NCBI RefSeq assembly: GCF_000013385.1
Contig: NC_007760.1
Span: 2,047,001 to 2,111,000 of the forward strand
Direction: 5' to 3'
Origin: Anaeromyxobacter dehalogenans 2CP-C
GTDB taxonomy: Bacteria; Myxococcota; Myxococcia; Myxococcales; Anaeromyxobacteraceae
Length of the DNA stretch: 64,000 bases
The position numbers and the translations under genes were made by a program. Within the stretch, counting starts at the first letter, position 1; each line of letters begins with the position of its first letter. This document shows positions 1 through 64,000 of this stretch, piece by piece. The notes below the pieces were generated by a model that was not told the DNA's origin, ran no database searches, and saw nothing but the letters and a program-made list of their open reading frames with translations.

Positions 1-36
1 CCGTTGAGAACGCGCCACACCAGGCGAGGGCGAGCC

Positions 37-330
37 ATGCCGATCGACAAGTCGAAGCTCGAGGAGTTCCGGGCGCTGAATGTGGCGGTGCTCGATCCGA
101 GGACGGCGCCGGCGGAGCGCGCGGCATGCTCCACCCGGCTCGCGACCGAGGTCGTGCCAGCGCTGCTCGCTGACCGCATCGCGCTCCTCGAGCTGCTGCG
201 CGAGCTCCAGTGGTCGGGGATCGTCGCGGACCAGACGGGCAGCGCGACCGTGGTCTGTCCCGTCTGCTCCTTCGGCGAGCTCGAGGGCGGCCACCGGGAC
301 GACTGCAAGCTCGGGGCGTTCCTGCGGTAG
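37..330 (+). CDS. Small protein with Cys-rich C-terminus
   Basis: A 97-residue protein. The ATG at 37 is preceded by a purine-rich stretch (AGGCGAGGG), so I prefer it to the in-frame TTG at 4. The N-terminal two thirds are predicted helical (Leu/Ala rich, two Arg/Glu-rich helices). Near the C-terminus are CPVC and a later Cys in GGHRDDC, which with the intervening His could bind one zinc ion. It opens the plus-strand cluster of the left element. No family is recognised. A role in regulation or nucleic-acid binding is only a guess from the zinc-like motif and position. Confidence 0.6.
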   Translation: MPIDKSKLEEFRALNVAVLDPRTAPAERAACSTRLATEVVPALLADRIALLELLRELQWSGIVADQTGSATVVCPVCSFGELEGGHRDDCKLGAFLR

Positions 331-467
331 GTCGCAGGCGGGCCCGGCTGTCGGGGCCGCATGCGACGCTGAGACCTGCGGCGCGGGCTAGGCGCCGGCC
401 AGCCGAAGAGGGGTCCCCCACCCCCTGCCCGCCGCCGATTCCTCCGGGGTGCGCCTGGGGAGGCGCG

Positions 468-986
468 ATGACCATCGCCAGAGCAGCGACCAGGGAGGGC
501 GCCACGGGGCAACCGTGGCCGCCCGAGCGAACCCCAGAGGAAGAAGAAGCCGACCTGCGCCGGCAGGAGAGGGATGCCGCGGATCAGGAGCAGCTCGAGC
601 GAGCACGCGGCAAAGCTCTCCTCGCCCGCTGGACTGCGATGCTCGACGGCGTTGAGTTGAACGCGGCCGGCGCGCGGGTCGCCCTCGAGCTCGCAGCCGA
701 GATATACGAGCAGCTCGCGTCGACACTGGAGGACCTCGAGTGGTGGAAGCGCTTCGCGTGCGCCAACACCCCGCGTGCGGCGAGGGCGATCCTCGTCGCA
801 CAGAGGCGCGGCGCGGCGGCGAAGAAGGAGAACCAGCGCAGGGCTGCTCGAGCGTCGCCCACCAATGCTGAGCTCCTGAAGGCCATCCGACGCCTACAGC
901 GTTGCGAGGCCGGCGGCGAGCGCGTCATCGCGAAGCGCCTCGGCATTAGCCGCGGCCGCGTCCGTCGCCTCGCGAAGAAGGGGTAA
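468..986 (+). CDS. Helical protein with C-terminal helix-turn-helix
   Basis: A 172-residue protein starting at the ATG at 468, with GGGGAGG just upstream as ribosome-binding site. The N-terminal half is highly charged and probably coiled coil (EEEEADLRRQERDAADQ). The last 40 residues contain a short helix-turn-helix pattern in which an IAKRLGISRGRVRRLAKK segment looks like a recognition helix of the kind used to bind DNA. It lies between a small zinc-motif protein and an XRE-type regulator, so it probably belongs to the element's control or replication functions. The exact family is not recognised. Confidence 0.6.
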   Translation: MTIARAATREGATGQPWPPERTPEEEEADLRRQERDAADQEQLERARGKALLARWTAMLDGVELNAAGARVALELAAEIYEQLASTLEDLEWWKRFACANTPRAARAILVAQRRGAAAKKENQRRAARASPTNAELLKAIRRLQRCEAGGERVIAKRLGISRGRVRRLAKKG

Positions 987-1037
987 CGGTACCGCTCAGA
1001 TCCGGGGTGGAACCACCCCTGCGGCAGCGTAGCGAGC

Positions 1038-1244
1038 ATGAACGCTAACGCTGTCCCCGCCGTGAGCCCGCTGCGCGCTGCGCGGCTCCGCGCCGGCCTG
1101 AGCATGGAGAAGCTCGCCGTCGCGGCGGGTATCGGACGCGCGACCCTCTACTGGGCAGAGGTGGCGCCGCACCGGATGTCGGAGCGGACGCTCGCGGCGG
1201 TAGCCAAGGTGCTTGGCGTCACGCCGGCGGAGCTCCGGCCATGA
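1038..1244 (+). CDS. XRE/Cro-type transcriptional regulator
   Basis: A 68-residue single-domain helix-turn-helix protein. The segment LRAARLRAGLSMEKLAVAAG followed by a second helix matches the XRE/Cro fold, and the C-terminus LGVTPAELRP is typical of the end of that domain. Such small Cro-like proteins usually act as lysogeny or excision switches in phages and islands. The first codons contain GCTAACGC (1044-1051), the same octamer that forms the inverted repeat at 9647-9672, which hints that this protein or a partner may bind both places. The stop overlaps the next start by four bases (1241-1244), so the genes are translationally coupled. Confidence 0.75.
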   Translation: MNANAVPAVSPLRAARLRAGLSMEKLAVAAGIGRATLYWAEVAPHRMSERTLAAVAKVLGVTPAELRP

Positions 1245-1627
1245 CCGGCGGACGCCTTCTTGGGACAGGCGCCCCCCCTGCCCTCGCCGGCCTCGAGGCG
1301 GAGCTCAGGCGGCTCGCGCGAGAGGCGGCCCGGGAGGCCGTGCGCGAGGCGCTCCAGGACCTCCCCGGCCCGGCGCCGCGGCTCACGACGCTCGCGCGCC
1401 ACGCGCGAGGCGCGGGCGTCGGGCAGGCCACCCTGCGGCGCTGGGCGCGCGCCGCCGGCGTCCATCGGCAGGCAAATGGCCGGTACGTCGCGGCCGACCT
1501 TGACCGCGCGATCGAGCTCGGCGGGAAGCCGCCCCCGGCCGCGCCAACGTCCCCCGTGCGCGACCTGGCGGCCGCTCGGGCCCGCCGCGCCGCGGCGGCG
1601 CTGCTGCGGAAGGGCGGTGGCCGGTGA
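1241..1627 (+). CDS. Putative MerR/excisionase-like DNA-binding protein
   Basis: A 128-residue protein starting in a four-base overlap with the XRE gene. After a helical, Arg/Glu-rich N-terminus (about residues 15-45) comes a helix-turn-helix-like stretch, LTTLARHARGAGVGQATLRR, followed by a short wing-like segment (NGRYVAADLDRAIELG) of the kind seen in excisionase or AlpA-type winged helices. The tail is Ala/Arg rich and probably disordered. Its position beside a Cro-like gene and before the replication gene suits an excision or regulatory factor, but no specific family can be assigned with certainty. Confidence 0.6.
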   Translation: MTGGRLLGTGAPPALAGLEAELRRLAREAAREAVREALQDLPGPAPRLTTLARHARGAGVGQATLRRWARAAGVHRQANGRYVAADLDRAIELGGKPPPAAPTSPVRDLAAARARRAAAALLRKGGGR

Positions 1628-2073
1628 CCAGGTTCGAGACCCGCCTCCTCAAGGCTCTGCGCGCGAGGCCGGAGCGCACCGTGAGCGACCTCGGCGCAGA
1701 GCTCGGGCGCGGGCGCGTGGACGTCACTCGGGCGCTCCTGTGGCTCGAGCGCGACCGCCTCGTCGTGCGTACCCGTTACCCCCGTGGCTGCGCCACCTGG
1801 TGCGCCGCCCCGGCGGCGGCGCAGCCGGCACCAGCGGCCCGCCGCTCGAGCCCGAGCAGGCGAGACCCCGAGCGGACCCGCCGCGAGGAGTGCCGAAGCT
1901 GCGGCGCGAGATTCGTCGCGATTCGCGCGCACAACGGCAAGTTTCCGAAGACGTGCTCCGCGCCGTGCCGCCTCGCCGCGCTCGATCGCTACATCGCAGG
2001 CCTGCAGCGCGCCCGCGACACGCTCGCGGAGCAGATCGACGGCGACGCCAGCCGGGGGCCGGGGCGGCGATGA
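1624..2073 (+). CDS. Winged-helix protein with C-terminal zinc ribbon
   Basis: A 149-residue protein, GTG start at 1624 overlapping the previous stop by four bases. Residues 5-60 look like a winged helix (FETRLLKALRARPERTVSDL, then a helix and VVRTRYPRG as wing). Residues about 90-120 carry CRSCG...CSAPC, a two-knuckle zinc ribbon. The combination is common in small phage DNA-binding proteins. It overlaps the primase-helicase start by four bases (2070-2073), so the two are almost certainly co-translated, and it may load or regulate the replication enzyme. That last point is inference from arrangement only. Confidence 0.65.
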   Translation: MTRFETRLLKALRARPERTVSDLGAELGRGRVDVTRALLWLERDRLVVRTRYPRGCATWCAAPAAAQPAPAARRSSPSRRDPERTRREECRSCGARFVAIRAHNGKFPKTCSAPCRLAALDRYIAGLQRARDTLAEQIDGDASRGPGRR

Positions 2074-4145
2074 CGACCCCGAGCGCAGGCGCCGAGCAGA
2101 CGCGCGCCGCCGTTACCCCGCCGCAGATCACCGTGGGAGCCGGCCTCACGCGGCCGCGCGGCCACCGCCTCCAGGTCGTGGATGTAGCGGACCTGGCGCG
2201 GGTGCTGGGCGAGCAGCCCGCGGACGTCGACGGGTGGTGGAGCCCGCACGTCTGGCGGGGCGACACGCGCGACGGCGCCGCGTGGCAGGCGGCCTGCGCG
2301 GTCGCGCTCGACATGGACCGCGACGGCCATGCCGCGCTTCCCGACGAGCTCGCGCGCCGCCTCGAGGAGGCCGCTGCCGACGGGAGCCTCCCGGGGTCGA
2401 TCTTCCATCGCACGCCCGCCGGGGCGCGCGTCGTCTTCGCGCTCGCCGAGCCCTGCAGCGACCGCGACGCATTCGACCGCGCGGCCGCCGGTGCGGCCCA
2501 GGCGCTCGCGGCGCAGCTCCGCGAGCTCGACATCACCGGGATCGGCGTGGACCCCAAGCCGCATCGCGACCTGGCCCGGCTCTACTACACACCGAACGCC
2601 ATCGCGAAGGGCGTGCGCCGCCAAGCCGCGGTGCTGGTGATGCGGCGCGCGCCGTACAGCGTCGAGCAGCTCGCGGCGCTCCGTGAGGCGGACGAGCCAC
2701 CCGCCGCGCCGGCAGCCGTCCAGCCGCCGCGGGCGGGCGCGACGGGTGCGGTTCGCCGGGCGCGCGCATGGCTCGCGAAGAAGGAGCCCGCGGTTCAGGG
2801 GGAGCACGGCGACGATCAGACCTTCCGCGCCGCGGCTGCCCTGGTGCGGGACTTCGACCTGGACGACGAGGATGCGCTGGCGCTGCTGCTCGAGTGGAAC
2901 CAGGGCTGCTCGCCTCCGTGGACCGAGCAGGAGCTGCGCGGCAAGCTGCGGTCGGCGCGGAGGAACGGGAAGCACGCCCCGGGCGCGAAGCTCGCGGAGT
3001 CGCCTCCGCGCTCCGCGCAGCCGGAAGCTGGCGCTTCCATCACGCCGGCGGCCCCCGCGCCCTTCTCGATCGCGTCCGTGCTCGATGAGCAGGAGAGCCG
3101 GCTCGAGCGCGGCACCGAGCGGATCGCCACCGGCTGGACGCGGCTCGACGCTGCCCTCGGCGGCGGTCTCGCCGTGCCCTCCCTGGTCGTGCTCGGCGCG
3201 CCACCGAAGGCGGGCAAGAGCTCCTGGTCGCAGATCCTCGCCGTCCGGCACGTCGAGGCCGGCGGCGTCGCGTACGTGCTCGACCTCGAGAACGGGCCTC
3301 GCCGCGTGCTCCGGCAGATCATGTGCCGCCGCGCGGAAGTCGGTCCGGGCGAGGCCGCTCGGGCCCTGGCGGACCGCCGCACAGGGGTCTTCACGTCGCG
3401 CGAGGCCGTCGAGCGGTGGAACGCGGCAAAGGCCTGGCTCCGCACCACCCTCGGCCCTTCCCTCTTCCTCGAGTGCACGCCGCCGGCGGACCTCGAGGCG
3501 CGCGTCGCCGGCGTGCGCCAGGTGGCGGGCGACCGGAAGCTGCTCCTGGTCGTCGACTCGCTGCAGAAGCTCCCGGGCGACCCGCGCGACGACCGCCGGA
3601 CGACGATCGACAAGTGGATCCGCACCTTCGAGCGGCTCCGGTACCAGTTCGACGCGACCATCCTGGTGATCTCGGAGATCCGGCGCGGCCGCGAAGGGTA
3701 CGCGGCGCGTGAGGACGCCTTCAAGGAAAGCGGCGGCATCGAGTACGGCTGCGACCTGGCGATGACGCTCAACCGGCCGGCGGCCGACGAGGACACCGAG
3801 GCGCCGGCGACCCTTCGCGTCGAGCTCGCCCGCGACACCGAGGAGGACCCTCGCGGCGAGGTCGCGTCCTACCGCGCCGTGCGGCCCTGGTACGGGCTCG
3901 AGGAGGTCGATCCGGTGCCACTCTCGAAGGGGCGTCGCGGCGGGCGCGGGCCGGAGCCGGTGAAGGCAGAGGCCGCGCGCGAGTTCCTGCGGCAGCGCCT
4001 GGCCGCTGGCCCAGCCCGGGTCTCCGAGGTCCTCGGCGACGGCCGGGCGGCCGGGTTCTCCGAGTCCACGCTCCGCCGGGCCGGCCGCGAGCTCGGCCTC
4101 GCATCCTGCACGGTGCAGCTCAAGACCGGCTGGAGGCTCCCGTGA
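2070..4145 (+). CDS. Primase-helicase replication protein
   Basis: A 691-residue fusion. Residues about 40-190 resemble an archaeo-eukaryotic-type primase: DMD at 81-83 gives the acidic metal ligands and a DPKPHRDLARLYY segment follows near 165. A helical PriCT-like linker (residues about 235-305, with LLEWNQGCSPPW) precedes a RecA/DnaB-like ATPase. Its Walker A is GAPPKAGKSS near residue 375, its Walker B LLLVVDS near 490, and ILVISEIRRG forms the next strand. The C-terminus has a small winged-helix-like segment. Such proteins prime and unwind DNA for autonomous replication of phages and satellites. The inverted-repeat array 15 bases downstream is a likely origin. It is the largest gene of the element and its best evidence of self-replication. 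Confidence 0.85.
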   Translation: MTTPSAGAEQTRAAVTPPQITVGAGLTRPRGHRLQVVDVADLARVLGEQPADVDGWWSPHVWRGDTRDGAAWQAACAVALDMDRDGHAALPDELARRLEEAAADGSLPGSIFHRTPAGARVVFALAEPCSDRDAFDRAAAGAAQALAAQLRELDITGIGVDPKPHRDLARLYYTPNAIAKGVRRQAAVLVMRRAPYSVEQLAALREADEPPAAPAAVQPPRAGATGAVRRARAWLAKKEPAVQGEHGDDQTFRAAAALVRDFDLDDEDALALLLEWNQGCSPPWTEQELRGKLRSARRNGKHAPGAKLAESPPRSAQPEAGASITPAAPAPFSIASVLDEQESRLERGTERIATGWTRLDAALGGGLAVPSLVVLGAPPKAGKSSWSQILAVRHVEAGGVAYVLDLENGPRRVLRQIMCRRAEVGPGEAARALADRRTGVFTSREAVERWNAAKAWLRTTLGPSLFLECTPPADLEARVAGVRQVAGDRKLLLVVDSLQKLPGDPRDDRRTTIDKWIRTFERLRYQFDATILVISEIRRGREGYAAREDAFKESGGIEYGCDLAMTLNRPAADEDTEAPATLRVELARDTEEDPRGEVASYRAVRPWYGLEEVDPVPLSKGRRGGRGPEPVKAEAAREFLRQRLAAGPARVSEVLGDGRAAGFSESTLRRAGRELGLASCTVQLKTGWRLP

Positions 4146-4159
4146 CGCACGGCCGCGCC

Positions 4160-4341
4160 GCCTGTCAGGTTTCAAGTTTCAACCCCTATAGGGGGAACTT
4201 GAAACCTGACAGGCTGGAGCCTTCGCAGCGCTCCAGCTCTGCCTGTCACGCGCGCCTTTCAGGTTTTCTGAACCTGACAGGCCTGAGCCGCAGCGAAAAG
4301 AACGTCGCGCCTGTCAAGTGGTCAAGTCCAACTCGACAGGC
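4160..4341. repeat. Inverted-repeat (iteron-like) array, candidate replication origin
   Basis: The octamer GCCTGTCA or a one-base variant occurs six times in alternating orientation, forming three successive inverted pairs: 4160/4214, 4241/4282 and 4309/4341. The first pair is the outside of a perfect 19-bp inverted repeat (4160-4178 with 4196-4214) whose loop holds the palindrome CCCCTATAGGGG (4183-4194). The second pair contains TCAGGTT/AACCTGA (4259-4265, 4271-4277). The array starts 15 bases after the primase-helicase stop. By analogy with P4-like and PICI islands this is a likely origin or its regulatory site. That role is inferred. Confidence 0.6.
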
Positions 4342-4413
4342 AAACGGCCGGAACGCCCGCGGGCCGCTGCTGGCAGGGCACAGGCACGCCGCCCGGCGCC
4401 CGGAGGGCAAGCC

Positions 4414-4875
4414 GTGAGGCACGACGGCGACACGCCCCGGCGCTTCTGCTCCATCGAGGAGTGCGAGAAGCCGGCCGAGCGGGTCACGGCGGAGGACGTT
4501 GCGCTCTGCGCGATGCACCGCAAGCGCCTGTTCCGGCTGCGCCACGGCATGCCCGCGCCCGATATGGCCGAGCCGCCGTCGCGTAGCGGCGGCGGTCCGG
4601 CGGCGTGCCGCAGGGCCGGCCCGACGCCGCTCGAGCGAGTCATCGTCGCGGGCGACGCCCTCCTCGAGGTGTCGAGCGAGGACGATCGCGCCTTCGACCA
4701 CGCCCTCGCGCGCTTCAAGGCCGCGTGCGCGTACTGGATGCGGTCCGAGGGGTGGACGCCGCCACCCGCCCTGCGCGACGTGGCCTCCGGCGCGGCGCCG
4801 GAAGCCCGGGGCGCCCCGCCGCCCGCGCAGCTCGACCAGGTCCAGACTCCTCGCCGCGTCGCGGCGGACGGGTGA
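4414..4875 (+). CDS. Small Cys/His-rich protein, unknown
   Basis: A 153-residue protein. I chose the GTG at 4414 because GGAGGGCAAG lies just upstream. Longer in-frame starts would run back into the inverted-repeat array. The N-terminus holds FCSIEECEKPAERVTAEDVA and then CAMHRKRL, a C-x4-C...C-x2-H pattern resembling the short treble-clef fingers of HNH-type or phage zinc proteins. The remainder is helical (DHALARFKAACAYWMRSEGW) with a Pro-rich tail. It is the first gene after the candidate origin. No function can be assigned beyond probable zinc binding. Confidence 0.55.
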   Translation: MRHDGDTPRRFCSIEECEKPAERVTAEDVALCAMHRKRLFRLRHGMPAPDMAEPPSRSGGGPAACRRAGPTPLERVIVAGDALLEVSSEDDRAFDHALARFKAACAYWMRSEGWTPPPALRDVASGAAPEARGAPPPAQLDQVQTPRRVAADG

Positions 4876-4881
4876 CCCGAC

Positions 4882-5181
4882 GTGGCCGCCGGCCCTCTCG
4901 AGCTCGAAGCGCCTCCCGACGTCGGCCTCCTGGCCGATTCAGCGGAGGCGCTCGAGGCGGGCCGGGTCCCGGCGGAGGTCGCGCTCGAGGAGCTGCTCCA
5001 CCTGCTCGAGCAACGCCCCGCGGTGGCGCGCGAGCTCCGGCGCCGCCGGGCGCTCCGCCGCGTCGCCGAGCTGCTCGCGTCCGGCGAGTACCCGTCCGTT
5101 CGCGCCGCGGCGCCGCGCGTCGCGCGCGAGGTCGGCTCGCAGCCGGAAACCATCCGCTGGTGGTGGGCGGAGGCCCGTTGA
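4882..5181 (+). CDS. Small helical protein, probable DNA-binding
   Basis: A 99-residue protein, GTG start at 4882 directly after the preceding stop. It is strongly helical and Glu/Ala/Arg rich. The C-terminal 45 residues include RRVAELLASGEYPSVRAAA followed by REVGSQPETIRWWW, which resembles a helix-turn-helix of resolvase type (helix, turn at GSQPET, recognition helix ending in a tryptophan cluster). It sits in the run of small plus-strand genes downstream of the candidate origin. Family not recognised. Confidence 0.5.
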   Translation: MAAGPLELEAPPDVGLLADSAEALEAGRVPAEVALEELLHLLEQRPAVARELRRRRALRRVAELLASGEYPSVRAAAPRVAREVGSQPETIRWWWAEAR

Positions 5182-5227
5182 GACCCACCACCATCCCGAC
5201 GAGGCTGTGACCAGGAGGAAGCCGCTG

Positions 5228-5806
5228 ATGCCCGCACCGACGAAACCCGACCCGAGAACCGAGCTCGCGCTCACCCGCGAGCGCCTCAGTGACCTCGGCC
5301 AGAAGTTCCCCCAGGCCAACGCCGCGGTCTCGGCCGCCGCCGTCGCAGCCGAGCGCGCGAAGGTCGAGCTGGACCTCCGGCCCGACGACAAGGACGCGCG
5401 CAAGGCGGCCGACGCCGCGGCGGAGCGGTTCGAGGAGGTCGTCGGCGAGCGCGACACCATCCTCGAGGCCATCGAGCGCCTGCGGAAGCACGAGAACACG
5501 CTCGCCGCGATGGTGGCCGCCGAGACCACCGCCGACATGGCCCAGGCGCAGGCCGCCGCCCGGAAGGCGAACGCCGACGCGGTCCGCGCCGGCGCCCCCG
5601 CGGTTCTCGCCTGGGTCGGGCGCATCATCCTCGACAGCGAGCTCGCGGGACGGCAGGTCGCGAACCTCGGCCAGCTCATCGCCGAGTACCTCACCGGCTC
5701 GTTCCAGCACTCGTCGCTCTCCTCGGGCTACCAGCAGGGGATCAACGCCGCGTGGGCGGAGTCCCGCCGGCTCCGCGAGGCGCTGGAGCGTGGGGAGGTC
5801 CTGTGA
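5228..5806 (+). CDS. Hypothetical coiled-coil protein
   Basis: A 192-residue protein from the ATG at 5228 (AGGAGG-like purines lie about 12 bases upstream, at 5212-5219). Residues 10-125 are almost entirely helical with heptad-like spacing and many Ala, Glu and Arg, suggesting a long coiled coil (FEEVVGERDTILEAIERLRK). A more hydrophobic segment follows (APAVLAWVGRIILDSELAG), then a Ser/Gln-rich stretch and an acidic tail. The stop overlaps the next GTG by four bases. The composition would fit a scaffold or structural accessory protein of a phage-related element, but no family is recognised, so this is only a possibility. Confidence 0.5.
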   Translation: MPAPTKPDPRTELALTRERLSDLGQKFPQANAAVSAAAVAAERAKVELDLRPDDKDARKAADAAAERFEEVVGERDTILEAIERLRKHENTLAAMVAAETTADMAQAQAAARKANADAVRAGAPAVLAWVGRIILDSELAGRQVANLGQLIAEYLTGSFQHSSLSSGYQQGINAAWAESRRLREALERGEVL

Positions 5807-6168
5807 CGCGCCCGCTCGCCGAGATCGAGAAGCAGGCCACGCTACAGCGCACCCGCGACGAGCTGGTGGCGAAGCTCAACGCCGGCGGCATCACCGCCGA
5901 CCAGGCGGCGATCGACCTCGAGCGCCTGCACGCCATCCACGACGAGCTGGACGCGCTGAAGCCGGCCCCGCCCGCGCCGCCGCCGCCCGTCCTCCCCGAC
6001 GTCGGGAAGCTCTCGCGGAGCGATGCCGCGGCGAAGGCGGCCGAGATCCGCAAACGGCCGGAGTACTTCACCGGCCGGCGCGCGGACGGGACCCGCCTCG
6101 CCCCCGACGAATACGAGCACCTTATCCGCGAGCACGCCGAGCTGAACGCTCGCGCGCAGGAGGAGTGA
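5803..6168 (+). CDS. Hypothetical small helical protein
   Basis: A 121-residue protein with a GTG start at 5803 in a four-base overlap with the previous stop. It begins with a helical, Gln/Glu-rich segment (IEKQATLQRTRDELVAKLNA), has a Pro/Ala linker near residue 65, and ends in a second charged helical part with RKRPEYFTGRRADGTRLAPD. The overlap indicates coupled translation with its upstream coiled-coil neighbour, so the two may form a complex. No known family is seen. Confidence 0.5.
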   Translation: MTRPLAEIEKQATLQRTRDELVAKLNAGGITADQAAIDLERLHAIHDELDALKPAPPAPPPPVLPDVGKLSRSDAAAKAAEIRKRPEYFTGRRADGTRLAPDEYEHLIREHAELNARAQEE

Positions 6169-6171
6169 CAC

Positions 6172-6591
6172 ATGGCGACGATGATCCGAGTGAAGCCCCT
6201 CGCAGTGACCAGCGTCGCCAGCATCTCGACGGGCGCTCTGACGTACGCGGCCTGCGCCGCGGACGAGATCGCGGTGCTCGTCGGCGACAGCGTCGCGCGC
6301 CAGCGCCTCGGGAGCGAGACGCGCGAGGCCCTGAACTTCTGGGCGAACAGGCCACGTAGCGCGCCCGCCGTGGCTGGCGGCTCTGTCCGCGCCTTCGTCG
6401 CCGCGCCCGGTGTGAACGGAGACGGGCTCGAGGCGGCGGGGACCACCGTCCTGAACACCACCGCGGTGGACGAGACGAAGGTGGGCGTCATCGTCGGCGC
6501 GATGGCGGCGGCCTGCCTCGACAAGTCGTCGCTCCTCCACGCCTCGATCGCGATGGCGCTCGACCAGTTCGTCTCCCGGTTCGGCGTCTGA
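6172..6591 (+). CDS. Hypothetical protein of the mobile element
   Basis: A 139-residue protein, ATG at 6172 three bases after the previous stop, with AGGAGG-like purines (CAGGAGGAG) at the junction. It is unlike its helical neighbours: rich in Ala, Val, Ser, Thr and Gly with alternating hydrophobic residues (TTVLNTTAVDETKVGVIVGA), so beta-rich. Small beta-rich proteins in this position are sometimes virion decoration or tail-completion proteins, but nothing in the sequence proves that. Function unknown. Confidence 0.5.
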   Translation: MATMIRVKPLAVTSVASISTGALTYAACAADEIAVLVGDSVARQRLGSETREALNFWANRPRSAPAVAGGSVRAFVAAPGVNGDGLEAAGTTVLNTTAVDETKVGVIVGAMAAACLDKSSLLHASIAMALDQFVSRFGV

Positions 6592-6606
6592 CGGAGGCAT
6601 TGCGCC

Positions 6607-6930
6607 ATGGCGGCAGCGAAGCGCATCGCAAAGCAGGGGGCGCGCGGGACGGCGGCGGGGGTCGCCGAGCTGCGCGCGCTCGTCGAGACCCACGCTCCCG
6701 GCGCGTGCCCGCGCTGCGGCGAGGCGCTGTCCAGCCGCAGCGCCCTCGCCCGGCGCGCGCTGCGCATCGCCGCCCAGCTCGCGGCCGGGCGGGCCGGCCT
6801 CCGTCGCCGGGGCCGGGGCCGCCGCGCCGCGGAGGGCGCCGCCATGGACCTCCTCGCGCTCGCCGAGGCCCTGCTCCACTCGGACGGCGCATGCAGGCGG
6901 CCTCCCGCCGCGTTCACGAGGGGCACCTGA
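6607..6930 (+). CDS. Small Cys-motif protein
   Basis: A 107-residue, strongly basic protein (ATG at 6607). The middle has CPRCGEALSSRSALARRALR, a CxxC knuckle that could be half of a zinc ribbon, and a later lone Cys in DGACRR. The rest is Ala/Arg-rich helix. Its stop and the start of the terminase small subunit share one base (TGATG at 6928-6932), so the two genes are coupled. A role in DNA binding alongside the terminase subunit is possible but not shown. Confidence 0.5.
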   Translation: MAAAKRIAKQGARGTAAGVAELRALVETHAPGACPRCGEALSSRSALARRALRIAAQLAAGRAGLRRRGRGRRAAEGAAMDLLALAEALLHSDGACRRPPAAFTRGT

Positions 6931-7628
6931 TGGCGCCCAGGTTGAGAAAAGCTGAGGTCGCGCTCACCGCGAAGCAGCTACGGTTCGTCCAGGAGTACCC
7001 GGTGGACCTCTGCGGCGCGAAGGCCGCCGTGCGCGCCGGCTACTCGCCACGCACGGCCGATCGCATCGCGTCGCGCCTCCTCCGCCACCCGCGCATCGCC
7101 GCCCTGTTGGCCGATCACGCCGCCCAGGTCGGCGCCAGGCTCGACCTCACGGTGAAGCGGCTCGAGGAGGAACTCGCCCGGGTCGCGTACTTCGACCTCC
7201 GCGAGCTCTTCGACGACCGCGGCCAGCTCCTCGCCCTCGAGGACATGCCGGAGAACGCCCGGCGCGCCGTTGCCTCGATCGAGATCGAGGACCTCTTCGA
7301 AGGGCGCGGCCGCAGCCGCGAGCGGGTCGGCGTGGTCCGGAAAGTCAAGCTCTGGTCCAAGACCGAGGCGCTCCGCCTCGGCTTTCAGCGCCTGGGTGCC
7401 CTGGTCGAGCGCCACGAAGTCGCGGTCGCCGACATGGCCGTGCGCGAGGTCTCCGACGCCGAGTGGGAGATGCTCGCGATCCTGACCCACCACGTGGTGC
7501 CGACCGTCGCCGCTCCGGGTGCGCAGCCGGAGCTGCCGGCGGCGTGCCCCTCATCCGGCGAGGCCGCACCCGAGCCGGCCGTGCAGGTCACGTACCTTCA
7601 GCCGCAGGACGGAGACACGGATGCCTGA
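6930..7628 (+). CDS. Phage terminase small subunit (TerS)
   Basis: A 232-residue protein. The N-terminus LTAKQLRFVQEYPVDLCGAK, followed by AAVRAGYSPRTADRIASRLL and a segment of the type HPRI..L, is the signature of the Terminase_2/XtmA small-subunit family, which recognises pac or cos DNA and hands it to the large subunit. The middle part (residues about 60-160) is helical and the C-terminus is low complexity. No large terminase gene follows. In phage-inducible islands a lone TerS redirects a helper phage's packaging machinery to the island genome, which fits this context. The stop overlaps the next start by eight bases. Confidence 0.8.
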   Translation: MAPRLRKAEVALTAKQLRFVQEYPVDLCGAKAAVRAGYSPRTADRIASRLLRHPRIAALLADHAAQVGARLDLTVKRLEEELARVAYFDLRELFDDRGQLLALEDMPENARRAVASIEIEDLFEGRGRSRERVGVVRKVKLWSKTEALRLGFQRLGALVERHEVAVADMAVREVSDAEWEMLAILTHHVVPTVAAPGAQPELPAACPSSGEAAPEPAVQVTYLQPQDGDTDA

Positions 7629-9519
7629 CCAGACCTTCGCCGAGATCGAGCTCCGTGGTGACCTCGCCCTGGACGAGCGCTACGCCGACGCCGTCCGGGC
7701 CGCCGGCATCAAGGACGGCGGGCCGGTCCTGCAGCTCCGCGACGTGCTCGCGCAGCTCGAGCGCGCGAGCCGCGACCGCGCCGTCGGCGCCGTCCTCCTG
7801 GTCGTGGACTCGCTCGGCGGGAGCTCCTGGGCCGGCCTCGCGCTCTGCGAGGCGCTCCGGTGCCTCTCCGAGGACGGCGTGCGGGTCGTCGCGCACGTGG
7901 CCGGCACCGCAGGGAGCGCGGCCGCGGTCGCGATCCTCGGCGCCGACGTGGTCACAGCGGCGCCCGGCGCAGTCATCCACCCGCACGGCCTCTGCATCCC
8001 CGCGGCTGCGGTGCAGCCGGGCGGCACGCGGGCAGCGCTCGAGGTCCTCGAGGCGGACGCCTGGCTCAACGCCGGCCTCCTCTCGACGCGCACGCTCGGG
8101 CGCCCGGAGGACATCGCGTGCTGGCTCGACCACCCGGGTGAGGAGCTCGCCGCCGCACGCGCGGTCGCGGTCGGGTACGCCGACGAGGTCCGCGACCTGG
8201 AAGCTGCCCGCGAGCTCGCGCGGCGCCTCATGGCCGCGCCCGCCCAGACGGAGCGCGCGCGGAAGCTCGAGCAGCTCCAGGTCGGCGAGGAGCTCGAGGA
8301 CGCCGAGGCGGCCGCCCGCGACATCGGCGCGGCGATCCTCTCGGCGCTCTCGTGCGGCATCCTCCCCGAGCTCGTGGCGCGAGACGTGCTCTGCCGGTGG
8401 GGGCGCGCTTCCCGCGCCGACGCGATCAGCGCGTACGCGCGCGCCACGCGTCACCTGCGGCTCGGCGCGTCGGTGGTCCTGCTCTATGCGAAGCTCCCGA
8501 CCGCCATCAAGCAGGCCCTCGGCATCTTCACCACCGCGAAGGAAGTGAAGCGGCGCCACATCGTGAGCGGGCTGCGCATCTTCCTGCGCCAGGGCTGGCA
8601 GGAGATCGCCAAAGAGAGCGGCGAGTTTCGCCACTTCGACCAGCAGATCGACCGGGACGTCCGCGAGCTCTTCCGTTCGATGCAGGGGTTCGCGCCGACC
8701 ATCGATGTGGGCGACGGCACCTCCGGCCCTGCGCTGGCCGCGCTCGAGAACGCCGCAGGCGCCGCCCTCACGGCGGCCGCCTCGCTGCGTCAGCAGACCA
8801 TCCGTTTCGCGGCCGCGCCGATGATGCTCATCCAGAAGACCGTCAACGCCGTGACCTGGTATGGCGCCCGTGAGCAGGCCCTCGAGGAAGGCCACGCGAA
8901 CCCGATCGCCTACGCCGACTCCATCGTGTCGATGACGCAGACCGGCGGCGGCGCGAAGGATCTCGCCAGGGTGCAGCGGGGGCACGAGACCTGGAAGCTC
9001 TTCACCGTGATGTTCAGCTACCGGAGCGTGCTCTACAACCTCCTCACCGAGCGCACGGGGAAGACCGGCTCGGCGAGGACGATGGAGATCGGCGCCCGCT
9101 TCTGGTGGCTCGTCTTCCTGCCCGTGGTCTTCGAGGAGCTGCTCATGGGCGGCATCAAGGACGACGAGGACGAGGAGGACGTTGCTCGGCGCGTCGCGCT
9201 CGAGATGGCCCTGCTCCCCGCCTCCACGATCCCGGGCATCGGCGACCTCGCGGAGACGACGGCGAGCGGTCGCCAAGGCCGGTATGCCCCGTGGCTCGAC
9301 ACGCTCTTCCGCAATGCCCAGGTGGTGCACGAGCTCGTGGTGGACGGCGACCTCGAGACGAACGACGTCAAGGCCGTTTCCGACCTGGTCGGCATGACGA
9401 TGCACCTGCCCACCGCGGCGCTCTGGAACCTCGGCGACTTCACGGATCGCCTGCTCGCGGGCGAGCTCGAGGAGCCGGTCCAGGACCTGTTCTTCCGCAG
9501 CCCCGGCCGGTGGGAGTGA
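7621..9519 (+). CDS. ClpP-fold serine protease fused to phage-type C-terminal region
   Basis: A 632-residue protein. Residues 1-200 have the ClpP/crotonase-type protease fold: LLVVDSLGGSSWAGLALCEA matches the ClpP turn, GTAGSAAAVAIL holds the probable catalytic Ser, and IHPHG the probable His. The remaining 430 residues are helical and include a conserved-looking block (YGAREQALEEGHANPIAYAD, then FTVMFSYRSVLYNLLTE) and a hydrophobic stretch FWWLVFLPVVFEELLMGG. That half resembles C-terminal regions of large phage polyvalent or ejected virion proteins. I infer a head-maturation protease or processed virion protein. The fusion is unusual, and no capsid gene is adjacent. Confidence 0.65.
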   Translation: MPDQTFAEIELRGDLALDERYADAVRAAGIKDGGPVLQLRDVLAQLERASRDRAVGAVLLVVDSLGGSSWAGLALCEALRCLSEDGVRVVAHVAGTAGSAAAVAILGADVVTAAPGAVIHPHGLCIPAAAVQPGGTRAALEVLEADAWLNAGLLSTRTLGRPEDIACWLDHPGEELAAARAVAVGYADEVRDLEAARELARRLMAAPAQTERARKLEQLQVGEELEDAEAAARDIGAAILSALSCGILPELVARDVLCRWGRASRADAISAYARATRHLRLGASVVLLYAKLPTAIKQALGIFTTAKEVKRRHIVSGLRIFLRQGWQEIAKESGEFRHFDQQIDRDVRELFRSMQGFAPTIDVGDGTSGPALAALENAAGAALTAAASLRQQTIRFAAAPMMLIQKTVNAVTWYGAREQALEEGHANPIAYADSIVSMTQTGGGAKDLARVQRGHETWKLFTVMFSYRSVLYNLLTERTGKTGSARTMEIGARFWWLVFLPVVFEELLMGGIKDDEDEEDVARRVALEMALLPASTIPGIGDLAETTASGRQGRYAPWLDTLFRNAQVVHELVVDGDLETNDVKAVSDLVGMTMHLPTAALWNLGDFTDRLLAGELEEPVQDLFFRSPGRWE

Positions 9520-9646
9520 TGTCAGCGGGAACCGGGCTACCCGGGCGCCGGCTCTTCGCCTGCCTGGCGCCGACCTAACCCGCGCCGCCGCCCCGTGGGC
9601 ATAGTCCGGAGGGCGGCACCTCTACTGCTTCGATGGGTGAGCTTGC

Positions 9647-9672
9647 GCGTTAGCCTATTAACGTGCTAACGC
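9647..9672. promoter_or_regulatory. Inverted repeat, candidate operator
   Basis: GCGTTAGC (9647-9654) and GCTAACGC (9665-9672) form a perfect 8-bp inverted repeat with a 10-base spacer, in the 219-base gap before the gene at 9739. The same octamer GCTAACGC occurs at 1044-1051 at the start of the XRE-type regulator. Spacing and symmetry suit a dimeric repressor. Binding is inferred. Confidence 0.4.
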
Positions 9673-9738
9673 TCGGACTGAAGGTTGGACACCAACAGCG
9701 GGCACTCCCGCCCGCCTGCCAACCCAAGGAAGGCTGCC

Positions 9739-10452
9739 ATGACGACGATGATCTCGACTGCCGATGCGCTCGCCGAGGTGCGGCGCTGGTACGACGCCCA
9801 GGTGGACGCGGTCGCGCGCGCGTGGGAGCCGCGCTTCCGGCACCGCCAGTACCGGCCCGACACCGAGGAGGACGACTGGGAGACCCTGTCGCCGCCGCGC
9901 CTCGAGCTCGAGGACGCGCTCGCGCGCCTGCCCATGTTCCAGGACGACGCGGTGGGCTGCCTCGTCCTCGCGGTGAGCCCGCAGAACTACGAGGACGCGC
10001 AGCCGATCACCGGCCAGGCGTCGACCGTGATGGCGCTGGACGTGCTCGCGCGAGCCGAGGCACTCGGCTACTTCCGCGAGCCCTGCTCCGAGGGGCTGCG
10101 GTTCCCGGACCTCCCCGCGGCGGGGCTCCTCTCCGACGACTTCCGTAAGGCGGAGGAGGAGGCTGAGACCGCGCAGAACTGCGCGTACCTGGTCAACAGG
10201 TTCCCGGATTCCTACTCGGCCGAGAAGCGCGCCGACTGCGCGGCGCGGCTCGAGGCGGCCCAGAAGCGGCTGGCGGCGGTCCGCGCCGGCGAGATCCCGG
10301 CGTTCACCGAGGCGCAGAAGCGGGCGCAGCACGTGGAGCGTCGGCGGGCGATCGTCGCCGCGTACCGCGCGCGCCTCGAGGCGGCCGGCGTGGACGCGAC
10401 GTGGGTCGAAGTCGAGCGCGCGGGCGCCTCGGACGCTCGCGAGGCGGCGTAG
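9739..10452 (+). CDS. Hypothetical protein next to the integrase
   Basis: A 237-residue acidic protein, ATG at 9739 preceded by AAGGAAGG. It is mostly helical. It begins TTMISTADALAEVRRWYDAQ, has a Cys in DDAVGCLVLAVSPQNYEDAQ, and ends in Arg/Ala-rich helices (RRRAIVAAYRARLEAAGV). It has its own 219-base upstream gap with an inverted repeat, so it may start a separate transcript with the integrase. No family recognised. Genes in this position often affect excision or host range. Confidence 0.55.
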   Translation: MTTMISTADALAEVRRWYDAQVDAVARAWEPRFRHRQYRPDTEEDDWETLSPPRLELEDALARLPMFQDDAVGCLVLAVSPQNYEDAQPITGQASTVMALDVLARAEALGYFREPCSEGLRFPDLPAAGLLSDDFRKAEEEAETAQNCAYLVNRFPDSYSAEKRADCAARLEAAQKRLAAVRAGEIPAFTEAQKRAQHVERRRAIVAAYRARLEAAGVDATWVEVERAGASDAREAA

Positions 10453-10512
10453 CGGCACCCGGCGGGCCGCTGCCACCCGCAGCGGCCCGCTCCGACCTGG
10501 GACGAGGAACAC

Positions 10513-11847
10513 ATGGCCACCACGAAAGCGCCTCGCGTCTACATCCGCCCGAAGAACGGCCGCGGCGCCGCGTCCGGCCCGCTGCAGGCGGTGATCGTCT
10601 TCCCGGACGGCCGGAAGGAGCGCAAGGCGACCGGGTACAGCGTCGGCCAGGAGGCGGACGCGGAGACCTTCCGCGCGCTCCTCCAGGCCAAGCTCGCCGG
10701 CGACGCGCCGGCGGGCGTGGCCGGTGGGCTGACGGTGCGCGCCTGGGGCGAGCGGTGGGCGGCGGCGCGGATCGCCCGGGGCGTCGTGTCGGCCGACAAC
10801 GAGCGCGCCATGCTCCGCTACCACCTGTTCCCCCAGCTCGGCGACGTGCCTCTCACCCAGCTCACGAAGGCGCGGATGCTCGACTGGGTCCGCACCCTCC
10901 CCTCCCGCCCGCGGTCCGACTCCCCCGAGCCGCTCGCGCCGCGGACGGTCCACCACATCGCCGGCACCGTGAAGCGGCTCCTGGCAGAGGCCGTGGACCG
11001 CGAGCTCCTGGCCGTGAACCCCTGCGCCTGGCGGCCGAAGCGGGACCTCCCGGCGAAGCGCGACAAGGTGGCCGGGAAGCGGAACCACTCCGGGTTCGCG
11101 GGCTGGGAGGTCTGGCAGCTCCTCCACGACGAGCGCGTTCCACTCGACCGCCGGGTGATGTACGCGATCGACTTCCTCACCGGCATGCGCCCGGGCGAGG
11201 TGGCCGCGCGCCGATGGCGCGACCTCGACACCACTGCGACGCCCCTGTGGCGCCTCGACGTGGCGTCGGCCTTCAACAGCCGGCACTACGTCGAGAAGAC
11301 GACGAAGACGAACGTCGAGAAGATCATCCCGATTCACCCGCTGCTCGCCGAGCTGCTGCGGGAGTGGTTTAACACCGGCTGGCAGGCGTTCATGGGCCGG
11401 AAGCCGACGCCCGACGACCTGGTGGTGCCGCGCGAGCAGGGCGGCCAGCGGACGAACACGCACAGCAACAAGCGGTTCCAGGGCGACCTCGAGCGGCTCG
11501 GGCTCCGCGGCGGCCGCACGCACTACGAGACGCGGGCCACGTTCCGCTCGCTGGCCATCGCCGGCGGTGCGCCGCGCGGCGAGCTCGACCTCATCACGCA
11601 CCCGTCGCCGCGCGAGGCGGCGGACCTGTACACGCGCCTCGAGGTGGTCTGGCCGGCGATGTGCCGCGCGGTGCTGGCGGTGACCGTGGAGCCGCCGGCG
11701 GAGGGCGACGCTGCTCCCGCCGGGGAGGTCACTCCGCAGGTCACCCCGCGGGATCCGGAAAAGGAAAAGGCCCGTCGCCTCAGTGGCTTCGGGCCTCTTC
11801 CTTCTGTGGGCGCTGCAGGGTTCGAACCTGCGACCCCTGCCGTGTGA
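10513..11847 (+). CDS. int: Tyrosine recombinase / integrase
   Basis: A 444-residue integrase. Residues about 70-160 are the SAM-like core-binding domain. The catalytic domain follows, with Arg I in LTGMRPGEVAARRW, the box II region HYETRATFRSLA, then THPSPREAADLYTRL carrying the His and the nucleophilic Tyr. It integrates the element into the adjacent tRNA-Val gene. The reading frame ends inside the tRNA (11807-11847): the final GAAGFEPATPAV is tRNA sequence read on the opposite strand, so integration itself helps form the 3' end of this gene. The box II spacing is slightly atypical but all catalytic residue types are present. Confidence 0.85.
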   Translation: MATTKAPRVYIRPKNGRGAASGPLQAVIVFPDGRKERKATGYSVGQEADAETFRALLQAKLAGDAPAGVAGGLTVRAWGERWAAARIARGVVSADNERAMLRYHLFPQLGDVPLTQLTKARMLDWVRTLPSRPRSDSPEPLAPRTVHHIAGTVKRLLAEAVDRELLAVNPCAWRPKRDLPAKRDKVAGKRNHSGFAGWEVWQLLHDERVPLDRRVMYAIDFLTGMRPGEVAARRWRDLDTTATPLWRLDVASAFNSRHYVEKTTKTNVEKIIPIHPLLAELLREWFNTGWQAFMGRKPTPDDLVVPREQGGQRTNTHSNKRFQGDLERLGLRGGRTHYETRATFRSLAIAGGAPRGELDLITHPSPREAADLYTRLEVVWPAMCRAVLAVTVEPPAEGDAAPAGEVTPQVTPRDPEKEKARRLSGFGPLPSVGAAGFEPATPAV

Positions 11848-11878
11848 AGGCAGTGCTCTACCGCTGAGCCAAGCGCCC
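11807..11878 (-). tRNA. tRNA-Val(CAC)
   Basis: On the minus strand a cloverleaf runs from 11878 to 11807: acceptor GGGCGCT pairs with AGCGCCC, anticodon stem CTGCC/GGCAG encloses loop TTCACAC (anticodon CAC, valine), T-loop GTTCGAA is standard, and the discriminator is A. CCA is not encoded. Its 3' half is the attachment site of the element on its left. Confidence 0.93.
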
Positions 11879-11897
11879 TGGTGCTGCGAGGCGGCGA

Positions 11898-11926
11898 AGT
11901 ATGCCGTCGGTCCCCGGGTGTGTCAA
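11898..11926 (-). promoter_or_regulatory. Sigma70-type promoter of tRNA-Val
   Basis: Reading on the minus strand, TTGACA (11926-11921) and CATACT (11903-11898) are separated by 17 bases, a near-consensus promoter. The tRNA 5' end at 11878 is about 20 bases downstream of the -10 box, allowing a short leader. Confidence 0.75.
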
Positions 11927-11931
11927 CGGGT

Positions 11932-12267
11932 TCAGCGCGAGCCGTCGCCGGGGGGATCGGGCGGCTCGCCGCCGCCGCCGCGGCGGGTCTCCTCGAGCTT
12001 CTCGGAGAGCTCGCGGGCCTTGCGCTTGATGCGGGCGAGCTGCTTCGCGAGGTCCTGGTAGTCCTGACGGCCGGGGATGCCCGCGGCGGCCATCACCCGC
12101 TCCTGGAGCGCCTCGACCTGCTTCCGGCCGCGCTGGGCGAGGCCCACCGCGCGCGCCACCGCCTCCTGGCCACGCGGGTCCTTGATGACGGTCTCGGCCG
12201 CCCGCGCCACCAGCTTCGTCCCGGCGTCGAGGAGCGAGCCGGCGATGCCCTTCCCTTCGCGTCCCAT
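11932..12267 (-). CDS. Small phasin-like helical protein, unknown
   Basis: A 111-residue protein (ATG at 12267). It is largely helical and charged: a possible amphipathic N-terminus (IAGSLLDAGTKLVARAAETV), then LAQRGRKQVEALQERVMAAA, then a Lys/Arg/Glu-rich coiled coil, ending in a Gly/Pro-rich tail. The pattern resembles phasins and other surface-coating helical proteins, but similarity is only in general form. It is the last gene of a minus-strand set with an SCP2-like protein (8-base gap) and an Hsp70, suggesting a shared role in lipid or protein quality control. Confidence 0.6.
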   Translation of the reverse strand: MGREGKGIAGSLLDAGTKLVARAAETVIKDPRGQEAVARAVGLAQRGRKQVEALQERVMAAAGIPGRQDYQDLAKQLARIKRKARELSEKLEETRRGGGGEPPDPPGDGSR

Positions 12268-12275
12268 GCGCCCTC

Positions 12276-12686
12276 CTACGGAAGCTCCGTCTGCACCGCC
12301 GCCAGCGCCGCGTCCACCACCCCGCGGTGCTGGGCGCGGCGGATGAGGGCCTCGAGGTCCCCCTCGACCGTCACCCGGCCCGACAGCGCCGCCTGCACCG
12401 CGTCCGCGCCGCGGAGGATCGCCTTCACCGTCCCGTACGGCGCACGGATCACGTAATCCGGCTCGAGCTCGAGGATCTCGTCCTCGTCGGCGAGCAGTCG
12501 CCAGCGCGCGATGCGCCCGCCGCGCTGCTCCGCCCAGGCGGCCACGGTGCGGGGCCACGCGGGCGGGTCGGCCTCCACCACCAGCGCCGCGGTCGTGCCC
12601 AGGCCGCGGAGCGCGGGCGCGAGGCCGGGCTGCGCGTTGAGCGCCGCCACGAGCGCGTCGATCCACTCGCGCGAGCCGAACCGCAT
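12276..12686 (-). CDS. SCP2-like sterol/lipid-binding protein
   Basis: A 136-residue protein. The central part ILELEPDYVIRAPYGTVKAI and LSGRVTVEGDLEALIRRAQH follows the SCP2 pattern: beta strands, then a helix that ends a hydrophobic lipid pocket. It usually binds acyl chains or acts as an accessory domain. Start ATG at 12686 lies two bases after the Hsp70 stop (12689), so the genes are co-transcribed. The N-terminal 60 residues are helical and include the segment EWIDALVAALNAQPG. The SCP2 call rests on pattern recognition only. Confidence 0.6.
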   Translation of the reverse strand: MRFGSREWIDALVAALNAQPGLAPALRGLGTTAALVVEADPPAWPRTVAAWAEQRGGRIARWRLLADEDEILELEPDYVIRAPYGTVKAILRGADAVQAALSGRVTVEGDLEALIRRAQHRGVVDAALAAVQTELP

Positions 12687-12688
12687 CC

Positions 12689-14311
12689 CTAGCCCCGCTT
12701 CAGCCAGCCGAACAGCCCGCCGCGCCGCTCCTCGCCCGCCGCCGCGGCCGCGGCCTGCTCGCCCGCCGCCTGGCGCCGCCGCGCCTCCTCGGCCAGGGCC
12801 CGCTTCATGGCCTCGGGGGTGTCGCGCGTGGCGAGGCCGATCTCGGTCATGCCCTTCACCGGGTCGTCGAAGCTCACCTTCAGCAGGCACTCCTCGTCGA
12901 GCTTGAAGTCGATGCGCCGGCCGGTGGCGGCGGCGGGGAGGCGGATGGAGCCCAGGAACTCGTGGTCCACCAGGAAGTCGGAGTCGCCCTGGTAGATGTC
13001 GATCTCGATGGGCTGCCCGGGCTCGCGCGGCGGCGGCAGGCGGAAGCTCTTGCTCGCCGGGATGGGCGTGTTCTTCTCGAGCACCTTGCGGAAGTGGCCC
13101 GTGGGGGTGGCGATGCCGATGGGCATCGAGAGCACGTCCACCAGCGTCACCGAGTCGATCTGGTCGATCGAGTCGCCGAGCAGCGCGGCGCCGAGCGCCA
13201 CGCACTCGTCGGGGTGGACGCCCTTGCGCGGCGGCTTGCCGAAGTGCTCCTGGATCTTCTGCTGCACGAGCGGCATGCGGCTCTGGCCGCCCACCAGGAT
13301 GATCTCGTCGATGTCCTGCGGGCGCAGGCCCTTCTCCTCCATGACCTGGTCGCAGATCTCGAAGGTGCGCTCGACGAGGTCGAGCGTCAGCTCGTTGAGC
13401 TGGTGGCGCGAGAGCGGCATGCGCACGTCGAGCGGCCGCCCCTTGCGCTCCTCGATGAACGGCAGGTCGATGACGACGTTCGGGATGAGCGAGAGATCGA
13501 TCTTGGCGGACTCCGCGCCCTTCTTCACCCGCTGCATGGCGATGGGCGACTGCGCCAGGTCGATCTTGTGCTGGCGCCAGAAGTCCTCGAGCACGTAGTC
13601 GATGATCCGGTTGTCGAAGTCCACGCCGCCCAGGAACGTGTCGCCGCCGGTGGCCAGCACCTCGAACACGTTGCCGGAGAGCTGGAGCACCGAGACGTCG
13701 AACGTGCCGCCGCCCAGGTCGTAGACCAGCACCTTCTGGTCGAGCCCGCGCGAGAAGCCGTAGGCGAGCGCGGCCGCGGTGGGCTCGTTGACGATGCGCT
13801 TCACCTCGAACCCGGCGATGCGCCCCGCCTCGCGGACCGCCTGGCGCTGCGCGTCGGAGTAGTAGGCCGGCACCGAGATGATCGCCCCGGCCAGCTCCTT
13901 CTGCAGGAACGCCTCGGCGATGGTGCGGATGTGCGCGAGCACGAGCGCGCTGATCTGCGGGAGCGTGTGGACCTGCCCGCCGAGCAGCACGGCCGCCTCG
14001 CCGCTCGGTCCCTCCACGATGTCGTACGAGTAGTAGTTGCGCAGCTCCTGCACGACCTTGGAGTTCCACTTGCGGCCGATGAGCCGCTTCGCGCCGTAGA
14101 TGGTGTTCTTGGGGTTGGTGACGAGCTGGTCCTTCGCCACCCCGCCCACCAGCACGTCGCCCTTGTCGCTCAGCGCCACCACGGTCGGCAGGATCAGGTT
14201 GCCGCGGTCGGTCGGGACGACCTTGGGGATGCGGTTCCGCACGTACGCGACGCACGCGTTGGTCGTGCCGAGGTCGATGCCGATGATGGGCTTTTCCCGC
14301 GCGCCTGCCAT
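12689..14311 (-). CDS. Hsp70 (DnaK-family) chaperone with shortened lid
   Basis: A 540-residue Hsp70. The ATPase domain shows [14 protein letters not shown] (residues 10-23), [14 protein letters not shown] and [13 protein letters not shown], and the substrate-binding beta domain holds [20 protein letters not shown]. DnaK is normally about 640 residues. Here the helical lid is replaced by a short Ala-rich stretch ending GLFGWLKRG. The family binds unfolded peptides in an ATP cycle with J-protein and exchange factors. No dnaJ or grpE is adjacent, so this is probably a specialised paralogue rather than the housekeeping DnaK. It heads an operon with SCP2-like and phasin-like genes. Confidence 0.9.
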
Positions 14312-14372
14312 GGCCCGAAACCTAGCACAGGAAGCGGCGGCGCCCGAACCCGTGGCGCGGGAGGCCGTGCGG

Positions 14373-16550
14373 CTAGAACGGCACGTCGTCGCCGCCGTCC
14401 GGGTCCCCGCCGCCCGGCTCCGCCGCCGCGTCGGCCGGGACGGGCCCGCGCCGCGGCGACGGCTCGCCGAACAGCGCCGGGACGACGCTCGGGTCGCGCG
14501 GCGGGAGCCCGGTGGCCGGCGGCGCCGCGCCCAGCGCCGCCGGGAGGCCGGGATCGTCGAGCTGCCAGCGCTCGAACAGCTCCGGCTCGGCGGGCAGCTC
14601 CTCGAGGAAGCGCGAGGCCTTCATCACCACCCGCTCGCGGTCCCGCGGCGCGGCGACCACCGGATACGTCAGGTACAGCTCGTCCTTGGCGCGGGTGCTC
14701 GCGACGTAGAACAGCCGCCGCTCCTCCTCCTCGCCGTCCGTGTCCTTCAGCGCCTGCGCCGAGGGGAAGCGGCCGTCGGCGAGCCAGACCACGAACACCG
14801 CCCGCCACTCGAGCCCCTTCGCCTGGTGCACCGACGAGAGGATCATCTTCTCGTCGGGCTCGCCGCCCTCCGACACGGTCTCGGCCGAGATCTCGGTGAG
14901 GAGCGCGATCTCGGAGAGGAACGCCTCGGTGTCCTCGTAGCCGCGCGCGTACTGCGCGAGCTGCTGGACGTCCTCGACGCGCTGGTCGGCGTTCAGGAAC
15001 TCGGCCCGCAGGTACTCCTCGTAGCCGCCGTCCAGCACCTTCTCGATGGCCTCGCCGGGCAGGTCGGAGGTGGGCGGGCGCGAGAGCGCGCGCAGGAGCT
15101 GGGCGAGCCGGGTGTAGCCGGCGCGCCCCTTGGCCGGCACGTGCGAGGCGACGTCCGGCGCGAGCAGCTCGTCCACGGCGCCGCGCCCGCGGCTGCGCCG
15201 CAGCGAGAACGCGCTCCACACCGCGTCCGCGGTGGCGGTGCCGACGCCGGGGGTGATCTTGAGGCAGCGCTTCAGCGCCAGCTCGTCGCCGGGGTTCCGC
15301 GCGAAGCGCAGGTGGGCGAGCACGTCCTTCACGTGCGCGGCCTCGAAGAAGCGGACGCCGCTGCGGACCACGAACGGGATCCCGCGCCGCGCCAGCTCGA
15401 ACTGGATCTCCATCGAGTGGTGGTGCGCGCGGTACAGCACCGCGATCTCCGGGAGCGGGATGCCCTCGTCGCGCAGCTCCAGCACGCGCTGCGCCACGAA
15501 CGCCGCCTGCTGCTGCACGTCGCGGCAGGGCACGACCGCCGGGAGCGTCCCGTCGCGCCGCACGCTCGACAGCTCCTTCTCGAACTGCCGGACGTTCGCG
15601 GCGATCGAGGCGTTCGCGAGCGAGAGGATCTGCGGGGTGGAGCGGTAGTTGACCGTGAGGTCGAAGCGCCGCGCGTCCGGGTAGCGCTTCTCGAACTCGA
15701 GGATGTTCGCGAAGTGGGCCCCGCGGAACGAGTAGATGCTCTGCGCGTCGTCGCCCACCACGCACAGGTTCCGGTGCTCGGCGGCGATGAGGTCCACCAC
15801 GTCGCCCTGGAGCCGGTTCGTGTCCTGGTACTCGTCCACCAGCACGTGGCGGTAGCGCCCCGCCAGCGCGCGGCGGACGTGCTCGCGCTCGGCGAGCAGG
15901 ATCTTCCAGTTGAGCAGCAGGTCGTCGAAGTCCATCGCGTTGAGCGCGTGCTTGCGCTCCGCGTACCGCCGGGCCACCCGCAGCACGTCGTCGGTGAGCG
16001 CCACGAACTGCGGGCGCCGGTCGGCGAGGACGTCGGCGAGCGGCGTCTGCGTGTTCACCGCCATCGAGACGAGGTCGATGAGGACGTCCGCCTTCGGGAA
16101 GCGGCGCGCGCCCACCGCCAGCCCGCACTCCGCGATGGCCGCGGTCATCACGTCGCGCGAGTCCTCGCGGTCGAGGATGGAGTAGCCGCGCTGGTAGCCC
16201 AGCTCCGCCGCGTGCTCGCGCAGCACCTCGTGCGCCACGTGGTGGAACGTGCCGCCGGAGATGCGGCGGGTGTCCACCCGGCAGACCTCCTCCACCCGCC
16301 GCAGCATCTCGCGCGCCGCCTTGTTGGTGAAGGTGAGGAGGAGGATGCCCTCCGGCGCGACGCCGTCCGCGACCAGCCGCGCCACGCGCCAGGTGAGCGT
16401 GCGCGTCTTGCCGGAGCCCGCGCCGGCGATCACCAGGATCGGCCCGTCGCCCGCCTCGACGACGGCGATCTGCTGGTCGTTCAGGAGCCCCTGGTAGTTG
16501 AGCGCGCGGGCGGGCGGGGAGGCCGCCTTGAGCTGGTAATGCCGGGACAT
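14373..16550 (-). CDS. UvrD/Rep-family ATP-dependent DNA helicase
   Basis: A 725-residue superfamily 1 helicase. Visible motifs are Q-motif and Walker A (LNDQQIAVVEAGDG, then AGAGSGKTRT near residue 42), DEYQDTN (II), VVGDDAQSIYSFRGA (III), TVNYRSTPQIL (IV), SSVHQAKGLEW (V) and RLFYVASTRAKDELY (VI). Such enzymes translocate 3' to 5' on single strands in repair, replication restart and removal of protein blocks. The length and motif wording fit UvrD/PcrA/Rep. The last 80 residues are low-complexity and Pro/Gly rich, ending DGGDDVPF. It is transcribed alone and diverges from the lipoprotein at 16689. Confidence 0.92.
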   Translation of the reverse strand: MSRHYQLKAASPPARALNYQGLLNDQQIAVVEAGDGPILVIAGAGSGKTRTLTWRVARLVADGVAPEGILLLTFTNKAAREMLRRVEEVCRVDTRRISGGTFHHVAHEVLREHAAELGYQRGYSILDREDSRDVMTAAIAECGLAVGARRFPKADVLIDLVSMAVNTQTPLADVLADRRPQFVALTDDVLRVARRYAERKHALNAMDFDDLLLNWKILLAEREHVRRALAGRYRHVLVDEYQDTNRLQGDVVDLIAAEHRNLCVVGDDAQSIYSFRGAHFANILEFEKRYPDARRFDLTVNYRSTPQILSLANASIAANVRQFEKELSSVRRDGTLPAVVPCRDVQQQAAFVAQRVLELRDEGIPLPEIAVLYRAHHHSMEIQFELARRGIPFVVRSGVRFFEAAHVKDVLAHLRFARNPGDELALKRCLKITPGVGTATADAVWSAFSLRRSRGRGAVDELLAPDVASHVPAKGRAGYTRLAQLLRALSRPPTSDLPGEAIEKVLDGGYEEYLRAEFLNADQRVEDVQQLAQYARGYEDTEAFLSEIALLTEISAETVSEGGEPDEKMILSSVHQAKGLEWRAVFVVWLADGRFPSAQALKDTDGEEEERRLFYVASTRAKDELYLTYPVVAAPRDRERVVMKASRFLEELPAEPELFERWQLDDPGLPAALGAAPPATGLPPRDPSVVPALFGEPSPRRGPVPADAAAEPGGGDPDGGDDVPF

Positions 16551-16688
16551 GCGTTCAGGGCAGGCAAGCTAGCAGGCGATATCGGCCGGGTCAAACCGGC
16601 GGCCTCGCCGCCGGGCTCCATTTCACCCATCGTCAATTGCGGCCGAAAAGTTGGAGGGGCGCACCTCGCCGCTTAGCATCCCACCCCG

Positions 16689-17354
16689 ATGTCGCCGCTG
16701 CGCACGCTGCCCGTCGCGCTGGCCGGCCTGCTGGCCGCCTGCGCGGGCCCGATGCGCGCCGCCCGCGACAACCCCCTGCCCCCGCCCGCCCAGGGCCGGG
16801 CCGGCATCCGCGAACCGGATGCCGGCCCGGCTCGAGGTGTCGCGCCCGTCCACGCGCGCGCGGCCTCCCGGCCGCTGCCGCGCGCGCTCGCGGTGGAGCG
16901 CGCCGTCGCCACGGCGGCGCGCCTGGTGGGCGCCAGGGAGATCGCGGTGGACGGGGACGGGTTCGGCGAGGGCTGCGCCGCGCTGGTCCGCGCCGCCTAC
17001 GCGCAGGCCGGCGCCCCGCTCCCGGCGGACGCCGACCCTCGGGCGCTCCACGCGCTGGCCCGCGACCGCGGCGTCGCGAGGCGCTGGGCCCCCGCGGCCG
17101 GCGACCTGGCGTTCCTGGCCGATCGGCCGGGCGGGCCGGTCGAGCACGTCGGCCTGGTCGAGTCGGCGACCCGGGACGGCACCGCCGTGGTGCTCCACCT
17201 CACCGAGCACGGCGTGGCCCGGATCCGCGTGAACCTCGGCAAGGCCTGGAAGGTGAAGGGCGACGACGGCCGGACCGTGAACGACGTGCTGGTGGTCGGC
17301 GGCGGGCGCCTCCCCGCCGGGCGGCTGCTGGTGGGCTACGCCAGGCTGCTCTGA
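16689..17354 (+). CDS. Lipoprotein with NlpC/P60-like peptidase domain
   Basis: A 221-residue protein with a lipobox, LLAAC, giving a lipidated Cys18, and a Pro/Ala-rich linker to about residue 70. The remaining domain has the NlpC/P60 order: DGFGEGCAALVRAAYAQAG (catalytic Cys region), GDLAFLADRPG (strand), then EHVGLVES with the catalytic His. Such enzymes cut peptide cross-links of peptidoglycan. The GEGC motif differs from the usual DCSG, so activity is likely but unproven. Its 3' end overlaps the convergent amidohydrolase gene by 19 bases (17336-17354). Confidence 0.7.
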   Translation: MSPLRTLPVALAGLLAACAGPMRAARDNPLPPPAQGRAGIREPDAGPARGVAPVHARAASRPLPRALAVERAVATAARLVGAREIAVDGDGFGEGCAALVRAAYAQAGAPLPADADPRALHALARDRGVARRWAPAAGDLAFLADRPGGPVEHVGLVESATRDGTAVVLHLTEHGVARIRVNLGKAWKVKGDDGRTVNDVLVVGGGRLPAGRLLVGYARLL

Positions 17355-18934
17355 CCGGCGACGACCCGTCCGCCGACGATCGTCGCGGCGAGGCGGAGGT
17401 CCGGCAGCGCCTCCGCCGGGACCGCGAGCAGGTCGGCGTCGAACGCGGTGAGGTCCGCGTCCATCCCCTCGCGGATCGTCCCGCGGCGCCCCTCGGCGAA
17501 CCCGGCCCAGGCCGCACCGGAGGTGAACGCCCGCAGCGCCGCCTCGCGCGAGACCGCCTCCTGCGGCTGGAACGGCGCGCCGTCCGGGCCCCGGCGCGCC
17601 TCGGCGGCGTACAGCCCGGCGCGCGGATCGGGCGACTCGATGGGGAAGTCCGAGCCGAACGCCAGCACCGCCCCGGCCGCGGCCGCGCTGCGCCAGGCGT
17701 AGGCGCCGCGCAGCCGCTCGGTCCCCTCCCCCAGCCGCGCCGCCACCCAGGCGGCGTCGCTCGCGGCGTGGACCGGCTGCATCGAGGCGACGGCGCCGGT
17801 CTCGGCGAGGAGCGGCAGGTCCGCGGGCTGGACGATCTGGAGGTGCTCGACGCGCGGGCGGAGCGGGCGCAAGGCGGGGCCGGCGTCGCGGAACGCCCGG
17901 AGCACCTCGCGCACCGCCCGGTCGCCGATCGCGTGGACGGCGGGCTGCATCCCGGCCCGGATCACCGCGTCGAGGCGCGCCCGCAGCTCGTCCGGCGCGG
18001 TGAGCAGGAGGCCGCGGTTCCCCGGGTCGTCGGCGTAGTCGTCGAGCAGCGCGGCGCCGCGGCTGCCCAGCGCGCCGTCCGCGAACAGCTTCACCGCCCG
18101 CACCTCGAGCCGGCCGCCCAGCGCGCCCGTTCCCCGCCACCGGGCCAGCTCCGCGTCCAGCGCCGGGCGCGGCGCCAGCCCGTCGATCATGGCGTACACG
18201 CGCAGCGGCAGGCGGCCCGCCCCGGCGAGGCGCCGGTAGGCGTCGAGGACGTCCGGCTCGACCCCGGCGTCGTGCACGCCGGTGAGCCCGAGGCCGGCCA
18301 GCTCGTCCAGGCCGGCGAGCAGCAGCTCCTCCAGCTCCGCCGGCCCGGGCCGCGGCAGCCGCGCGACGACGAGGTCCATGGCGGCGTCGATCAGCACGCC
18401 GGTGGGCTGGCCCGCGTCGCGGAGGATCCGTCCCCCCGGCGGATCCGCGGTCGCGGGGCCGATGCCGGCGGCGGCGAGCGCCGCGCCGTTCACCCAGCAG
18501 GCGTGCCCGTCCACGCGGAACAGCACCACCGGGTGATCCGGCGCCGCGCGCGTGAGCGGCGCGGCGTCGGGGAACGCGCCCCCGGGCCAGCGGTTCTGGT
18601 CCCAGCCGCGGCCCCGGATCCAGCGCCCCGCCGGCGTGGCGCGGGCGCGCTCGGCCACCCGCGCCGCGCAGGCCTCGGCGCTCGCCGCCCCCTCGCAGCG
18701 GACCTCGCGGCGCGCGCGGGCGAGGCCGAGCACGTGCCCGTGCGCGTCCACCAGGCCCGGCACGGCGCTCCCGCCGCCCAGGTCGAGCCGGCGCGCCCCG
18801 GGGGCGGCGCGGGCGGCGCACGCCGCCGGCTCGCCCACGCACAGGAAGCGGCCGTCGCGGATCAGCGCCGCCCCGGCGCGGGGGCGCGCCGGGTCGAGCG
18901 TGTGCAGCGTGCCGACCACCAGCAGATCGTCCAT
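17336..18934 (-). CDS. YtcJ-like amidohydrolase (amidohydrolase family 3)
   Basis: A 532-residue metal-dependent hydrolase. LVDAHGHVLG near residue 55 holds the HxH metal ligands, AVHAIGDRAV a further His, and FGSDFPIESPDP the conserved Asp, and the N- and C-terminal beta sandwich strands are present (TLHTLDPARPRAGAALIRDG; DLTAFDADLLAVP). The family hydrolyses amide or imine bonds of varied small molecules. The substrate cannot be told. I took the ATG at 18934 because it begins the conserved beta strand. It is transcribed alone. Confidence 0.85.
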   Translation of the reverse strand: MDDLLVVGTLHTLDPARPRAGAALIRDGRFLCVGEPAACAARAAPGARRLDLGGGSAVPGLVDAHGHVLGLARARREVRCEGAASAEACAARVAERARATPAGRWIRGRGWDQNRWPGGAFPDAAPLTRAAPDHPVVLFRVDGHACWVNGAALAAAGIGPATADPPGGRILRDAGQPTGVLIDAAMDLVVARLPRPGPAELEELLLAGLDELAGLGLTGVHDAGVEPDVLDAYRRLAGAGRLPLRVYAMIDGLAPRPALDAELARWRGTGALGGRLEVRAVKLFADGALGSRGAALLDDYADDPGNRGLLLTAPDELRARLDAVIRAGMQPAVHAIGDRAVREVLRAFRDAGPALRPLRPRVEHLQIVQPADLPLLAETGAVASMQPVHAASDAAWVAARLGEGTERLRGAYAWRSAAAAGAVLAFGSDFPIESPDPRAGLYAAEARRGPDGAPFQPQEAVSREAALRAFTSGAAWAGFAEGRRGTIREGMDADLTAFDADLLAVPAEALPDLRLAATIVGGRVVAGQSSLA

Positions 18935-19001
18935 GGGGCTCCCGGCGCCCGCCGCGCGGGGGCGCACGGGGCTGTGTAGCGCCGCCGGGACCACCTGTCA
19001 C

Positions 19002-19036
19002 CCCGCCCGCCCCTCGACAGGCTCGGGGCGAGCGGG
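19002..19036. repeat. REP-like palindromic element
   Basis: An imperfect palindrome whose core is GCCCCTCGACAGGCTCGGGG. It lies between the amidohydrolase start and the end of the glycosyltransferase gene. The core matches the widespread CTCGACAGGCTCGG-type intergenic repeat of many bacteria, possibly mobilised by a RAYT transposase. Only one copy is seen here. Confidence 0.5.
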
Positions 19037-19068
19037 ATCCCGCACGATCGATGCGCGCGGGACGCAGA

Positions 19069-20277
19069 TCAAGCCGCCGGGACGCTCGGCCCAGCGCGCT
19101 CGGTGCGCTGCCAGGCGGCGCGCTGGCTGCGGCGCAGGAACCGCCACAGCCCCACCGCCAGGGCGGCGTTCATGGCGACGAAGTAGTGCGCCAGGGAGGC
19201 GAGCCGGCGCACCGGGCCCCGCAGCCCCACCGCCCCGTGCCGGCCCGCCAGCGCGAGGCCGTAGAACGCCGCCTGCGCGAGCAGCAGCGCCCGGTAGCCC
19301 CACGCCCCCGGCGCGGCGGCGAGCAGGCCGTTCGCCACCGCCGCGGCGGCGAGCAGGAACGGCGCCGACCACCGCAGCAGCTTGTGCGAGACGAACGCGA
19401 AGCACAGGAACCCGGTGCGCGGGTCGAGCAGCTCCGGCACCCGCGCCAGCGCCTGCCAGTTGCCCGCCCCGATGCGCGCGCGCCGCCCGAACTCGTGCCC
19501 GGCGTCCTCGGTGGTCTCCTCGAACGCGACCGCCTCCGGCTCGAACGGCACCTCCCAGCCCCGGGCAGCAATCCGCACCGGGATGACGAAGTCGTCCACG
19601 ATGGTGTCGGGCGGCAGCGGGGAGAACAGGATGCGGCGGATGGCGTAGATGCCGCCGTTCGCGCCCAGCACGCAGCCGTGCTTGCCCTCGTAGTACTTGA
19701 TGGCGGTCTCGTACTTCCAGTAGAGGCTCTCCTCGAACTCGCGGCGGGTCGGGTTGAACAGCCGCAGCCGCCCCACCACCGCGCCCACGCCGGGCTCGCG
19801 GAAGCGCCGCGCCAGCGCGCGCAGCGCGCCCCGCTCCAGCATCACGTTCGCGTCGGTGAGCACCACCAGGTCGCCGCGCGCCTGCGGCACCAGCCGCGAG
19901 AGGACGCTCGCCTTCCCTGCGCGCGGCGACAGCGCGTGCACCTTCACCCTCGAGCCGCCCACCTCCCGCGCGATCTCGGCGGTGCGGTCGGTGCACCCGT
20001 CGCAGCCCACCAGGATCTCGAGGCGATCCGGCGGGTAGTCGAGCGCGAGGCAGTTCTCGATCTTCCGCCGGATCCAGGCCTCCTCGTCGAAGGCCGAGAA
20101 CAGCAGCGTCACGGTGGGCCACCCCTCGGTGGCGCGGCCCCGGCGATCGTCGCCGCCGGACACGAACCGGACGGCGGCGAGGGCCTCGCGCGCCCCGTCC
20201 CAGACGGCGAGCACGAGCGGGTACCCGGCGTAGGTGAACGCGACGAGGGCGAGCGCGAGCCAGAAGATCGCTTCCAT
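19069..20277 (-). CDS. Membrane glycosyltransferase, family 2
   Basis: A 402-residue enzyme with one N-terminal membrane helix (IFWLALALVAFTYAGYPLVL) and three or more at the C-terminus. Between them is the GT2 fold: TVTLLFSAFDEEAWIRRKIE, CDGCTDRTAEIAREV with the first acidic site, LTDANVML as DxD-type metal site, DTIVDDFVIPVR near the catalytic base, and GAGNWQAL. It probably transfers a sugar from a nucleotide donor on the cytoplasmic face for polysaccharide or glycolipid. The acceptor is unknown and no other polysaccharide genes are adjacent. ATG at 20277. Confidence 0.88.
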   Translation of the reverse strand: MEAIFWLALALVAFTYAGYPLVLAVWDGAREALAAVRFVSGGDDRRGRATEGWPTVTLLFSAFDEEAWIRRKIENCLALDYPPDRLEILVGCDGCTDRTAEIAREVGGSRVKVHALSPRAGKASVLSRLVPQARGDLVVLTDANVMLERGALRALARRFREPGVGAVVGRLRLFNPTRREFEESLYWKYETAIKYYEGKHGCVLGANGGIYAIRRILFSPLPPDTIVDDFVIPVRIAARGWEVPFEPEAVAFEETTEDAGHEFGRRARIGAGNWQALARVPELLDPRTGFLCFAFVSHKLLRWSAPFLLAAAAVANGLLAAAPGAWGYRALLLAQAAFYGLALAGRHGAVGLRGPVRRLASLAHYFVAMNAALAVGLWRFLRRSQRAAWQRTERAGPSVPAA

Positions 20278-20328
20278 GGCGGCAGCGGGCGAGCAACCCG
20301 CGCGCCAGCGCTCCGCGGCCGGTTGGGG

Positions 20329-21924
20329 CTAGTGCCCCCCGCCGAACTCCACCGGCTCCGGCGTCGGCGCCGGGCGGGGGCGCGGGCGGGGCGGCGCGCC
20401 CGCCGGCGGCGCGGACGGGGCGGTGGCGGGGCTCGCCGAGGGCGCCGCGCCCGCGGGAGCCGGCGCGGACGGTGCCGGCGCGGGCGCCGCCGAGGGCCTG
20501 GGCGCGGTGGGCCCGGCGGATGCGGGGGCCGGGGCGGGCGTGGATCCGGCCGGGCGCTGGGCAACGCCGTTCCGCGGCGCGGGCGCGCCGTTCCCAGCCG
20601 CGGGCGCCCCCTGCCCGGCCTGCGCGCCCGGCGCGCCGGCCCGCCCGGGCGCAGGCAGCGGGAGGAAGCCGGACGGGGTGGCCGGCTCGGGCGCGGCCGC
20701 GGCGGCGAGCTTCGCGCGGAGCGTGAGCGCGCCCTCGTGGCGGGGGTTCGCCGCCAGCAGGCCGTCGAGCGTCCCGATCGCCTCCTGGCGCCGCCCGAGC
20801 GCGCCCTGCGTGCGCGCCAGCAGGAGCCGGGCCCGCAGGATCTCCGGGTCGTGCGCGAGCAGCGCCGACAGCGCGGCCGCGGCCCGCTCCTGCGCGCCGC
20901 GATCGTGCGCGCGCGCGTCGAGCGCCGCCTCGGCCAGCGCGAGCCAGGGGTCGCCGGGGAGCAGCTTGCGCGCCTCGGCCGCGGCGCGCTCGAGCGCGGC
21001 GCGATCGCCGGACCACGCCGCGAGCAGCGCCTGGGCCCGGGCCACCTCCGCGGGCGCGGCGTGCGCTCCCTGCAGCCTCCCGAGCGCCTCCGCCGCGCCG
21101 GCGGCGAGCGTGCGCGCCCGCTCGGCCTGCGCCCGGGCGTCGGCGGCGAGGCCGTCCGCCTCGGCGCCCGCCGCCTGCTCGGCGGCCTCCCAGCCGGGCT
21201 GCTGCTCGGTGCGCAGCCGATCCCGCTCGGCCGCGCGCGCCGCGGCGCGCAGCTGCAGCGCGGTGGCGCCCTCCCCCAGCTCGGCGGCGCGCAGGATCTC
21301 CGCCGCGGCGAGGTCCGCCTCGGGCGCGCGATCCCGCGGCGCGAGGCGCAGCGCCTCCTCGAAGCGGGCGCGCGCCTGGTCCAGGCTGGTGGCGTCGTCG
21401 AGCGCCATGAGCGCCAGCCCCTCGGCGCGGAGCCGTCCGGCCTCCGGCGCGTGGCGGCGCGAGAGCAGCAGCCACCCCGCGGCCGCCACCACCGCCACGG
21501 CGGCGACGACCAGCGGGATGAGCCACTTGCGCCGGGCGCTCCACCGAAGCCGGGCCTCGAACGTGCCGACGGTGTCCTTGCGCAGCACGGGCGCCCGGGT
21601 CACCGCCGCCTGGGAGGGCTGCGGCTTGTACACCGCGGGTCCGGACCGGATCGCGCGGGAGGGCTCGGGCGCGTACGTACGGGGCGCGGCGCGCGGCGGC
21701 TCCGGCGCGGCCTCGGGCTCCGGGGACGGCGGCGGTGCGGGCGGCGGCGGCGCGGCCGGGGGCTCGGGGGCCGATGCGGGGCTCGCGGCCGGACGGGCGG
21801 CCTCCGGCGGACGCGCGGTGAACACGTGCTGGCAGCGCGTGCACTGGACCGCGGAGCCCTCGGGCGCGAGCAGCGCCTCGTCGAGCTCGTAGAGCGTCGA
21901 GCAGCGTTCGCATCGGATCAGCAA
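20329..21924 (-). CDS. MJ0042-type zinc-ribbon protein with membrane anchor and TPR-like helices
   Basis: A 531-residue protein. The TTG at 21924 is the best start: GGAGGGA lies just upstream and it begins directly at the finger. Residues 1-35 are the MJ0042 zinc ribbon (IRCERCSTLYELD...CTRCQHVF). A Pro-rich linker follows, then a single membrane helix near residue 140 (WLIPLVVAAVAVVAAAGWLL), then Ala-rich TPR-like helices to about 400, and a long Pro/Ala-rich tail. This finger-plus-membrane layout is common in myxobacteria and may link cytoplasmic sensing to the periplasm. The ligand is unknown. Confidence 0.75.
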   Translation of the reverse strand: MLIRCERCSTLYELDEALLAPEGSAVQCTRCQHVFTARPPEAARPAASPASAPEPPAAPPPPAPPPSPEPEAAPEPPRAAPRTYAPEPSRAIRSGPAVYKPQPSQAAVTRAPVLRKDTVGTFEARLRWSARRKWLIPLVVAAVAVVAAAGWLLLSRRHAPEAGRLRAEGLALMALDDATSLDQARARFEEALRLAPRDRAPEADLAAAEILRAAELGEGATALQLRAAARAAERDRLRTEQQPGWEAAEQAAGAEADGLAADARAQAERARTLAAGAAEALGRLQGAHAAPAEVARAQALLAAWSGDRAALERAAAEARKLLPGDPWLALAEAALDARAHDRGAQERAAAALSALLAHDPEILRARLLLARTQGALGRRQEAIGTLDGLLAANPRHEGALTLRAKLAAAAAPEPATPSGFLPLPAPGRAGAPGAQAGQGAPAAGNGAPAPRNGVAQRPAGSTPAPAPASAGPTAPRPSAAPAPAPSAPAPAGAAPSASPATAPSAPPAGAPPRPRPRPAPTPEPVEFGGGH

Positions 21925-21979
21925 GACGAAATCCCTCCGCCCCCGGGTGGAGGAGCCTACCCCAGGGCTGGTCGGGTCG

Positions 21980-22384
21980 CTACGGCGCTGCCTCGATCCG
22001 GAGCGCGCCGCGCGCCTGCTCCAGGCGCCGGGGGCCGATACCGCGCACGCGGCGGAGGTCGTCGGCCGTGCGGAACGGCCCGTCCTGCTCCCGGCTGCGC
22101 ACCACCGCCTCGGCCAGCCGCCGGGAGAGCCCGGGGACGTGGGCCAGCTCGCGCGCGCCGGCGGTGTTCGGGTCGAGGGGCAGGGCCAGGACCAGGCGCT
22201 CGTCCGCCGCGAGCGGGCGGCGGTCCCCCGGGTCCGCGGCGCAGCCGAGCCAGTGGCGCGGCGGCACGCCGCGGCCGGCGGGCGCGCAGGCCGGCCGCGC
22301 GGGCGGGGACTCCACCTGGACGCGGAAGCGCGAGGGCAGCAGGACGGCGGAGAGCACCAGGGCGAGCGCGACGCGGCGTGGCAT
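21980..22384 (-). CDS. ComEA-like helix-hairpin-helix protein
   Basis: A 134-residue secreted protein. The ATG at 22384 gives a signal peptide (MPRRVALALVLSAVLLPSRF). Residues about 80-134 hold two helix-hairpin-helix units: DPNTAGARELAHVPGLSRRL and LRRVRGIGPRRLEQARGALR, the GIG turn being typical of backbone DNA binding. ComEA proteins bind incoming DNA in competence, but many myxobacterial ComEA-like proteins have no known role and no other com genes are visible here. Alternative longer starts give an unlikely Arg-rich extension. Confidence 0.75.
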   Translation of the reverse strand: MPRRVALALVLSAVLLPSRFRVQVESPPARPACAPAGRGVPPRHWLGCAADPGDRRPLAADERLVLALPLDPNTAGARELAHVPGLSRRLAEAVVRSREQDGPFRTADDLRRVRGIGPRRLEQARGALRIEAAP

Positions 22385-22518
22385 GCGGCCCGCCCGCTGC
22401 AACCGCGACGCCGGGCGGCGCCGCACACCACGGCGGGTGCCCCGGCGGGAAGCGACGGCGGCCGGCGCCCGGACGGTGATAGGAAGGCGCCGCCGGTCCA
22501 TCCCAGCACGGAGCGCCC

Positions 22519-24045
22519 ATGGAAACCCTCCTCCTCGACGGCGAGACCCTCACGCTGGAGCAGGTCCGCGCGGTCGCGACCGGGGCCGCCCGCGCCGCGC
22601 TCGCCCCCGCGGCCCGCGAGCGCGTGCGGCGATCGCGCGCGCTGGTGGACGCCCGGCTGGAGGACGGCGAGGCGCACTACGGCATCAACACCGGCTTCGG
22701 GACGCTCGCCGAGGTGCGCATCCCGCGCGCCGACCTCGAGCGGCTCCAGCGCAACCTGGTGCTCTCGCACGCGGCCGGCGTGGGCGCGCCGCTGCCGCTC
22801 GCCGAGGCGCGCGCGCTGGTGCTGCTGCGCGCGAACGTGCTCGCGAAGGGCGTCTCGGGCATCCGCGAGCGCACGCTGGAGCTGCTGCTCGCCATGCTGG
22901 AGCGCGGCGTGGTGCCGGTGGTGCCGGAGCGCGGGTCGGTGGGCGCCTCGGGCGACCTCGCGCCGCTCGCGCACCTGGCGCTGGTGCTGATCGGCGACGG
23001 CGAGGCGTTCCTCGCGCCGCCGGGCGCGGCGGCCCCGCCCGAGCGGCTCCCGGGCGGCGAGGCGCTGCGGCGCGCGGGGCTCGAGCCGGTGGTGCTGCAG
23101 CCGAAGGAGGGCCTCGCGCTCGTGAACGGGACACAGGCCATGGCCGCGGTCGGCACGCTGGCGCTGCTCCGCGCCGAGCGGCTGGCGGCGCTCGCGGACC
23201 TCGCCGGCGCCATGACGCTGGAGGGGCTGCTCGGCTCGCACCGGCCGTTCGCGCCGGAGATCCAGGCGGCGCGCGGCCAGCCCGGCCAGATCGAGGCGGC
23301 GGCGCACCTGCGCGCGCTGCTGGCCGGCTCCGAGCTGAACGCCTCGCACCAGGGCCCCGGCTGCCACAAGGTGCAGGACCCCTACTCGCTCCGCTGCATG
23401 CCCCAGGTGCACGGCGCCGCGCGCGACGGCATCGGCTTCTGCCGGGGCGTGCTGGCGCGCGAGGTGAACGCCGCCACCGACAACCCGCTGGTCTTCCCGG
23501 ACACCGGCGAGATCGTGTCCGGCGGCAACTTCCACGGCCAGCCGGTGGCGCTCGCGCTGGACGTGCTCGCGGTGGCCGCCTCGCACCTCGCCGCCATCTC
23601 GGAGCGGCGCGTGGAGCAGCTCGTGAACCCGTCGCTCTCCGGGCTGCCGCCGTTCCTGGCGCCCCAGCACGGGCTCAACTCCGGGTTCATGATCGCGCAG
23701 GTGACGAGCGCGGCGCTCGTGTCGGAGAACAAGGTGCTCTGCCACCCGGCCTCGGTGGACTCGATCCCCTCCTCCGCCGGCCGCGAGGACCACGTCTCAA
23801 TGGGCATGACGGCCGCGCTGAAGGCGCGCCAGGTGGTGGAGAACGTGCGGACCTGCCTCGCGATCGAGCTGCTGGTCGCGGCGCAGGCGCTGGATCTCCG
23901 CGCCCCGCTCCGCCCTGCGCAGCGCGTGGCCGACGCGCACGCCCGCCTCCGCGAGCGCGTCCCGCACCTGTCCGAGGACAGGGCGCTCTACCGCGACATC
24001 GAGGCGGTGTCGCGCCTGGTGGACGAGGGCGCGCTCGAGCTGTGA
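22519..24045 (+). CDS. hutH: Histidine ammonia-lyase
   Basis: A 508-residue enzyme of the aromatic amino acid lyase family, which converts L-histidine to urocanate and ammonia. [20 protein letters not shown] contains the Ala-Ser-Gly triad that cyclises to the MIO cofactor. [14 protein letters not shown], the [10 protein letters not shown] motif, and QDPYSLRC and DNPLVF further on are family hallmarks and favour histidine over phenylalanine or tyrosine. Length is as expected (about 510). Unlike typical hut operons no urocanase, imidazolonepropionase or HutP/HutC regulator is adjacent. The ATG at 22519 has a weak CGGAG site upstream. Confidence 0.93.
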
Positions 24046-24056
24046 GCCTGCCCCGG

Positions 24057-24080
24057 GCCGCCGCCCGCGCGGGCGGCGGC
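24057..24080. terminator. Bidirectional terminator-like hairpin
   Basis: A perfect 24-bp palindrome, GCCGCCGCCCGC followed by GCGGGCGGCGGC, lies in the 48-base gap between the convergent hutH and aspartate kinase genes. Its position and stability fit a bidirectional terminator. There is no U-run, so the mode is uncertain. Confidence 0.6.
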
Positions 24081-24093
24081 GCCGGCAGCCTCC

Positions 24094-25491
24094 CTACGCC
24101 ACCGCCTGCGTGGGCGGGTTCAGGCAGAGCGCCCGGTTGAGCGCGATCACCGCCTGCTTGTAGTCCTTGCGGTCGATCACGAACTGCATGTTCGTCTGCC
24201 GGAGCGACTGCGAGAACGCGTTCACGTTGATGCCGTTGTCCGCGAGCGCCTGGGTGGCGCGGGCCAGCACGCCGGGGAACGCGATGTTGCTCCCGATGAC
24301 GCAGACGATGGCGGACGGGACCACCGTCACCTTCTGGTACTGGTTCTCGAGCTCCTCCACGAACGCCGAGGAGACCGACTTCTCCCAGACCACGTGCGTG
24401 ATCGAGTTCGCGTTGGTGGCCTTCAGGATGTACGAGATCCCGTGGCGCTGGAAGATCTCCATCACCCCGAGGTCGAAGCCCACCGTCCCGACCATCGACG
24501 GATCGTGGATCTCCACCGCGCTCACCTTCGGCGAGCCGGCGATCACCTCGATGCGCGCCTGGCTGCCCACGTAGTCCTTGGTGATGAGCGTGCCGGGGTG
24601 CTCCGGCTCGAACGTGTTCTTCAGGCGGATGGCGATGCCGGCGAGCTCCATGGGCTTCGCGGCCTTCGGGTGGATCGCCTCCATCCCGACGTCGGCGAGC
24701 TGGTCGGCGACGTCGTAGTTCGTCATCCCGACCACCACCGTGTTCTGCGCGCCGACCAGCTCCGGATCGGCCGAGGACAGGTGGTACTCCTTGTGGATGA
24801 CGGCCTCGTCGGCCCGCAGCTCGACCGCGACCTTGCTGAAGGTGACCTCGGAGTACCCGCGGTCGAACTCCCGCATGATGCCCTCGACGCCCTTCGTGTA
24901 CCCGGTGACCACCACCACCTGGCGCGTGACGTCCACGCCGGTGAAGCACTTGTGGATGCGCTCGTCGATGGTGAGCGGGTCGTCGTCGTCGAAGCCGGAG
25001 AGGTCCATCAGCGAGGCCTCGACGCCCTTGGCCCGGAGGAGCTCCACGCTGTTGAACGCGCTGTGCGCCTCGCCCACCGCCGCGAGCATCTCGCGCGCGG
25101 CGAGCAGCACGCTGTCGCGGCGCACGTAGCCGCTCGCGAGGACGTGGCGCATCGAGTCGAGCAGCGCGCGCAGCTCCTTCATGCGCTTCTCGATGAACCC
25201 GTCGGCGCGGGCCAGGTCGAGCCCGAGCGGCGCCAGGCCGGCGTTGATGGCCTTCAGCTTGCCGGTGAGCGCCTCGATGGCGGTGGTGAAGTCGCCGCCG
25301 TTCGCGAAGCGCGCGTAGACGCCGGGCTCGCCGGTCTTCTTGTGCTCGAGGAGCTGGTTGGTGACGCCGGCGTAGGCGGAGACGACGTAGACGCGGCCGT
25401 ACACGCGGCTCGGGTCGCGCAGCATGATGTTGCGCAGCACCTCGTCGAAGCGGGACATCGAGGTGCCGCCGATCTTCTCGACGCTGATCAT
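24094..25491 (-). CDS. Aspartate kinase, Ask_Ect-like
   Basis: A 465-residue enzyme that phosphorylates aspartate, first step of lysine, threonine, methionine and ectoine synthesis. I start it at the ATG at 25491 because the protein then begins ISVEKIGGTSMSRFDEVL, the family start containing the KxGGTS nucleotide motif. YGRVYVVSAYAGVTNQLL, GFDDDDPLTIDERI and two C-terminal ACT-like domains (VSAVEIHDPSMVGTVGFDLG; IAFPGVLARATQALADNGIN) complete it. The wording is closest to the aspartokinase usually found with ectABC, but no ectoine genes are adjacent. It might serve general metabolism. Regulation by feedback at ACT domains is likely. Confidence 0.85.
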   Translation of the reverse strand: MISVEKIGGTSMSRFDEVLRNIMLRDPSRVYGRVYVVSAYAGVTNQLLEHKKTGEPGVYARFANGGDFTTAIEALTGKLKAINAGLAPLGLDLARADGFIEKRMKELRALLDSMRHVLASGYVRRDSVLLAAREMLAAVGEAHSAFNSVELLRAKGVEASLMDLSGFDDDDPLTIDERIHKCFTGVDVTRQVVVVTGYTKGVEGIMREFDRGYSEVTFSKVAVELRADEAVIHKEYHLSSADPELVGAQNTVVVGMTNYDVADQLADVGMEAIHPKAAKPMELAGIAIRLKNTFEPEHPGTLITKDYVGSQARIEVIAGSPKVSAVEIHDPSMVGTVGFDLGVMEIFQRHGISYILKATNANSITHVVWEKSVSSAFVEELENQYQKVTVVPSAIVCVIGSNIAFPGVLARATQALADNGINVNAFSQSLRQTNMQFVIDRKDYKQAVIALNRALCLNPPTQAVA

Positions 25492-25652
25492 GCGAAAGGT
25501 TCCGGGGGACTGGGTGGCGGTTCGGGACTCGGGGCCTGGGCTGGACGGACCGCGATGATACCCAAACGTGCGCCACATGCCACCCGGCAGGGATGCGAAC
25601 GGGGGCGCCGCCCGACCGGCCGGAGCGGGCGGGCGGGCCTGGAACGCGCGAC

Positions 25653-25683
25653 GCCCGGACCCTCGCGCGTCGAGGATCCGGGC
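25653..25683 (-). terminator. Hairpin, likely terminator of the FHA operon
   Basis: GCCCGGA (25653-25659) pairs with TCCGGGC (25677-25683), and inside it CCTCG (25661-25665) pairs with CGAGG (25671-25675), giving a 12-bp stem with a five-base loop just after the FHA gene on the minus strand. There is no strong U-tract. Confidence 0.5.
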
Positions 25684-25712
25684 GCCGGAGGCCGCGGACG
25701 GCCGGTGGCCCG

Positions 25713-26078
25713 CTAGGCGGCGAGCGCGGTGCGGCGGAGGTCGCCGCGCGCCGAGAACCGGAACGCGGTCACCGCGCCGACGCGGATCTCGTCGCCGTCC
25801 CGGAGGACGGCGGACCGGACGCGCACGCCGTTCACGAACGTGCCGTTGGTCGAGCCGAGGTCGGTGATCGTCCAGGCGCCGTCCTGCCGGCGGGCGATGC
25901 GCGCGTGCAGCCGCGACGCGCCGCGGTCGTCCACGGGCAGGTCGGCCTGATCGGCGCGGCCGATGGTCAGCCCGTCGGACAGCCGCAGCACCCGGCCGAA
26001 CGCGTCGAGGTGGCTGGCGAAGCTGCAGACCAGCGACGGCGCGGGGGCGGTTCCTGCCAGGTCGAAGGTGGCGAGCAT
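25713..26078 (-). CDS. Small FHA-domain protein
   Basis: A 121-residue protein consisting mostly of one FHA domain, which binds phosphothreonine peptides. LTIGRADQADLPVDDRGASR followed by LHARI is the GR...SRxHA core, and TDLGSTNGTFVNGVRV the conserved STNGT..NG loop. ATG at 26078 follows GGAGCCCTCC, 14 bases after the stop of the secreted repeat protein. The two appear to form an operon. The Ser/Thr kinase gene on the other side of the repeat gene (27810) could provide the phosphorylation signal, which is inference from neighbourhood. The FHA protein is cytoplasmic, the repeat protein exported. Confidence 0.9.
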   Translation of the reverse strand: MLATFDLAGTAPAPSLVCSFASHLDAFGRVLRLSDGLTIGRADQADLPVDDRGASRLHARIARRQDGAWTITDLGSTNGTFVNGVRVRSAVLRDGDEIRVGAVTAFRFSARGDLRRTALAA

Positions 26079-26092
26079 GGAGGGCTCCTCGG

Positions 26093-27553
26093 TCACTCCG
26101 AGATGGACACGTCGGCCGCGTTCAGGAAGACCTGCACGGGCCGGAACGACCGCCCGTTCACCGAGCAGGACGCGTGCGTGACGCCGTCCACGCCCGCGGT
26201 GCAGCGATCGGCGGCGAGGCCGGCCTGGACCATGGGGCCGCAGGAGCCCGGGACGCCGCGCTCGGCGGCGCAGCCGCGGGGCGTGGACACGCGCGGGTCG
26301 AGCGACTCCGTCGAGAGCGCCACGTACACGCCGGAGCCGTCGAACATGTTGCCGAAGTACGTCGCCTCGCTGAACCGCCAGCCGGCGACCTCGTCGGCGG
26401 TGACCGGGATGGCGTCGCCGGACGGGCCGTAGCCGCGGACCGAGATCTGGACGTGCTTGCCGAACGCGTTGGTGTGCGCGGCGAAGCAGGCGCTCACGAG
26501 CTCCTGCTCGGCGGCGGGGATGGCGCCGCCCTTGGCCCACTGCGGCGCGAGGCCCAGGCCGCCGCGCCACGTGTAGGTCTCGCCCGCGCGGGCGTACGAC
26601 AGCTCCTGCCCGGCCGGCAGCGCACACTGCGCGACGTACTTCATCACCATCGACGAGTACCCGGCGTCGCGGTCGAACCAGGCGGCGAACGCAGGCTGCG
26701 CGAGCGCGCTGCCGGTCAGGCCGCTCGCGGCGAGCCCGGAGGTGCCGGCGCCAAACGCCAGGCCGTTGTTGAGACGGGTGCCGTTCGTGAAGACGCCGTT
26801 CGTGAACACCCCGTTGGTGAAGACGCCGTTCGTGAACACCCCGTTGGTGAAGACGCCGTTCGTGAAGACGCCGTTCCCCAGGATGCCGTTCGTGAAGACG
26901 CCGTTCGTGAAGACGCCGTTCGTGAACACCCCGTTCGTGAAGACGCCGTTCGTGAACACCCCGTTCGTGAACACGCCGTTCGTGAACACGCCGTTCGTGA
27001 AGACGCCGTTCGTGAACACGCCGTTCGTGAACACGCCGTTCTCCAGGATGCCGTTGGTGAACACCCCGTTGGTGAAGACGCCGTTCGTGAACACGCCGTT
27101 CTCGGCGAGGCCATTCGTGAACACGCCGTTGGTGAACACGCCGTTCGTGAACACGCCGTTCTCGGCGAGGCCGTTCGTGAAGACCCCGTTGGTGAACACG
27201 CCGTTCGTGAACACGCCGTTCTCGGCGAGGCCGTTCGTGAAGACGCCGTTGGTGAAGACGCCGTTGGTGAACACGCCGTTCGTGAACACGCCGTTCTCGG
27301 CGAGGCCGTTCGTGAAGACCCCGTTGGTGAACACGCCGTTCGTGAACACGCCGTTCTCGGCGAGGCCGTTCGTGAAGACGCCGTTGGTGAACACGCCGTT
27401 CGTGAAGACACCGTTTTCCGCGAGGCCGTTGGTGAAGACCCCGTTGCCCACCAGACCGTTTTCGAGGAGGCCGTTCTCGGCCGGTGCGGCGCGAACGGAG
27501 CTGGAGACGACGAGAAGCGCCGCAATCACGAACGAACGAGCGTGGCTGTGCAT
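26093..27553 (-). CDS. Secreted pentapeptide-repeat (GVFTN) protein
   Basis: A 486-residue exported protein. The ATG at 27553 has GGAGGAATCC before it and starts a signal peptide (HSHARSFVIAALLVVSSSVR, cut after ARAA-like site). Residues 28-257 are 46 five-residue units, mainly GVFTN with GLAEN, GILEN and GILGN interspersed. GLAEN mostly recurs every fourth unit, and four five-residue units make one coil of a pentapeptide-repeat beta helix. The remaining 230 residues form a distinct domain with seven or so Cys and segments such as YSSMVMKYVAQCALPAGQEL. I do not recognise its family. Likely periplasmic or surface, role unknown. Confidence 0.85.
   Translation of the reverse strand: MHSHARSFVIAALLVVSSSVRAAPAENGLLENGLVGNGVFTNGLAENGVFTNGVFTNGVFTNGLAENGVFTNGVFTNGVFTNGLAENGVFTNGVFTNGVFTNGVFTNGLAENGVFTNGVFTNGVFTNGLAENGVFTNGVFTNGVFTNGLAENGVFTNGVFTNGVFTNGILENGVFTNGVFTNGVFTNGVFTNGVFTNGVFTNGVFTNGVFTNGVFTNGVFTNGILGNGVFTNGVFTNGVFTNGVFTNGVFTNGVFTNGTRLNNGLAFGAGTSGLAASGLTGSALAQPAFAAWFDRDAGYSSMVMKYVAQCALPAGQELSYARAGETYTWRGGLGLAPQWAKGGAIPAAEQELVSACFAAHTNAFGKHVQISVRGYGPSGDAIPVTADEVAGWRFSEATYFGNMFDGSGVYVALSTESLDPRVSTPRGCAAERGVPGSCGPMVQAGLAADRCTAGVDGVTHASCSVNGRSFRPVQVFLNAADVSISE
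26783..27472. repeat. 15-bp tandem repeat, 46 units
   Basis: A run of 46 near-identical 15-base units of form GTTCGTGAASACGCC (plus strand) encodes the GVFTN array on the minus strand. Ten uninterrupted units lie at 26888-27037. Because the period is a multiple of three and lacks stops, several other frames stay open across the repeat and give false genes. Confidence 0.95.
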
Positions 27554-27574
27554 CGGATTCCTCCCACCGTCGCC

Positions 27575-27614
27575 TGTGCGCACATAGGGCCCCACCGCCA
27601 CTCCCCTGCGCACA
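27575..27614. promoter_or_regulatory. Repeated palindrome in the divergent intergenic region
   Basis: TGTGCGCACA (27575-27584, perfect palindrome) and TGCGCACA again at 27607-27614 lie 30 bases apart in the 256-base gap between the repeat-protein gene and the kinase at 27810. This gap is visibly less GC-rich than the genes. A shared regulator of the two transcripts is possible. Confidence 0.3.
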
Positions 27615-27809
27615 CCTTTGGGCACGGCTCCGCACCACTTTTTGTCCCTTCAAACGGGTACGATATCCCGTGTTCATGTGACACTCGACAGGGGTAAGCT
27701 GTGGGTGAATGGGACAGATCGGCGTCCCTAAGGATCACAGGGCTTTACTCCAAGCGGATATCGGGCGGCCGGTCACGGGTTTCTGGAGACCCACCCGTGA
27801 GCGCGTCGT

Positions 27810-30800
27810 ATGATGCGTTCCGTGAACCTCCCCGGACACCGCCCGCCGGCCCTTCCGCCGATCCCGGGGTTCGAGATCGAGGGCGTGATCGGGCGGGGCG
27901 GGTTCGGCGAGATCCTGTCGGCGCGGCGCACGCGCGACGGGACCGCCGCCGCCGTGAAGATCTCCCAGGGGTCCACGCCGCGCGCGCGCGATCAGCTCCT
28001 CCGCGAGGCCGCCGCGCTGCGCGAGATCGGCCCCGAGCTCGCGCCGGCGGTGCTCGCGAGCGGCATGCTCGACGACGGCCGCGCCTGGGTCGCGCTCGAG
28101 CGGCTCACCGCGCCGTCGCTCGCCGAGCGCGTCCGCGCGGAGGACGCGCCCCTCGATCTGGAGGCCCTGCGCGACGCGGTGCTCGCGCTCGCGGACGCGC
28201 TCGCGACCCTGCACGGCCGCGGCTGGCGCCACCTCGATCTCAAGCCGCGCCACGTCTTCGTCGAGCCCGGCGGCGCCCGGCTGGTCGATTTCGGGCTGGC
28301 GCACGGGCCGGCGTCCGTCGCGACGGAGGACGCACCGGCCGGCGCGTCGGCCGGGACGGCTGCGTACATGGCCCCGGAGCAGGTCCGCGGCGACGCCGCG
28401 GACGCCCGCGCCGACGTCTACGCGGCGGGCGCGATCCTGTTCGAGCTCGTGACCGGGGCGCCGCCGTTCGAGGGCTCGCCGGGCGAGCAGCGCCAGGCAC
28501 ACCTGGCGCGCCGGCCCGGGCGCCCGTCCGAGCACGCCGGCGTGCCGCCCGCGCTCGAGGAGGTCATCCTCCGCTGCCTGGCGAAGCTCCCGGAGGCGCG
28601 CTACGCCGACGGCAGCGCGCTGCGGGTCGCGCTCCGGGAGGCGTTCGCCTCGGTGGCCGAGCCGCGCGCCGCCCCCGACGCGCCGCGCGCGCCCGCGCTG
28701 CGCCCCCGGACGGTCGGCCTCCTGCGCGTCGCCTACGACACGGACGTGCTGCACCTGCAGCGCGCGGCGCAGTCGGTGGGCGGGCGGCTCGGCGCGCTCG
28801 GGACCCGCGCCGCGTCGGTCGTGTTCGAGCCGGGCGCCCGCGAGAACGCGGTTCGCCTGGCGCTCGACGGCGCGCACGCGCTCCTCCGCGACTCCGTCGT
28901 GCGCCACGCGGTGGTGGATCTCGCCAGCGTGATGGTCCACGACGCCGCGGCCGGCTCCCGGTACCTGCTCGCGCCGGCCGACGCCGCGGAGGGCGGCCCG
29001 GCGCAGGACGCCGAGGTCCTCCTCACCCCTCGCGCCGCGGCGGCCGTGCCGAGCGTGCGCACGGTCCCGGCCCGGGGCGGGCTGCTGCGCATCGTCGCCG
29101 GCGATGAGTCCCAGCCCCGGCCCCACCTGGTGGGCCGGGCGCCGGTGCTGGAGCACCTGGTCACGACCGCGAACGGCGCGCTCCTCCGGAACGCCCCGGC
29201 CATCGCCGCGGTCACGGGCGAGGGGGGCATCGGCAAGACCTCGGTCGGCGCGGAGGTGGCCGCGCGCCTGCGGGCCCTGCCCTGCGCGCCGGAGGTGCTC
29301 GAGATCCGCGCCCGCGACGGCATGGTGGGCCAGGACGACACGCTCCGCGCCCTGCTGGCCTGGGCCCTGGGGCTGCCGCCGAAGCCTCCGGCGCCCGCCG
29401 ACCGGGGCCGCGCCGTGCTGGGCGCGCTGGTCCCGGACGCCGGGCGCGAGGCGTGGGCCCCCGTCGCGCTCGCGCTGGGCTGGGTCGGGCCGGACGAGCC
29501 GGCGCTCCGGCAGTGGCGCGCGGCGCCGGGCGCGCTCCGGACCGCCGCGATGCGCGCCACCGGCGAGGCGCTGCGCCGCCGCGCGCGGGCGCGCCCGCTG
29601 TGCGTCCTGCTCGACGACGCGCACTTCGCCGACACCGCCGCGCTGGACGCGCTCGAGTACGCGGCGCTCGCCGAGGCGGACGTCCCGCTGTTCGTGTGCG
29701 CGCTGGGCCGGCCCGCGCTCGCCACGGCGCGGCCCAGCCTCGGCGATCGCGCCGCGCGCGCGATCCACGTCGCCCTCGGCCCCCTCGGGCCCGACGAGTC
29801 GGCGGACCTGTGCCGGCGCCTCCTGCTCCCGGCGGAGAACGTGCCGGCGCGCGCCATCGCCCGGCTGGTCGAGCGCGCGCGCGGCGTGCCGGTGCTGCTC
29901 GTCGAGCTGGTGCGCGGGCTGCGCGCGCAGGGGCTGGTGCGGCAGCAGGCGGCGGACGGCAACTGGTACGTGGCCACCGACGAGCTGGACCGCGTCCCGG
30001 ACCTGCCGCTGGTGGACTGGCTGGCCCAGCAGGAGCTGGCGCTGCTCCCCGAGGCGCTGGGCGCGCACGCGCGCCTGGTGGCGCTGCTCGCCGACGAGGT
30101 CACCGGCGCGGAGGTCGCCGGGATCGTGGCGGAGCTCGACCGCGAGGGGGGCGGCCCGCTGGTGAGCCTGGATCCGGACGTCGCCACCCGGCGCCTGCTC
30201 GAGCTGCGCGTGCTCACCGAGCGGGCGGACCGCGTCGCGTTCCGTCACCCGCTGCTCCGCGACGCGGTGGCGGCGTCGGCGTCGGACCCGGAGCGGCGCG
30301 CCGTCCACCGCGCCGCGTTCCGGTACTACCTGCTGGCGGCCGACATCCCGGAGGGCGAGCGGCTGCCCCGGCTCGCGGTGCACGCCGAGGCCTGCGGGCT
30401 GAGGCCGGAGGCCGCTTCGCTGTGGCTCCGCATCGCGGAGGCGCTGCGCGGGCGCCACGCGTACGTGGAGGCCGAGACGCACTACACCCGCGTGCTCACG
30501 CTCCTCGCCGAGGACGACGAGCGGGGCCGCTTCTCCGCGCTGCGGGGGCGCGGGCTGGTCCGGTACCGGCTCGGCCGGTACCGCGACGCCATCTCCGACC
30601 TGGGCGCCGCCTCGGCCGCCGCGCGCGCGCTCCACGACCGGAGCGGCGAGATCGAGTGCCTGCTCGACGAGGCGACCGCGCTCGACTGGATGAACGACTA
30701 CGGCGCGTCCTCGGAGCGGCTGCGCGCCGCCGAGGCGCTGGCCGGGACGAGCCCGAGCCCGCTGCTGGCCGCCCGGCTCATGGTGGCGCGCGGCCGGGCC

Positions 30801-31673
30801 ATGCTGCGGGCGGGCCGCTGGCAGGAGGGCGCCGCCGCGGTGGAGGCGGCGGCGGTCCTGGCCGAGCCGCTCGGCGACGAGGGCTACGAGACGCTGGTCG
30901 TGGCGCTCGTGCTCGGGGGCGCCGCCCTCCCGGTCCTCGGGCGCATCGCCGAGGCGGAGCGTGCGCTCGGGCGGGCCCTCGCCATCGCGAGCGCCCGCGG
31001 GGACGCGCTGCACCTCGCGTCCGCCCTCAACAACCGCCGCAGCCTCTGGATCGCGCGCGGAGAGCTCGGGCACGCGCTGGAGGACCAGGCCGCGTTCGTC
31101 CGGATCGGCCGCGACCTCGGGATGGTCGGGATCGAGTACATCGGCCAGTTCAACGCCGCCGAGCTCCACTACTGGTCCGGCGCCCCGGAGGCCGCCCTGC
31201 CCCACGTCCACCGCGCGGTCGAGATCGAGCGGCGGCACCTCGAGGTGGCCACCCGGCCGCTGGCGCGCCTGCTCATGGTGCGCCTGCACGCGTGGGTGGG
31301 CGACGCCGACGCCGCCCGGAGCTGGCTCGAGGAGGTGCGGCAGGCCGAGCGCTCGCGGACGGCGGCCCGGCTCGCCCCGTCGGACGCCGTGCTGGAGGCC
31401 GCGGTCGAGCTGGCGCTGGACGCGGCCGGGCCCGCCGAGTGGGACCGGCTCTGCGAGCGCTCCCGCGCGGAGTCGGTCGAGCAGGAGCCGATCGAGGTGC
31501 AGGAGCTGCGGGCGCTGGCGGCGCTCCGCGCCGGACGGCACGGCGAGGCGCGCAGCGCGATCCGGGAGGCGCTCGACCTCGCGGAGCGGATCCCCAACGT
31601 GATGCAGCGCCGGCTCCGGCTGTCCGTGGCCCGCGTCGAGGGCGAGCCGGGGACCTCACCCGTCGCCCGCTGA
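27810..31673 (+). CDS. Ser/Thr kinase fused to AAA/STAND ATPase and TPR repeats
   Basis: A 1287-residue signalling protein. The kinase (about 20-280) has GRGGFGE, Lys50 in AAVKIS, VDFGLAH and YMAPEQV. In the catalytic loop HLDLKPRHVFV the usual Mg-binding Asn is His148 and the Arg is Leu142, so activity may be reduced. A degenerate cyclase-like region follows (LLRVAYDTDVLHLQRAAQSV), then an NTPase with Walker A VTGEGGIGKTSVG and Walker B VLLDDAHFADTAALDAL, and TPR-like repeats to the end. Such large proteins integrate signals in myxobacteria. It diverges from the pentapeptide-repeat/FHA operon. Confidence 0.88.
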   Translation: MMRSVNLPGHRPPALPPIPGFEIEGVIGRGGFGEILSARRTRDGTAAAVKISQGSTPRARDQLLREAAALREIGPELAPAVLASGMLDDGRAWVALERLTAPSLAERVRAEDAPLDLEALRDAVLALADALATLHGRGWRHLDLKPRHVFVEPGGARLVDFGLAHGPASVATEDAPAGASAGTAAYMAPEQVRGDAADARADVYAAGAILFELVTGAPPFEGSPGEQRQAHLARRPGRPSEHAGVPPALEEVILRCLAKLPEARYADGSALRVALREAFASVAEPRAAPDAPRAPALRPRTVGLLRVAYDTDVLHLQRAAQSVGGRLGALGTRAASVVFEPGARENAVRLALDGAHALLRDSVVRHAVVDLASVMVHDAAAGSRYLLAPADAAEGGPAQDAEVLLTPRAAAAVPSVRTVPARGGLLRIVAGDESQPRPHLVGRAPVLEHLVTTANGALLRNAPAIAAVTGEGGIGKTSVGAEVAARLRALPCAPEVLEIRARDGMVGQDDTLRALLAWALGLPPKPPAPADRGRAVLGALVPDAGREAWAPVALALGWVGPDEPALRQWRAAPGALRTAAMRATGEALRRRARARPLCVLLDDAHFADTAALDALEYAALAEADVPLFVCALGRPALATARPSLGDRAARAIHVALGPLGPDESADLCRRLLLPAENVPARAIARLVERARGVPVLLVELVRGLRAQGLVRQQAADGNWYVATDELDRVPDLPLVDWLAQQELALLPEALGAHARLVALLADEVTGAEVAGIVAELDREGGGPLVSLDPDVATRRLLELRVLTERADRVAFRHPLLRDAVAASASDPERRAVHRAAFRYYLLAADIPEGERLPRLAVHAEACGLRPEAASLWLRIAEALRGRHAYVEAETHYTRVLTLLAEDDERGRFSALRGRGLVRYRLGRYRDAISDLGAASAAARALHDRSGEIECLLDEATALDWMNDYGASSERLRAAEALAGTSPSPLLAARLMVARGRAMLRAGRWQEGAAAVEAAAVLAEPLGDEGYETLVVALVLGGAALPVLGRIAEAERALGRALAIASARGDALHLASALNNRRSLWIARGELGHALEDQAAFVRIGRDLGMVGIEYIGQFNAAELHYWSGAPEAALPHVHRAVEIERRHLEVATRPLARLLMVRLHAWVGDADAARSWLEEVRQAERSRTAARLAPSDAVLEAAVELALDAAGPAEWDRLCERSRAESVEQEPIEVQELRALAALRAGRHGEARSAIREALDLAERIPNVMQRRLRLSVARVEGEPGTSPVAR

Positions 31674-31697
31674 TCCGATCCCGCGCCGGCCGCCGGC

Positions 31698-33320
31698 TCA
31701 GCGTGGCCCGGCGGCGCTCATCAGCGCGGCGACGGTCAGCGCGACCACCGACTCGCCCACGATGGCACCGGCCGCGACGGGCTCGACGTACCGGCCGCGG
31801 CCCCGCCGCGACGCCCACGCGCCGAGGAGCGCGCCCACGACCATCGCGCCGACGTAGTGCGCCGGGACCAGGAAGCCGAGCCCGACCACGCCGGGGCTCG
31901 GCAGCCTTCCCTGCGGCCAGCGGCGCCCGGCGACCTCGAGCAGCATGCCCAGGATCGCGCTCGCCCCGAGCAGCGCCAGCGCGCCGTGCGGCAGGTGTCC
32001 GCCCTCCCCGACCGCCTCCGCCAGCGCCTGCCACCGCAGGGCGGTGGGAGCCGGCAGCTCCGCGGACCCGAGCCCGTGCGCGCGCACGAAGGCGGTGTAC
32101 AGCGGCACCGCCGCGGCCGACCCGAGCACCACCCCCAGCACCTGGGCGCGGAGCTGGAGCGCCGGCGACACCCCGAGGCGCGCGCCCGCCCGCAGCGACC
32201 ACAGCGAGATGGTGGTCTGGCTCGCGATGGAGGCCGCGAGCGCGCCGGCCCCGGTCGCCCCCACCGCGCCCGCCCCGAGCGCCCCGGCGCTGCCCTGCAG
32301 CACCTGGCCGACGTCGCCGATGGGCGAGACGTCGGTCCGGCCGGCGACGCGGGCGCACGCCACCGTGCCGATGACCGTGGGCAGCGCGATGAGCGCGGCC
32401 GCGCGGAGGTCCAGCCCCAGCCCTGCGTGGGCCGCGCCGATCATCAGGATCACGGCGCCGGCGGTGAGCGCGACGGTGCCGACCGAGCGCGACGCGCCGC
32501 GCGCGAGCGCCCCCACGTCCGCCATCCCGGCCGCGAACGCGCGCAGGTCGGCGACGAGCGACACGACGGCGCCGCCGATCACCAGCCCGACGCCGGGCCA
32601 GAGCAGCCAGCTCGCGGCGGTCACGTAGGAGAGCTCGGGGAGGACGCCGGCCCGCAGCAGCGCCGGCGTGATGGCGAACCAGGCGACCGCCGAGCCGAGC
32701 GCGAGCGCGCTGGCGTTGGCCACCCCCACGAGCGCCCCCGCGCCCACCAGCATGGGGGAGAGCGCCATGCCGAGGCCGAGCGTGCCGAGCCGGCCGCCGG
32801 CCAGGACCGCGGCGGGGATCCAGCCCGGCCCGTCGCGAAGCCCGGTGAACGCGGCCGCGACGGCCGCCGCCACGCCGAGCGGGCGCGCGCCGGTGCTCCC
32901 GGCGGTGCGCAGCACCTCGGCGGCGGCGATCCCGCTCGGGAACGGGAGGTTCTCGTCCTCGAGCAGCCGCCGGCGGAGCCCGTGCGCCAGCAGCACCCCC
33001 AGCGCCCCGGCCCCGATCCCGAACCCGATCACCGCCCAGGCCGGCGCCGGCGCGCCGAGTAGCGCCAGGGCCGGGACCGCGCCGAGCAGGCCCGCCGCCG
33101 CCGGGCCGGCCCCGGTGGCCGTGGCGATCGACTGGATGACGGTGACCTCCACCGGATCCACGCGGAGGCGCAGCGCCGGGTAGAGCGCCGCGGCGAGCAC
33201 CGTCGCGGTCACGATCCCGATCTCCCAGAAGCCCGTCCGGAGCCCCATGTAGACGTTGCCCGCCGCGAGGAGCAGGCCGAACACGGAGCCGGCCAGCACG
33301 GCGCGGGGAGTGAGGCTCAC
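31698..33320 (-). CDS. OPT-family oligopeptide/metal-siderophore transporter
   Basis: A 540-residue polytopic membrane protein with about 14 hydrophobic segments. The N-terminal GNVYMGLRTGFWEIGIVTAT and the later ENLPFPSGIAAAEVL and LLWPGVGLVIGGAVV are OPT-family hallmarks. OPT transporters import oligopeptides or metal chelates with protons. Bacterial members are mostly uncharacterised, so the substrate is unknown. The gene lies alone on the minus strand between two Ser/Thr kinase genes and starts 27 bases from the kinase gene that diverges from it. Confidence 0.85.
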   Translation of the reverse strand: MSLTPRAVLAGSVFGLLLAAGNVYMGLRTGFWEIGIVTATVLAAALYPALRLRVDPVEVTVIQSIATATGAGPAAAGLLGAVPALALLGAPAPAWAVIGFGIGAGALGVLLAHGLRRRLLEDENLPFPSGIAAAEVLRTAGSTGARPLGVAAAVAAAFTGLRDGPGWIPAAVLAGGRLGTLGLGMALSPMLVGAGALVGVANASALALGSAVAWFAITPALLRAGVLPELSYVTAASWLLWPGVGLVIGGAVVSLVADLRAFAAGMADVGALARGASRSVGTVALTAGAVILMIGAAHAGLGLDLRAAALIALPTVIGTVACARVAGRTDVSPIGDVGQVLQGSAGALGAGAVGATGAGALAASIASQTTISLWSLRAGARLGVSPALQLRAQVLGVVLGSAAAVPLYTAFVRAHGLGSAELPAPTALRWQALAEAVGEGGHLPHGALALLGASAILGMLLEVAGRRWPQGRLPSPGVVGLGFLVPAHYVGAMVVGALLGAWASRRGRGRYVEPVAAGAIVGESVVALTVAALMSAAGPR

Positions 33321-33347
33321 GCGCCCATGCTAAACCGGGGATCGAGG

Positions 33348-34703
33348 ATGCCCGAAGAAAAGGCCACCCTTCCCCTGCCCGGTGCCACGCCCCCTGTTGG
33401 AGGCCGCGCCCCGGCGCCGGAGACGCTCACGGCGGGCGCCTTCGCCGGCGACTGGCAGCTGATCCGCTCGCTCGCGGCCGGCGGGCACGGGGTCGTCTAC
33501 CTCGCCGCGCACCGCGCCACCGGACGCCGCGCGGCGGTGAAGGTCCTGTCGCACGTCTACGCGGCGTCCCCGGAGATGGCGAGCCGGTTCGTGCGCGAGG
33601 CGCGCATCCTCTCCCGCCTCAGCCACCCGAACGTCGTCGAGATCCTGGAGCTGGGGGCGCTCGCCGACGGCCGGCCGTTCGTGGCCATGGAGCTGCTGGA
33701 GGGGCGGAGCCTGCTCGAGCTGGTGTTCGCGCGCGGGCGCCTCTCGCTGCCCGAGGCGGTCGAGCTGCTCGCGCCGGTGTGCGCCGCGCTCGACGCCGCG
33801 CACCAGGCGGGCGTGGTGCACCGCGACGTGAAGGCGTCGAACGTGTTCGTGGAGACCGGCGACCCGCCTCGCGTGAAGCTGCTCGACTTCGGCGTGGCGC
33901 ACGCCGCCGGCCCGGACGACCCGAGCATCACCGTCACCGGTGAGCGGCTCGGGTCGGCGCACGCCATGGCGCCGGAGCTGATCCGCGGCGAGGCGGTGGA
34001 CGCGCGGGCCGACGTCTACGCGCTGGGCGTGCTGCTCTACCAGCTCCTCACCGGCGAGCTGCCGTTCTGGTCGGAGGACCAGTTCGAGCTGGAGCGGCTC
34101 CACCTCAGCGCGCCGCCCCCCCGGCCCGGCCGGCTCGCGCCCGTGCCGACCGCGGTGGACGCGGTGGTGGAGCGCGCGCTGGCGAAGCGCCCGGACGAGC
34201 GCTTCGGCTCGGCGCCCGCGTTCCTGGAGGCGCTCCGGTCGGCGGCGGGCCTGGCCGGCCAGGCCGAGGAGCACGCGGCCCGCGCGGCCGTCCTGCACGT
34301 GTCGCTCGCGCCCGCGCGCGGGCTCGAGCCCGGCGACGTCCTGGCGCTGCTCGAGCTGGAGGACGCGGCCGCCGGGCGGCTGGCGACGGCAGGCTGGGAG
34401 ATCGACGTGCGCGCCGGCGGGACGCTGCTCGCCACGCGCGTGCTGCCGGCGTCGCCCGAGGCGGCGCGCGCGGCGCGCGCCGACGCCGCCGAGCTCGGGG
34501 CCGGGCTGAGCGAGTCCCTGGCCCGCGCGGCGGGGGCGCGCTGCCGGGTCGAGGTGTGCCTGCACGCGGGCGAGATCCGGCTCGGGCCGGGCGAGCGGCG
34601 CGCGGGTGGCGCGGTGTACCGGATCGCGGAGTGGGTCCGGGACGCGCCCGGCGGCTTCGCCGCGACCGCGCAGGCGCTCGAGGGGCTCAGCGCCGGCCGC
34701 TGA
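33348..34703 (+). CDS. Ser/Thr protein kinase with C-terminal degenerate cyclase-like domain
   Basis: A 451-residue kinase (ATG at 33348 with GGGG just upstream; the ATG at 33327 would add seven residues). All catalytic motifs are intact: AAGGHGVVYLA glycine loop, Lys65 in AAVKVL, HRDVKASN near 158, LDFGVAH and AMAPELI. After about residue 300 an Ala-rich domain begins VLHVSLAPARGLEPGDVLAL and has a CLHAGEIRLG strand, resembling a class III nucleotide cyclase fold that has lost its catalytic residues. The same kind of domain follows the kinase in the protein at 27810. Substrate unknown. The 3' end overlaps the convergent lipB/Nudix gene by 17 bases. Confidence 0.88.
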   Translation: MPEEKATLPLPGATPPVGGRAPAPETLTAGAFAGDWQLIRSLAAGGHGVVYLAAHRATGRRAAVKVLSHVYAASPEMASRFVREARILSRLSHPNVVEILELGALADGRPFVAMELLEGRSLLELVFARGRLSLPEAVELLAPVCAALDAAHQAGVVHRDVKASNVFVETGDPPRVKLLDFGVAHAAGPDDPSITVTGERLGSAHAMAPELIRGEAVDARADVYALGVLLYQLLTGELPFWSEDQFELERLHLSAPPPRPGRLAPVPTAVDAVVERALAKRPDERFGSAPAFLEALRSAAGLAGQAEEHAARAAVLHVSLAPARGLEPGDVLALLELEDAAAGRLATAGWEIDVRAGGTLLATRVLPASPEAARAARADAAELGAGLSESLARAAGARCRVEVCLHAGEIRLGPGERRAGGAVYRIAEWVRDAPGGFAATAQALEGLSAGR

Positions 34704-35784
34704 GCGCGAGCCGCACCGCCCGCCGGAGCCCCGGGAAGCGCAGCTGCGCGGCCGCCTCCTCGCCGGTGACCCAGGCGTGCTCGGTGTGCTCGCCGGAGAG
34801 GCGCGGCTCGAAGCCGTCCGGCACCCGGGCCGCGAACGCCACCTCCTCCACCACCACCAGCGCGCCCGGCCGGACGCGGTTGATGCTGGGGTCGAGGCCG
34901 AACGCGTGCCGGTAGCCGAGGGAGGCCACCGGCAGGTCCGCGCCGGTCTCCTCCCGAAGCTCCCGCCGCGCCGCCTGCTCCGGCGACTCGCCCGGCTCGA
35001 TGCGGCCGGTCACCTGCTGCCAGAAGCCGCCGCGCTCCGCGCTGCGGCGGAGCAGGAGCACCCGCCCGTCGCCGCGCACCGGGACCACCGAGATGGTGCG
35101 CAGGTCGGGCCCGGCGTCGGTGCGGGCCAGCTCCAGCACGTCGGCGAGGTGCGCGGCGATCCGGTTCTCGATCTCGGCCTGCTCCGGCGTGGCCCGGCCG
35201 CGCGCCCCCAGCTCGGTCTCGAGGCTGGTCACGCCGAGGCGGGGATCGGCGATGCCGCACGGGACGATGACCTGGAAGTGCGCGAGGTCGGTGCGGGCGT
35301 TGAACGCGAAGCCGTGCGAGGTGATCCAGCGCGAGAGGTGCACGCCGATGGCGCCGATCTTCTTGCGCCCCACCCAGCAGCCGCGGTGCTCGGGGTGGCG
35401 GCCCGCCTCCACGCCGAAGTCGGCGCAGGTGCGGATCATCGCCTCCTCCAGCGCCCCCACGTAGCGCCGCACGTCCTTGCGGCCGTTCAGGTCGAGCACC
35501 GGGTAGCCGACGATCTGGCCGGGCCCGTGGTACGTGACGTCGCCGCCGCGATCGGTCTCGTGGATCTCGAAGCCCTGCTTCTCGAGCCAGGCCGGCGCGG
35601 CCACGATGTGCTCGCGCCCGGCGCTCCGGCCCAGCGTCAGCACCGGCGGGTGCTCGAGCAGGAACAGGAAGTCGGTCGCGGCCGGCGTGCCGGCGCGGAC
35701 CGCGTCGGCGGCGAGCCGCATGAGCCCGAGGCCGTCCTCGTACTCGACGCGGCCGAGGCGGTAGGTGCGCAGGACGCGCGGCAT
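34687..35784 (-). CDS. lipB: Octanoyltransferase LipB fused to a Nudix hydrolase
   Basis: A 365-residue fusion. Residues 1-210 are LipB, moving octanoyl from ACP onto lipoyl domains: TDRGGDVTYHGPGQIVGYP, KKIGAIGVHLSRWITSHGFA with the Lys, and FQVIVPCGI with the acyl-accepting Cys. Residues 225-365 are a Nudix domain with box GRIEPGESPEQAARREL continuing to REETGA (near 256-278). Normal LipB is about 215-240 residues, so the fusion is unusual. The gene ends the minus-strand lipoate/dehydrogenase run, 67 bases below lpd. The Nudix partner might remove a toxic nucleotide, perhaps lipoyl- or octanoyl-AMP or a CoA compound, which is speculation. Confidence 0.9.
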   Translation of the reverse strand: MPRVLRTYRLGRVEYEDGLGLMRLAADAVRAGTPAATDFLFLLEHPPVLTLGRSAGREHIVAAPAWLEKQGFEIHETDRGGDVTYHGPGQIVGYPVLDLNGRKDVRRYVGALEEAMIRTCADFGVEAGRHPEHRGCWVGRKKIGAIGVHLSRWITSHGFAFNARTDLAHFQVIVPCGIADPRLGVTSLETELGARGRATPEQAEIENRIAAHLADVLELARTDAGPDLRTISVVPVRGDGRVLLLRRSAERGGFWQQVTGRIEPGESPEQAARRELREETGADLPVASLGYRHAFGLDPSINRVRPGALVVVEEVAFAARVPDGFEPRLSGEHTEHAWVTGEEAAAQLRFPGLRRAVRLALSGRR

Positions 35785-35851
35785 CGATGCCCTCCCCGCC
35801 GGTCCGCGCGCCGCTGGACGGCGGCGCCGGGTGCCCGGCGGAGCGCGCCCG

Positions 35852-37306
35852 TCAGGCCCGCGCGCCCGCGCCGGCCTCGCCCTTCCTCGGGCGCTCCGGG
35901 CGGTTCAGCATGTGGATGGCCTCGCCGAGCGCGGCGCGGCAGGCCTCGTTGAACGCCTCCGGGAGCGTCGGGTGGGCGTGGATGGTGAGCGCCACGTCCT
36001 CCAGGTACGCGCCCATCTCCAGCGCGAGCGCGGCCTCGGCGATGAGGTCGCCCGCCTCAGGCCCGCAGATGCTGGCGCCGAGCAGGAGCTTCGTCTTGCG
36101 ATCCCCCACCACCTTCACGAAGCCCTCGGTGTGGTGGATGGCGATGGCGCGGCCCAGCGCGCCGAACGCGAACTTGCCGACGATCGGATCGTAGCCCTGC
36201 TTGCGGGCCTCCTCCTCCGAGAGCCCCACCGCGGCGACCTCGGGGTCGGTGAAGATGGCGGTGGGCATCCCCACCCAGTCGCGCACCGTCTTGTGGCCGG
36301 CGATGACCTCGGCCGCGATCTCGCCCTCCTTCGACGCCTTGTGCGCGAGCAGCGGCGGCCCGGTCACGTCGCCGGCGGCGAAGATCGTGGGCACGCTGGT
36401 GCGGTACTGCGGGTCCACCTCGATGAAGCCCTTCGGCCCGATCTTCACGCCCACCTGCTCGAGGCCGAAGCCGGCCGAGCTGGGCTTGAAGCCGACCGCG
36501 ACCAGGATCTTGTCGCAGGCGATCTCCTGCTCCTTGCCGTCGATCTCCACCTTGACGACGAGGTCCTTGCCGCGGCGCTCGTAGCCCTTCGCCTTCGCGT
36601 TCACGTGGACCGCGACGCCGCGCTGCCGGAGCCCCTTCTGCACCAGGCGCACCGCGTCCGGATCGACGCCGGTGAGCACCTGCGGCAGCGCCTCGAGGAA
36701 GGTCACCTCCGCGCCGAGCTTCGCGTAGACCGTCCCGAGCTCCATGCCGATGATGCCGCCGCCGATGCAGACCAGGCGCTTCGGCACCTCCGGGAGATCC
36801 ACCGCCTCGCGCGCGCTCCAGACGTCCTTCCCGTCGAACGCGAACCCCGGGATCTCGATCGGCCGCGCGCCGGTGGCGACCAGGATCGCGCCGGCCTCGA
36901 GCCGGGTCTTCTGCCCGTCCTTGCCGGCGACCTCGACCGCCGTCGGGCCGACCACGGTCGCGGTCCCGCGCACCACCTCGACGCCGTTGCCCTTCTCGAG
37001 CAGCGCCACGCCGCCGGTGAGCTTCTTCACCACGCCGTCCTTGAACTCGCGCAGCTTCGCGACGTCCACGCGGGGCGGCTCGGCGATGATCCCGCGGTCG
37101 GCCGCGCCGCGCATCTCGTCCACCAGGTTGGCGGCGGCGATGAGCGCCTTCGACGGGATGCACCCCCAGTTCAGGCAGACGCCGCCCAGCGTGGCGTCCT
37201 TCTCGACGAGCGCGACCTTCTTGCCGAGCTGCGCGAGGCGGATGGCGGCCGGGTAGCCGCCGGTGCCGGCGCCGATCACGATGGCGTCGTAGGTCTGGGT
37301 GGGCAT
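35852..37306 (-). CDS. lpdA: Dihydrolipoyl dehydrogenase (E3)
   Basis: A 484-residue flavoprotein that reoxidises dihydrolipoyl groups with NAD. IVIGAGTGGYPAAIRLAQLG is the FAD-binding fold, GGVCLNWGCIPSKALI the redox-active Cys pair, CIGGGIIGMELGTVYAKLGA the NAD site, and IFAAGDVTGPPLLAHKASKE the second FAD motif. HAHPTLPEAFNEA is the active-site His-Glu. Length is normal. It is part of the minus-strand operon of lipA, E1, E2 and lipB. ATG at 37306 starts the conserved N-terminus. Confidence 0.95.
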   Translation of the reverse strand: MPTQTYDAIVIGAGTGGYPAAIRLAQLGKKVALVEKDATLGGVCLNWGCIPSKALIAAANLVDEMRGAADRGIIAEPPRVDVAKLREFKDGVVKKLTGGVALLEKGNGVEVVRGTATVVGPTAVEVAGKDGQKTRLEAGAILVATGARPIEIPGFAFDGKDVWSAREAVDLPEVPKRLVCIGGGIIGMELGTVYAKLGAEVTFLEALPQVLTGVDPDAVRLVQKGLRQRGVAVHVNAKAKGYERRGKDLVVKVEIDGKEQEIACDKILVAVGFKPSSAGFGLEQVGVKIGPKGFIEVDPQYRTSVPTIFAAGDVTGPPLLAHKASKEGEIAAEVIAGHKTVRDWVGMPTAIFTDPEVAAVGLSEEEARKQGYDPIVGKFAFGALGRAIAIHHTEGFVKVVGDRKTKLLLGASICGPEAGDLIAEAALALEMGAYLEDVALTIHAHPTLPEAFNEACRAALGEAIHMLNRPERPRKGEAGAGARA

Positions 37307-37407
37307 GGCGTTCCCTCGATGAAGGAGCTGGAAGAGCGAAGCGCGGGCATCCCCGCGCACGCGCGGACTTTAACGGCGGGATGAGGCCGGGTAAACGCAA
37401 AATGCCC

Positions 37408-37441
37408 GCCCGGACAGGGCACTGCGCCCGGCCGTCCGGGC
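37408..37441 (-). terminator. Stem-loop downstream of tcdA
   Basis: GCCCGGAC (37408-37415) and GTCCGGGC (37434-37441) form an 8-bp stem in the gap between tcdA and lpd on the minus strand. It could be a partial terminator or attenuator within the operon. There is no U-run. Confidence 0.35.
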
Positions 37442-37490
37442 AGCGGCCGCCCGGTGCGCGCCGCCGCGCGGCCCGGCCCGGCGCCGCGGT

Positions 37491-37515
37491 CCCGCCCCGC
37501 CCCGCCCCGCCCCGC
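37491..37515. repeat. Short CCCCG tandem repeat
   Basis: Five copies of a CCCCG-like pentamer lie just after the stop of tcdA (37522) on the minus strand. It is a simple-sequence tract with no clear function. Confidence 0.6.
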
Positions 37516-37521
37516 ACCGCG

Positions 37522-38376
37522 TCAGCGGCTGCGCGGCTTGCGCCGGCGCTTCGCCTCCGCCTCGGAGAGCGTGCGTGGCGACGCCGGGGCCACGCCGGTG
37601 AGCGCGTGCACCACCGCCGCCGCGGCGGCGAGCCCGAACGCCCCCGTGACGAACATCGCGCTCCCGTAGCACTTCGGCTCGCGGCGCCGCTCCCCGGGCA
37701 GCCGCGGGCGCGTCCCCGGGATGCCGGCCTCGTCCCCGGGCAGCGCCAGCGTGGGCCGCGGCGCCTCCACCGACCAGACCGCGGTGACGCCGGTGGGCGC
37801 GGTGGCCGAGATCCCGAAGCGGCGGCGCAGGTACTTGCGCACGTCCTTGGCGAGCGGGTCGGCGTGCGTGTCGCAGAGGTCCGTCACCTGGATCGCGGTC
37901 GGGTCGAGCCGCCGCGCCGCGCCGAGCGAGGTGACGATCGGGACGCGGTGCTCCAGGCAGCGCGCGATGACGTGCAGCTTCGCCACCACCGTGTCCATCG
38001 CGTCCACCACGAAGGACACGCCCTCCGGCACGAGCCGCGCCGCGGTCCGCTCGTCGTAGCGCTCGACCACCGCGTCCACCCGCGCCCCCGGGGCGACGCG
38101 CCGGAGCCGCTCGGCCAGCGCCGCGGCCTTCGGCTCGCCGAACGCGCCGTCGAGCGCGTGGAGCTGGCGGTTCGCGTTCGTCTCCTCGATCCGCTCGCCG
38201 TCCACCAGCGTGAGCCGGCCGACCCCGGCGCGGCAGAGCGCCTCGGCCGCGACCGTGCCGACGCCGCCGATGCCCAGCACCACCACGTGCGCGCGCGCGA
38301 GCCGGTCCATGGCCTCGAGCCCGAGCAGCCGGGCGGTGCGATCGAGGCGGGGGGAGACGGGGCGTTCGCCGGCCAT
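37522..38376 (-). CDS. tcdA: tRNA threonylcarbamoyladenosine dehydratase (TcdA/CsdL family)
   Basis: A 284-residue ThiF/MoeB-fold enzyme. HVVVLGIGGVGTVAAEALCR is the ATP-binding Rossmann motif, ETNANRQLHALDGAFGEPKA and VVDAMDTVVAKLHVIARCLE are family segments, and CYGSAMFVTGAFG is the C-terminal end. TcdA cyclises t6A37 of tRNAs to ct6A. The length (about 270-280) and the missing zinc Cys pairs favour TcdA over MoeB/ThiF. The C-terminus has a likely hydrophobic helix and a basic tail. It stands in the minus-strand operon between tatD and lpd. Confidence 0.82.
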   Translation of the reverse strand: MAGERPVSPRLDRTARLLGLEAMDRLARAHVVVLGIGGVGTVAAEALCRAGVGRLTLVDGERIEETNANRQLHALDGAFGEPKAAALAERLRRVAPGARVDAVVERYDERTAARLVPEGVSFVVDAMDTVVAKLHVIARCLEHRVPIVTSLGAARRLDPTAIQVTDLCDTHADPLAKDVRKYLRRRFGISATAPTGVTAVWSVEAPRPTLALPGDEAGIPGTRPRLPGERRREPKCYGSAMFVTGAFGLAAAAAVVHALTGVAPASPRTLSEAEAKRRRKPRSR

Positions 38377-38410
38377 GCCGCGCCCGGTGTAGCGCGGCGG
38401 CGCGCCCCGC

Positions 38411-39187
38411 TCAAGCCAGCCGGAACAGCGCCCGGGCGTTCGCGGTGGTGAGCGCGTCCGCCTCGGCCGCGCCCACGCCGAGCGCGCCCGCCAGCGCGGC
38501 GAGGATGCCGGGGAGGTAGGCGGGCTCGTTGCGGCCGCGGTGCGGGCGGGGGGTCTGGTCGGGCGCGTCGGTCTCGACGAGCAGCCGGTCCCGCGGCACC
38601 GCCCGCGCGGCCTCGAGCGGCTTCCGGGCGCGCTCGTAGGTGAGCGGTCCGGCGAACGAGAAGTGCAGGCCCGAGGGCAGGTAGGCCCGGACCTGGTCGG
38701 CGCTGCCGGAGAAGCTGTGCAGCACGCCGCCGGCCGGGAGCGGCCCCTCGGCGAGCAGCGCCAGGAGCGGCTCGTGCGCGCGCAGGCAGTGGAGGACCAC
38801 GGGCAGCCGGAAGCGGCGCGCCAGCGCCAGGTGGCCGCGCAGCACCGCCACCTGGCGGTCCATGGGCGCGCCCGCCTCGACGCTGGGGCCGTCGAGCCCG
38901 CACTCCCCCACGGCCACCGCGCCGCCCCGGGCGAGCGCGGCCTCGAGGTCGGCGAGCCGGCGGTCGTCGCCGCGGGGGTCGAGCTCGGGCAGGAGCTGCG
39001 GGTGGATGCCGAGGCCGTGGTGGACGCCCGGGGTCGCCGCGGACCACGCGGCGAGCGGTGCCCAGCCGTCCGGCCCCACCGCCGGCACCACCACGTCGGT
39101 CACCCCGGCGGCGCGCGCCCGGGCCAGCGCCTCGGCCCGGTCCGCGTCGAACGCGCGCGCGTCGAGGTGGCAGTGCGAGTCGATCAC
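38411..39187 (-). CDS. tatD: TatD-family metal-dependent DNase
   Basis: A 258-residue TIM-barrel hydrolase. DSHCHLDARAFDADR carries the HxH metal ligands, AVGECGLDG the bridging Glu, VLHCLRAHEP and LHSFSGSADQ the His ligands, and LLVETDAPDQTPRPHRG the Asp and the nucleic-acid loop. TatD enzymes are 3'-5' exonucleases involved in DNA and RNA turnover. The GTG start at 39187 overlaps the E2 stop by four bases, so it is translationally coupled to the dehydrogenase operon. The family usually has about 260 residues. Confidence 0.9.
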   Translation of the reverse strand: MIDSHCHLDARAFDADRAEALARARAAGVTDVVVPAVGPDGWAPLAAWSAATPGVHHGLGIHPQLLPELDPRGDDRRLADLEAALARGGAVAVGECGLDGPSVEAGAPMDRQVAVLRGHLALARRFRLPVVLHCLRAHEPLLALLAEGPLPAGGVLHSFSGSADQVRAYLPSGLHFSFAGPLTYERARKPLEAARAVPRDRLLVETDAPDQTPRPHRGRNEPAYLPGILAALAGALGVGAAEADALTTANARALFRLA

Positions 39188-40512
39188 ACCATCTGCATGA
39201 ACAGGAGGTTCGGATCCTCGAGGTACTTGATCACCTGGTAGGTGAACGCGGCCGCCTCGTGCCCGTCCACCACGCGGTGATCGCTCGTCAGCGAGACGTG
39301 CATCACGTCGCGCGCGACGATCTGCCCGTCGCGCACCACCGGCGTGGGCCGGATGCGGTGGATGCCCAGGATGCCGACCTCGGGGTGGTTCAGCACCGGG
39401 GTGGCGAACAGCCCGCCCAGCGCGCCCAGGCTGGTGATGGTGAACGTGGAGTTGCCCAGGTCCTCGGGGCGGATGCGGCCGGCCTTGGTGTCCTGGGAGA
39501 GCCGCTCGATCTCGCGGGCGAGGTCGAGGAGCGAGCGGCGGTCGGCGGCGCGGAGCACCGGGACCACCAGCCCCGCGTCGGTGGCCGAGGCGACGCCGAC
39601 GTCGTACCGGCGCTTCAGCACGATCTCGCCGCGCTCGTCGTCGAGCGACGCGTTCAGCTTCGGGAACTTGCGCAGCGCGGCCACCACCGCCTTCACCACG
39701 AACGGCAGGAACGTGACCTTGACGCCCTCCTCCTTCGCGGCGGCGGCGATCCGCTCCTTCACCCGGACCAGCTCGGTGACGTCCGCCTGCTCCACGAACG
39801 TGAAGTGGGCGGCGGTCCGCTTCGACCGCGCCATGTTCTCGGCGATCTTCCGCCGCATGCCGCGGAGGGGGATCCGCTCGTCCGCCTCCGGGGCAGCGGA
39901 CGGCGCCGGCGCGGGGACCGGCGCGCGCGCCGCGGCGGGCGCGGGCGCCGCGGGCACCTGCGTCTCGCCGCCGTGCCCGTTCACCTTGCCGCGCGCGCGC
40001 GACAGGTCGTCCTTGGTGACGCGGCCGCCGGGGCCGGTGCCCGGCACCGTGTTCACGTCGATGCCGAGCTCCCTCGCCATGGCGCGCACGGCGGGGGTGG
40101 CGAGCGCCTTCGCGCCCGCGGGCCCGGCCGCCGCCGCGGGGGCCGCCGCCGCCGCGGGCGGCTCGGCCTGGGCCGGCCGGCCCACGGCGACGCTCGCCGC
40201 CGCGGCCGCCTGGGCCGTCGCCGCCGCGGTGGCGGCGCGCACCGGGGCCTCGGGCGCCGGGCGCGGCGGCGCGTCGTCGAGTTCGATCTCGACGAGCGGC
40301 GAGTGCACCTTGGCGACGTCGCCCACCTTCCAGAACAGCTTCACCACCGTGCCGCGCTTCGGCGACGGGATCACCACCGTCGCCTTGTCGGTCATCACCT
40401 CGACGAGCGGCTGGTCCTCGGTGATCGCGTCGCCGGGGGCGACGAACCACTGCTGGACCTCCGCCTCGACGACCCCCTCGCCGATGTCGGGGAGCTCGAG
40501 CTTGTAGGCCAT
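39184..40512 (-). CDS. 2-oxoacid dehydrogenase E2 (dihydrolipoyl acyltransferase)
   Basis: A 442-residue E2. Residues 1-85 are one lipoyl domain with the lipoylated Lys in VEVMTDKATVVIP. An Ala/Pro-rich linker leads to the peripheral subunit-binding domain (TPAVRAMARELGIDVNTVPG, then GRVTKDDL, about 135-175) that holds E1 and E3. The catalytic domain ends with LTSDHRVVDGHEAAAFTYQV, containing the HxxxD active site. It transfers acyl groups from lipoate to CoA in the core of the complex. One lipoyl domain and the E1 type beside it favour the branched-chain complex over pyruvate. Confidence 0.92.
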   Translation of the reverse strand: MAYKLELPDIGEGVVEAEVQQWFVAPGDAITEDQPLVEVMTDKATVVIPSPKRGTVVKLFWKVGDVAKVHSPLVEIELDDAPPRPAPEAPVRAATAAATAQAAAAASVAVGRPAQAEPPAAAAAPAAAAGPAGAKALATPAVRAMARELGIDVNTVPGTGPGGRVTKDDLSRARGKVNGHGGETQVPAAPAPAAARAPVPAPAPSAAPEADERIPLRGMRRKIAENMARSKRTAAHFTFVEQADVTELVRVKERIAAAAKEEGVKVTFLPFVVKAVVAALRKFPKLNASLDDERGEIVLKRRYDVGVASATDAGLVVPVLRAADRRSLLDLAREIERLSQDTKAGRIRPEDLGNSTFTITSLGALGGLFATPVLNHPEVGILGIHRIRPTPVVRDGQIVARDVMHVSLTSDHRVVDGHEAAAFTYQVIKYLEDPNLLFMQMV

Positions 40513-40525
40513 GGACGACTCCCCC

Positions 40526-41500
40526 TCAGTACGCGACCACCTCGCGGATGGCCTTCAGGATGCGCGGCGCGCGCGGCAGGTACTCGTTCTCGAGCGTGTA
40601 CGGGAACGGCGTGTCGAAGCCGGTGACGCGCGCCACCGGCGCCTCCAGGTGCAGGAAGCAGCGCTCCTGGATCAGCGCGGCGATCTCCGCGCCGAACCCG
40701 CAGGTGCGCGGCGCCTCGTGCACCACGATGGCGCGGCCGGTCTTCGACACCGAGGCCACGATGGTCTCGAGATCGAGCGGCTGGAGCGAGCGCAGGTCGA
40801 TGACCTCGCAGTCGTACCCCTCGGCCGCCGCCTCGCGCGCGGCCTGATCCACCTCGTGCCACATCGAGCCCCAGGCCATCACCGTCACCTGGTTGCCGGG
40901 GCGCGTGATCTTCGCCTTGCCGAGCGGCTCGGCGTACTCGCCCTCGGGGACGTCGCCCTTGGCGGCGCGGTAGACGCGCTTCGGCTCGAAGAACAGCACC
41001 GGGTCCGGGTCGCGGATGGCGCTGATGAGGAGCCCCTTGGCGTCGTAGGGGTTGGACGGGACGACCACCTTCAGGCCGGCGGTGTGGATGAACATCGCCT
41101 CCGGCGACTGCGAGTGGTAGTGGCCGCCCTTGATGCCGCCGCCGTACGGCGTGCGGATGACCATGGGGCAGGCGTACTGGCCGCCGGAGCGGTAGCGGTA
41201 CTTCGCCACCTCGTTCACGATCTGGTCGAACGCCGGGAAGATGAAGTCGGCGAACTGGATCTCCGGCACCGGCTTCAGGCCGTAGAGCGCCATGCCCACC
41301 GCGGTGCCGATGATGCCGCCCTCGGCGAGCGGGGTGTCGATGACGCGGTCGGCGCCGAACTCGTCGTAGAGCCCCTGCGTGGCGCGGAACACGCCGCCGA
41401 ACTTGCCGACGTCCTCGCCCAGCACCACCACGTCCGGATCCTTGCGCATCTCGATCCGGAGCGCGTCGTTGACCGCCTGGATGATGTTCATGGTGGGCAT
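40526..41500 (-). CDS. 2-oxoacid dehydrogenase E1 beta subunit
   Basis: A 324-residue ThDP-binding subunit. MNIIQAVNDALRIEMRKDPD, VVVLGEDVGKFGGVFRATQG and RVIDTPLAEGGIIGTAVGMA are hallmark segments, including the Glu that contacts the thiazolium (LGED). RTPYGGGIKGGHYHSQSPEA and FLHLEAPVARVTGFDTPFPY close the fold. It works with the E1 alpha gene 14 bases upstream to decarboxylate a 2-oxoacid and reductively acylate lipoate. Length and motifs are normal. Confidence 0.92.
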   Translation of the reverse strand: MPTMNIIQAVNDALRIEMRKDPDVVVLGEDVGKFGGVFRATQGLYDEFGADRVIDTPLAEGGIIGTAVGMALYGLKPVPEIQFADFIFPAFDQIVNEVAKYRYRSGGQYACPMVIRTPYGGGIKGGHYHSQSPEAMFIHTAGLKVVVPSNPYDAKGLLISAIRDPDPVLFFEPKRVYRAAKGDVPEGEYAEPLGKAKITRPGNQVTVMAWGSMWHEVDQAAREAAAEGYDCEVIDLRSLQPLDLETIVASVSKTGRAIVVHEAPRTCGFGAEIAALIQERCFLHLEAPVARVTGFDTPFPYTLENEYLPRAPRILKAIREVVAY

Positions 41501-41513
41501 GCGGCCCCCTGTA

Positions 41514-42707
41514 TCACGCGTCGGAGTGGCGCGGGTTCGCCGCGCGCGGGTCCGCGGCCACCGCCGCCTCGATCTCGGCGAGCTGCTCGCGCTGCTGCCA
41601 GAGCGGCTCCTCGTACACGTCGGCGAACAGCGTCTCGATGGGCGGCTTGGCCGGGAACGCCTCGGCCTCCTTCAGCGCCTGCTGGATCTGCTCGCGCACC
41701 TCGTCGCGGAGCGCGGCGTCCTGCGCCTCGTCGAGCGCGCCGCGCTTCGAGAGGTAGCGGCGCATGCGCAGGATCGGGTCCTTGCGCTTCCAGGGCTCGA
41801 CCAGCTCGGCCGGCCGGTACGCGCGCGGGTCGTCGGAGGTCGAGTGGCCCTCGATGCGGTAGGTCACGCACTCGAGCAGCGTCGGGCCCTCGCCGGCGGC
41901 GGCGCGCGCCCGCGCCCGCCGGGTGGCGGCGTACACCGCGAGCAGGTCGTTCCCGTCCACGCGCTCGCCGCGCATGCCGTAGGCGATGGCCTTCTGCGCG
42001 ATGGTCTCGGAGGCGGTCTGCCGCTCGCGCGGCACGCTGATGGCCCAGCCGTTGTTGCGGCACACGAACACCACCGGGATCTTCCGCACCGCCGCGAAGT
42101 TCAGGCCGGTGTGGAAGTCGTGCGCGCTGGTGGCGCCCTCGCCGAAGTAGGTGATGGCGACCATCTCCTCGCCCTTCAGCTTCGCCGCCCAGGCGCCGCC
42201 CATGGCCTGCGAGACCTGGGTGGCGATGGGCGAGCTGATCGAGGTGAAGCGGCCCGGCCGCCACGCCTCGTGGCAGGGCATCTGCCGGCCCTTCATGGCG
42301 TCGCCGCCGTTGCCGAACAGGTCGCAGACGAAGGTGACGAGCGGCATGCCGCGCAGCAGCGCGGCCCCGTGCTCGCGGTAGCACGGGTAGATCCAGTCGC
42401 GCTCGTCCATGGCCGCGGCCGTGCCGAGCACGGTGGCCTCCTCGCCGATCGACCCGATGTAGAAGCCGATCCGGCCCTGGCGCTGGAGCGTGATCATCCG
42501 CTCGTCGAGCGCCCGGTTCAGCACCATCCACCGGTACAGCCGCAGGGCCTCCGCGTCCGGCAGGACCACCTCGTCCGGATCGGCGGTGCCGTCCTCGCGG
42601 ATGACCGTGTGGAGCGGGAACTCCTTCAGGAACCGGCCGGGCTCGTAGTCCCGTGCCTCGCGCGGGTGATGCCTCGTCGGCGGACCCACCACGTGCTCTC
42701 GGCGCAT
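41514..42707 (-). CDS. 2-oxoacid dehydrogenase E1 alpha subunit, branched-chain type
   Basis: A 397-residue subunit. RQGRIGFYIGSIGEEATVLG is the segment typical of branched-chain 2-oxoacid E1 alpha. TYFGEGATSAHDFHTGLNFA followed by VFVCRNNGWAIS is the Mg/ThDP motif (GEG...NN), and TYRIEGHSTSDDPRAYRP is the phosphorylation-loop region. With E1 beta, E2 and lpd it forms a complete complex for acyl-CoA formation, here probably from Val, Leu and Ile keto-acids, giving branched-chain fatty acid primers common in myxobacteria. The start ATG is at 42707. The substrate is inferred from similarity of wording only. Confidence 0.9.
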   Translation of the reverse strand: MRREHVVGPPTRHHPREARDYEPGRFLKEFPLHTVIREDGTADPDEVVLPDAEALRLYRWMVLNRALDERMITLQRQGRIGFYIGSIGEEATVLGTAAAMDERDWIYPCYREHGAALLRGMPLVTFVCDLFGNGGDAMKGRQMPCHEAWRPGRFTSISSPIATQVSQAMGGAWAAKLKGEEMVAITYFGEGATSAHDFHTGLNFAAVRKIPVVFVCRNNGWAISVPRERQTASETIAQKAIAYGMRGERVDGNDLLAVYAATRRARARAAAGEGPTLLECVTYRIEGHSTSDDPRAYRPAELVEPWKRKDPILRMRRYLSKRGALDEAQDAALRDEVREQIQQALKEAEAFPAKPPIETLFADVYEEPLWQQREQLAEIEAAVAADPRAANPRHSDA

Positions 42708-42721
42708 GCTCGCTCCTGTCG

Positions 42722-43702
42722 TCAGCGGGGCTTCGTCCTCGACTCGATCTCGCCGCGCAGGAACAGCTCCGCCGCGCGGTACGACGATCGGACCAGCGGG
42801 CCGCTCGCCACGTACCGGAACCCGAGGGCGAGCCCCTGGTCCCGGTACGCCGCGAAGCGCTCGGGCGACACGTACTCCACCACCGGAAGGTGCCAGGCGC
42901 TCGGGCGCAGGTACTGGCCGAGCGTGAGGATCTCGACGCCGTTCGCGCGGAGGTCCCGCATCGCCTCGACCACCTCGGCCTCCTGCTCGCCCAGGCCGAC
43001 CATGATCGACGACTTCGTGACCACCTGCGGGAACTCGCGCTTCATCTGCGCGAGCACGCCGAGCGTCTGGTCGTAGGTGGCCTTCGCGTCGCGGACCGCC
43101 GGCGTGAGGCGGCGCACGGTCTCGAGGTTGTTCGCGAAGACGTCCGGCGCGGCGCGGCCGACCGTGCGCACGGCCGCGGGGTCGCCCCGGAAGTCCGGCG
43201 TCAGCACCTCGACGAGCAGCCCGGGGATCTCCTTCAGCCGCCGGATCGCGTCGGCGAAGTGCGCGGCGCCGCCGTCCGGCAGGTCGTCGCGGTCCACGCT
43301 GGTCACGACGATGTAGTCGAGCCCCAGCTCGGCGATGGCCGCGGCCAGGTGGCGCGGCTCGTCGGGATCGAGCGCCGGCGGGTGCGCGGCCGTCTTCACG
43401 TTGCAGAAGCGGCAGCCGCGCGTGCACACGTCGCCCATCAGCATGACGGTCGCGGTGCCGCCGCCCCAGCACTCCGCCACGTTCGGGCAGTGCGCCTCGG
43501 CGCAGACGGTGTGGAGCTGGAGCCCCTTCAGCGTCTCCCGGACCTTCTGGTAGCGCTCGCCCCCCGGCACGTTCACCCGGAGCCAGCTCGGCTTCTTGGC
43601 GTCCATCGGGATGCCGCGCTCGCGCATCGCGGTCGCGATGTCGCGCCGCGAGGTGGGCGCCTCGGTGCCGAGGACCGGCAGGCTGCTGCGGGGTACGCTC
43701 AT
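42722..43702 (-). CDS. lipA: Lipoyl synthase
   Basis: A 326-residue radical SAM enzyme inserting two sulfurs into octanoyl groups. The auxiliary-cluster motif [13 protein letters not shown] and the SAM-cluster motif [12 protein letters not shown] are intact, as is the C-terminal region ([19 protein letters not shown], then [11 protein letters not shown] with the RSSY Ser). Length is normal. It is first in the minus-strand operon, 14 bases above E1 alpha, so lipoate synthesis and its client complex are co-expressed. Confidence 0.95.
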
Positions 43703-43784
43703 TGCGCCGCCGATGTAGCGATGGGTTCGAGCCGGGTCAAGACGCGCCGCTCCTTTGGTCGCCCGCCCCCAGCTACCCTACACA

Positions 43785-43811
43785 TTGGGGAGCGTACCTG
43801 CATGCTATACT
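43785..43811 (+). promoter_or_regulatory. Possible promoter of the HD-GYP gene
   Basis: TTGGGG (43785-43790) and TATACT (43806-43811) are separated by 15 bases, 48 bases above the ATG at 43860. The -10 box is good, the spacer is short, so this is tentative. Confidence 0.35.
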
Positions 43812-43859
43812 CCGCGCGCTTCTCCCCTCTTGGGTTCGCCCAGTCCGCCCCGGTTCCGA

Positions 43860-44933
43860 ATGACGGAGATCGCCCCCGAAGCCACCCGGATCCTGATCGT
43901 GGACGATGACGCCGCGGTGCGGGACGTCATCACGGTGCTCCTCCGCGAGGAAGGATACGTCTGCACCACGGTCGCGAGCGCCGAGGCGGCGCTGGACGAG
44001 GCGCGCAAGACCGACTACCCGCTCGTCATCAGCGACGTGCGCATGCCGGCGCGCGACGGGTTCTGGCTGCTCGAGCAGATGCGCGAGGCCTCGCCCGACA
44101 CCGCGGTCATCATGCTGACCGCGTACGGCGACACCGAGGCGGCGGTCGAGTGCCTGCGCAACGGCGCGGCCGACTACCTGCTGAAGCCGCCGAAGGTCAC
44201 CGAGCTCATCCGGGCGATCGAGCGGGCGCTCGGCCGGCGGCGGCTGGAGCTGGCGCGCGGGCGGTACCGGCGCAGCCTCGAGAACCGGGTCAAGGAGAAG
44301 ACCGCCGAGCTCTCCCGCACGCTGCACGACCTCGAGAGCACCTACTCGCAGACGCTGTGGACGCTGGTGGCCGCGCTCGACGCGCGCGAGCACGAGACCA
44401 GCGACCACTCGCAGCGCGTGGTCCGCTACACGCTCGCGATCGCCCGGCGGGTGGGCCTACCAGAGTCCGCGCTCCCGGACGTCGGCCGCGGCGCGCTGCT
44501 GCACGACATCGGCAAGATCGGCGTGCCCGACGCGATCCTGCTGAAGCCGGGCAAGCTGACGCCGGAGGAGTGGACCGAGATGCGGAAGCACCCGCAGATC
44601 GGGTTCAACATCCTGAAGAGCGTGGACTTCCTGCAGGTGCCCGCCGAGATGGTGCTCTGCCACCAGGAGCGCTTCGACGGCGGCGGCTACCCGCGCGGCC
44701 TCTCCGGCGAGGCCATCCCGCTCTCGGCCCGCATCTTCGCCATCGCCGACTGCTTCGACGCGATGACCAGCGACCGGCCCTACCGCAAGCGCACCTCCAC
44801 CGAGAACGCCCGCAAGGAGATCCTGCGCTGCGCCGGGACGCAGTTCGACCCGCGGGCCGCCGACGCGTTCCTGTCGCTCTCCGAGGACGAGCTGCTGGAG
44901 CTGTCGCGGCCGTCGGACGAGCGGCCCATCTGA
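43860..44933 (+). CDS. Response regulator with HD-GYP phosphodiesterase output
   Basis: A 357-residue two-domain protein. Residues 10-125 are a receiver domain: ILIVDDDAAVRD with the acidic pocket, LVISDVRMPARDG with the phospho-accepting Asp, and LTAYGDTEAA and LLKPPKV. After a helical linker (135-165), residues 170-345 are an HD-GYP domain: LLHDIGKIGVPD carries the HD pair and CHQERFDGGGYPRGLSGEAI the GYP loop. HD-GYP proteins hydrolyse cyclic di-GMP. All motifs look intact, so active signalling is likely. No histidine kinase gene is adjacent, so its partner lies elsewhere. Confidence 0.92.
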   Translation: MTEIAPEATRILIVDDDAAVRDVITVLLREEGYVCTTVASAEAALDEARKTDYPLVISDVRMPARDGFWLLEQMREASPDTAVIMLTAYGDTEAAVECLRNGAADYLLKPPKVTELIRAIERALGRRRLELARGRYRRSLENRVKEKTAELSRTLHDLESTYSQTLWTLVAALDAREHETSDHSQRVVRYTLAIARRVGLPESALPDVGRGALLHDIGKIGVPDAILLKPGKLTPEEWTEMRKHPQIGFNILKSVDFLQVPAEMVLCHQERFDGGGYPRGLSGEAIPLSARIFAIADCFDAMTSDRPYRKRTSTENARKEILRCAGTQFDPRAADAFLSLSEDELLELSRPSDERPI

Positions 44934-45006
44934 ATCCGCGCTGCGCGCCCCCGCGCAGGCCGCCCGGTGGCTTTCTCCTCCCCCCGCGGTGGTGGTATGA
45001 GGCGCC

Positions 45007-46011
45007 GTGCTCCAGGAACCCCCCTCCCCGGCCGTCGCGCCGCTCGTGGACGGCCAGGGTCGCCGGATCGTCTACCTCCGGCTCTCCCTCACCGATCGCT
45101 GCAACTTCCGGTGCAGCTACTGCTCGCCGGCCGCGCCGGAGACGCACGAGGACCCGCTCGCCCGCGACGAGGTCGCGCGGCTGGTCCGCATCTTCGGCGG
45201 CCTCGGCATCCGGCGCGTGCGCCTGACCGGCGGCGAGCCCACGCTCCGCCGCGACGTGCTGGACGTGATCCGCGAGGTGGCGCGCGCCCCCGGCATCGAG
45301 GAGGTGGCGCTCACCACGAACGGCCACCTGCTCCAGTCGCTCGCCGGCCCGCTCCGCGAGGCGGGCGTCACGCGGCTCAACGTCTCGCTCGACACGCTCG
45401 ACGCGGAGAAGCTGCACCGCATCGCCGGCCGCGCCGCGACGCTGGAGCGGATCGTGGCCGGGATCGAGGCCGCCTACCGGGCCGGCTTCGCCTCGGTGAA
45501 GCTGAACGTGGTGGTGGTGCGCGGCCAGAACGACGACGAGCTGGGCGCGCTGGCCCGCTTCGCCTGGGGGTTCGGCGCCACCGCCCGCTTCATCGAGCTG
45601 ATGCCGTTCGGCCCCGGGAGGCCGGTGCCCACCGCCGAGGTGAAGCGGCTGCTCGAGGCGCAGGGCGTCCGGCTCGAGCCCGACGCCACGCGCGGCTGGG
45701 GCCCCGCCTACCACATGCGCGGCACCGCCGAGCACGAGGGCCGGACCGTCACCGGCCTGGTCGGCTTCATCGGCGCCATGACCGAGAACTTCTGCGACGG
45801 CTGCAACCGCGTCCGGGTCGGCGCCGACGGCTCGCTGCGCGCCTGCCTGGGCGGCCGCGAGCGGCTCGGGCTGAAGGAGCTGCTGCGGGGCGGCGCGACC
45901 GACGCGGAGATCGCGGCGGCCATCCGCGCGGCGCTGCTCGGCAAGGGCGAGCGCCACGAGATGGAGCGCGGCGGCGACGGGCTGCTGCCCATGATCGGGA
46001 CCGGCGGGTAG
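45007..46011 (+). CDS. moaA: GTP 3',8-cyclase MoaA
   Basis: A 334-residue radical SAM enzyme, first step of molybdenum cofactor synthesis. LRLSLTDRCNFRCSYCSP holds the N-terminal cluster, FCDGCNRVRVGADGSLRACL the C-terminal cluster ligands (C-x2-C...C), and the protein ends in the conserved Gly-Gly (MIGTGG) needed for activity. MPFGPGRPVPTAE and VTGLVGFIGAMTENF fit MoaA. GTG start at 45007. No other moa genes are adjacent. Confidence 0.95.
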   Translation: MLQEPPSPAVAPLVDGQGRRIVYLRLSLTDRCNFRCSYCSPAAPETHEDPLARDEVARLVRIFGGLGIRRVRLTGGEPTLRRDVLDVIREVARAPGIEEVALTTNGHLLQSLAGPLREAGVTRLNVSLDTLDAEKLHRIAGRAATLERIVAGIEAAYRAGFASVKLNVVVVRGQNDDELGALARFAWGFGATARFIELMPFGPGRPVPTAEVKRLLEAQGVRLEPDATRGWGPAYHMRGTAEHEGRTVTGLVGFIGAMTENFCDGCNRVRVGADGSLRACLGGRERLGLKELLRGGATDAEIAAAIRAALLGKGERHEMERGGDGLLPMIGTGG

Positions 46012-46022
46012 CGCGGTCGCCG

Positions 46023-47192
46023 TCAGTCGCGGAGCTCGAGGCGGAGCGGCGGGGTGCGCACCGTGCGGAGCCCCCCGGGGCGCAGCGGATCCGGCTCCTC
46101 GCGCTCGAGGAACGTCACCTCGAGCGCGCGCTCCCGCAGGTCGTAGATCCCGTGCCACAGCGTCCGATCCGCGGGCAGCTCGCCGGGGCCGCCGGGCGGC
46201 TCCACGAACGCCCGCGCCGCCGCCGCCGCGAGCGCCGGGGGCGTCCACGGGGCGGTGGCCTCCGCCAGCGCGCCGCGCAGCGCCCGCCAGCGCGCGTAGG
46301 TGCCCGAGGGCCCGGGCCCGGCCGGCAGCGGCTCGTCCTCCGGGTGGCGGTGCAGCGCGTGGTTGGTGAGCACGAGCGGGAGGCCGGCCGCCTCCAGCAG
46401 GTGCGCGCGGTTGCGGCCCAGGCCCACCTCGAACGCGAACGCGTCGCCGTGGCGGTCCGCCACCAGCCAGTGCACCGGGTACGCGGCGTAGTGGTGCTTG
46501 GCCGCGAGCAGCGCCTCGCGCGCCTGGATCGCGTTCGCGCAGGTCTCGAGCACGTGGCGCCCGAGCTGCAGCTCGTCGAGGCCGACCGGCTCCGCCTCCG
46601 GCTCGAGCGGACGCGCCTCGGCCGCCTCCACGTCGGAGGCGGCCACCACCGCCAGCCCCTCCGCGTTGATCCCGTCGAGCGCGCCGCCGAGCAGGTCGAA
46701 CGCCACCATCGCGAGCGTGGCGTGCCCGTCGCTCGGGTGCAGCTCGAGCAGGTAGGGCCGGTCGGCGCCCGGCCCGCAGCCCCGCGGCCGGTTCCCGCAC
46801 GGCATGGCGTGGTCGAACGCGCGCGAGACGAGCGGGTGGCCGCCGGCGGCGTCGCGCGGCGGCACGAACGCGGCGGAGCAGCCGGCGACGGGCGGCGGCG
46901 AGCCCAGGCGCGAGACGTCGTAGGCGTCGTCCGCCGCGTCCACCCCGAACGCGTCCGCGGCCCCGCGCACGCGCTCGTGGAGCACCGGCGCGTTCCGCCG
47001 GAGCCACTCCGCCTGCACGCGGACGCGCAGCGGATCGCGCGCGGCGGTCGCCTCCACGCCGTAGCGGGTCCGGGCGATCTCCCCGAGGTGGCGCCCGATG
47101 GCGCGGTTCGAGCCGCGCAGCACCAGGTGGTGGACGACGAGCGCGCCGCCGTCGCCGCCCGCGACGATCCGCTCCTCCACCCTCGCAGCCAT
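46023..47192 (-). CDS. C45-type acyltransferase/hydrolase (acyl-CoA:6-APA acyltransferase-like)
   Basis: A 389-residue protein of the Ntn-hydrolase fold. VAGCSAAFVPPRDAAGGHPL places Cys105 after a cleavable GC bond typical of peptidase family C45, whose members autocleave to expose an N-terminal Cys. GINAEGLAVVAASDVE and LPLVLTNHALH are the Asn-containing segments that complete the active site, and the C-terminal DRTLWHGIYDLRERALEVTF fits too. The family covers 6-APA acyltransferase-like proteins and many uncharacterised hydrolases. The substrate is unknown. It is convergent with moaA. Confidence 0.78.
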   Translation of the reverse strand: MAARVEERIVAGGDGGALVVHHLVLRGSNRAIGRHLGEIARTRYGVEATAARDPLRVRVQAEWLRRNAPVLHERVRGAADAFGVDAADDAYDVSRLGSPPPVAGCSAAFVPPRDAAGGHPLVSRAFDHAMPCGNRPRGCGPGADRPYLLELHPSDGHATLAMVAFDLLGGALDGINAEGLAVVAASDVEAAEARPLEPEAEPVGLDELQLGRHVLETCANAIQAREALLAAKHHYAAYPVHWLVADRHGDAFAFEVGLGRNRAHLLEAAGLPLVLTNHALHRHPEDEPLPAGPGPSGTYARWRALRGALAEATAPWTPPALAAAAARAFVEPPGGPGELPADRTLWHGIYDLRERALEVTFLEREEPDPLRPGGLRTVRTPPLRLELRD

Positions 47193-47326
47193 GAGCGCCT
47201 CCCGCGGGAGACACTAGGCCGGCCGAGGGCGCTCCGGGGGCACCGCTGGGGTCCCTGCCGAACGCGTGCGACCCCGCGCGCCGGCGGGCGAGCGGGCGGG
47301 CGCCCGGCGGCGCGGTGGCGACGCGA

Positions 47327-47749
47327 CTAGGCGGCCGCGGCGCGCGGACGGATGTTCGCGCGGATCCACTCGATGATCGCCTGGGTGGAGGAGCCGGGCA
47401 GGAACACCTCGGCGGTCCCCTTCTCCTTCAGGCGCGGCACGTCGTCCTGCGGGATGATCCCGCCGCCGAACACCACGATGTCCCCGGCGCCCTTCTCCTT
47501 CAGCAGCTCGATCACCGCGGGGAAGAGCGTCATGTGGGCGCCGGACATGATGGACAGCCCGATCGCGTCCACGTCCTCCTGGACCGCGGCGGCCACGATC
47601 ATCTCCGGCGTCTGGTGCAGGCCGGTGTAGATGACCTCGAAGCCGCCGTCGCGCAGGGCGCGGGCGATGATCTTCGCGCCGCGATCGTGGCCGTCCAGGC
47701 CCGGCTTGGCGACGAGGATGCGGAGGGGGCGCTCGGTGGCGGGGCTCAT
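47327..47749 (-). CDS. Methylmalonyl-CoA mutase, cobalamin-binding subunit
   Basis: A 140-residue B12-binding protein. [20 protein letters not shown] contains DxHxxG whose His coordinates cobalt, [11 protein letters not shown] and [11 protein letters not shown] the other base-off motifs. It is the small subunit of two-part mutases, the large part being encoded at 48568-50334. A methyltransferase gene sits between and overlaps this start by four bases (47746-47749). The mutase interconverts succinyl-CoA and methylmalonyl-CoA. Confidence 0.9.
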
Positions 47750-48540
47750 GTGATCGGCTTCTCCAAGAGGGCGATGAGATCCGGCGCTTCGGGATCCAGC
47801 TCACGGCCCGGGTGCTCCCCCGCGCCGGTCGTGCTCGTCAGCTCCAGGACGCGGAGGCCGGCGCCAGCGGCCAGGGTCCTCCACTCGGAAGGCCTGTAGT
47901 ACCGCAACTCCGCCGTGCCCGCCAACACCGCGCCCGAGGGGCGGACCAGCCGGCGCTCGCACCGGTCCACCCCGGTGGCCGGGTCGAACTCGGAGGTCTC
48001 CTCCACCACGGAGCCGTCCGGCAGGGTGCGACGCGACGCGTCGCGCGGCTGGCGCGCGAGCCGGAGCGGGTTCGCGTGGTGGACGAGGAGCCGCCCGCCC
48101 GGCCGGATCGCGGCCGCCAGCGCCGCCAGGCAGGCGGCGTTCCCGGCGTCGTCGAACATGAACAGCGAGGCGTACCAGGAGAACGCGGCGTCGAAGGCGC
48201 CCGGCCGCAGCGGCAGCGCGCGGAGGTCGGCGCGGAGCCAGGCCGGGCCGGGCTCCCCGCCGGGCGCCGGGGTCGGCGTCGAGGCCCGGGCGCGCGCCAG
48301 GTACGCGGCGCTGCGCTCGAGCCCGACCACCGCGCGCACCCGCCCCGCCAGCGCCCGCGCGTGGCGCCCGTGCCCGCAGGCGAGGTCGAGCACGCGGTCG
48401 CGCGGGCCGAGCCGGAGCAGGCCGGCGATGACCTCGGCCTCCAGCGCCGTCAGGCGCGGGGTGAGCAGGTCGGCGATCGGCTCGAGGTAGAGCGCGCCGT
48501 AGTAGCCGTCGGACCAGTGCGGCGCCGGGGAGCCGTCCAC
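47746..48540 (-). CDS. SAM-dependent class I methyltransferase
   Basis: A 264-residue enzyme. [20 protein letters not shown] is motif I for [23 protein letters not shown] motif II-III, and [14 protein letters not shown] follows. The family uses SAM to methylate small molecules or macromolecules. The substrate cannot be told from this sequence. The gene lies inside the mutase operon, 28 bases after the large subunit stop and overlapping the B12 subunit start, so a role linked to propionyl/methylmalonyl metabolism or to cofactor modification is possible. This placement is uncommon and is treated in the findings. Confidence 0.82.
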
Positions 48541-48567
48541 CCGGCCAGTGTACCGGAACGCGCCCCG

Positions 48568-50334
<1,767 letters not shown>

Positions 50335-50511
50335 GGATTCCCCTCGCTGTGAGCGCTGGCTGCCTCGCGCAGATCTAACCCGAGGGAGCGCGGCAGGTCA
50401 GGTCGCCACGCGGGGCCGCCGGAACCCGCGTTGCGAGACCGCTGCTCGCCGCGCCGCGCCGTCCCCGGTCGCCGCCCACCCAGCGGCCGGGCGGCCGGGC
50501 GCGCGCCGCGC

Positions 50512-50541
50512 TTGACGCGTTCCCGGCGAGAGGGATATGAA
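50512..50541 (+). promoter_or_regulatory. Sigma70-type promoter of tRNA-Met
   Basis: TTGACG (50512-50517) and TATGAA (50536-50541) with an 18-base spacer lie 19 bases before the tRNA 5' end at 50560. Confidence 0.65.
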
Positions 50542-50559
50542 CCCGCGTTCCGCAGGACC

Positions 50560-50633
50560 GGTGAGGTAGCTCAGTCGGCTAGAGCGAGGGTCTCATAATC
50601 CCTAGGTCGGGAGTTCGATTCTCCCCCTCACCA
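50560..50633 (+). tRNA. tRNA-Met(CAT), elongator type
   Basis: A complete cloverleaf: acceptor GGTGAGG/CCTCACC, D-arm GCTCAGTCGGCTAGAGC, anticodon loop CTCATAA with anticodon CAT, and T-arm GGGAG-TTCGATT-CTCCC. The discriminator is A and CCA is not encoded. The first pair G-C is closed, so it is not an initiator. Isoleucine-2 (lysidine) identity cannot be excluded. The 3' part from 50592 is the attachment site of the element that follows. It remains intact. Confidence 0.92.
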
Positions 50634-50635
50634 CT
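50592..50635. repeat. attL: 44-bp direct repeat in tRNA-Met
   Basis: This 44-bp sequence (second half of the tRNA plus two bases) recurs perfectly at 60995-61038. The pair marks the ends of the inserted element, the tRNA being kept functional on this side. Confidence 0.9.
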
Positions 50636-50640
50636 TCACA

Positions 50641-50697
50641 ACAGCCCGTAAGGACGCGGTTCTCGCCACAGATACTTGTGGCGAGCGTTCGGGCTGT
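50641..50697. repeat. Nested inverted repeat beside attL
   Basis: ACAGCCCG (50641-50648) pairs with CGGGCTGT (50690-50697), and inside it CTCGCCACA (50662-50670) pairs with TGTGGCGAG (50677-50685). It lies between the tRNA and the integrase and could terminate tRNA transcription or control the integrase. Confidence 0.55.
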
Positions 50698-50702
50698 GTT
50701 CC

Positions 50703-50727
50703 CTTCGTTACGCAGCCGTTACGTAAC
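50703..50727. promoter_or_regulatory. Candidate integrase arm-type site, left
   Basis: A 25-base segment containing CGTTACG twice and the palindrome GTTACGTAAC. It recurs with two mismatches at 60875-60899 near the other end in the same orientation. Paired sites inside both ends are typical of integrase arm or excisionase binding sites. Confidence 0.5.
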
Positions 50728-50738
50728 AGGGGGACGCC

Positions 50739-51947
50739 ATGGCGCCGGAACAGCAGGCAGGTCGGGCATCGCACCGAGGCTCTTGGATCGGGACTTGGGA
50801 AGGCGGCCGGATCTGGCGCGGCGCGGACGGCACCACGACCTTCCACATCCAGCGCATGGTTGCTGGGCGCCGCTATAGCTTCGGCGTCGCCACCTCGCAT
50901 CGCGCCGCCATCAAGCAGCTCGAGCGGTTCGAGTCGGACCCGGCCGGCTTCCAGCCTGGGGGCACGCCGCGCGCCGCGCCGCTCTTCCTCGACAACGAGC
51001 TGGTCGAGGAGTTCGTGGTTTGGTCCGCCGGCGAACGAGCGAACACTGCTCAGTGGGTGGGGAAGCAGAAGGCCATCCTGACCTGGTGGATGGAAAGGCT
51101 CCGAGGCGTCGACCTCCGTCGCGCCTCGTTGCGCGACCACATCCTGCCGCCGCTCGAGGGTGCCACCTCGCGCCGGCAGCGGATCGCTGTCCTCAAGGCG
51201 CTCTACTCCTGGCTCCGCAAGCGGCGCCACCTGCTGACCTCCGCGGATGACTGCACGCTCGACCTCTCCGCCCCTGCCGCCACGCCCGAGCAGTGGCGCC
51301 GCCTCAAGACCATACCGCGCGACCACATCGACCTCGTGATCGAGTACCTCCGCGCCGAGGAGCAGGAGCGTCGCACCAAGCACGAGCAGCGCAAGCAGGC
51401 CCGCCGGCAGACGAAGTCCGGCACGGTCCTCCGCGTGGTGTCCGACAACGAGGAGGAGAAGGAACCGCGCGACGCGCCGTGGTCCGACGTGCTCACGATC
51501 CAAGCCGGCACCGGCTGGCACACGACCGAGGTCGTCCGGTTCGCCGCGAGCGGCTCCATCGAGCCTCTCCCGCAGGCGGTGGTGCAGGACGGTGTCGCGG
51601 GCGTGCTCATCTGCCCGATGCACAAATCCGGCGAGCCGATTCGGACCCGCGTCTCGGCCGCGGTCGTCGACGCGGCGAAGCGCCTGCTCGAGCACGGCGC
51701 GGTCTCGCGTGAATGGTACGACCGCGCCGTTCGCGCCGCCTGCAAGTCGGTGAAGCGCCCGGACGGCAAGGTCGGGATCCCGGTGTTCACGCCCGGCCGG
51801 CTGCGCCACTCGGTGGCGACCTGGGCGATCGAGTCTGGAGCCGACCCGGCCGCCGTCGCCGCGTTCCTGGGCCACAAGTCGGCCCGAACGACGAAGCGGT
51901 TCTATGCGACACACGCCAGCGTGCGGAAGGTGCCGACGCTGGTGTGA
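50739..51947 (+). CDS. int: Tyrosine recombinase / integrase
   Basis: A 402-residue integrase starting at the ATG at 50739 after GGGGGAC. The N-terminus contains an SH3-like or AP2-like arm-binding part (GRIWRGADGTTTFHIQRMVA), then a core-binding domain (about 75-170). The catalytic domain has RLRHSVATWAIESGADPAAV and LGHKSARTTKRFYATH with the His and the Tyr nucleophile. The position of the first Arg reads TGWHTTEVVRF, with His instead of the usual Arg, and box II lacks its His. It is next to attL, so I think it still mediates integration, but these differences are notable. Confidence 0.82.
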   Translation: MAPEQQAGRASHRGSWIGTWEGGRIWRGADGTTTFHIQRMVAGRRYSFGVATSHRAAIKQLERFESDPAGFQPGGTPRAAPLFLDNELVEEFVVWSAGERANTAQWVGKQKAILTWWMERLRGVDLRRASLRDHILPPLEGATSRRQRIAVLKALYSWLRKRRHLLTSADDCTLDLSAPAATPEQWRRLKTIPRDHIDLVIEYLRAEEQERRTKHEQRKQARRQTKSGTVLRVVSDNEEEKEPRDAPWSDVLTIQAGTGWHTTEVVRFAASGSIEPLPQAVVQDGVAGVLICPMHKSGEPIRTRVSAAVVDAAKRLLEHGAVSREWYDRAVRAACKSVKRPDGKVGIPVFTPGRLRHSVATWAIESGADPAAVAAFLGHKSARTTKRFYATHASVRKVPTLV

Positions 51948-52170
51948 CCCGGCTTCACCCGGCCGCCTCTACCTTGACGCTGGCGTGCCGCCTGTGGTCT
52001 CGTAGCCTCGCAGTCAACATAGCTTGTGCCCCGCGCCTGGGGCCTTGAGAGTCGGTGGCAGCGGGAAGGCCGGTTCTCCACGAACTCCCCAGGGCGCGGA
52101 TAGGCAAAGTCGCTGGTCACCCGACTGCGACGGCACGAGACCGATCTCCACGCGGAACCCGAGCCGGCGT

Positions 52171-52196
52171 GGCGAACCCCAAAGGAAGGGTTCGCC
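52171..52196 (+). promoter_or_regulatory. Hairpin with Shine-Dalgarno in its loop
   Basis: GGCGAACCC (52171-52179) and GGGTTCGCC (52188-52196) make a perfect 9-bp stem ending directly at the ATG at 52197, and the loop CAAAGGAA contains the ribosome-binding site. In mRNA this could regulate translation of the downstream excisionase-like gene. Confidence 0.5.
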
Positions 52197-52535
52197 ATGC
52201 CTACGTCCGCGAAGCGGTCTACTGCCCTCACGCCCAAGTATGATCCCCTCCCCCTCGCGCTTTCGAAGCGTGCGGCGGCGAAGAAGCTCGGCATCGACAG
52301 AGGCCGCACGCTCTCACTCCTCATCCGCACTGGCCGGCTGCGCACCGTGCCGTGGGGCAACGCGGTTCGGATCCCTCTCGCCGAGGTCGAGCGACTGGCA
52401 GCCGAGGGTTTCGACGCCAAGGGCGCCGCGCCGCGGGCGGCACAAGCTCCGCGCGCGAGGCGCGGCACTGTTGACCCTGCCGCGCTCCGCCGCATGACGG
52501 TGGGCGACATCCTCGCTCGGAGGAAGGCGCCTTGA
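52197..52535 (+). CDS. Excisionase-like helix-turn-helix protein
   Basis: A 112-residue protein. LALSKRAAAKKLGIDRGRTL, then LIRTGRLRTVPWGNAVRIPL and EVERLAAEGF, is the MerR/excisionase (HTH_17) fold with helix-turn-helix and wing. The Arg/Ala-rich tail is probably disordered. Such proteins bend DNA for excision or repress the integrase. The translation start is embedded in a hairpin (52171-52196). Its stop overlaps the next TTG start by four bases. Confidence 0.72.
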   Translation: MPTSAKRSTALTPKYDPLPLALSKRAAAKKLGIDRGRTLSLLIRTGRLRTVPWGNAVRIPLAEVERLAAEGFDAKGAAPRAAQAPRARRGTVDPAALRRMTVGDILARRKAP

Positions 52536-52786
52536 CCCGCAAGCAAGCGGCGGCGCTCGCGCAACTGGTCGAGGTCCTCAAGCCGAGAGAGCTGCAGGTT
52601 CTCTTCACGTACTGTGACCGCGCGTTCTGGGAAACCGACGCGCTCATCCGCGGCACGTCCGGGGACGCCGTCATGCGGCGAGTGCTGGAGCGGCGCGCGC
52701 GCCTTCTGGTGACGGCGCGTCGCCTCGCGCTCAAGAAGCTTGGCGGGGCCGTGCCTGATGGAGGCGGGTCCAATGACCGCGCGTGA
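52532..52786 (+). CDS. Small helical protein A (paralogue of 52773-53000)
   Basis: An 84-residue protein, TTG start at 52532 overlapping the previous stop by four bases. AALAQLVEVLKPRELQVLF and the later LERRARLLVTARRLALKKL are two amphipathic helical stretches. It is similar in order and wording to the next gene (LVxILKPxExxVL), so the two look like a tandem duplication. Unknown function, perhaps replication or regulation, given the primase next in the operon. Confidence 0.55.
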   Translation: MTRKQAAALAQLVEVLKPRELQVLFTYCDRAFWETDALIRGTSGDAVMRRVLERRARLLVTARRLALKKLGGAVPDGGGSNDRA

Positions 52787-53000
52787 GTGGAAGGCTTTCG
52801 AGCGCCTCGTCGCGATCCTCAAGCCCGGTGAGCGGGCGGTCCTCATCCGCGTGTTGGGTCGACAAGCGCGCGAACTGGCTGCCATCGCGCCCAACCCGGC
52901 TCACGCAGCGGACCGCCTCATCCAGCGTCGCGTGCGCGAACTCAAAGCGATGCGCGACTACGCCGTGGAGATGCCTGGCCGGGAGGAGGCTCGGCGATGA
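52773..53000 (+). CDS. Small helical protein B (paralogue of 52532-52786)
   Basis: A 75-residue protein. The ATG at 52773 is preceded by GGAGGCGGG and begins MTAREWKAFERLVAILKPGE, matching the preceding protein's start. It ends in RRVRELKAMRDYAVEMPGRE. The gene overlaps its upstream neighbour by 14 bases and the primase gene by four, so all three are coupled. No family recognised. Confidence 0.55.
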   Translation: MTAREWKAFERLVAILKPGERAVLIRVLGRQARELAAIAPNPAHAADRLIQRRVRELKAMRDYAVEMPGREEARR

Positions 53001-55252
53001 CAACCAAGCCCTCTCCGGAAGCGCTGCGCGCTGCGCTACCTGCACAACTCATCGCGACGGACGCTTGGGTCGGCCACAAGGCCAAGAAGCCGCTGATCCT
53101 GCCCGGCTGCGCTCGACTGGCGAAGACCAACGACCCCAAGACGTGGCGGCCGTTCCGCGACGCGCTGGCGTTCCTCAAGCGCACGTACGACGACCCGCAG
53201 GCCGGCGTCGGGTTCGTCTTCCAACGCAAGCTCGGCGTCGTCTTCATCGACTTCGACCACTGCCTGGACACGAGCGGAGCCCTCCTGCCCTGGGCGGCGC
53301 CGCTGCTCGAGCCGTTCCGAGGGACCTACGTCGAGCGGAGCCTGTCCGGACGTGGGCTACACGTGCTCGCGCTCGGGAGCGTCCCGCACGCTTTTTCCAA
53401 GCTAGTTCCACCAGCAGCTGCCGGTGACGAGCACATCGAGGTCTACAGCGAGAAGCGGTACGCCGCGATCACTGGCGACACCTACGACGGCGCGCCCGCG
53501 GAACTGCTGGACAAGCAGAAGGAGCTGGACGCGCTCCTCAGGGCGCTAGCACCCAAGGCAACCGTCGCAGCCACCCGGAGCGATGAGCACGTGCCGCTGT
53601 CCGCGCAGGAGGTCGACAAGATCCGGAGTGCACTGGACGCGATCGACCCGGACGTCGGCCACGATGAGTGGCTCAGGGTTGGGATGGCGTTGCACTTCGG
53701 ATTTGAAGGCAGCGCGGAGGGGCTGGCGCTCTGGAACGAGTGGAGTGCTGGTGGCGGAAAGTACAAGAACGGCGAGCCGGCGGACCGTTGGCGGTCGTTC
53801 AAGCGAAACGGCGTCACGCTCGGATCGCTTTTCCACTTCGCCAAGAAGCACGGCTGGCGACCCGAGCCCACAGCCGAGCAGGACTTCGGGCCAGCGCTCG
53901 CGCGCGACGAAGCCTTCGTCAGCCTGGACGATCTCAACAGTCAGTTCTTCGTGATCGAGGAGTCGGGACGGCACTTCGTCGCGTGCGAGTCGTACGATCA
54001 CGCACGCCGCAGAAGGATGCTCAAGCGCTTCTCGTTCGCAGAGTTCAAGGCGCGCTATCTCGGGCGAACGGTCCTCAACGAAAAGGGCCGGCAGATCCCG
54101 ATGGCGAAGAGCTGGCTCGAGTGGCCCGGCCGCAGGCAGTACCTCGGTGGCGTGGTCTTCGTGCCGGGTCGCTCTCTCCCGTCCGACGTGCTGAACCTGT
54201 GGGGTGGCTGGGCAGTAGCGCCCAAGCCCGGTGACTGGTCGCTTCTGCGCGAGCACATCCACGACGTCATCTGCTCCAAGAACGACGAACTGGATGCTTA
54301 CGTGATGGGCTGGCTGCGCCGCCTCGTGCAGCGGCCGGATGAGCCAGGAGAGGTCGTCCTGGTTCTGCGAGGCGTCCAGGGCGCCGGGAAGAGCGTTGTT
54401 GGCTACGCGCTGCAGAGGATGTGTGGTCAGCACGGGATGGCCGTGGCAAGCCAGCGCGCGGTCACGGGCCAGTTCAACGCGCACCTTCGCGACCTCCTCC
54501 TGCTCGTGGCGAACGAGGCCGTCTTCCCCGGAGATCGCAGCGGCACGTCGGCCCTCAAGGCGCTCGCAACCGACCCGACGATCTTTCTCGAGCAGAAGGG
54601 GATCGATGCGGTCGAGGTGCCGAACTACCTGCACATCCTCATGACCACGAACGAGAACTGGGCGGTTCCGGTTGCGCTGGACGACCGCCGCTTCGCGGTC
54701 CTCGACGTGGCCAGTTCTCGCGTCGGCAACCGACCGTACTTCCGGGCCCTGCAAGCGGCGGTGAGGAACGACGATGTCATCGCTGCGATGTTGCACGACC
54801 TCCTCTCCGAACCGCTCGGTAGCTACGAGGTGCGCGACATCCCCAGGACCGAGGCCCGACACGAGCAAATGATGCAGTCTCTCGAGGGCGCGGAAGCGTG
54901 GTTGTTCCACGTGCTGACGCTCGGCGAGCTTTCACCGAGCGCGGTCGAGTGGCCGACGTTCGCCGCAACGACGACGCTCTACCAAAGCCACGAAGACTGG
55001 GCACGAAGCGGAAAGCATAGGCGCCTCCAAGACCCTGCGGTGATCGGCAGGTTTCTCGCGCGCTTCTTCGCAACCGAGCGACCGCGATCAGTCGGTGGCG
55101 CGCGAGTCCGGGGATACCAACTCGGAACGCTCGCCGAGGCGCGCGAGCGGTTCTGTTCCGTGCTGGGACTCTCCTCCGCGGTTTGGGGCGAAGACGCGGG
55201 AAGGGACACGTCCGCAGCCGACTCCAGGCGGGTTATGGAGGACCTCCTGTGA
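52997..55252 (+). CDS. PrimPol/D5-like primase-helicase (NrS-1-type)
   Basis: A 751-residue replication protein. The N-terminal primase-polymerase has GFVFQRKLGVVFIDFDHCLD with Asp85/Asp87 as metal ligands and VERSLSGRGLHVLALG as the second conserved block, a pattern shared with the NrS-1 phage primase-polymerase. A helix-bundle region (about 195-290) follows. The D5-type helicase has Walker A RGVQGAGKSVVG near residue 458 and LLLVANEAVFPGD, the segment of the family that carries Walker B. It should synthesise primers and unwind the element's own DNA. The iteron array just downstream is a candidate origin. Confidence 0.85.
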   Translation: MTTKPSPEALRAALPAQLIATDAWVGHKAKKPLILPGCARLAKTNDPKTWRPFRDALAFLKRTYDDPQAGVGFVFQRKLGVVFIDFDHCLDTSGALLPWAAPLLEPFRGTYVERSLSGRGLHVLALGSVPHAFSKLVPPAAAGDEHIEVYSEKRYAAITGDTYDGAPAELLDKQKELDALLRALAPKATVAATRSDEHVPLSAQEVDKIRSALDAIDPDVGHDEWLRVGMALHFGFEGSAEGLALWNEWSAGGGKYKNGEPADRWRSFKRNGVTLGSLFHFAKKHGWRPEPTAEQDFGPALARDEAFVSLDDLNSQFFVIEESGRHFVACESYDHARRRRMLKRFSFAEFKARYLGRTVLNEKGRQIPMAKSWLEWPGRRQYLGGVVFVPGRSLPSDVLNLWGGWAVAPKPGDWSLLREHIHDVICSKNDELDAYVMGWLRRLVQRPDEPGEVVLVLRGVQGAGKSVVGYALQRMCGQHGMAVASQRAVTGQFNAHLRDLLLLVANEAVFPGDRSGTSALKALATDPTIFLEQKGIDAVEVPNYLHILMTTNENWAVPVALDDRRFAVLDVASSRVGNRPYFRALQAAVRNDDVIAAMLHDLLSEPLGSYEVRDIPRTEARHEQMMQSLEGAEAWLFHVLTLGELSPSAVEWPTFAATTTLYQSHEDWARSGKHRRLQDPAVIGRFLARFFATERPRSVGGARVRGYQLGTLAEARERFCSVLGLSSAVWGEDAGRDTSAADSRRVMEDLL

Positions 55253-55285
55253 CCAGCAGGCGCGGGCGCCCGAGAGCTGCGCCGG

Positions 55286-55541
55286 CCTGTGCGGTCCGGG
55301 TTGGGAGCAGAACCCGGACCGCACAGGAGCCCCGTCCCTACGTGTTCGGGCCGGGTGGTCCGGGTGGCCCGGGTGTTCCCGGGGTTACGAGAACGCGGGG
55401 GCACCAGGGGAAGACCGGACCAAGTCTTGGCGTCCCTGGTCTCCTCTTCTCTCTCTCTCACCCGGACCACCCGGACCAAATAGCCAGGGACGCGCGCCTC
55501 CGCGGTCCGGGCTCGGGCGACTACCCCGGACCACCCGGACC
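55286..55541. repeat. Iteron/hairpin array, candidate replication origin
   Basis: The nonamer GGTCCGGGT or a close variant occurs about ten times: 55293 (+), 55312 (-), 55348, 55357 and 55366 (+, in tandem), 55460 and 55469 (-, in tandem), 55504 (+), 55524 and 55533 (-, in tandem). The first two are the core of a perfect 17-bp inverted repeat (55286-55302 with 55311-55327). The array follows the primase-helicase stop by about 35 bases. Origin function is inferred by position and repeat structure. The 418-base gap (55253-55670) holds no convincing gene. Confidence 0.6.
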
Positions 55542-55670
55542 ACACCACCCTGCAGCCCCCCCACGGCCGCGGGTCCTCTTGCGACCAGCGGGATTGCGGG
55601 GTCGCAGAGGCGCCTTCTTCCCCCATCGACCGAGGCCACAGCTTGATGCCACCGAACAGGAGCAACCACG

Positions 55671-56234
55671 ATGAGTGAACGCGAACGACTTTCGATCCGA
55701 GCGGCGGCGCGCATGCTTGGGGTCGCGCACGTCACCTTGATGAAGGCGCTCGACCGGGGCCGGCTTGTGGAGTCCGTCGTGCGCGACGCCGCGGGCCGCA
55801 CCTGGCTAGACGCGGACCGTCTGCGGGAGGAGTGGGAGAGCAGCCGGAAGCAGCTACCGCCGCGCGCGTACCAACCCGCGGTGTCGCGCGAGACGAGAGC
55901 GGCCGTTGGTCAGCGCCTCGCGGAGGCCATCGCGGAGGAACAGGCTTTCGAGCGTGAGTTGCTGCTCTCCCTCGTCTCGGACGTCGTCGTGGGCGCAGCA
56001 GAGGAGTTGCGCCGGCTCGGGCAAGAGACCACCGAGGCCAACCTCACCGACGCGCTGGCGCTGGGGCCGAGCTTCGACGTGCTCGGCGCCCCGGCGCTCT
56101 TGGCCATGCGCGGCCTCATCGAAGACGGCGGCCCCGCGAGCGCGGAGAGGCGCGAGCTGGCGCGTCGCGCAGGCCGGGAAGCAGTGAGGGAGCGTCTGCG
56201 CTGGAAGAGGGAGGCTACCCATGGCGAAGCCTAG
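55671..56234 (+). CDS. HTH protein, possible Nu1-like small terminase
   Basis: A 187-residue protein. The N-terminal 60 residues are a winged helix-turn-helix (LSIRAAARMLGVAHVTLMKA, then LDADRLREEWESSRK), the rest are long helices (AVGQRLAEAIAEEQAFEREL; ELARRAGREAVRERLRWKRE). Nu1-type terminase small subunits have the same order of HTH and helices, but excisionase or regulator families do too. No large terminase follows. It begins 14 bases after AGGAGC. It overlaps the next gene by 14 bases. Confidence 0.55.
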   Translation: MSERERLSIRAAARMLGVAHVTLMKALDRGRLVESVVRDAAGRTWLDADRLREEWESSRKQLPPRAYQPAVSRETRAAVGQRLAEAIAEEQAFERELLLSLVSDVVVGAAEELRRLGQETTEANLTDALALGPSFDVLGAPALLAMRGLIEDGGPASAERRELARRAGREAVRERLRWKREATHGEA

Positions 56235-56535
56235 CGACGGAACGGTCGAGGTCGAGCTGACCCCCGATGTTCAACTGCTGATCATCGCGCTCGGGTCGCA
56301 CGCGCTGCGCGGAGCAACGGACACGCTCAAGGCGCTGGAGGCTCAGGGGTGTGTGGTGACGAAGGAGCACCTTCGCTCCGTCGTCGCCGCGCTCAGGCCG
56401 CGGGAGTTCTGCGAGGCGGCCCTGGTCCTGTTGACCGACCCCGCGACAACCAACGAGCAGATGATCGCGGCGGCGCGCGAGATGGGCATCCGAGCCGCAC
56501 ACGAAGCGGGGCCGTTTGCCCGAGTGGTGAACTAG
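56221..56535 (+). CDS. Hypothetical protein, element core
   Basis: A 104-residue protein (ATG at 56221) overlapping the preceding gene by 14 bases. It begins with VEVELTPDVQLLIIALGSHA and contains repeated amphipathic helices, the last being NEQMIAAAREMGIRAAHEAG. No metal motif or HTH is clear. Position suggests co-expression with the possible TerS. Family not recognised. Confidence 0.5.
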   Translation: MAKPSDGTVEVELTPDVQLLIIALGSHALRGATDTLKALEAQGCVVTKEHLRSVVAALRPREFCEAALVLLTDPATTNEQMIAAAREMGIRAAHEAGPFARVVN

Positions 56536-56537
56536 GC

Positions 56538-56876
56538 GTGCCCGTCTCCGCAGAACAGATCGCGCGCCTGCGCGTCGCCGCGGCGACAGGCGTCCTGCCG
56601 AAGGACTTGGGACGCTGGCTAGTGGAGTTCGTCACAGAGAACGCGCACCGGTCCGAGCGCGTCCGCATCCGCGACGATCTACTGCGCGAGGCGGCCTCGC
56701 GCCTCTCGGGCTCGCGCTGGGCCAAGGCCAAGCGCCTCGAGACGGAGATCGCTGCGAGTCTCAAAGGCCGGACGCCAAGTTACGACGACGGTGCGGCCGG
56801 GCTCGTAGCCCAAGCGCTCGAGGTCGGTCCGCGCACGCGACTCGCGCGCCGACAACTCCTGAGAATCCTGCGCTAG
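56538..56876 (+). CDS. Hypothetical helical protein, element core
   Basis: A 112-residue protein from the GTG at 56538, two bases after the previous stop. Mostly helical and basic: AEQIARLRVAAATGVLPKDL, then RIRDDLLREAASRLSGSRWA. The end, LARRQLLRILR, is strongly basic. No family recognised. It closes the plus-strand set before the minus-strand lipoprotein gene, with only eight bases between them. Confidence 0.5.
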   Translation: MPVSAEQIARLRVAAATGVLPKDLGRWLVEFVTENAHRSERVRIRDDLLREAASRLSGSRWAKAKRLETEIAASLKGRTPSYDDGAAGLVAQALEVGPRTRLARRQLLRILR

Positions 56877-56884
56877 CGCGGCGC

Positions 56885-57439
56885 CTATCCCGGGCAGATC
56901 ACTTCCGAGAACCACGCGAAGTTCGTATCCGGAGCGATATGAGTCCACTCCCCAGAACTAGTGCCCGCCGGGTTCCCCTTGCTGTCGAAAAGGGTTCCCT
57001 CAAGAACTCGCGACATCTTCTGCCCGCACTCGATCTCAAACAGGAAGCGAGCCACCAGCCGAGGCACTCGGCTGGCGTTGTGCTCCATGACCACTATCGC
57101 CACCATCGCTTCTGGGAAGCCGTCGCCAAGCTGTTGCCGAAACGACGGCGAGCCAAGCAAAGGAGGCACATACCCGCTCCCAATCTTGTCGCTTACCGTT
57201 TTGACGAGCGCGTCAGTCGCCTTCTTGCTGGAGGGGGTGCCAGCTTTCTTGAGCGCCGCTGCTGAGATGGATTTCACCCAAAAGCGAACACTGGGCCCCG
57301 ACCGCTGCACAGAGTCGACGTCGTAGAAGAGAACAAGGTCTCCGGACTCTGGGCTGACCATACCCAAGTACTTCCAGTCGGAGGCGAGAGCTGTCTGACA
57401 GGAAGCAAGTAGCAGAAACGTCCAGAGCGCGCGCGACAT
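56885..57439 (-). CDS. Exported lipoprotein, surface-adhesin-E-like
   Basis: A 184-residue protein. The N-terminus MSRALWTFLLLASCQTALAS fits either a lipobox LASC (Cys14) or signal peptidase I. The mature part has WKYLGMVSPESGDLVLFYDV and VRFWVKSISAAALKK, a beta-rich pattern of the surface-adhesin E type, with a later pair of Cys. It is transcribed against its neighbours inside the satellite-like element and is probably cargo (morons of this kind change the host envelope). The function is otherwise unknown. Confidence 0.65.
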   Translation of the reverse strand: MSRALWTFLLLASCQTALASDWKYLGMVSPESGDLVLFYDVDSVQRSGPSVRFWVKSISAAALKKAGTPSSKKATDALVKTVSDKIGSGYVPPLLGSPSFRQQLGDGFPEAMVAIVVMEHNASRVPRLVARFLFEIECGQKMSRVLEGTLFDSKGNPAGTSSGEWTHIAPDTNFAWFSEVICPG

Positions 57440-57544
57440 CGCATCTCCCCTTGGGCGCGCATTCTACCCCAACACCGCCGAACCGGCAGAAGTGACACAG
57501 TACCGACTTGTGGTGACATCACCCACGGTGCGCTTCTGGTTCGT

Positions 57545-59383
57545 ATGCAGACCCGCACCATGTCCGTCGACCTGGGCGAACGCGAGCGCAAGGAAGCCGC
57601 CTCGTCGCGCCGGTTCCCCGTATCCGTCTCCAGCGAGACCCCGGTCCAACGCGTGGACTGGCAGAGCGGCGGTCAGCTGTTCGACGAGGTCCTCAGCCAC
57701 GCGCGCGGCGCGGTCGACCTCTCGCGCGCCCCGCTGCCCGTTCTCGAGTCGCACGACCGCTCCAAGGTGAACGTCGGTGTCGTTCGCGACCTCAAGCTCG
57801 ACGGGAAGCGCCTTCGCGGCGAGCTGGTCCTCGGGCAGAGCGAGCGCGCCAAGGAGCTGGCCGCGGACATCGCCGACGGAATCGTGACCGGCATCAGCGT
57901 CGGATACACGATCAGTCAAGAGACGCGCGACGAGAAGGCGAAGCGGATCACCGCGACGCGCTGGTGTCCCTACGAAGTCTCGATCGTTTCCGTTCCCGCC
58001 GATCCGAGCGTCGGCATCAACAGGAGTGCAAGCATGGACGAGCAGAGCGCCACCACCACCCCGCCCACCGACAACACCACGCCTCCCGAGGTCCTCGCGG
58101 AGCGCGAGCGCGCGAGCGAGATCCATGCGCTCGTGACCCGCGCGCGGCTCGGCGCCGACTTCGGCGCACAGCTCGTGCGCGACGGCGTCCCGCTGGAGCA
58201 GGCCCGCGCCCGCATCCTGGATGCGCTCGTCGTTCGGGACCAGCAGGCGCCGACCAACCAGCACACGCGCATGGACTACGGCCGTTTCGACGCCATCAGC
58301 CCTGGAACCGACTACGGCGAGGACTTCCGCCGTGCGGCCGTCGATTCGCTGCTCATCCGGTCCGGCATCCCGGTGGCGAGGCCGCACGCAGGCGCGCGCG
58401 ACCTGTCGGGCAGCGTCTACGACCTCGCTCGGCTCTCGCTCTCTCGACAGGGGCGCACCGGGTCTCGCTTCGGCGAGAGCCGAGGCCCCGAGCTGATCAA
58501 GCGAGCGATGGTCACCGCAGACTTCCCCGCGATCCTTGCGGGTGCGCTCCACGCGTCCGTGCGGAGCGGCTACGAGAGCGAGCCCGCGTCGCACCGGGCC
58601 TGGGTTCGCGCCGTGCCCGTCCCCGACTTCCGCACGCAGCAGCGGCCGATCCTGGGGTCGGCGCCCTCGCTCGCCCAGGTGGGCGAGCACGGTGAGTACA
58701 CCGACGGCTACTTCACCGACGAGATGGCGTCGTACTCGGTGATGAAGTACGGCCGCATGGTCGCGATCTCCTGGGAAGCCCTGGTCAACGACAACCTGGG
58801 CGCCTTCCTGCGCGTGCAGCCGGCGCTCGGGCAGGCGGCGCGACGCGCCGAGGCCGACACGGTGTACGCGCTGTTCGCGCTCAACAGCGCCGCTGGCCCG
58901 ACGATGCAGGACGGCACGGCCCTGTTCCACGCGAACCACGCGAACCTCGCCACCTCTGCTGCGTTCGACTCCGCGCAGCTCGGGGCCGGCCGCGCGCTGC
59001 TGCGCAAGCAGCAGGCTCTCGGGGGCGGGTACCTCTCGCTCGTGCCCCGCTACCTCGTCGTCCCCAGCGAGCGCGAGACGGCCGCCGAGGTCCTGCTGGC
59101 CAACGCCACCCGGCGCGTGAACACGGAGAAGACCACGCCCGAGTGGATCGCGTCGCTCGAACTCGTGGTCGAGCCGCGCCTCGCCAACACGGCCGTCTAC
59201 CTCGCCGCCGAGTACAACCAGATCGACACCGCCGAACTCGGGCTGCTCGAGGAGAACATGAACGGGCCGGTGGTCGAGGAGGAGGCGGAGTTCCGCAAGG
59301 ACGTGAAGCAGTGGAAGGTGCGCCACGTCTTCGGGGCCAAGTTCCTCGACTGGCGCGGCGTCGTGAAGATGCCGGTGACCTGA
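57545..59383 (+). CDS. Prohead protease-major capsid protein fusion
   Basis: A 612-residue fusion. Residues 50-160 are a prohead protease of the HK97/S78 type: PVLESHDRSKVNVGVV with His70, GISVGYTI with Ser118 and YEVSIVSVPADP with Glu144. A linker of low complexity (about 162-190) leads to the capsid domain, whose LFHANHANLATSAAFDSAQL and the C-terminal half fit a Mu gpT or HK97-like major head protein. It would self-process to give a protease and a shell protein. It is the only virion structural gene of this element. No portal, terminase large subunit or tail genes are next to it. Confidence 0.85.
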   Translation: MQTRTMSVDLGERERKEAASSRRFPVSVSSETPVQRVDWQSGGQLFDEVLSHARGAVDLSRAPLPVLESHDRSKVNVGVVRDLKLDGKRLRGELVLGQSERAKELAADIADGIVTGISVGYTISQETRDEKAKRITATRWCPYEVSIVSVPADPSVGINRSASMDEQSATTTPPTDNTTPPEVLAERERASEIHALVTRARLGADFGAQLVRDGVPLEQARARILDALVVRDQQAPTNQHTRMDYGRFDAISPGTDYGEDFRRAAVDSLLIRSGIPVARPHAGARDLSGSVYDLARLSLSRQGRTGSRFGESRGPELIKRAMVTADFPAILAGALHASVRSGYESEPASHRAWVRAVPVPDFRTQQRPILGSAPSLAQVGEHGEYTDGYFTDEMASYSVMKYGRMVAISWEALVNDNLGAFLRVQPALGQAARRAEADTVYALFALNSAAGPTMQDGTALFHANHANLATSAAFDSAQLGAGRALLRKQQALGGGYLSLVPRYLVVPSERETAAEVLLANATRRVNTEKTTPEWIASLELVVEPRLANTAVYLAAEYNQIDTAELGLLEENMNGPVVEEEAEFRKDVKQWKVRHVFGAKFLDWRGVVKMPVT

Positions 59384-59557
59384 GCTTAGGCGAACGCCCG
59401 GACCTGGCAACGGGCTGGCTCCGCACGACGCCGCGCCGCGCTCCGCGGTCCATTGCCGGGAGAGCGCACCTCCTTCACTTTACGCCTGAGCATGGAGCGC
59501 GCGTCCCAGAGCCATGTGATTTGACTTGCAGTGCGCCACGCCCTAGCATGCGCGTCC

Positions 59558-60076
59558 ATGGAACTCCAAGACGTGAAGGGTCTTGAGGCGGTACTGAAGG
59601 CGTTGGAGGGTCTCGAGTCGCCAGTGCAGGAGCGCATTCTGCGTTGGGCTGCAGAGAGCCTCGGACTCGCAAACCCGAGCAAGGCAACATCGAAGTCGGC
59701 GACGGCCGCCGAAGCAGAAGGCGACGCGAAGACTGCACTCGAGGGTTTCGAGACAGCCGCTGATGCTCTTGCCGCGTCTCATGCTGAGACTCAGGCCGAT
59801 CAGGTGCTTGTCGTTGCAGCCTTTCTGACGAAGAAGAACGGCAAGACGGAGCTAACCGCCCAGGAGATCAACACGGAACTGAAGAACCAAGGGCACGGGA
59901 TCGGGAGCATCAACAAGGTCATCGATACCTTGAAAGACCAGAAGCCGCAGTTGATGATTCAAACAAAGAAGAGCGGCAAGACCCAACAGGCGCGGAAGAA
60001 CTACAAGGTGACGGGAAAGGGCTTCGAGAAGGTGCAGAAGATGCTTAGCGCGTCGCCGGAGAACGGCGAGGAGTAG
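59558..60076 (+). CDS. Winged-helix cargo protein, first gene of two-gene module
   Basis: A 172-residue protein (ATG at 59558). The N-terminal 80 residues are helical, acidic and Ala-rich. Residues about 95-165 are a winged helix: LTAQEINTELKNQGHGIGSI, VIDTLKDQKPQLMIQTKKSG and ARKNYKVTGKGFEKVQKML. The same wording pattern occurs at the N-terminus of the next protein. GC content is lower than in the chromosome, consistent with recent transfer. The next gene begins two bases after this stop, so the two are co-translated. Anti-phage defence is a reasonable guess for cargo here. Confidence 0.65.
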   Translation: MELQDVKGLEAVLKALEGLESPVQERILRWAAESLGLANPSKATSKSATAAEAEGDAKTALEGFETAADALAASHAETQADQVLVVAAFLTKKNGKTELTAQEINTELKNQGHGIGSINKVIDTLKDQKPQLMIQTKKSGKTQQARKNYKVTGKGFEKVQKMLSASPENGEE

Positions 60077-60078
60077 CC

Positions 60079-60834
60079 GTGACTCTGGACGAGTTTGCGC
60101 GCCGCCTTGGCAGAAGGACACCCGCCCTAAATTCGACGCAACTCGCACTCAGCCTGCTTTGGTGGCGAGAGCGAAACGCAACTCATCCTGATGACCGCAC
60201 CGCATCTGCCGGCGACCTAGCCCGCGAACTGCAGCGACTAGGTCTTGGTGCCCCGAACTCCAGTCGACTCGGCAAGAGTCTCGCAAGTTCGCGGCTCACG
60301 CTCCGGACGAGCAAGAACTTTCGCCTTAAAACCGACGCTGCGCCGAAGATCGAAGCGATGCTCGCCGGGGTGCTGGAGCCGACTGCTCCGGAGGTGCCCG
60401 CCAGTGGCGAGTTCCTACCGGAAGACGTCTGGCGAGGCACACGCGGATACATTGAGGTTGTCTGCGAGCAACTCAATGGCTGCTACTTCGCCACCTACTA
60501 CGATGCCGCTAGCGTGATGGTTCGGCGTCTAGTGGAGACGCTGCTCATAGAGGCTTACGAGAAGCTCGGTCGTGAGGCCGAGATCAAGCGCGACGGAACG
60601 CTCTTCATGCTCGGGGACATCGTCGAGCGCGCCGTGAGTACTTCCGGACTGTCAACGCTGAGCCGCGACAGCAAGAAGGCGCTCAAAAGCGTCAAGGAAC
60701 TCGGCGACAGTTCCGCCCACAACCGCAGGTTCATCGCCCGGAAGCATGACCTCGATGACTTGCGATCCCCGCTTCGTCGCCTGGTGGATGACCTGATCGC
60801 GCTCGCGGACCTTCGGCGCGCCCGTCCAAAGTAG
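60079..60834 (+). CDS. Winged-helix plus HEPN/Abi-C-like cargo protein
   Basis: A 251-residue protein (GTG at 60079). Residues 10-95 form a winged helix much like that of the preceding protein (SAGDLARELQRLGLGAPNSS and LRTSKNFRLKTDAAPKIEAM). Residues 125-251 are helical and include VMVRRLVETLLIEAYEKLGR, VKELGDSSAHNRRFIARKHD and DLRSPLRRLVDDLIALADLR, the general order of abortive-infection C-terminal or DUF4145-like HEPN domains with the conserved His in GDSSAH. Many such proteins are RNases of defence systems. It ends the element before attR. Confidence 0.65.
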   Translation: MTLDEFARRLGRRTPALNSTQLALSLLWWRERNATHPDDRTASAGDLARELQRLGLGAPNSSRLGKSLASSRLTLRTSKNFRLKTDAAPKIEAMLAGVLEPTAPEVPASGEFLPEDVWRGTRGYIEVVCEQLNGCYFATYYDAASVMVRRLVETLLIEAYEKLGREAEIKRDGTLFMLGDIVERAVSTSGLSTLSRDSKKALKSVKELGDSSAHNRRFIARKHDLDDLRSPLRRLVDDLIALADLRRARPK

Positions 60835-60874
60835 CGGGACTCGTCGGCCTCCGAGTGTCAGCAGGCAATGGGCA

Positions 60875-60899
60875 CTTCGTTACGTAGCGGTTACGTAAC
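60875..60899. promoter_or_regulatory. Candidate integrase arm-type site, right
   Basis: A 25-base segment with CGTTACG and GTTACGTAAC, equal to 50703-50727 at 23 of 25 positions and in the same orientation, 95 bases inside attR. Likely an integrase or excisionase binding site. Confidence 0.5.
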
Positions 60900-60994
60900 G
60901 CCCCCGGCCGGGCGCGGCCAGCCACGGCCACAAAAGCACGTCACGACGGGCCCTTGGACGCGTCCCCGCGTACTCCGGACCCCATCTACAGTGC

Positions 60995-61038
60995 CTCATA
61001 ATCCCTAGGTCGGGAGTTCGATTCTCCCCCTCACCACT
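60995..61038. repeat. attR: 44-bp direct repeat of the tRNA-Met 3' part
   Basis: Perfect copy of 50592-50635, forming the right end of the element. The tRNA 5' half is missing here, so it is not a functional tRNA. Confidence 0.9.
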
Positions 61039-61169
61039 CTCAGTTCCGCAGCAAAGCCCCGAACATCACAAGCCTTTCTCCTCGAATGAGCATCGACGAG
61101 GGTTGACGAGGCTTGCCTGCCGCGGGTGCTCGGTTGTCCGCCGGTTCGCGCGATCGAGTAGCGCACCGC

Positions 61170-62618
61170 CTACACGAGGATCTGCGTAGGGAACGCCTCG
61201 GGCGTCGGAGGCGGCATCGGCGCGGCAGCACCGGCTTCCGCTCCGCTCTTGGGCGCGGCTGCCGGTGCCATGGCCGCTCTTCGAATCGAGATCGTCTCCC
61301 GGTACTCGCGGGCCTCGGTCACCTTCGTGAACTCGATCGCGAGGTTCTGCTTGCGCGCGAACTCCTCGATCTCGTCAAGGGAGACGTTGAAGAACTCGCG
61401 GCGCAAGTTCACCAGATTCACGCGCCGATCGGCGAAAGCCTTGTGGAAGGCGTTCTCAAGCCCCGGTGCGTCCTCGGAGTAGATCATCGCGTGAACGTCG
61501 AAGTCGAACGGCACCGAGGCGTCGCTCAACTCGTACACCCGGTCGAGCGGGTCGAGTCGTCTCGTCATGCCGATCTTGAAGGTCTTGTCGCCGAATGAGC
61601 CGACATTCGAGATCACGTAGACGTGGCCGCTCTTCGTAAGTTGCGCCATCGAGGTCGCCTTCTGCATCTTGGCGTGCGCCTCTGAGAGCCTCTGCTCAAG
61701 CTCAGCCATCTTCGCGTTCGCCTTCGCCAGTTCTTCGCCCTTGGCTTTCTCGACCTCGGCGCGGGCCTTTGCGAGCGCCTTCTCGAATCTCGTCTCCTCG
61801 GCCGCCGCTTCCTGCTGTGCGCGCTCGGCCTCCCGGAGTGCCTTCTCCTCGTCGCGCATCTGCTCGCGGATGCGGCGCTGCTCCTCCTTCTCTTCGTGTT
61901 TCTTCAACTCGTATTCATAGGTGAGGCGCAGCTCGGCAAGCGCAAGCTCGACGAACTGCGGCGAGATCGAGCAACGCATCACCGTGCCGGTGTCGTTGAT
62001 GGCCGACGCACACTTGCGGATTCGCTCCTCCATCTTCGTGACGTTGTTCCACGTCACCTTCGCTACGGCAGCATCGACCTCGCCGTTGAAGGCCCTGAGC
62101 ATGAGCTTCGTCTGCTGCTTGACCATCCGCTTGCCGTCGCGCTCGCTGTTTCCGACAGTCCAAGTCGTTTCGCATGTGGCCGCGACCCCGCCCCGGATCA
62201 ACTCGCGCTTCTGCTCGTAGATGCTCGCAAGAGCGCCCTTGAACTGTTCGGAAGTCTCGAAGGTGTAGTGCGGCTTGTACAAGCCGAACGAGATGTCCTC
62301 CAAGGTCTCTTCGAGGAGGGTCACCTCCTGCTTGAGCCGCTGATACGTCGCGAACGCGCCTTGGTAGGTGCCATTCAGCTCAGCCCTCCTCTTCTGCTCG
62401 GCTGCGGTGAACTGGTCCCTCTCCGCGATCAGGTTTGCGATGCTCTGCCGCACTCCCGCGACGTGTGCCTCAACATCGATGATTGCCGAGTACCTCTGAA
62501 GTTGCTGCTCGACGTCGGCGCGGCGCGAAGACTCGCCGCGCCACTTGAGCAGGAACACCACCGCGGCAGCGAGGACAGCGAGAAGGCAAGCCGCAACCGC
62601 CGCAAGCAGCACAGTCAT
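61170..62618 (-). CDS. DUF4041/T5orf172-like membrane-anchored GIY-YIG protein
   Basis: A 482-residue protein. The ATG at 62618 begins an N-terminal membrane helix (MTVLLAAVAACLLAVLAAAV). Residues about 35-220 match the DUF4041 region (RLKQEVTLLEETLEDISFGL; YKPHYTFETSEQFKGALASI). A long Glu/Ala-rich coiled coil follows. Residues 350-440 are T5orf172, a GIY-YIG-like nuclease (SGHVYVISNVGSFGDKTFKI, HKAFADRRVNLVNLRREFF). Phage and defence-island genes often have this order. It lies 132 bases outside attR, perhaps part of a second island in the same locus. Its target is unknown. Confidence 0.78.
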   Translation of the reverse strand: MTVLLAAVAACLLAVLAAAVVFLLKWRGESSRRADVEQQLQRYSAIIDVEAHVAGVRQSIANLIAERDQFTAAEQKRRAELNGTYQGAFATYQRLKQEVTLLEETLEDISFGLYKPHYTFETSEQFKGALASIYEQKRELIRGGVAATCETTWTVGNSERDGKRMVKQQTKLMLRAFNGEVDAAVAKVTWNNVTKMEERIRKCASAINDTGTVMRCSISPQFVELALAELRLTYEYELKKHEEKEEQRRIREQMRDEEKALREAERAQQEAAAEETRFEKALAKARAEVEKAKGEELAKANAKMAELEQRLSEAHAKMQKATSMAQLTKSGHVYVISNVGSFGDKTFKIGMTRRLDPLDRVYELSDASVPFDFDVHAMIYSEDAPGLENAFHKAFADRRVNLVNLRREFFNVSLDEIEEFARKQNLAIEFTKVTEAREYRETISIRRAAMAPAAAPKSGAEAGAAAPMPPPTPEAFPTQILV

Positions 62619-63322
62619 GTAGGCGTCCTCGGATTGTGATCCACGGGGCACGCATCGTACCGCGGCCGCGGACACTCAGCATACCAAGAGTGCACCCCAT
62701 CGACCGTGCGCGCGTTGCAGAGATCGGCCAAGGAGATCACGATCTTTCTGTGCCGGACACCCGCTTCGACTCTCTCATCGACGCGCGTCTGCCTGTGCCG
62801 GGTTCGCGGGACAGAATTTGGCGCCTCCTCGGAAGGCGCTGCGACCCCCAGTTCTCCTCGCGGCCTGGGATACGCCCTGGTCTTGAAGCTCGCCCGGTTT
62901 CACGCGCAGATCGGCTTCGCAGCCGCGCATGGGGAGCTTGACCGCGTGGATCGCTTCCTACCGTCCTTGCCGCCGAAGCGTTGCACCGCGTCCCGGAAGC
63001 TCGACAGGGTAGCCTGCCCCCGGAGCCGCCCTGGATGCTCTCGTGATCCCGTGCCCGCGGCCTTCGGCGTTCGGGTCCTCATCCATTCCTCGGAGGAGGC
63101 TCTCGGGTTCCCTCGGTGGATGAGCGCCTCGGGGTGGCGCGTGCGGATGGAGCCGGTGCGGGCGACGAACCCTACGCACTCGGCCGCGCGTGCGAAGAGG
63201 ACGATCTCGCGGGCCGACTCACCGCTGCCTACGTGACGTGGGCACGGGCGGCGCCCGTTCAGTGGAGCGACCGGGCGAGGCAGGAACGCTCCGATTGCTT
63301 CGTCCGCAGCGGCCCCGTCGCG
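62619..63322. other. 704-base stretch without convincing gene
   Basis: Open frames exist here (for example a plus frame at 62706-63236) but their amino-acid content, third-base use and mutual overlap look like chance. I see no tRNA, repeat or known motif. It may be decayed island DNA. Confidence 0.5.
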
Positions 63323-63605
63323 CTACGGATTGCCCCGGTTCTGCTCTTCAGCGACGGCGATGCCCGTACGGCCGTCGGCCGCGCCATCCTTGTTCGCGGC
63401 CCCATCCATCTCGCCGGCCGCGGCGCGGCTGGCGACGTAGTCGGGCACCTCCTCGGCAAGGCGGCTCGCCGCGGAGTTCCATCTGCCGCGCCGTGATGAG
63501 GATGCCCGCGAGCGGATCGGGTAGGTTCTTCGAGAACATCGCTTCCCGCGCATGGAGCAACGCATGCCATTTGGGCGAAACTGCTAGGAAGCCTTTCGCG
63601 AGCAA
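63323..63605 (-). pseudogene. Possible frameshifted small gene
   Basis: A minus-strand frame from TTG at 63605 gives a plausible protein up to LAGILITARQMELR, after which the neighbouring frame continues plausibly as NSAASRLAEEVPDYVASRAA to the stop at 63323. A one-base shift near 63495 would join them. It lies just after the gene cut at the right edge, on the same strand. It may be a broken gene, a sequencing error, or chance. Confidence 0.25.
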
Positions 63606-63650
63606 CTGGCGACGCGAACCGTTCGTCCCGGCGTTCCGCGGCCTGCATCG

Positions 63651-64000
63651 TTAAGTCAGGGATCCCTGTCCGAACACTCTTCCGTCGAGTGCCTCACGTA
63701 AGGCCGCGAATCGCTCCTGCGAGAGGATGTCGAACCCGCCGGTGAGCTCTTTGATGGCCTGCCGGGCGGTATCGACGCGACGTAGCATCGGGACGACCAC
63801 GCTGTCTGTCCGCTCTACGAACTGAACGACGTCATTGATGCTGGCGGGGACCTTGTAGCCCCTGTTCGAGCTGGCGAGGATGACGCCGACGTCTCGGAGC
63901 GGCGCGATCATCTTCGAGCGGATGTTGTGGGCGGAATGTGGTTCGACGCAGATCTCGGCGAGGTAGTCCTGGAGCGACCCCGTCGGCGTCCAGGCGTCCT
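63651..64000 (-). CDS. Partial CDS, C-terminal part; possibly DUF3800-like
   Basis: The minus-strand frame is open from the window edge (first complete codon ends at 63998) to the stop at 63651, 116 residues. An internal ATG at 63911 exists, but the frame continues upstream with DAWTPTGSLQDYLAEICVEP, so the gene starts outside the window. The end includes KMIAPLRDVGVILASSNRGY and VVQFVERTDSVVVPMLRRVD, which in wording resembles C-terminal parts of DUF3800 proteins. The assignment is weak. The gene belongs to the accessory region right of attR. Confidence 0.6.
   Translation of the reverse strand, partial: DAWTPTGSLQDYLAEICVEPHSAHNIRSKMIAPLRDVGVILASSNRGYKVPASINDVVQFVERTDSVVVPMLRRVDTARQAIKELTGGFDILSQERFAALREALDGRVFGQGSLT

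Follow-up and report, generated by a model that had tools for sequence, protein, structure and literature searches.

A compact integrated element of Anaeromyxobacter dehalogenans with its own protease-capsid gene, a probable helper-dependent phage satellite

The 64,000-nucleotide stretch of the Anaeromyxobacter dehalogenans 2CP-C genome analysed here (the window) carries a 10.4 kb element, integrated between 44-bp att repeats. We consider it likely that this is an integrated phage satellite which brings its own shell and takes portal, large terminase subunit (TerL) and tail from a helper phage that infects the host. That it depends on a helper and forms particles, and what the small protein g8 does, are inferences.

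Integration site and replication module

The element is inserted at a tRNA-Met(CAT) gene (50560-50634, forward strand, detected by ARAGORN), the 3' end of which forms the left att copy. The perfect 44-bp repeats described in an earlier, sequence-only reading of this DNA were recovered as exact direct repeats on the forward strand at 50592-50635 (attL) and 60995-61038 (attR). In two close relatives, the att site is single-copy and has no adjoining element. A 25-bp repeat, CTTCGTTACGYAGCSGTTACGTAAC, is present in the window in two copies only (0 expected), both on the forward strand (50703-50727 and 60875-60899); these are putative integrase arm-type sites. Beyond attR lies another unique stretch, about 6.2 kb long, and no phage gene was found in this stretch or in the next 57 kb.

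All genes described below are on the forward strand unless indicated otherwise. A tyrosine integrase (50739-51947; PF00589, 3e-10, and phrog_1) is followed by an HTH excisionase/regulator in an AlpA-like position (52197-52535; phrog_66, 6.5e-7), a homologue of which is present in the related element G002, and by two small ORFs with no assigned function, called from ORF and coding score (52532-52786 and 52773-53000). The next gene (52997-55252) codes for a PrimPol-PriCT_2-DUF5906 primase/helicase replicase with Pfam and PHROG matches to PriCT_2 (1.2e-23), DUF5906 (2.5e-19) and phrog_1829 (1.2e-58). Integrase and PrimPol-type replicase had both been named in the sequence-only reading, and so had an iteron array, which proved to consist of two opposed GGTCCGGGTG arrays (55293-55375 and 55459-55541) within a putative replication origin (55253-55670). 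With at most one mismatch, GGTCCGGGTG occurs 26 times in the window (11.4 expected, sd 3.2), and 8 of the 26 copies fall within 55293-55541. The approximately 83 nt between the arrays are only mildly AT-richer than the whole gap (GC 62.7% vs. 71.5%). Opposed repeats are found at the equivalent position in four other elements (G070, G100a, G100b, G131) and are not clear in those of G002 and G015.

Previous work on PICIs has described a replicase followed by an origin in which two iteron sets flank an AT-rich region (PMC6092414). The window element has the PICI gene order of integrase, excision function, primase/rep and origin (50739-55670), and its predicted origin with two iteron sets is located immediately 3' of the replicase gene.

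The protease-capsid gene and its neighbours

The gene at 57545-59383 codes for a prohead protease (S78) fused to an HK97 major capsid protein, as judged from Pfam, PHROG, a homologue alignment and a structural model. This fusion, already recognised from the translation, is borne out by HMM searches: Peptidase_S78 (3.5e-10) and Phage_capsid_4 (1.5e-49) both match, and the closest family is phrog_4523, the "major head and protease protein" of tailed phages (9e-141). No disruption of the capsid frame was found; structural modelling gives the capsid domain an HK97 fold, the protease residues H70, S118 and E144 are invariant across 23 homologues, and divergence of the gene is highest at codon position 3. 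Structural matches of the capsid model include the cf-PICI EcCI2 (Z 14.9), and both encapsulins and phage capsids are among them. Together with the occurrence of HK97-fold encapsulins in myxobacteria, this would be compatible with a non-viral, encapsulin-like shell or another domesticated capsid on an integrative island. We regard such a shell as very improbable in view of the fused S78 prohead protease, the tailed-phage origin of the closest family, the TerS and the tail-fibre or tape-measure genes in relatives, and the lack of a cargo enzyme.

Three genes follow the putative origin. The product of g6 (55671-56234) had been taken for a possible terminase small subunit (TerS). Window g6 itself does not match TerS directly; it is 33% identical over 171 aa to g6 of G015, which matches phrog_57, terminase small subunit (4.8e-5), and the TerS of phage RcKemmy (4e-9). 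The assignment of g6 as TerS-like is thus indirect, through relatives and mainly by its N-terminal HTH, and several related elements have no recognisable TerS. The second gene, g7 (56221-56535), codes for a conserved module protein with a C-terminal GP...N motif (alignments A3 and A5); no homologue was found in phage contigs. The third, g8 (56538-56876), codes for a six-helix protein of 112 aa, which is the hallmark of the elements by its conservation upstream of the capsid gene. Searches of INPHARED phages and IMG/VR with g8 gave no match, and none of the roughly 105 contigs from phages or IMG/VR contains it (best E 0.13). Fold searches with an AF2 model of g8 (pLDDT 86) gave no interpretable match, only mixed unrelated helical proteins (best PDB E 2.8; VIA Z ≤3.4).

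An accessory gene on the reverse strand (56885-57439; Adhesin_E-like, PF16747, 6.6e-6) separates g8 from the capsid gene. The corresponding gap is just 46-68 bp in G002, G015, G070 and G100a, and the reverse-strand gene is an insertion. The capsid gene is followed by two further accessory genes: the first (59558-60076) has no convincing family match, and the second (60079-60834) has a weak DUF4145 match (PF13643, 5.4e-4, below the cut-off). These three genes, one at 56885-57439 and two in 59558-60834, are additions to the gene list of the sequence-only reading.

Queries for portal, TerL, head-tail and tail proteins, validated on a control prophage (G084) which they match, found nothing in the window element, in agreement with the earlier statement that it has no TerL, portal or tail. 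Pfam and PHROG scans of its genes detected neither an HNH endonuclease nor Psu/Sid. Because its largest unassigned gene-like ORF is 251 aa, a portal or TerL cannot hide in the element. This bears on whether the element is a true cf-PICI, its portal and large terminase too diverged to be recognised. Such an island would share the general idea (own capsid, protease, integrase and primase), and EcCI2 is among the structural matches. However, a portal (~500 aa) and a TerL (~600 aa) both exceed the available ORF size and the sensitive control queries work. Size alone refutes a diverged cf-PICI, except in the case of a motor divided among several small unassigned genes; we give it hardly any credence.

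Related elements in Myxococcota

The same plan was found in 10 further, syntenic elements, giving 11 elements from 10 Myxococcota genomes. Where both ends are known, they measure 9.2-12.1 kb. Eight of the 11 have att repeats (21-57 bp) and a ninth begins beside tmRNA; att sites and replicases differ among them. In each of the 11, g8 precedes the capsid gene, even with a capsid from another phage branch. Across the elements, portal, TerL, connector and tail queries matched only the tail-fibre and tape-measure genes already known and a single TerL fragment at chance level. This weak TerL match, in G100b, is on the opposite strand of a helicase gene and was put down to chance. Six elements carry a tail-fibre gene (G070, G100a, G100b, G103, G131, G142), and a tape-measure gene is present in G015 and in an IMG/VR contig. 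No related locus was found that combines the capsid-g8 module with a portal, TerL or tail set. A capsid-protein scan of genome contigs returned only G015, which was already known, and a first such scan of viral contigs gave no match.

The tailed phages RcKemmy, S1 and PBb001 and the G084 prophage have a homologous fused S78 protease-capsid protein. Their genomes are about 40 kb with a full tail set, and TerL, gpW and portal are encoded directly upstream of the capsid gene. A complete tailed prophage with a phrog_4523 capsid would be expected to have these upstream genes and a tail set downstream; the window element has neither. The TerS of these phages is homologous to that of G103, G142 and G015. 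Among 80 IMG/VR contigs with related capsids, 73 have a portal nearby, usually directly upstream. Contigs L065 and L130 were considered as portal-less elements and rejected; they are phages, because additional genes for head or tail are found after that for the capsid. On contig L125 (13 kb), genes for TerS, a D5 primase, a tape-measure protein and a capsid domain occur without portal or TerL. This contig, which may be either incomplete or another element of this kind, was left out of the count of 11.

In the phylogeny, the capsid proteins of the elements fall into at least three branches among phage capsids. Six of them, including that of the window, form a clade of elements only (support 100/100) which spans three host families. 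Capsid genes were thus acquired from phages more than once.

The sequence-only reading had offered, as an alternative, loss of the packaging and tail genes from a prophage. A complete phage at the tRNA-Met gene would then have decayed to a passive remnant. In line with this, no resident helper was found, the capsid homologues in complete phages accompany portal and TerL, and real fragments exist elsewhere (a broken capsid gene in G073, lone or broken g8 in G114 and G003). However, the 11 elements agree in gene order, vary little in size and have att repeats and open frames, the deep capsid clade holds elements only, and divergence within the capsid gene peaks at codon position 3. The same loss would be needed many times, with g8 and the capsid gene always kept; g8 is found in no phage searched and is therefore not a phage left-over. 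The conserved family thus disfavours decay, which we consider improbable.

A different role for the capsid gene would be that of a weapon, its product co-assembling with or poisoning helper procapsids, with helper or mixed shells as the main carriers of the satellite DNA. Interference with the assembly of helper capsids is common among satellites (PMC10945586, PMC12409344), and G103 has kept the capsid domain while the protease domain is missing. The other elements, in contrast, keep full-length capsid and protease with intact catalytic residues, capsid uptake from phages was repeated, and the narrow size of 9-12 kb fits a dedicated small shell. We therefore think it unlikely that interference is the main use of the gene.

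Helper, mechanism and known satellites

No match to the TerL families PF03237, PF05876, PF03354 and PF04466 or to the portal families PF05136 and PF04860 was found in the host genome; a helper would therefore be an infecting phage. A Mu portal search of the host genome was uninformative, its control having given no match. The earlier proposal of a minimal helper-dependent satellite is supported by the recurrent plan and the intact capsid frame; its helper dependence stays inferred, as no resident helper was found in the genome.

For a satellite with its own shell, we envisage that infection by, or induction of, a helper tailed phage would lead to excision from tRNA-Met and replication from the PICI-style origin. 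Procapsids would be made from the element's own capsid-protease polyprotein, assembled around the helper portal, and g8 (perhaps also g7) may set shell size or portal use. The TerS-like g6 would direct the helper large terminase to element DNA, and the filled, probably small, shells would take up helper tails.

The element lies between PICIs and cf-PICIs and is by definition a member of neither. PICIs (SaPI and Gram-negative) share with it the order int, HTH/xis, primase, two-iteron-set origin, terS and accessory genes, and the rightward transcription of core genes (PMC6092414). By definition, however, PICIs have no phage structural genes, and they remodel the helper shell, whereas the element has a complete capsid-protease gene. 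cf-PICIs such as EcCI2 are likewise integrated and also have an integrase, a replicase and an HK97-fold capsid and prohead protease of their own; their capsid genes were acquired several times from phages, in three clades (PMC11389934). Their gene set further includes portal, head-tail connectors, TerL and HNH (PMC10690885), all lacking in the element, where the TerS-like g6 is the only counterpart of the TerL, TerS and HNH set and the unrelated small g8 precedes the capsid gene.

P4-like satellites and PLEs resemble the element in primase-based replicase, own integrase and (as proposed for the element) dependence on helper virion parts. They use the helper capsid and redirect its size by Sid/Psu or TcaP; the element has no recognisable counterpart of these and encodes a capsid protein instead. 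PICMI of Vibrionaceae are also small, with integrase, AlpA/HTH_17-type regulator and DUF5906 primase (PMC10803314). They are inserted at fis, have no capsid or packaging genes and are packaged as concatemers in helper shells, unlike the element with its tRNA-Met site and capsid gene. The Streptomyces satellites MulchRoom and MiniFlayer share the satellite-encoded shell (PMC10690885), but their gene content is almost the reverse: TerS, TerL, portal, scaffold and adapter are encoded, a replicase is not.

The satellites compared here use a helper shell (PICI, P4, PLE, PICMI) or a whole head and motor of their own (cf-PICI, Mulch/Flayer). Some tycheposons carry capsid or terS genes. A lineage that encodes its own shell without motor or portal occupies the gap between the two plans and shows where dependence can be cut. 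It raises the structural question of a satellite capsid protein nucleating on a foreign portal and being filled by a foreign terminase. The g8 protein, which accompanies capsids of several independent origins and is absent from the phages searched, stands out as a candidate for a new capsid-size or portal-adaptor protein. The tail-fibre genes in six members suggest that satellites may retarget borrowed particles. More tentatively, the elements may represent a distinct satellite class which supplies chosen virion parts, namely its own shell and, in some, its own tail fibre or tape-measure protein, with g8 causing capsid proteins of several phage lineages to assemble on a foreign portal as a small shell. 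If so, hybrid virions would consist of satellite shells, sometimes with satellite parts for host range or tail length, on a helper chassis.

Integration site and gene content

At each end the element (50592-61038) carries a 44-bp sequence identical to the 3' part of tRNA-Met(CAT). The sequence-only reading had described perfect att repeats of this length together with an integrase, a PrimPol replicase, iterons and a protease-capsid fusion, and all of these are present. A second repeat pair (25 bp with two degenerate positions, 50703-50727 and 60875-60899; chance expectation 0) is located just inside both ends, a position which suggests putative integrase arm sites. The close relatives G001 and G004 show ~96% identity up to the tRNA, carry a single att copy and lack the element at this site. 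Just outside attR is a DUF4041/T5orf172 gene (61170-62675, reverse strand) which matches PD-Lambda-1, an anti-phage system consisting of one gene (PADLOC 4e-164); it is part of a ~6.2-kb stretch (to genome position ~2114248) missing from the same site in both relatives.

The integrase gene comes first, followed by an HTH/excisionase gene, two small ORFs and the gene for the PrimPol-PriCT_2-DUF5906 replicase. Beyond a 418-bp gap that holds opposed iteron arrays come g6 (TerS-like), the small genes g7 and g8, a reverse-strand gene, the capsid fusion and two accessory genes. The reverse-strand gene (56885-57439) is Adhesin_E-like and its product is probably exported; in no other element does such an insertion separate g8 from the capsid gene. 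Lipoprotein-like reverse-strand genes occur near the right end of other elements (G100a and G100b, both from genome G100, and G131).

Capsid gene and the search for portal, motor and tail genes

The capsid gene product matches Peptidase_S78 and Phage_capsid_4, and its match to phrog_4523 ("major head and protease protein") spans residues 18-610 of 612. H70, S118 and E144, which by analogy with the HK97 protease we take to be the catalytic triad, are invariant in 23 homologues, phages included. The AF2 model (mean pLDDT 78.5) matches HK97-fold capsids, the GTA and SaPI1 capsids, encapsulins and that of EcCI2, a capsid-forming PICI (cf-PICI), with best VIA Z of 13-16. Codon position 3 is the most diverged (0.40 vs 0.24-0.28, against relatives at 63-65% protein identity), as expected under purifying selection. 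A disrupted capsid frame, looked for as counter-evidence, was not seen; by its full-length domain matches, invariant residues and codon position 3 pattern the gene is intact.

Queries with TerL, gpW, portal, decoration, sheath and tube proteins from six phages and the complete prophage of genome G084 returned nothing credible in nine elements; the same queries detect their counterparts in G084 (positive control). Independently of homology, gene-like ORFs without an assignment reach at most 251 aa in the window element, a length that could accommodate neither a portal nor TerL. Longer antisense ORFs overlie its replicase and capsid genes, as is usual in GC-rich DNA. The absence of large terminase and portal is thus borne out. 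Neither was seen in any element of the family, and none of the further elements is the portal- and TerL-bearing locus that had been named as grounds for rejecting the proposal. Searches of the host genome with TerL and portal families found no resident helper, so that an infecting phage would be needed.

Related elements and the origin of their capsids

Searches of 195 phylum genomes with the capsid protein and of 147 class genomes with g8 provided the syntenic elements that had been sought in relatives. Ten were found, at tRNA-Met (G002, 11.0 kb), tRNA-Pro (G025, 9.2 kb; G142, 12.1 kb, repeats 75-88% alike), tRNA-Leu (G070, 10.8 kb) and tRNA-Glu (G100a, 10.6 kb), together with G100b (10.1 kb), G131 (10.9 kb), G103 (no repeat found), G076 (adjoining tmRNA, its contig ending within the capsid gene) and G015 (contig ends). 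Replicases vary (PrimPol-DUF5906, D5-type, PrimPol-helicase, replication-initiator-like). A tail-fibre-like gene (phrog_2617) follows the capsid gene in six elements (G070, G100a, G100b, G103, G131, G142). In G015 a tape-measure gene (phrog_8125; L012:18285-19892 = G015:C60:34184-35794) follows directly, with no other tail genes before the contig end; its product is possibly a satellite-encoded tail-length ruler.

The cargo gene after the G002 capsid gene (G002:C52:86112-87173) resembles PD-T4-6 kinase-type defence proteins (PADLOC 1e-11). G131 has a probable origin (L043:9490-9658), in which 38-nt inverted arms surround a 93-nt centre (39% GC) containing the palindrome GGGTATATTTACTAATATTAATATATACACCC. 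The viral contig L125 (1-13061; IMG/VR 3300036942_000151), left out of the element count, encodes a TerS-like protein, a D5 primase, a coiled-coil protein, a tape-measure protein of 949 aa and a capsid domain that lacks a protease, with no portal or TerL found; its close capsid relatives sit in phages with portals.

Among the 45 capsid proteins placed in a tree, those of the elements occupy at least three positions, and starred branches force four label changes. Six capsids (window, G002, G015, G025, G070, G100a) form a clade with no phage inside (support 100/100), those of G100b and G131 pair, and those of G103 and G142 are placed beside prophage G084 and the tailed phage PBb001. This pattern points to repeated uptake of capsid genes from phages, as likewise reported for cf-PICI capsids, in three clades (PMC11389934). 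In the G103 gene (L041:10130-11299) the capsid domain is retained (56% to the G084 phage) but the S78 domain is missing, and this element would need the helper's protease.

The g8 gene and comparison with known satellites

The g8 gene (112 aa) is upstream of the capsid gene in 11/11 elements (in G142 recognised by profile only, E 7.8e-4), whichever phage branch supplied the capsid, and directly adjoins it except in the window element, where the reverse-strand gene intervenes. Neither 50,697 phage records nor the IMG/VR scan yielded a match to it, and a profile search of ~105 contigs of phage or viral origin found none either (best E 0.13). In phages its place is occupied by the portal, matched in 73/80 IMG/VR contigs with related capsids, usually within ~200 bp upstream, in a sample biased towards such contigs by virus-finding software. 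The g8 protein is modelled with confidence (pLDDT 86) as a bundle-free count of six helices, and no fold match was found for it. Because g8 is satellite-only and tied to a capsid gene itself replaced at times, it would most simply act on the shell, either by setting its size, a role that Sid, CpmB, Rcm and TcaP have in other satellites (PMC12409344, PMC10945586), or by fitting it to a foreign portal.

The sequence shows an integrated element with a replicase and iterons, an intact shell gene and neither motor nor portal. In the proposed mechanism it would excise and replicate upon phage infection and build the shell from its own protein. The helper would supply portal, TerL, connectors and tail, while the TerS-like protein, or else a packaging site of helper type, may decide which DNA is packaged. 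According to PMC12409344 and PMC10690885, cf-PICIs carry the full gene set for capsid assembly and packaging. The present elements follow neither this plan nor that of satellites which take the helper's shell, and they lack most of the genes that define cf-PICIs. They follow the PICI gene order, and the window element has the PICI origin layout (PMC6092414), but they carry a structural gene, which the definition of PICIs excludes. Judged against the open-access literature covered, they therefore represent a novel phage-satellite variant.
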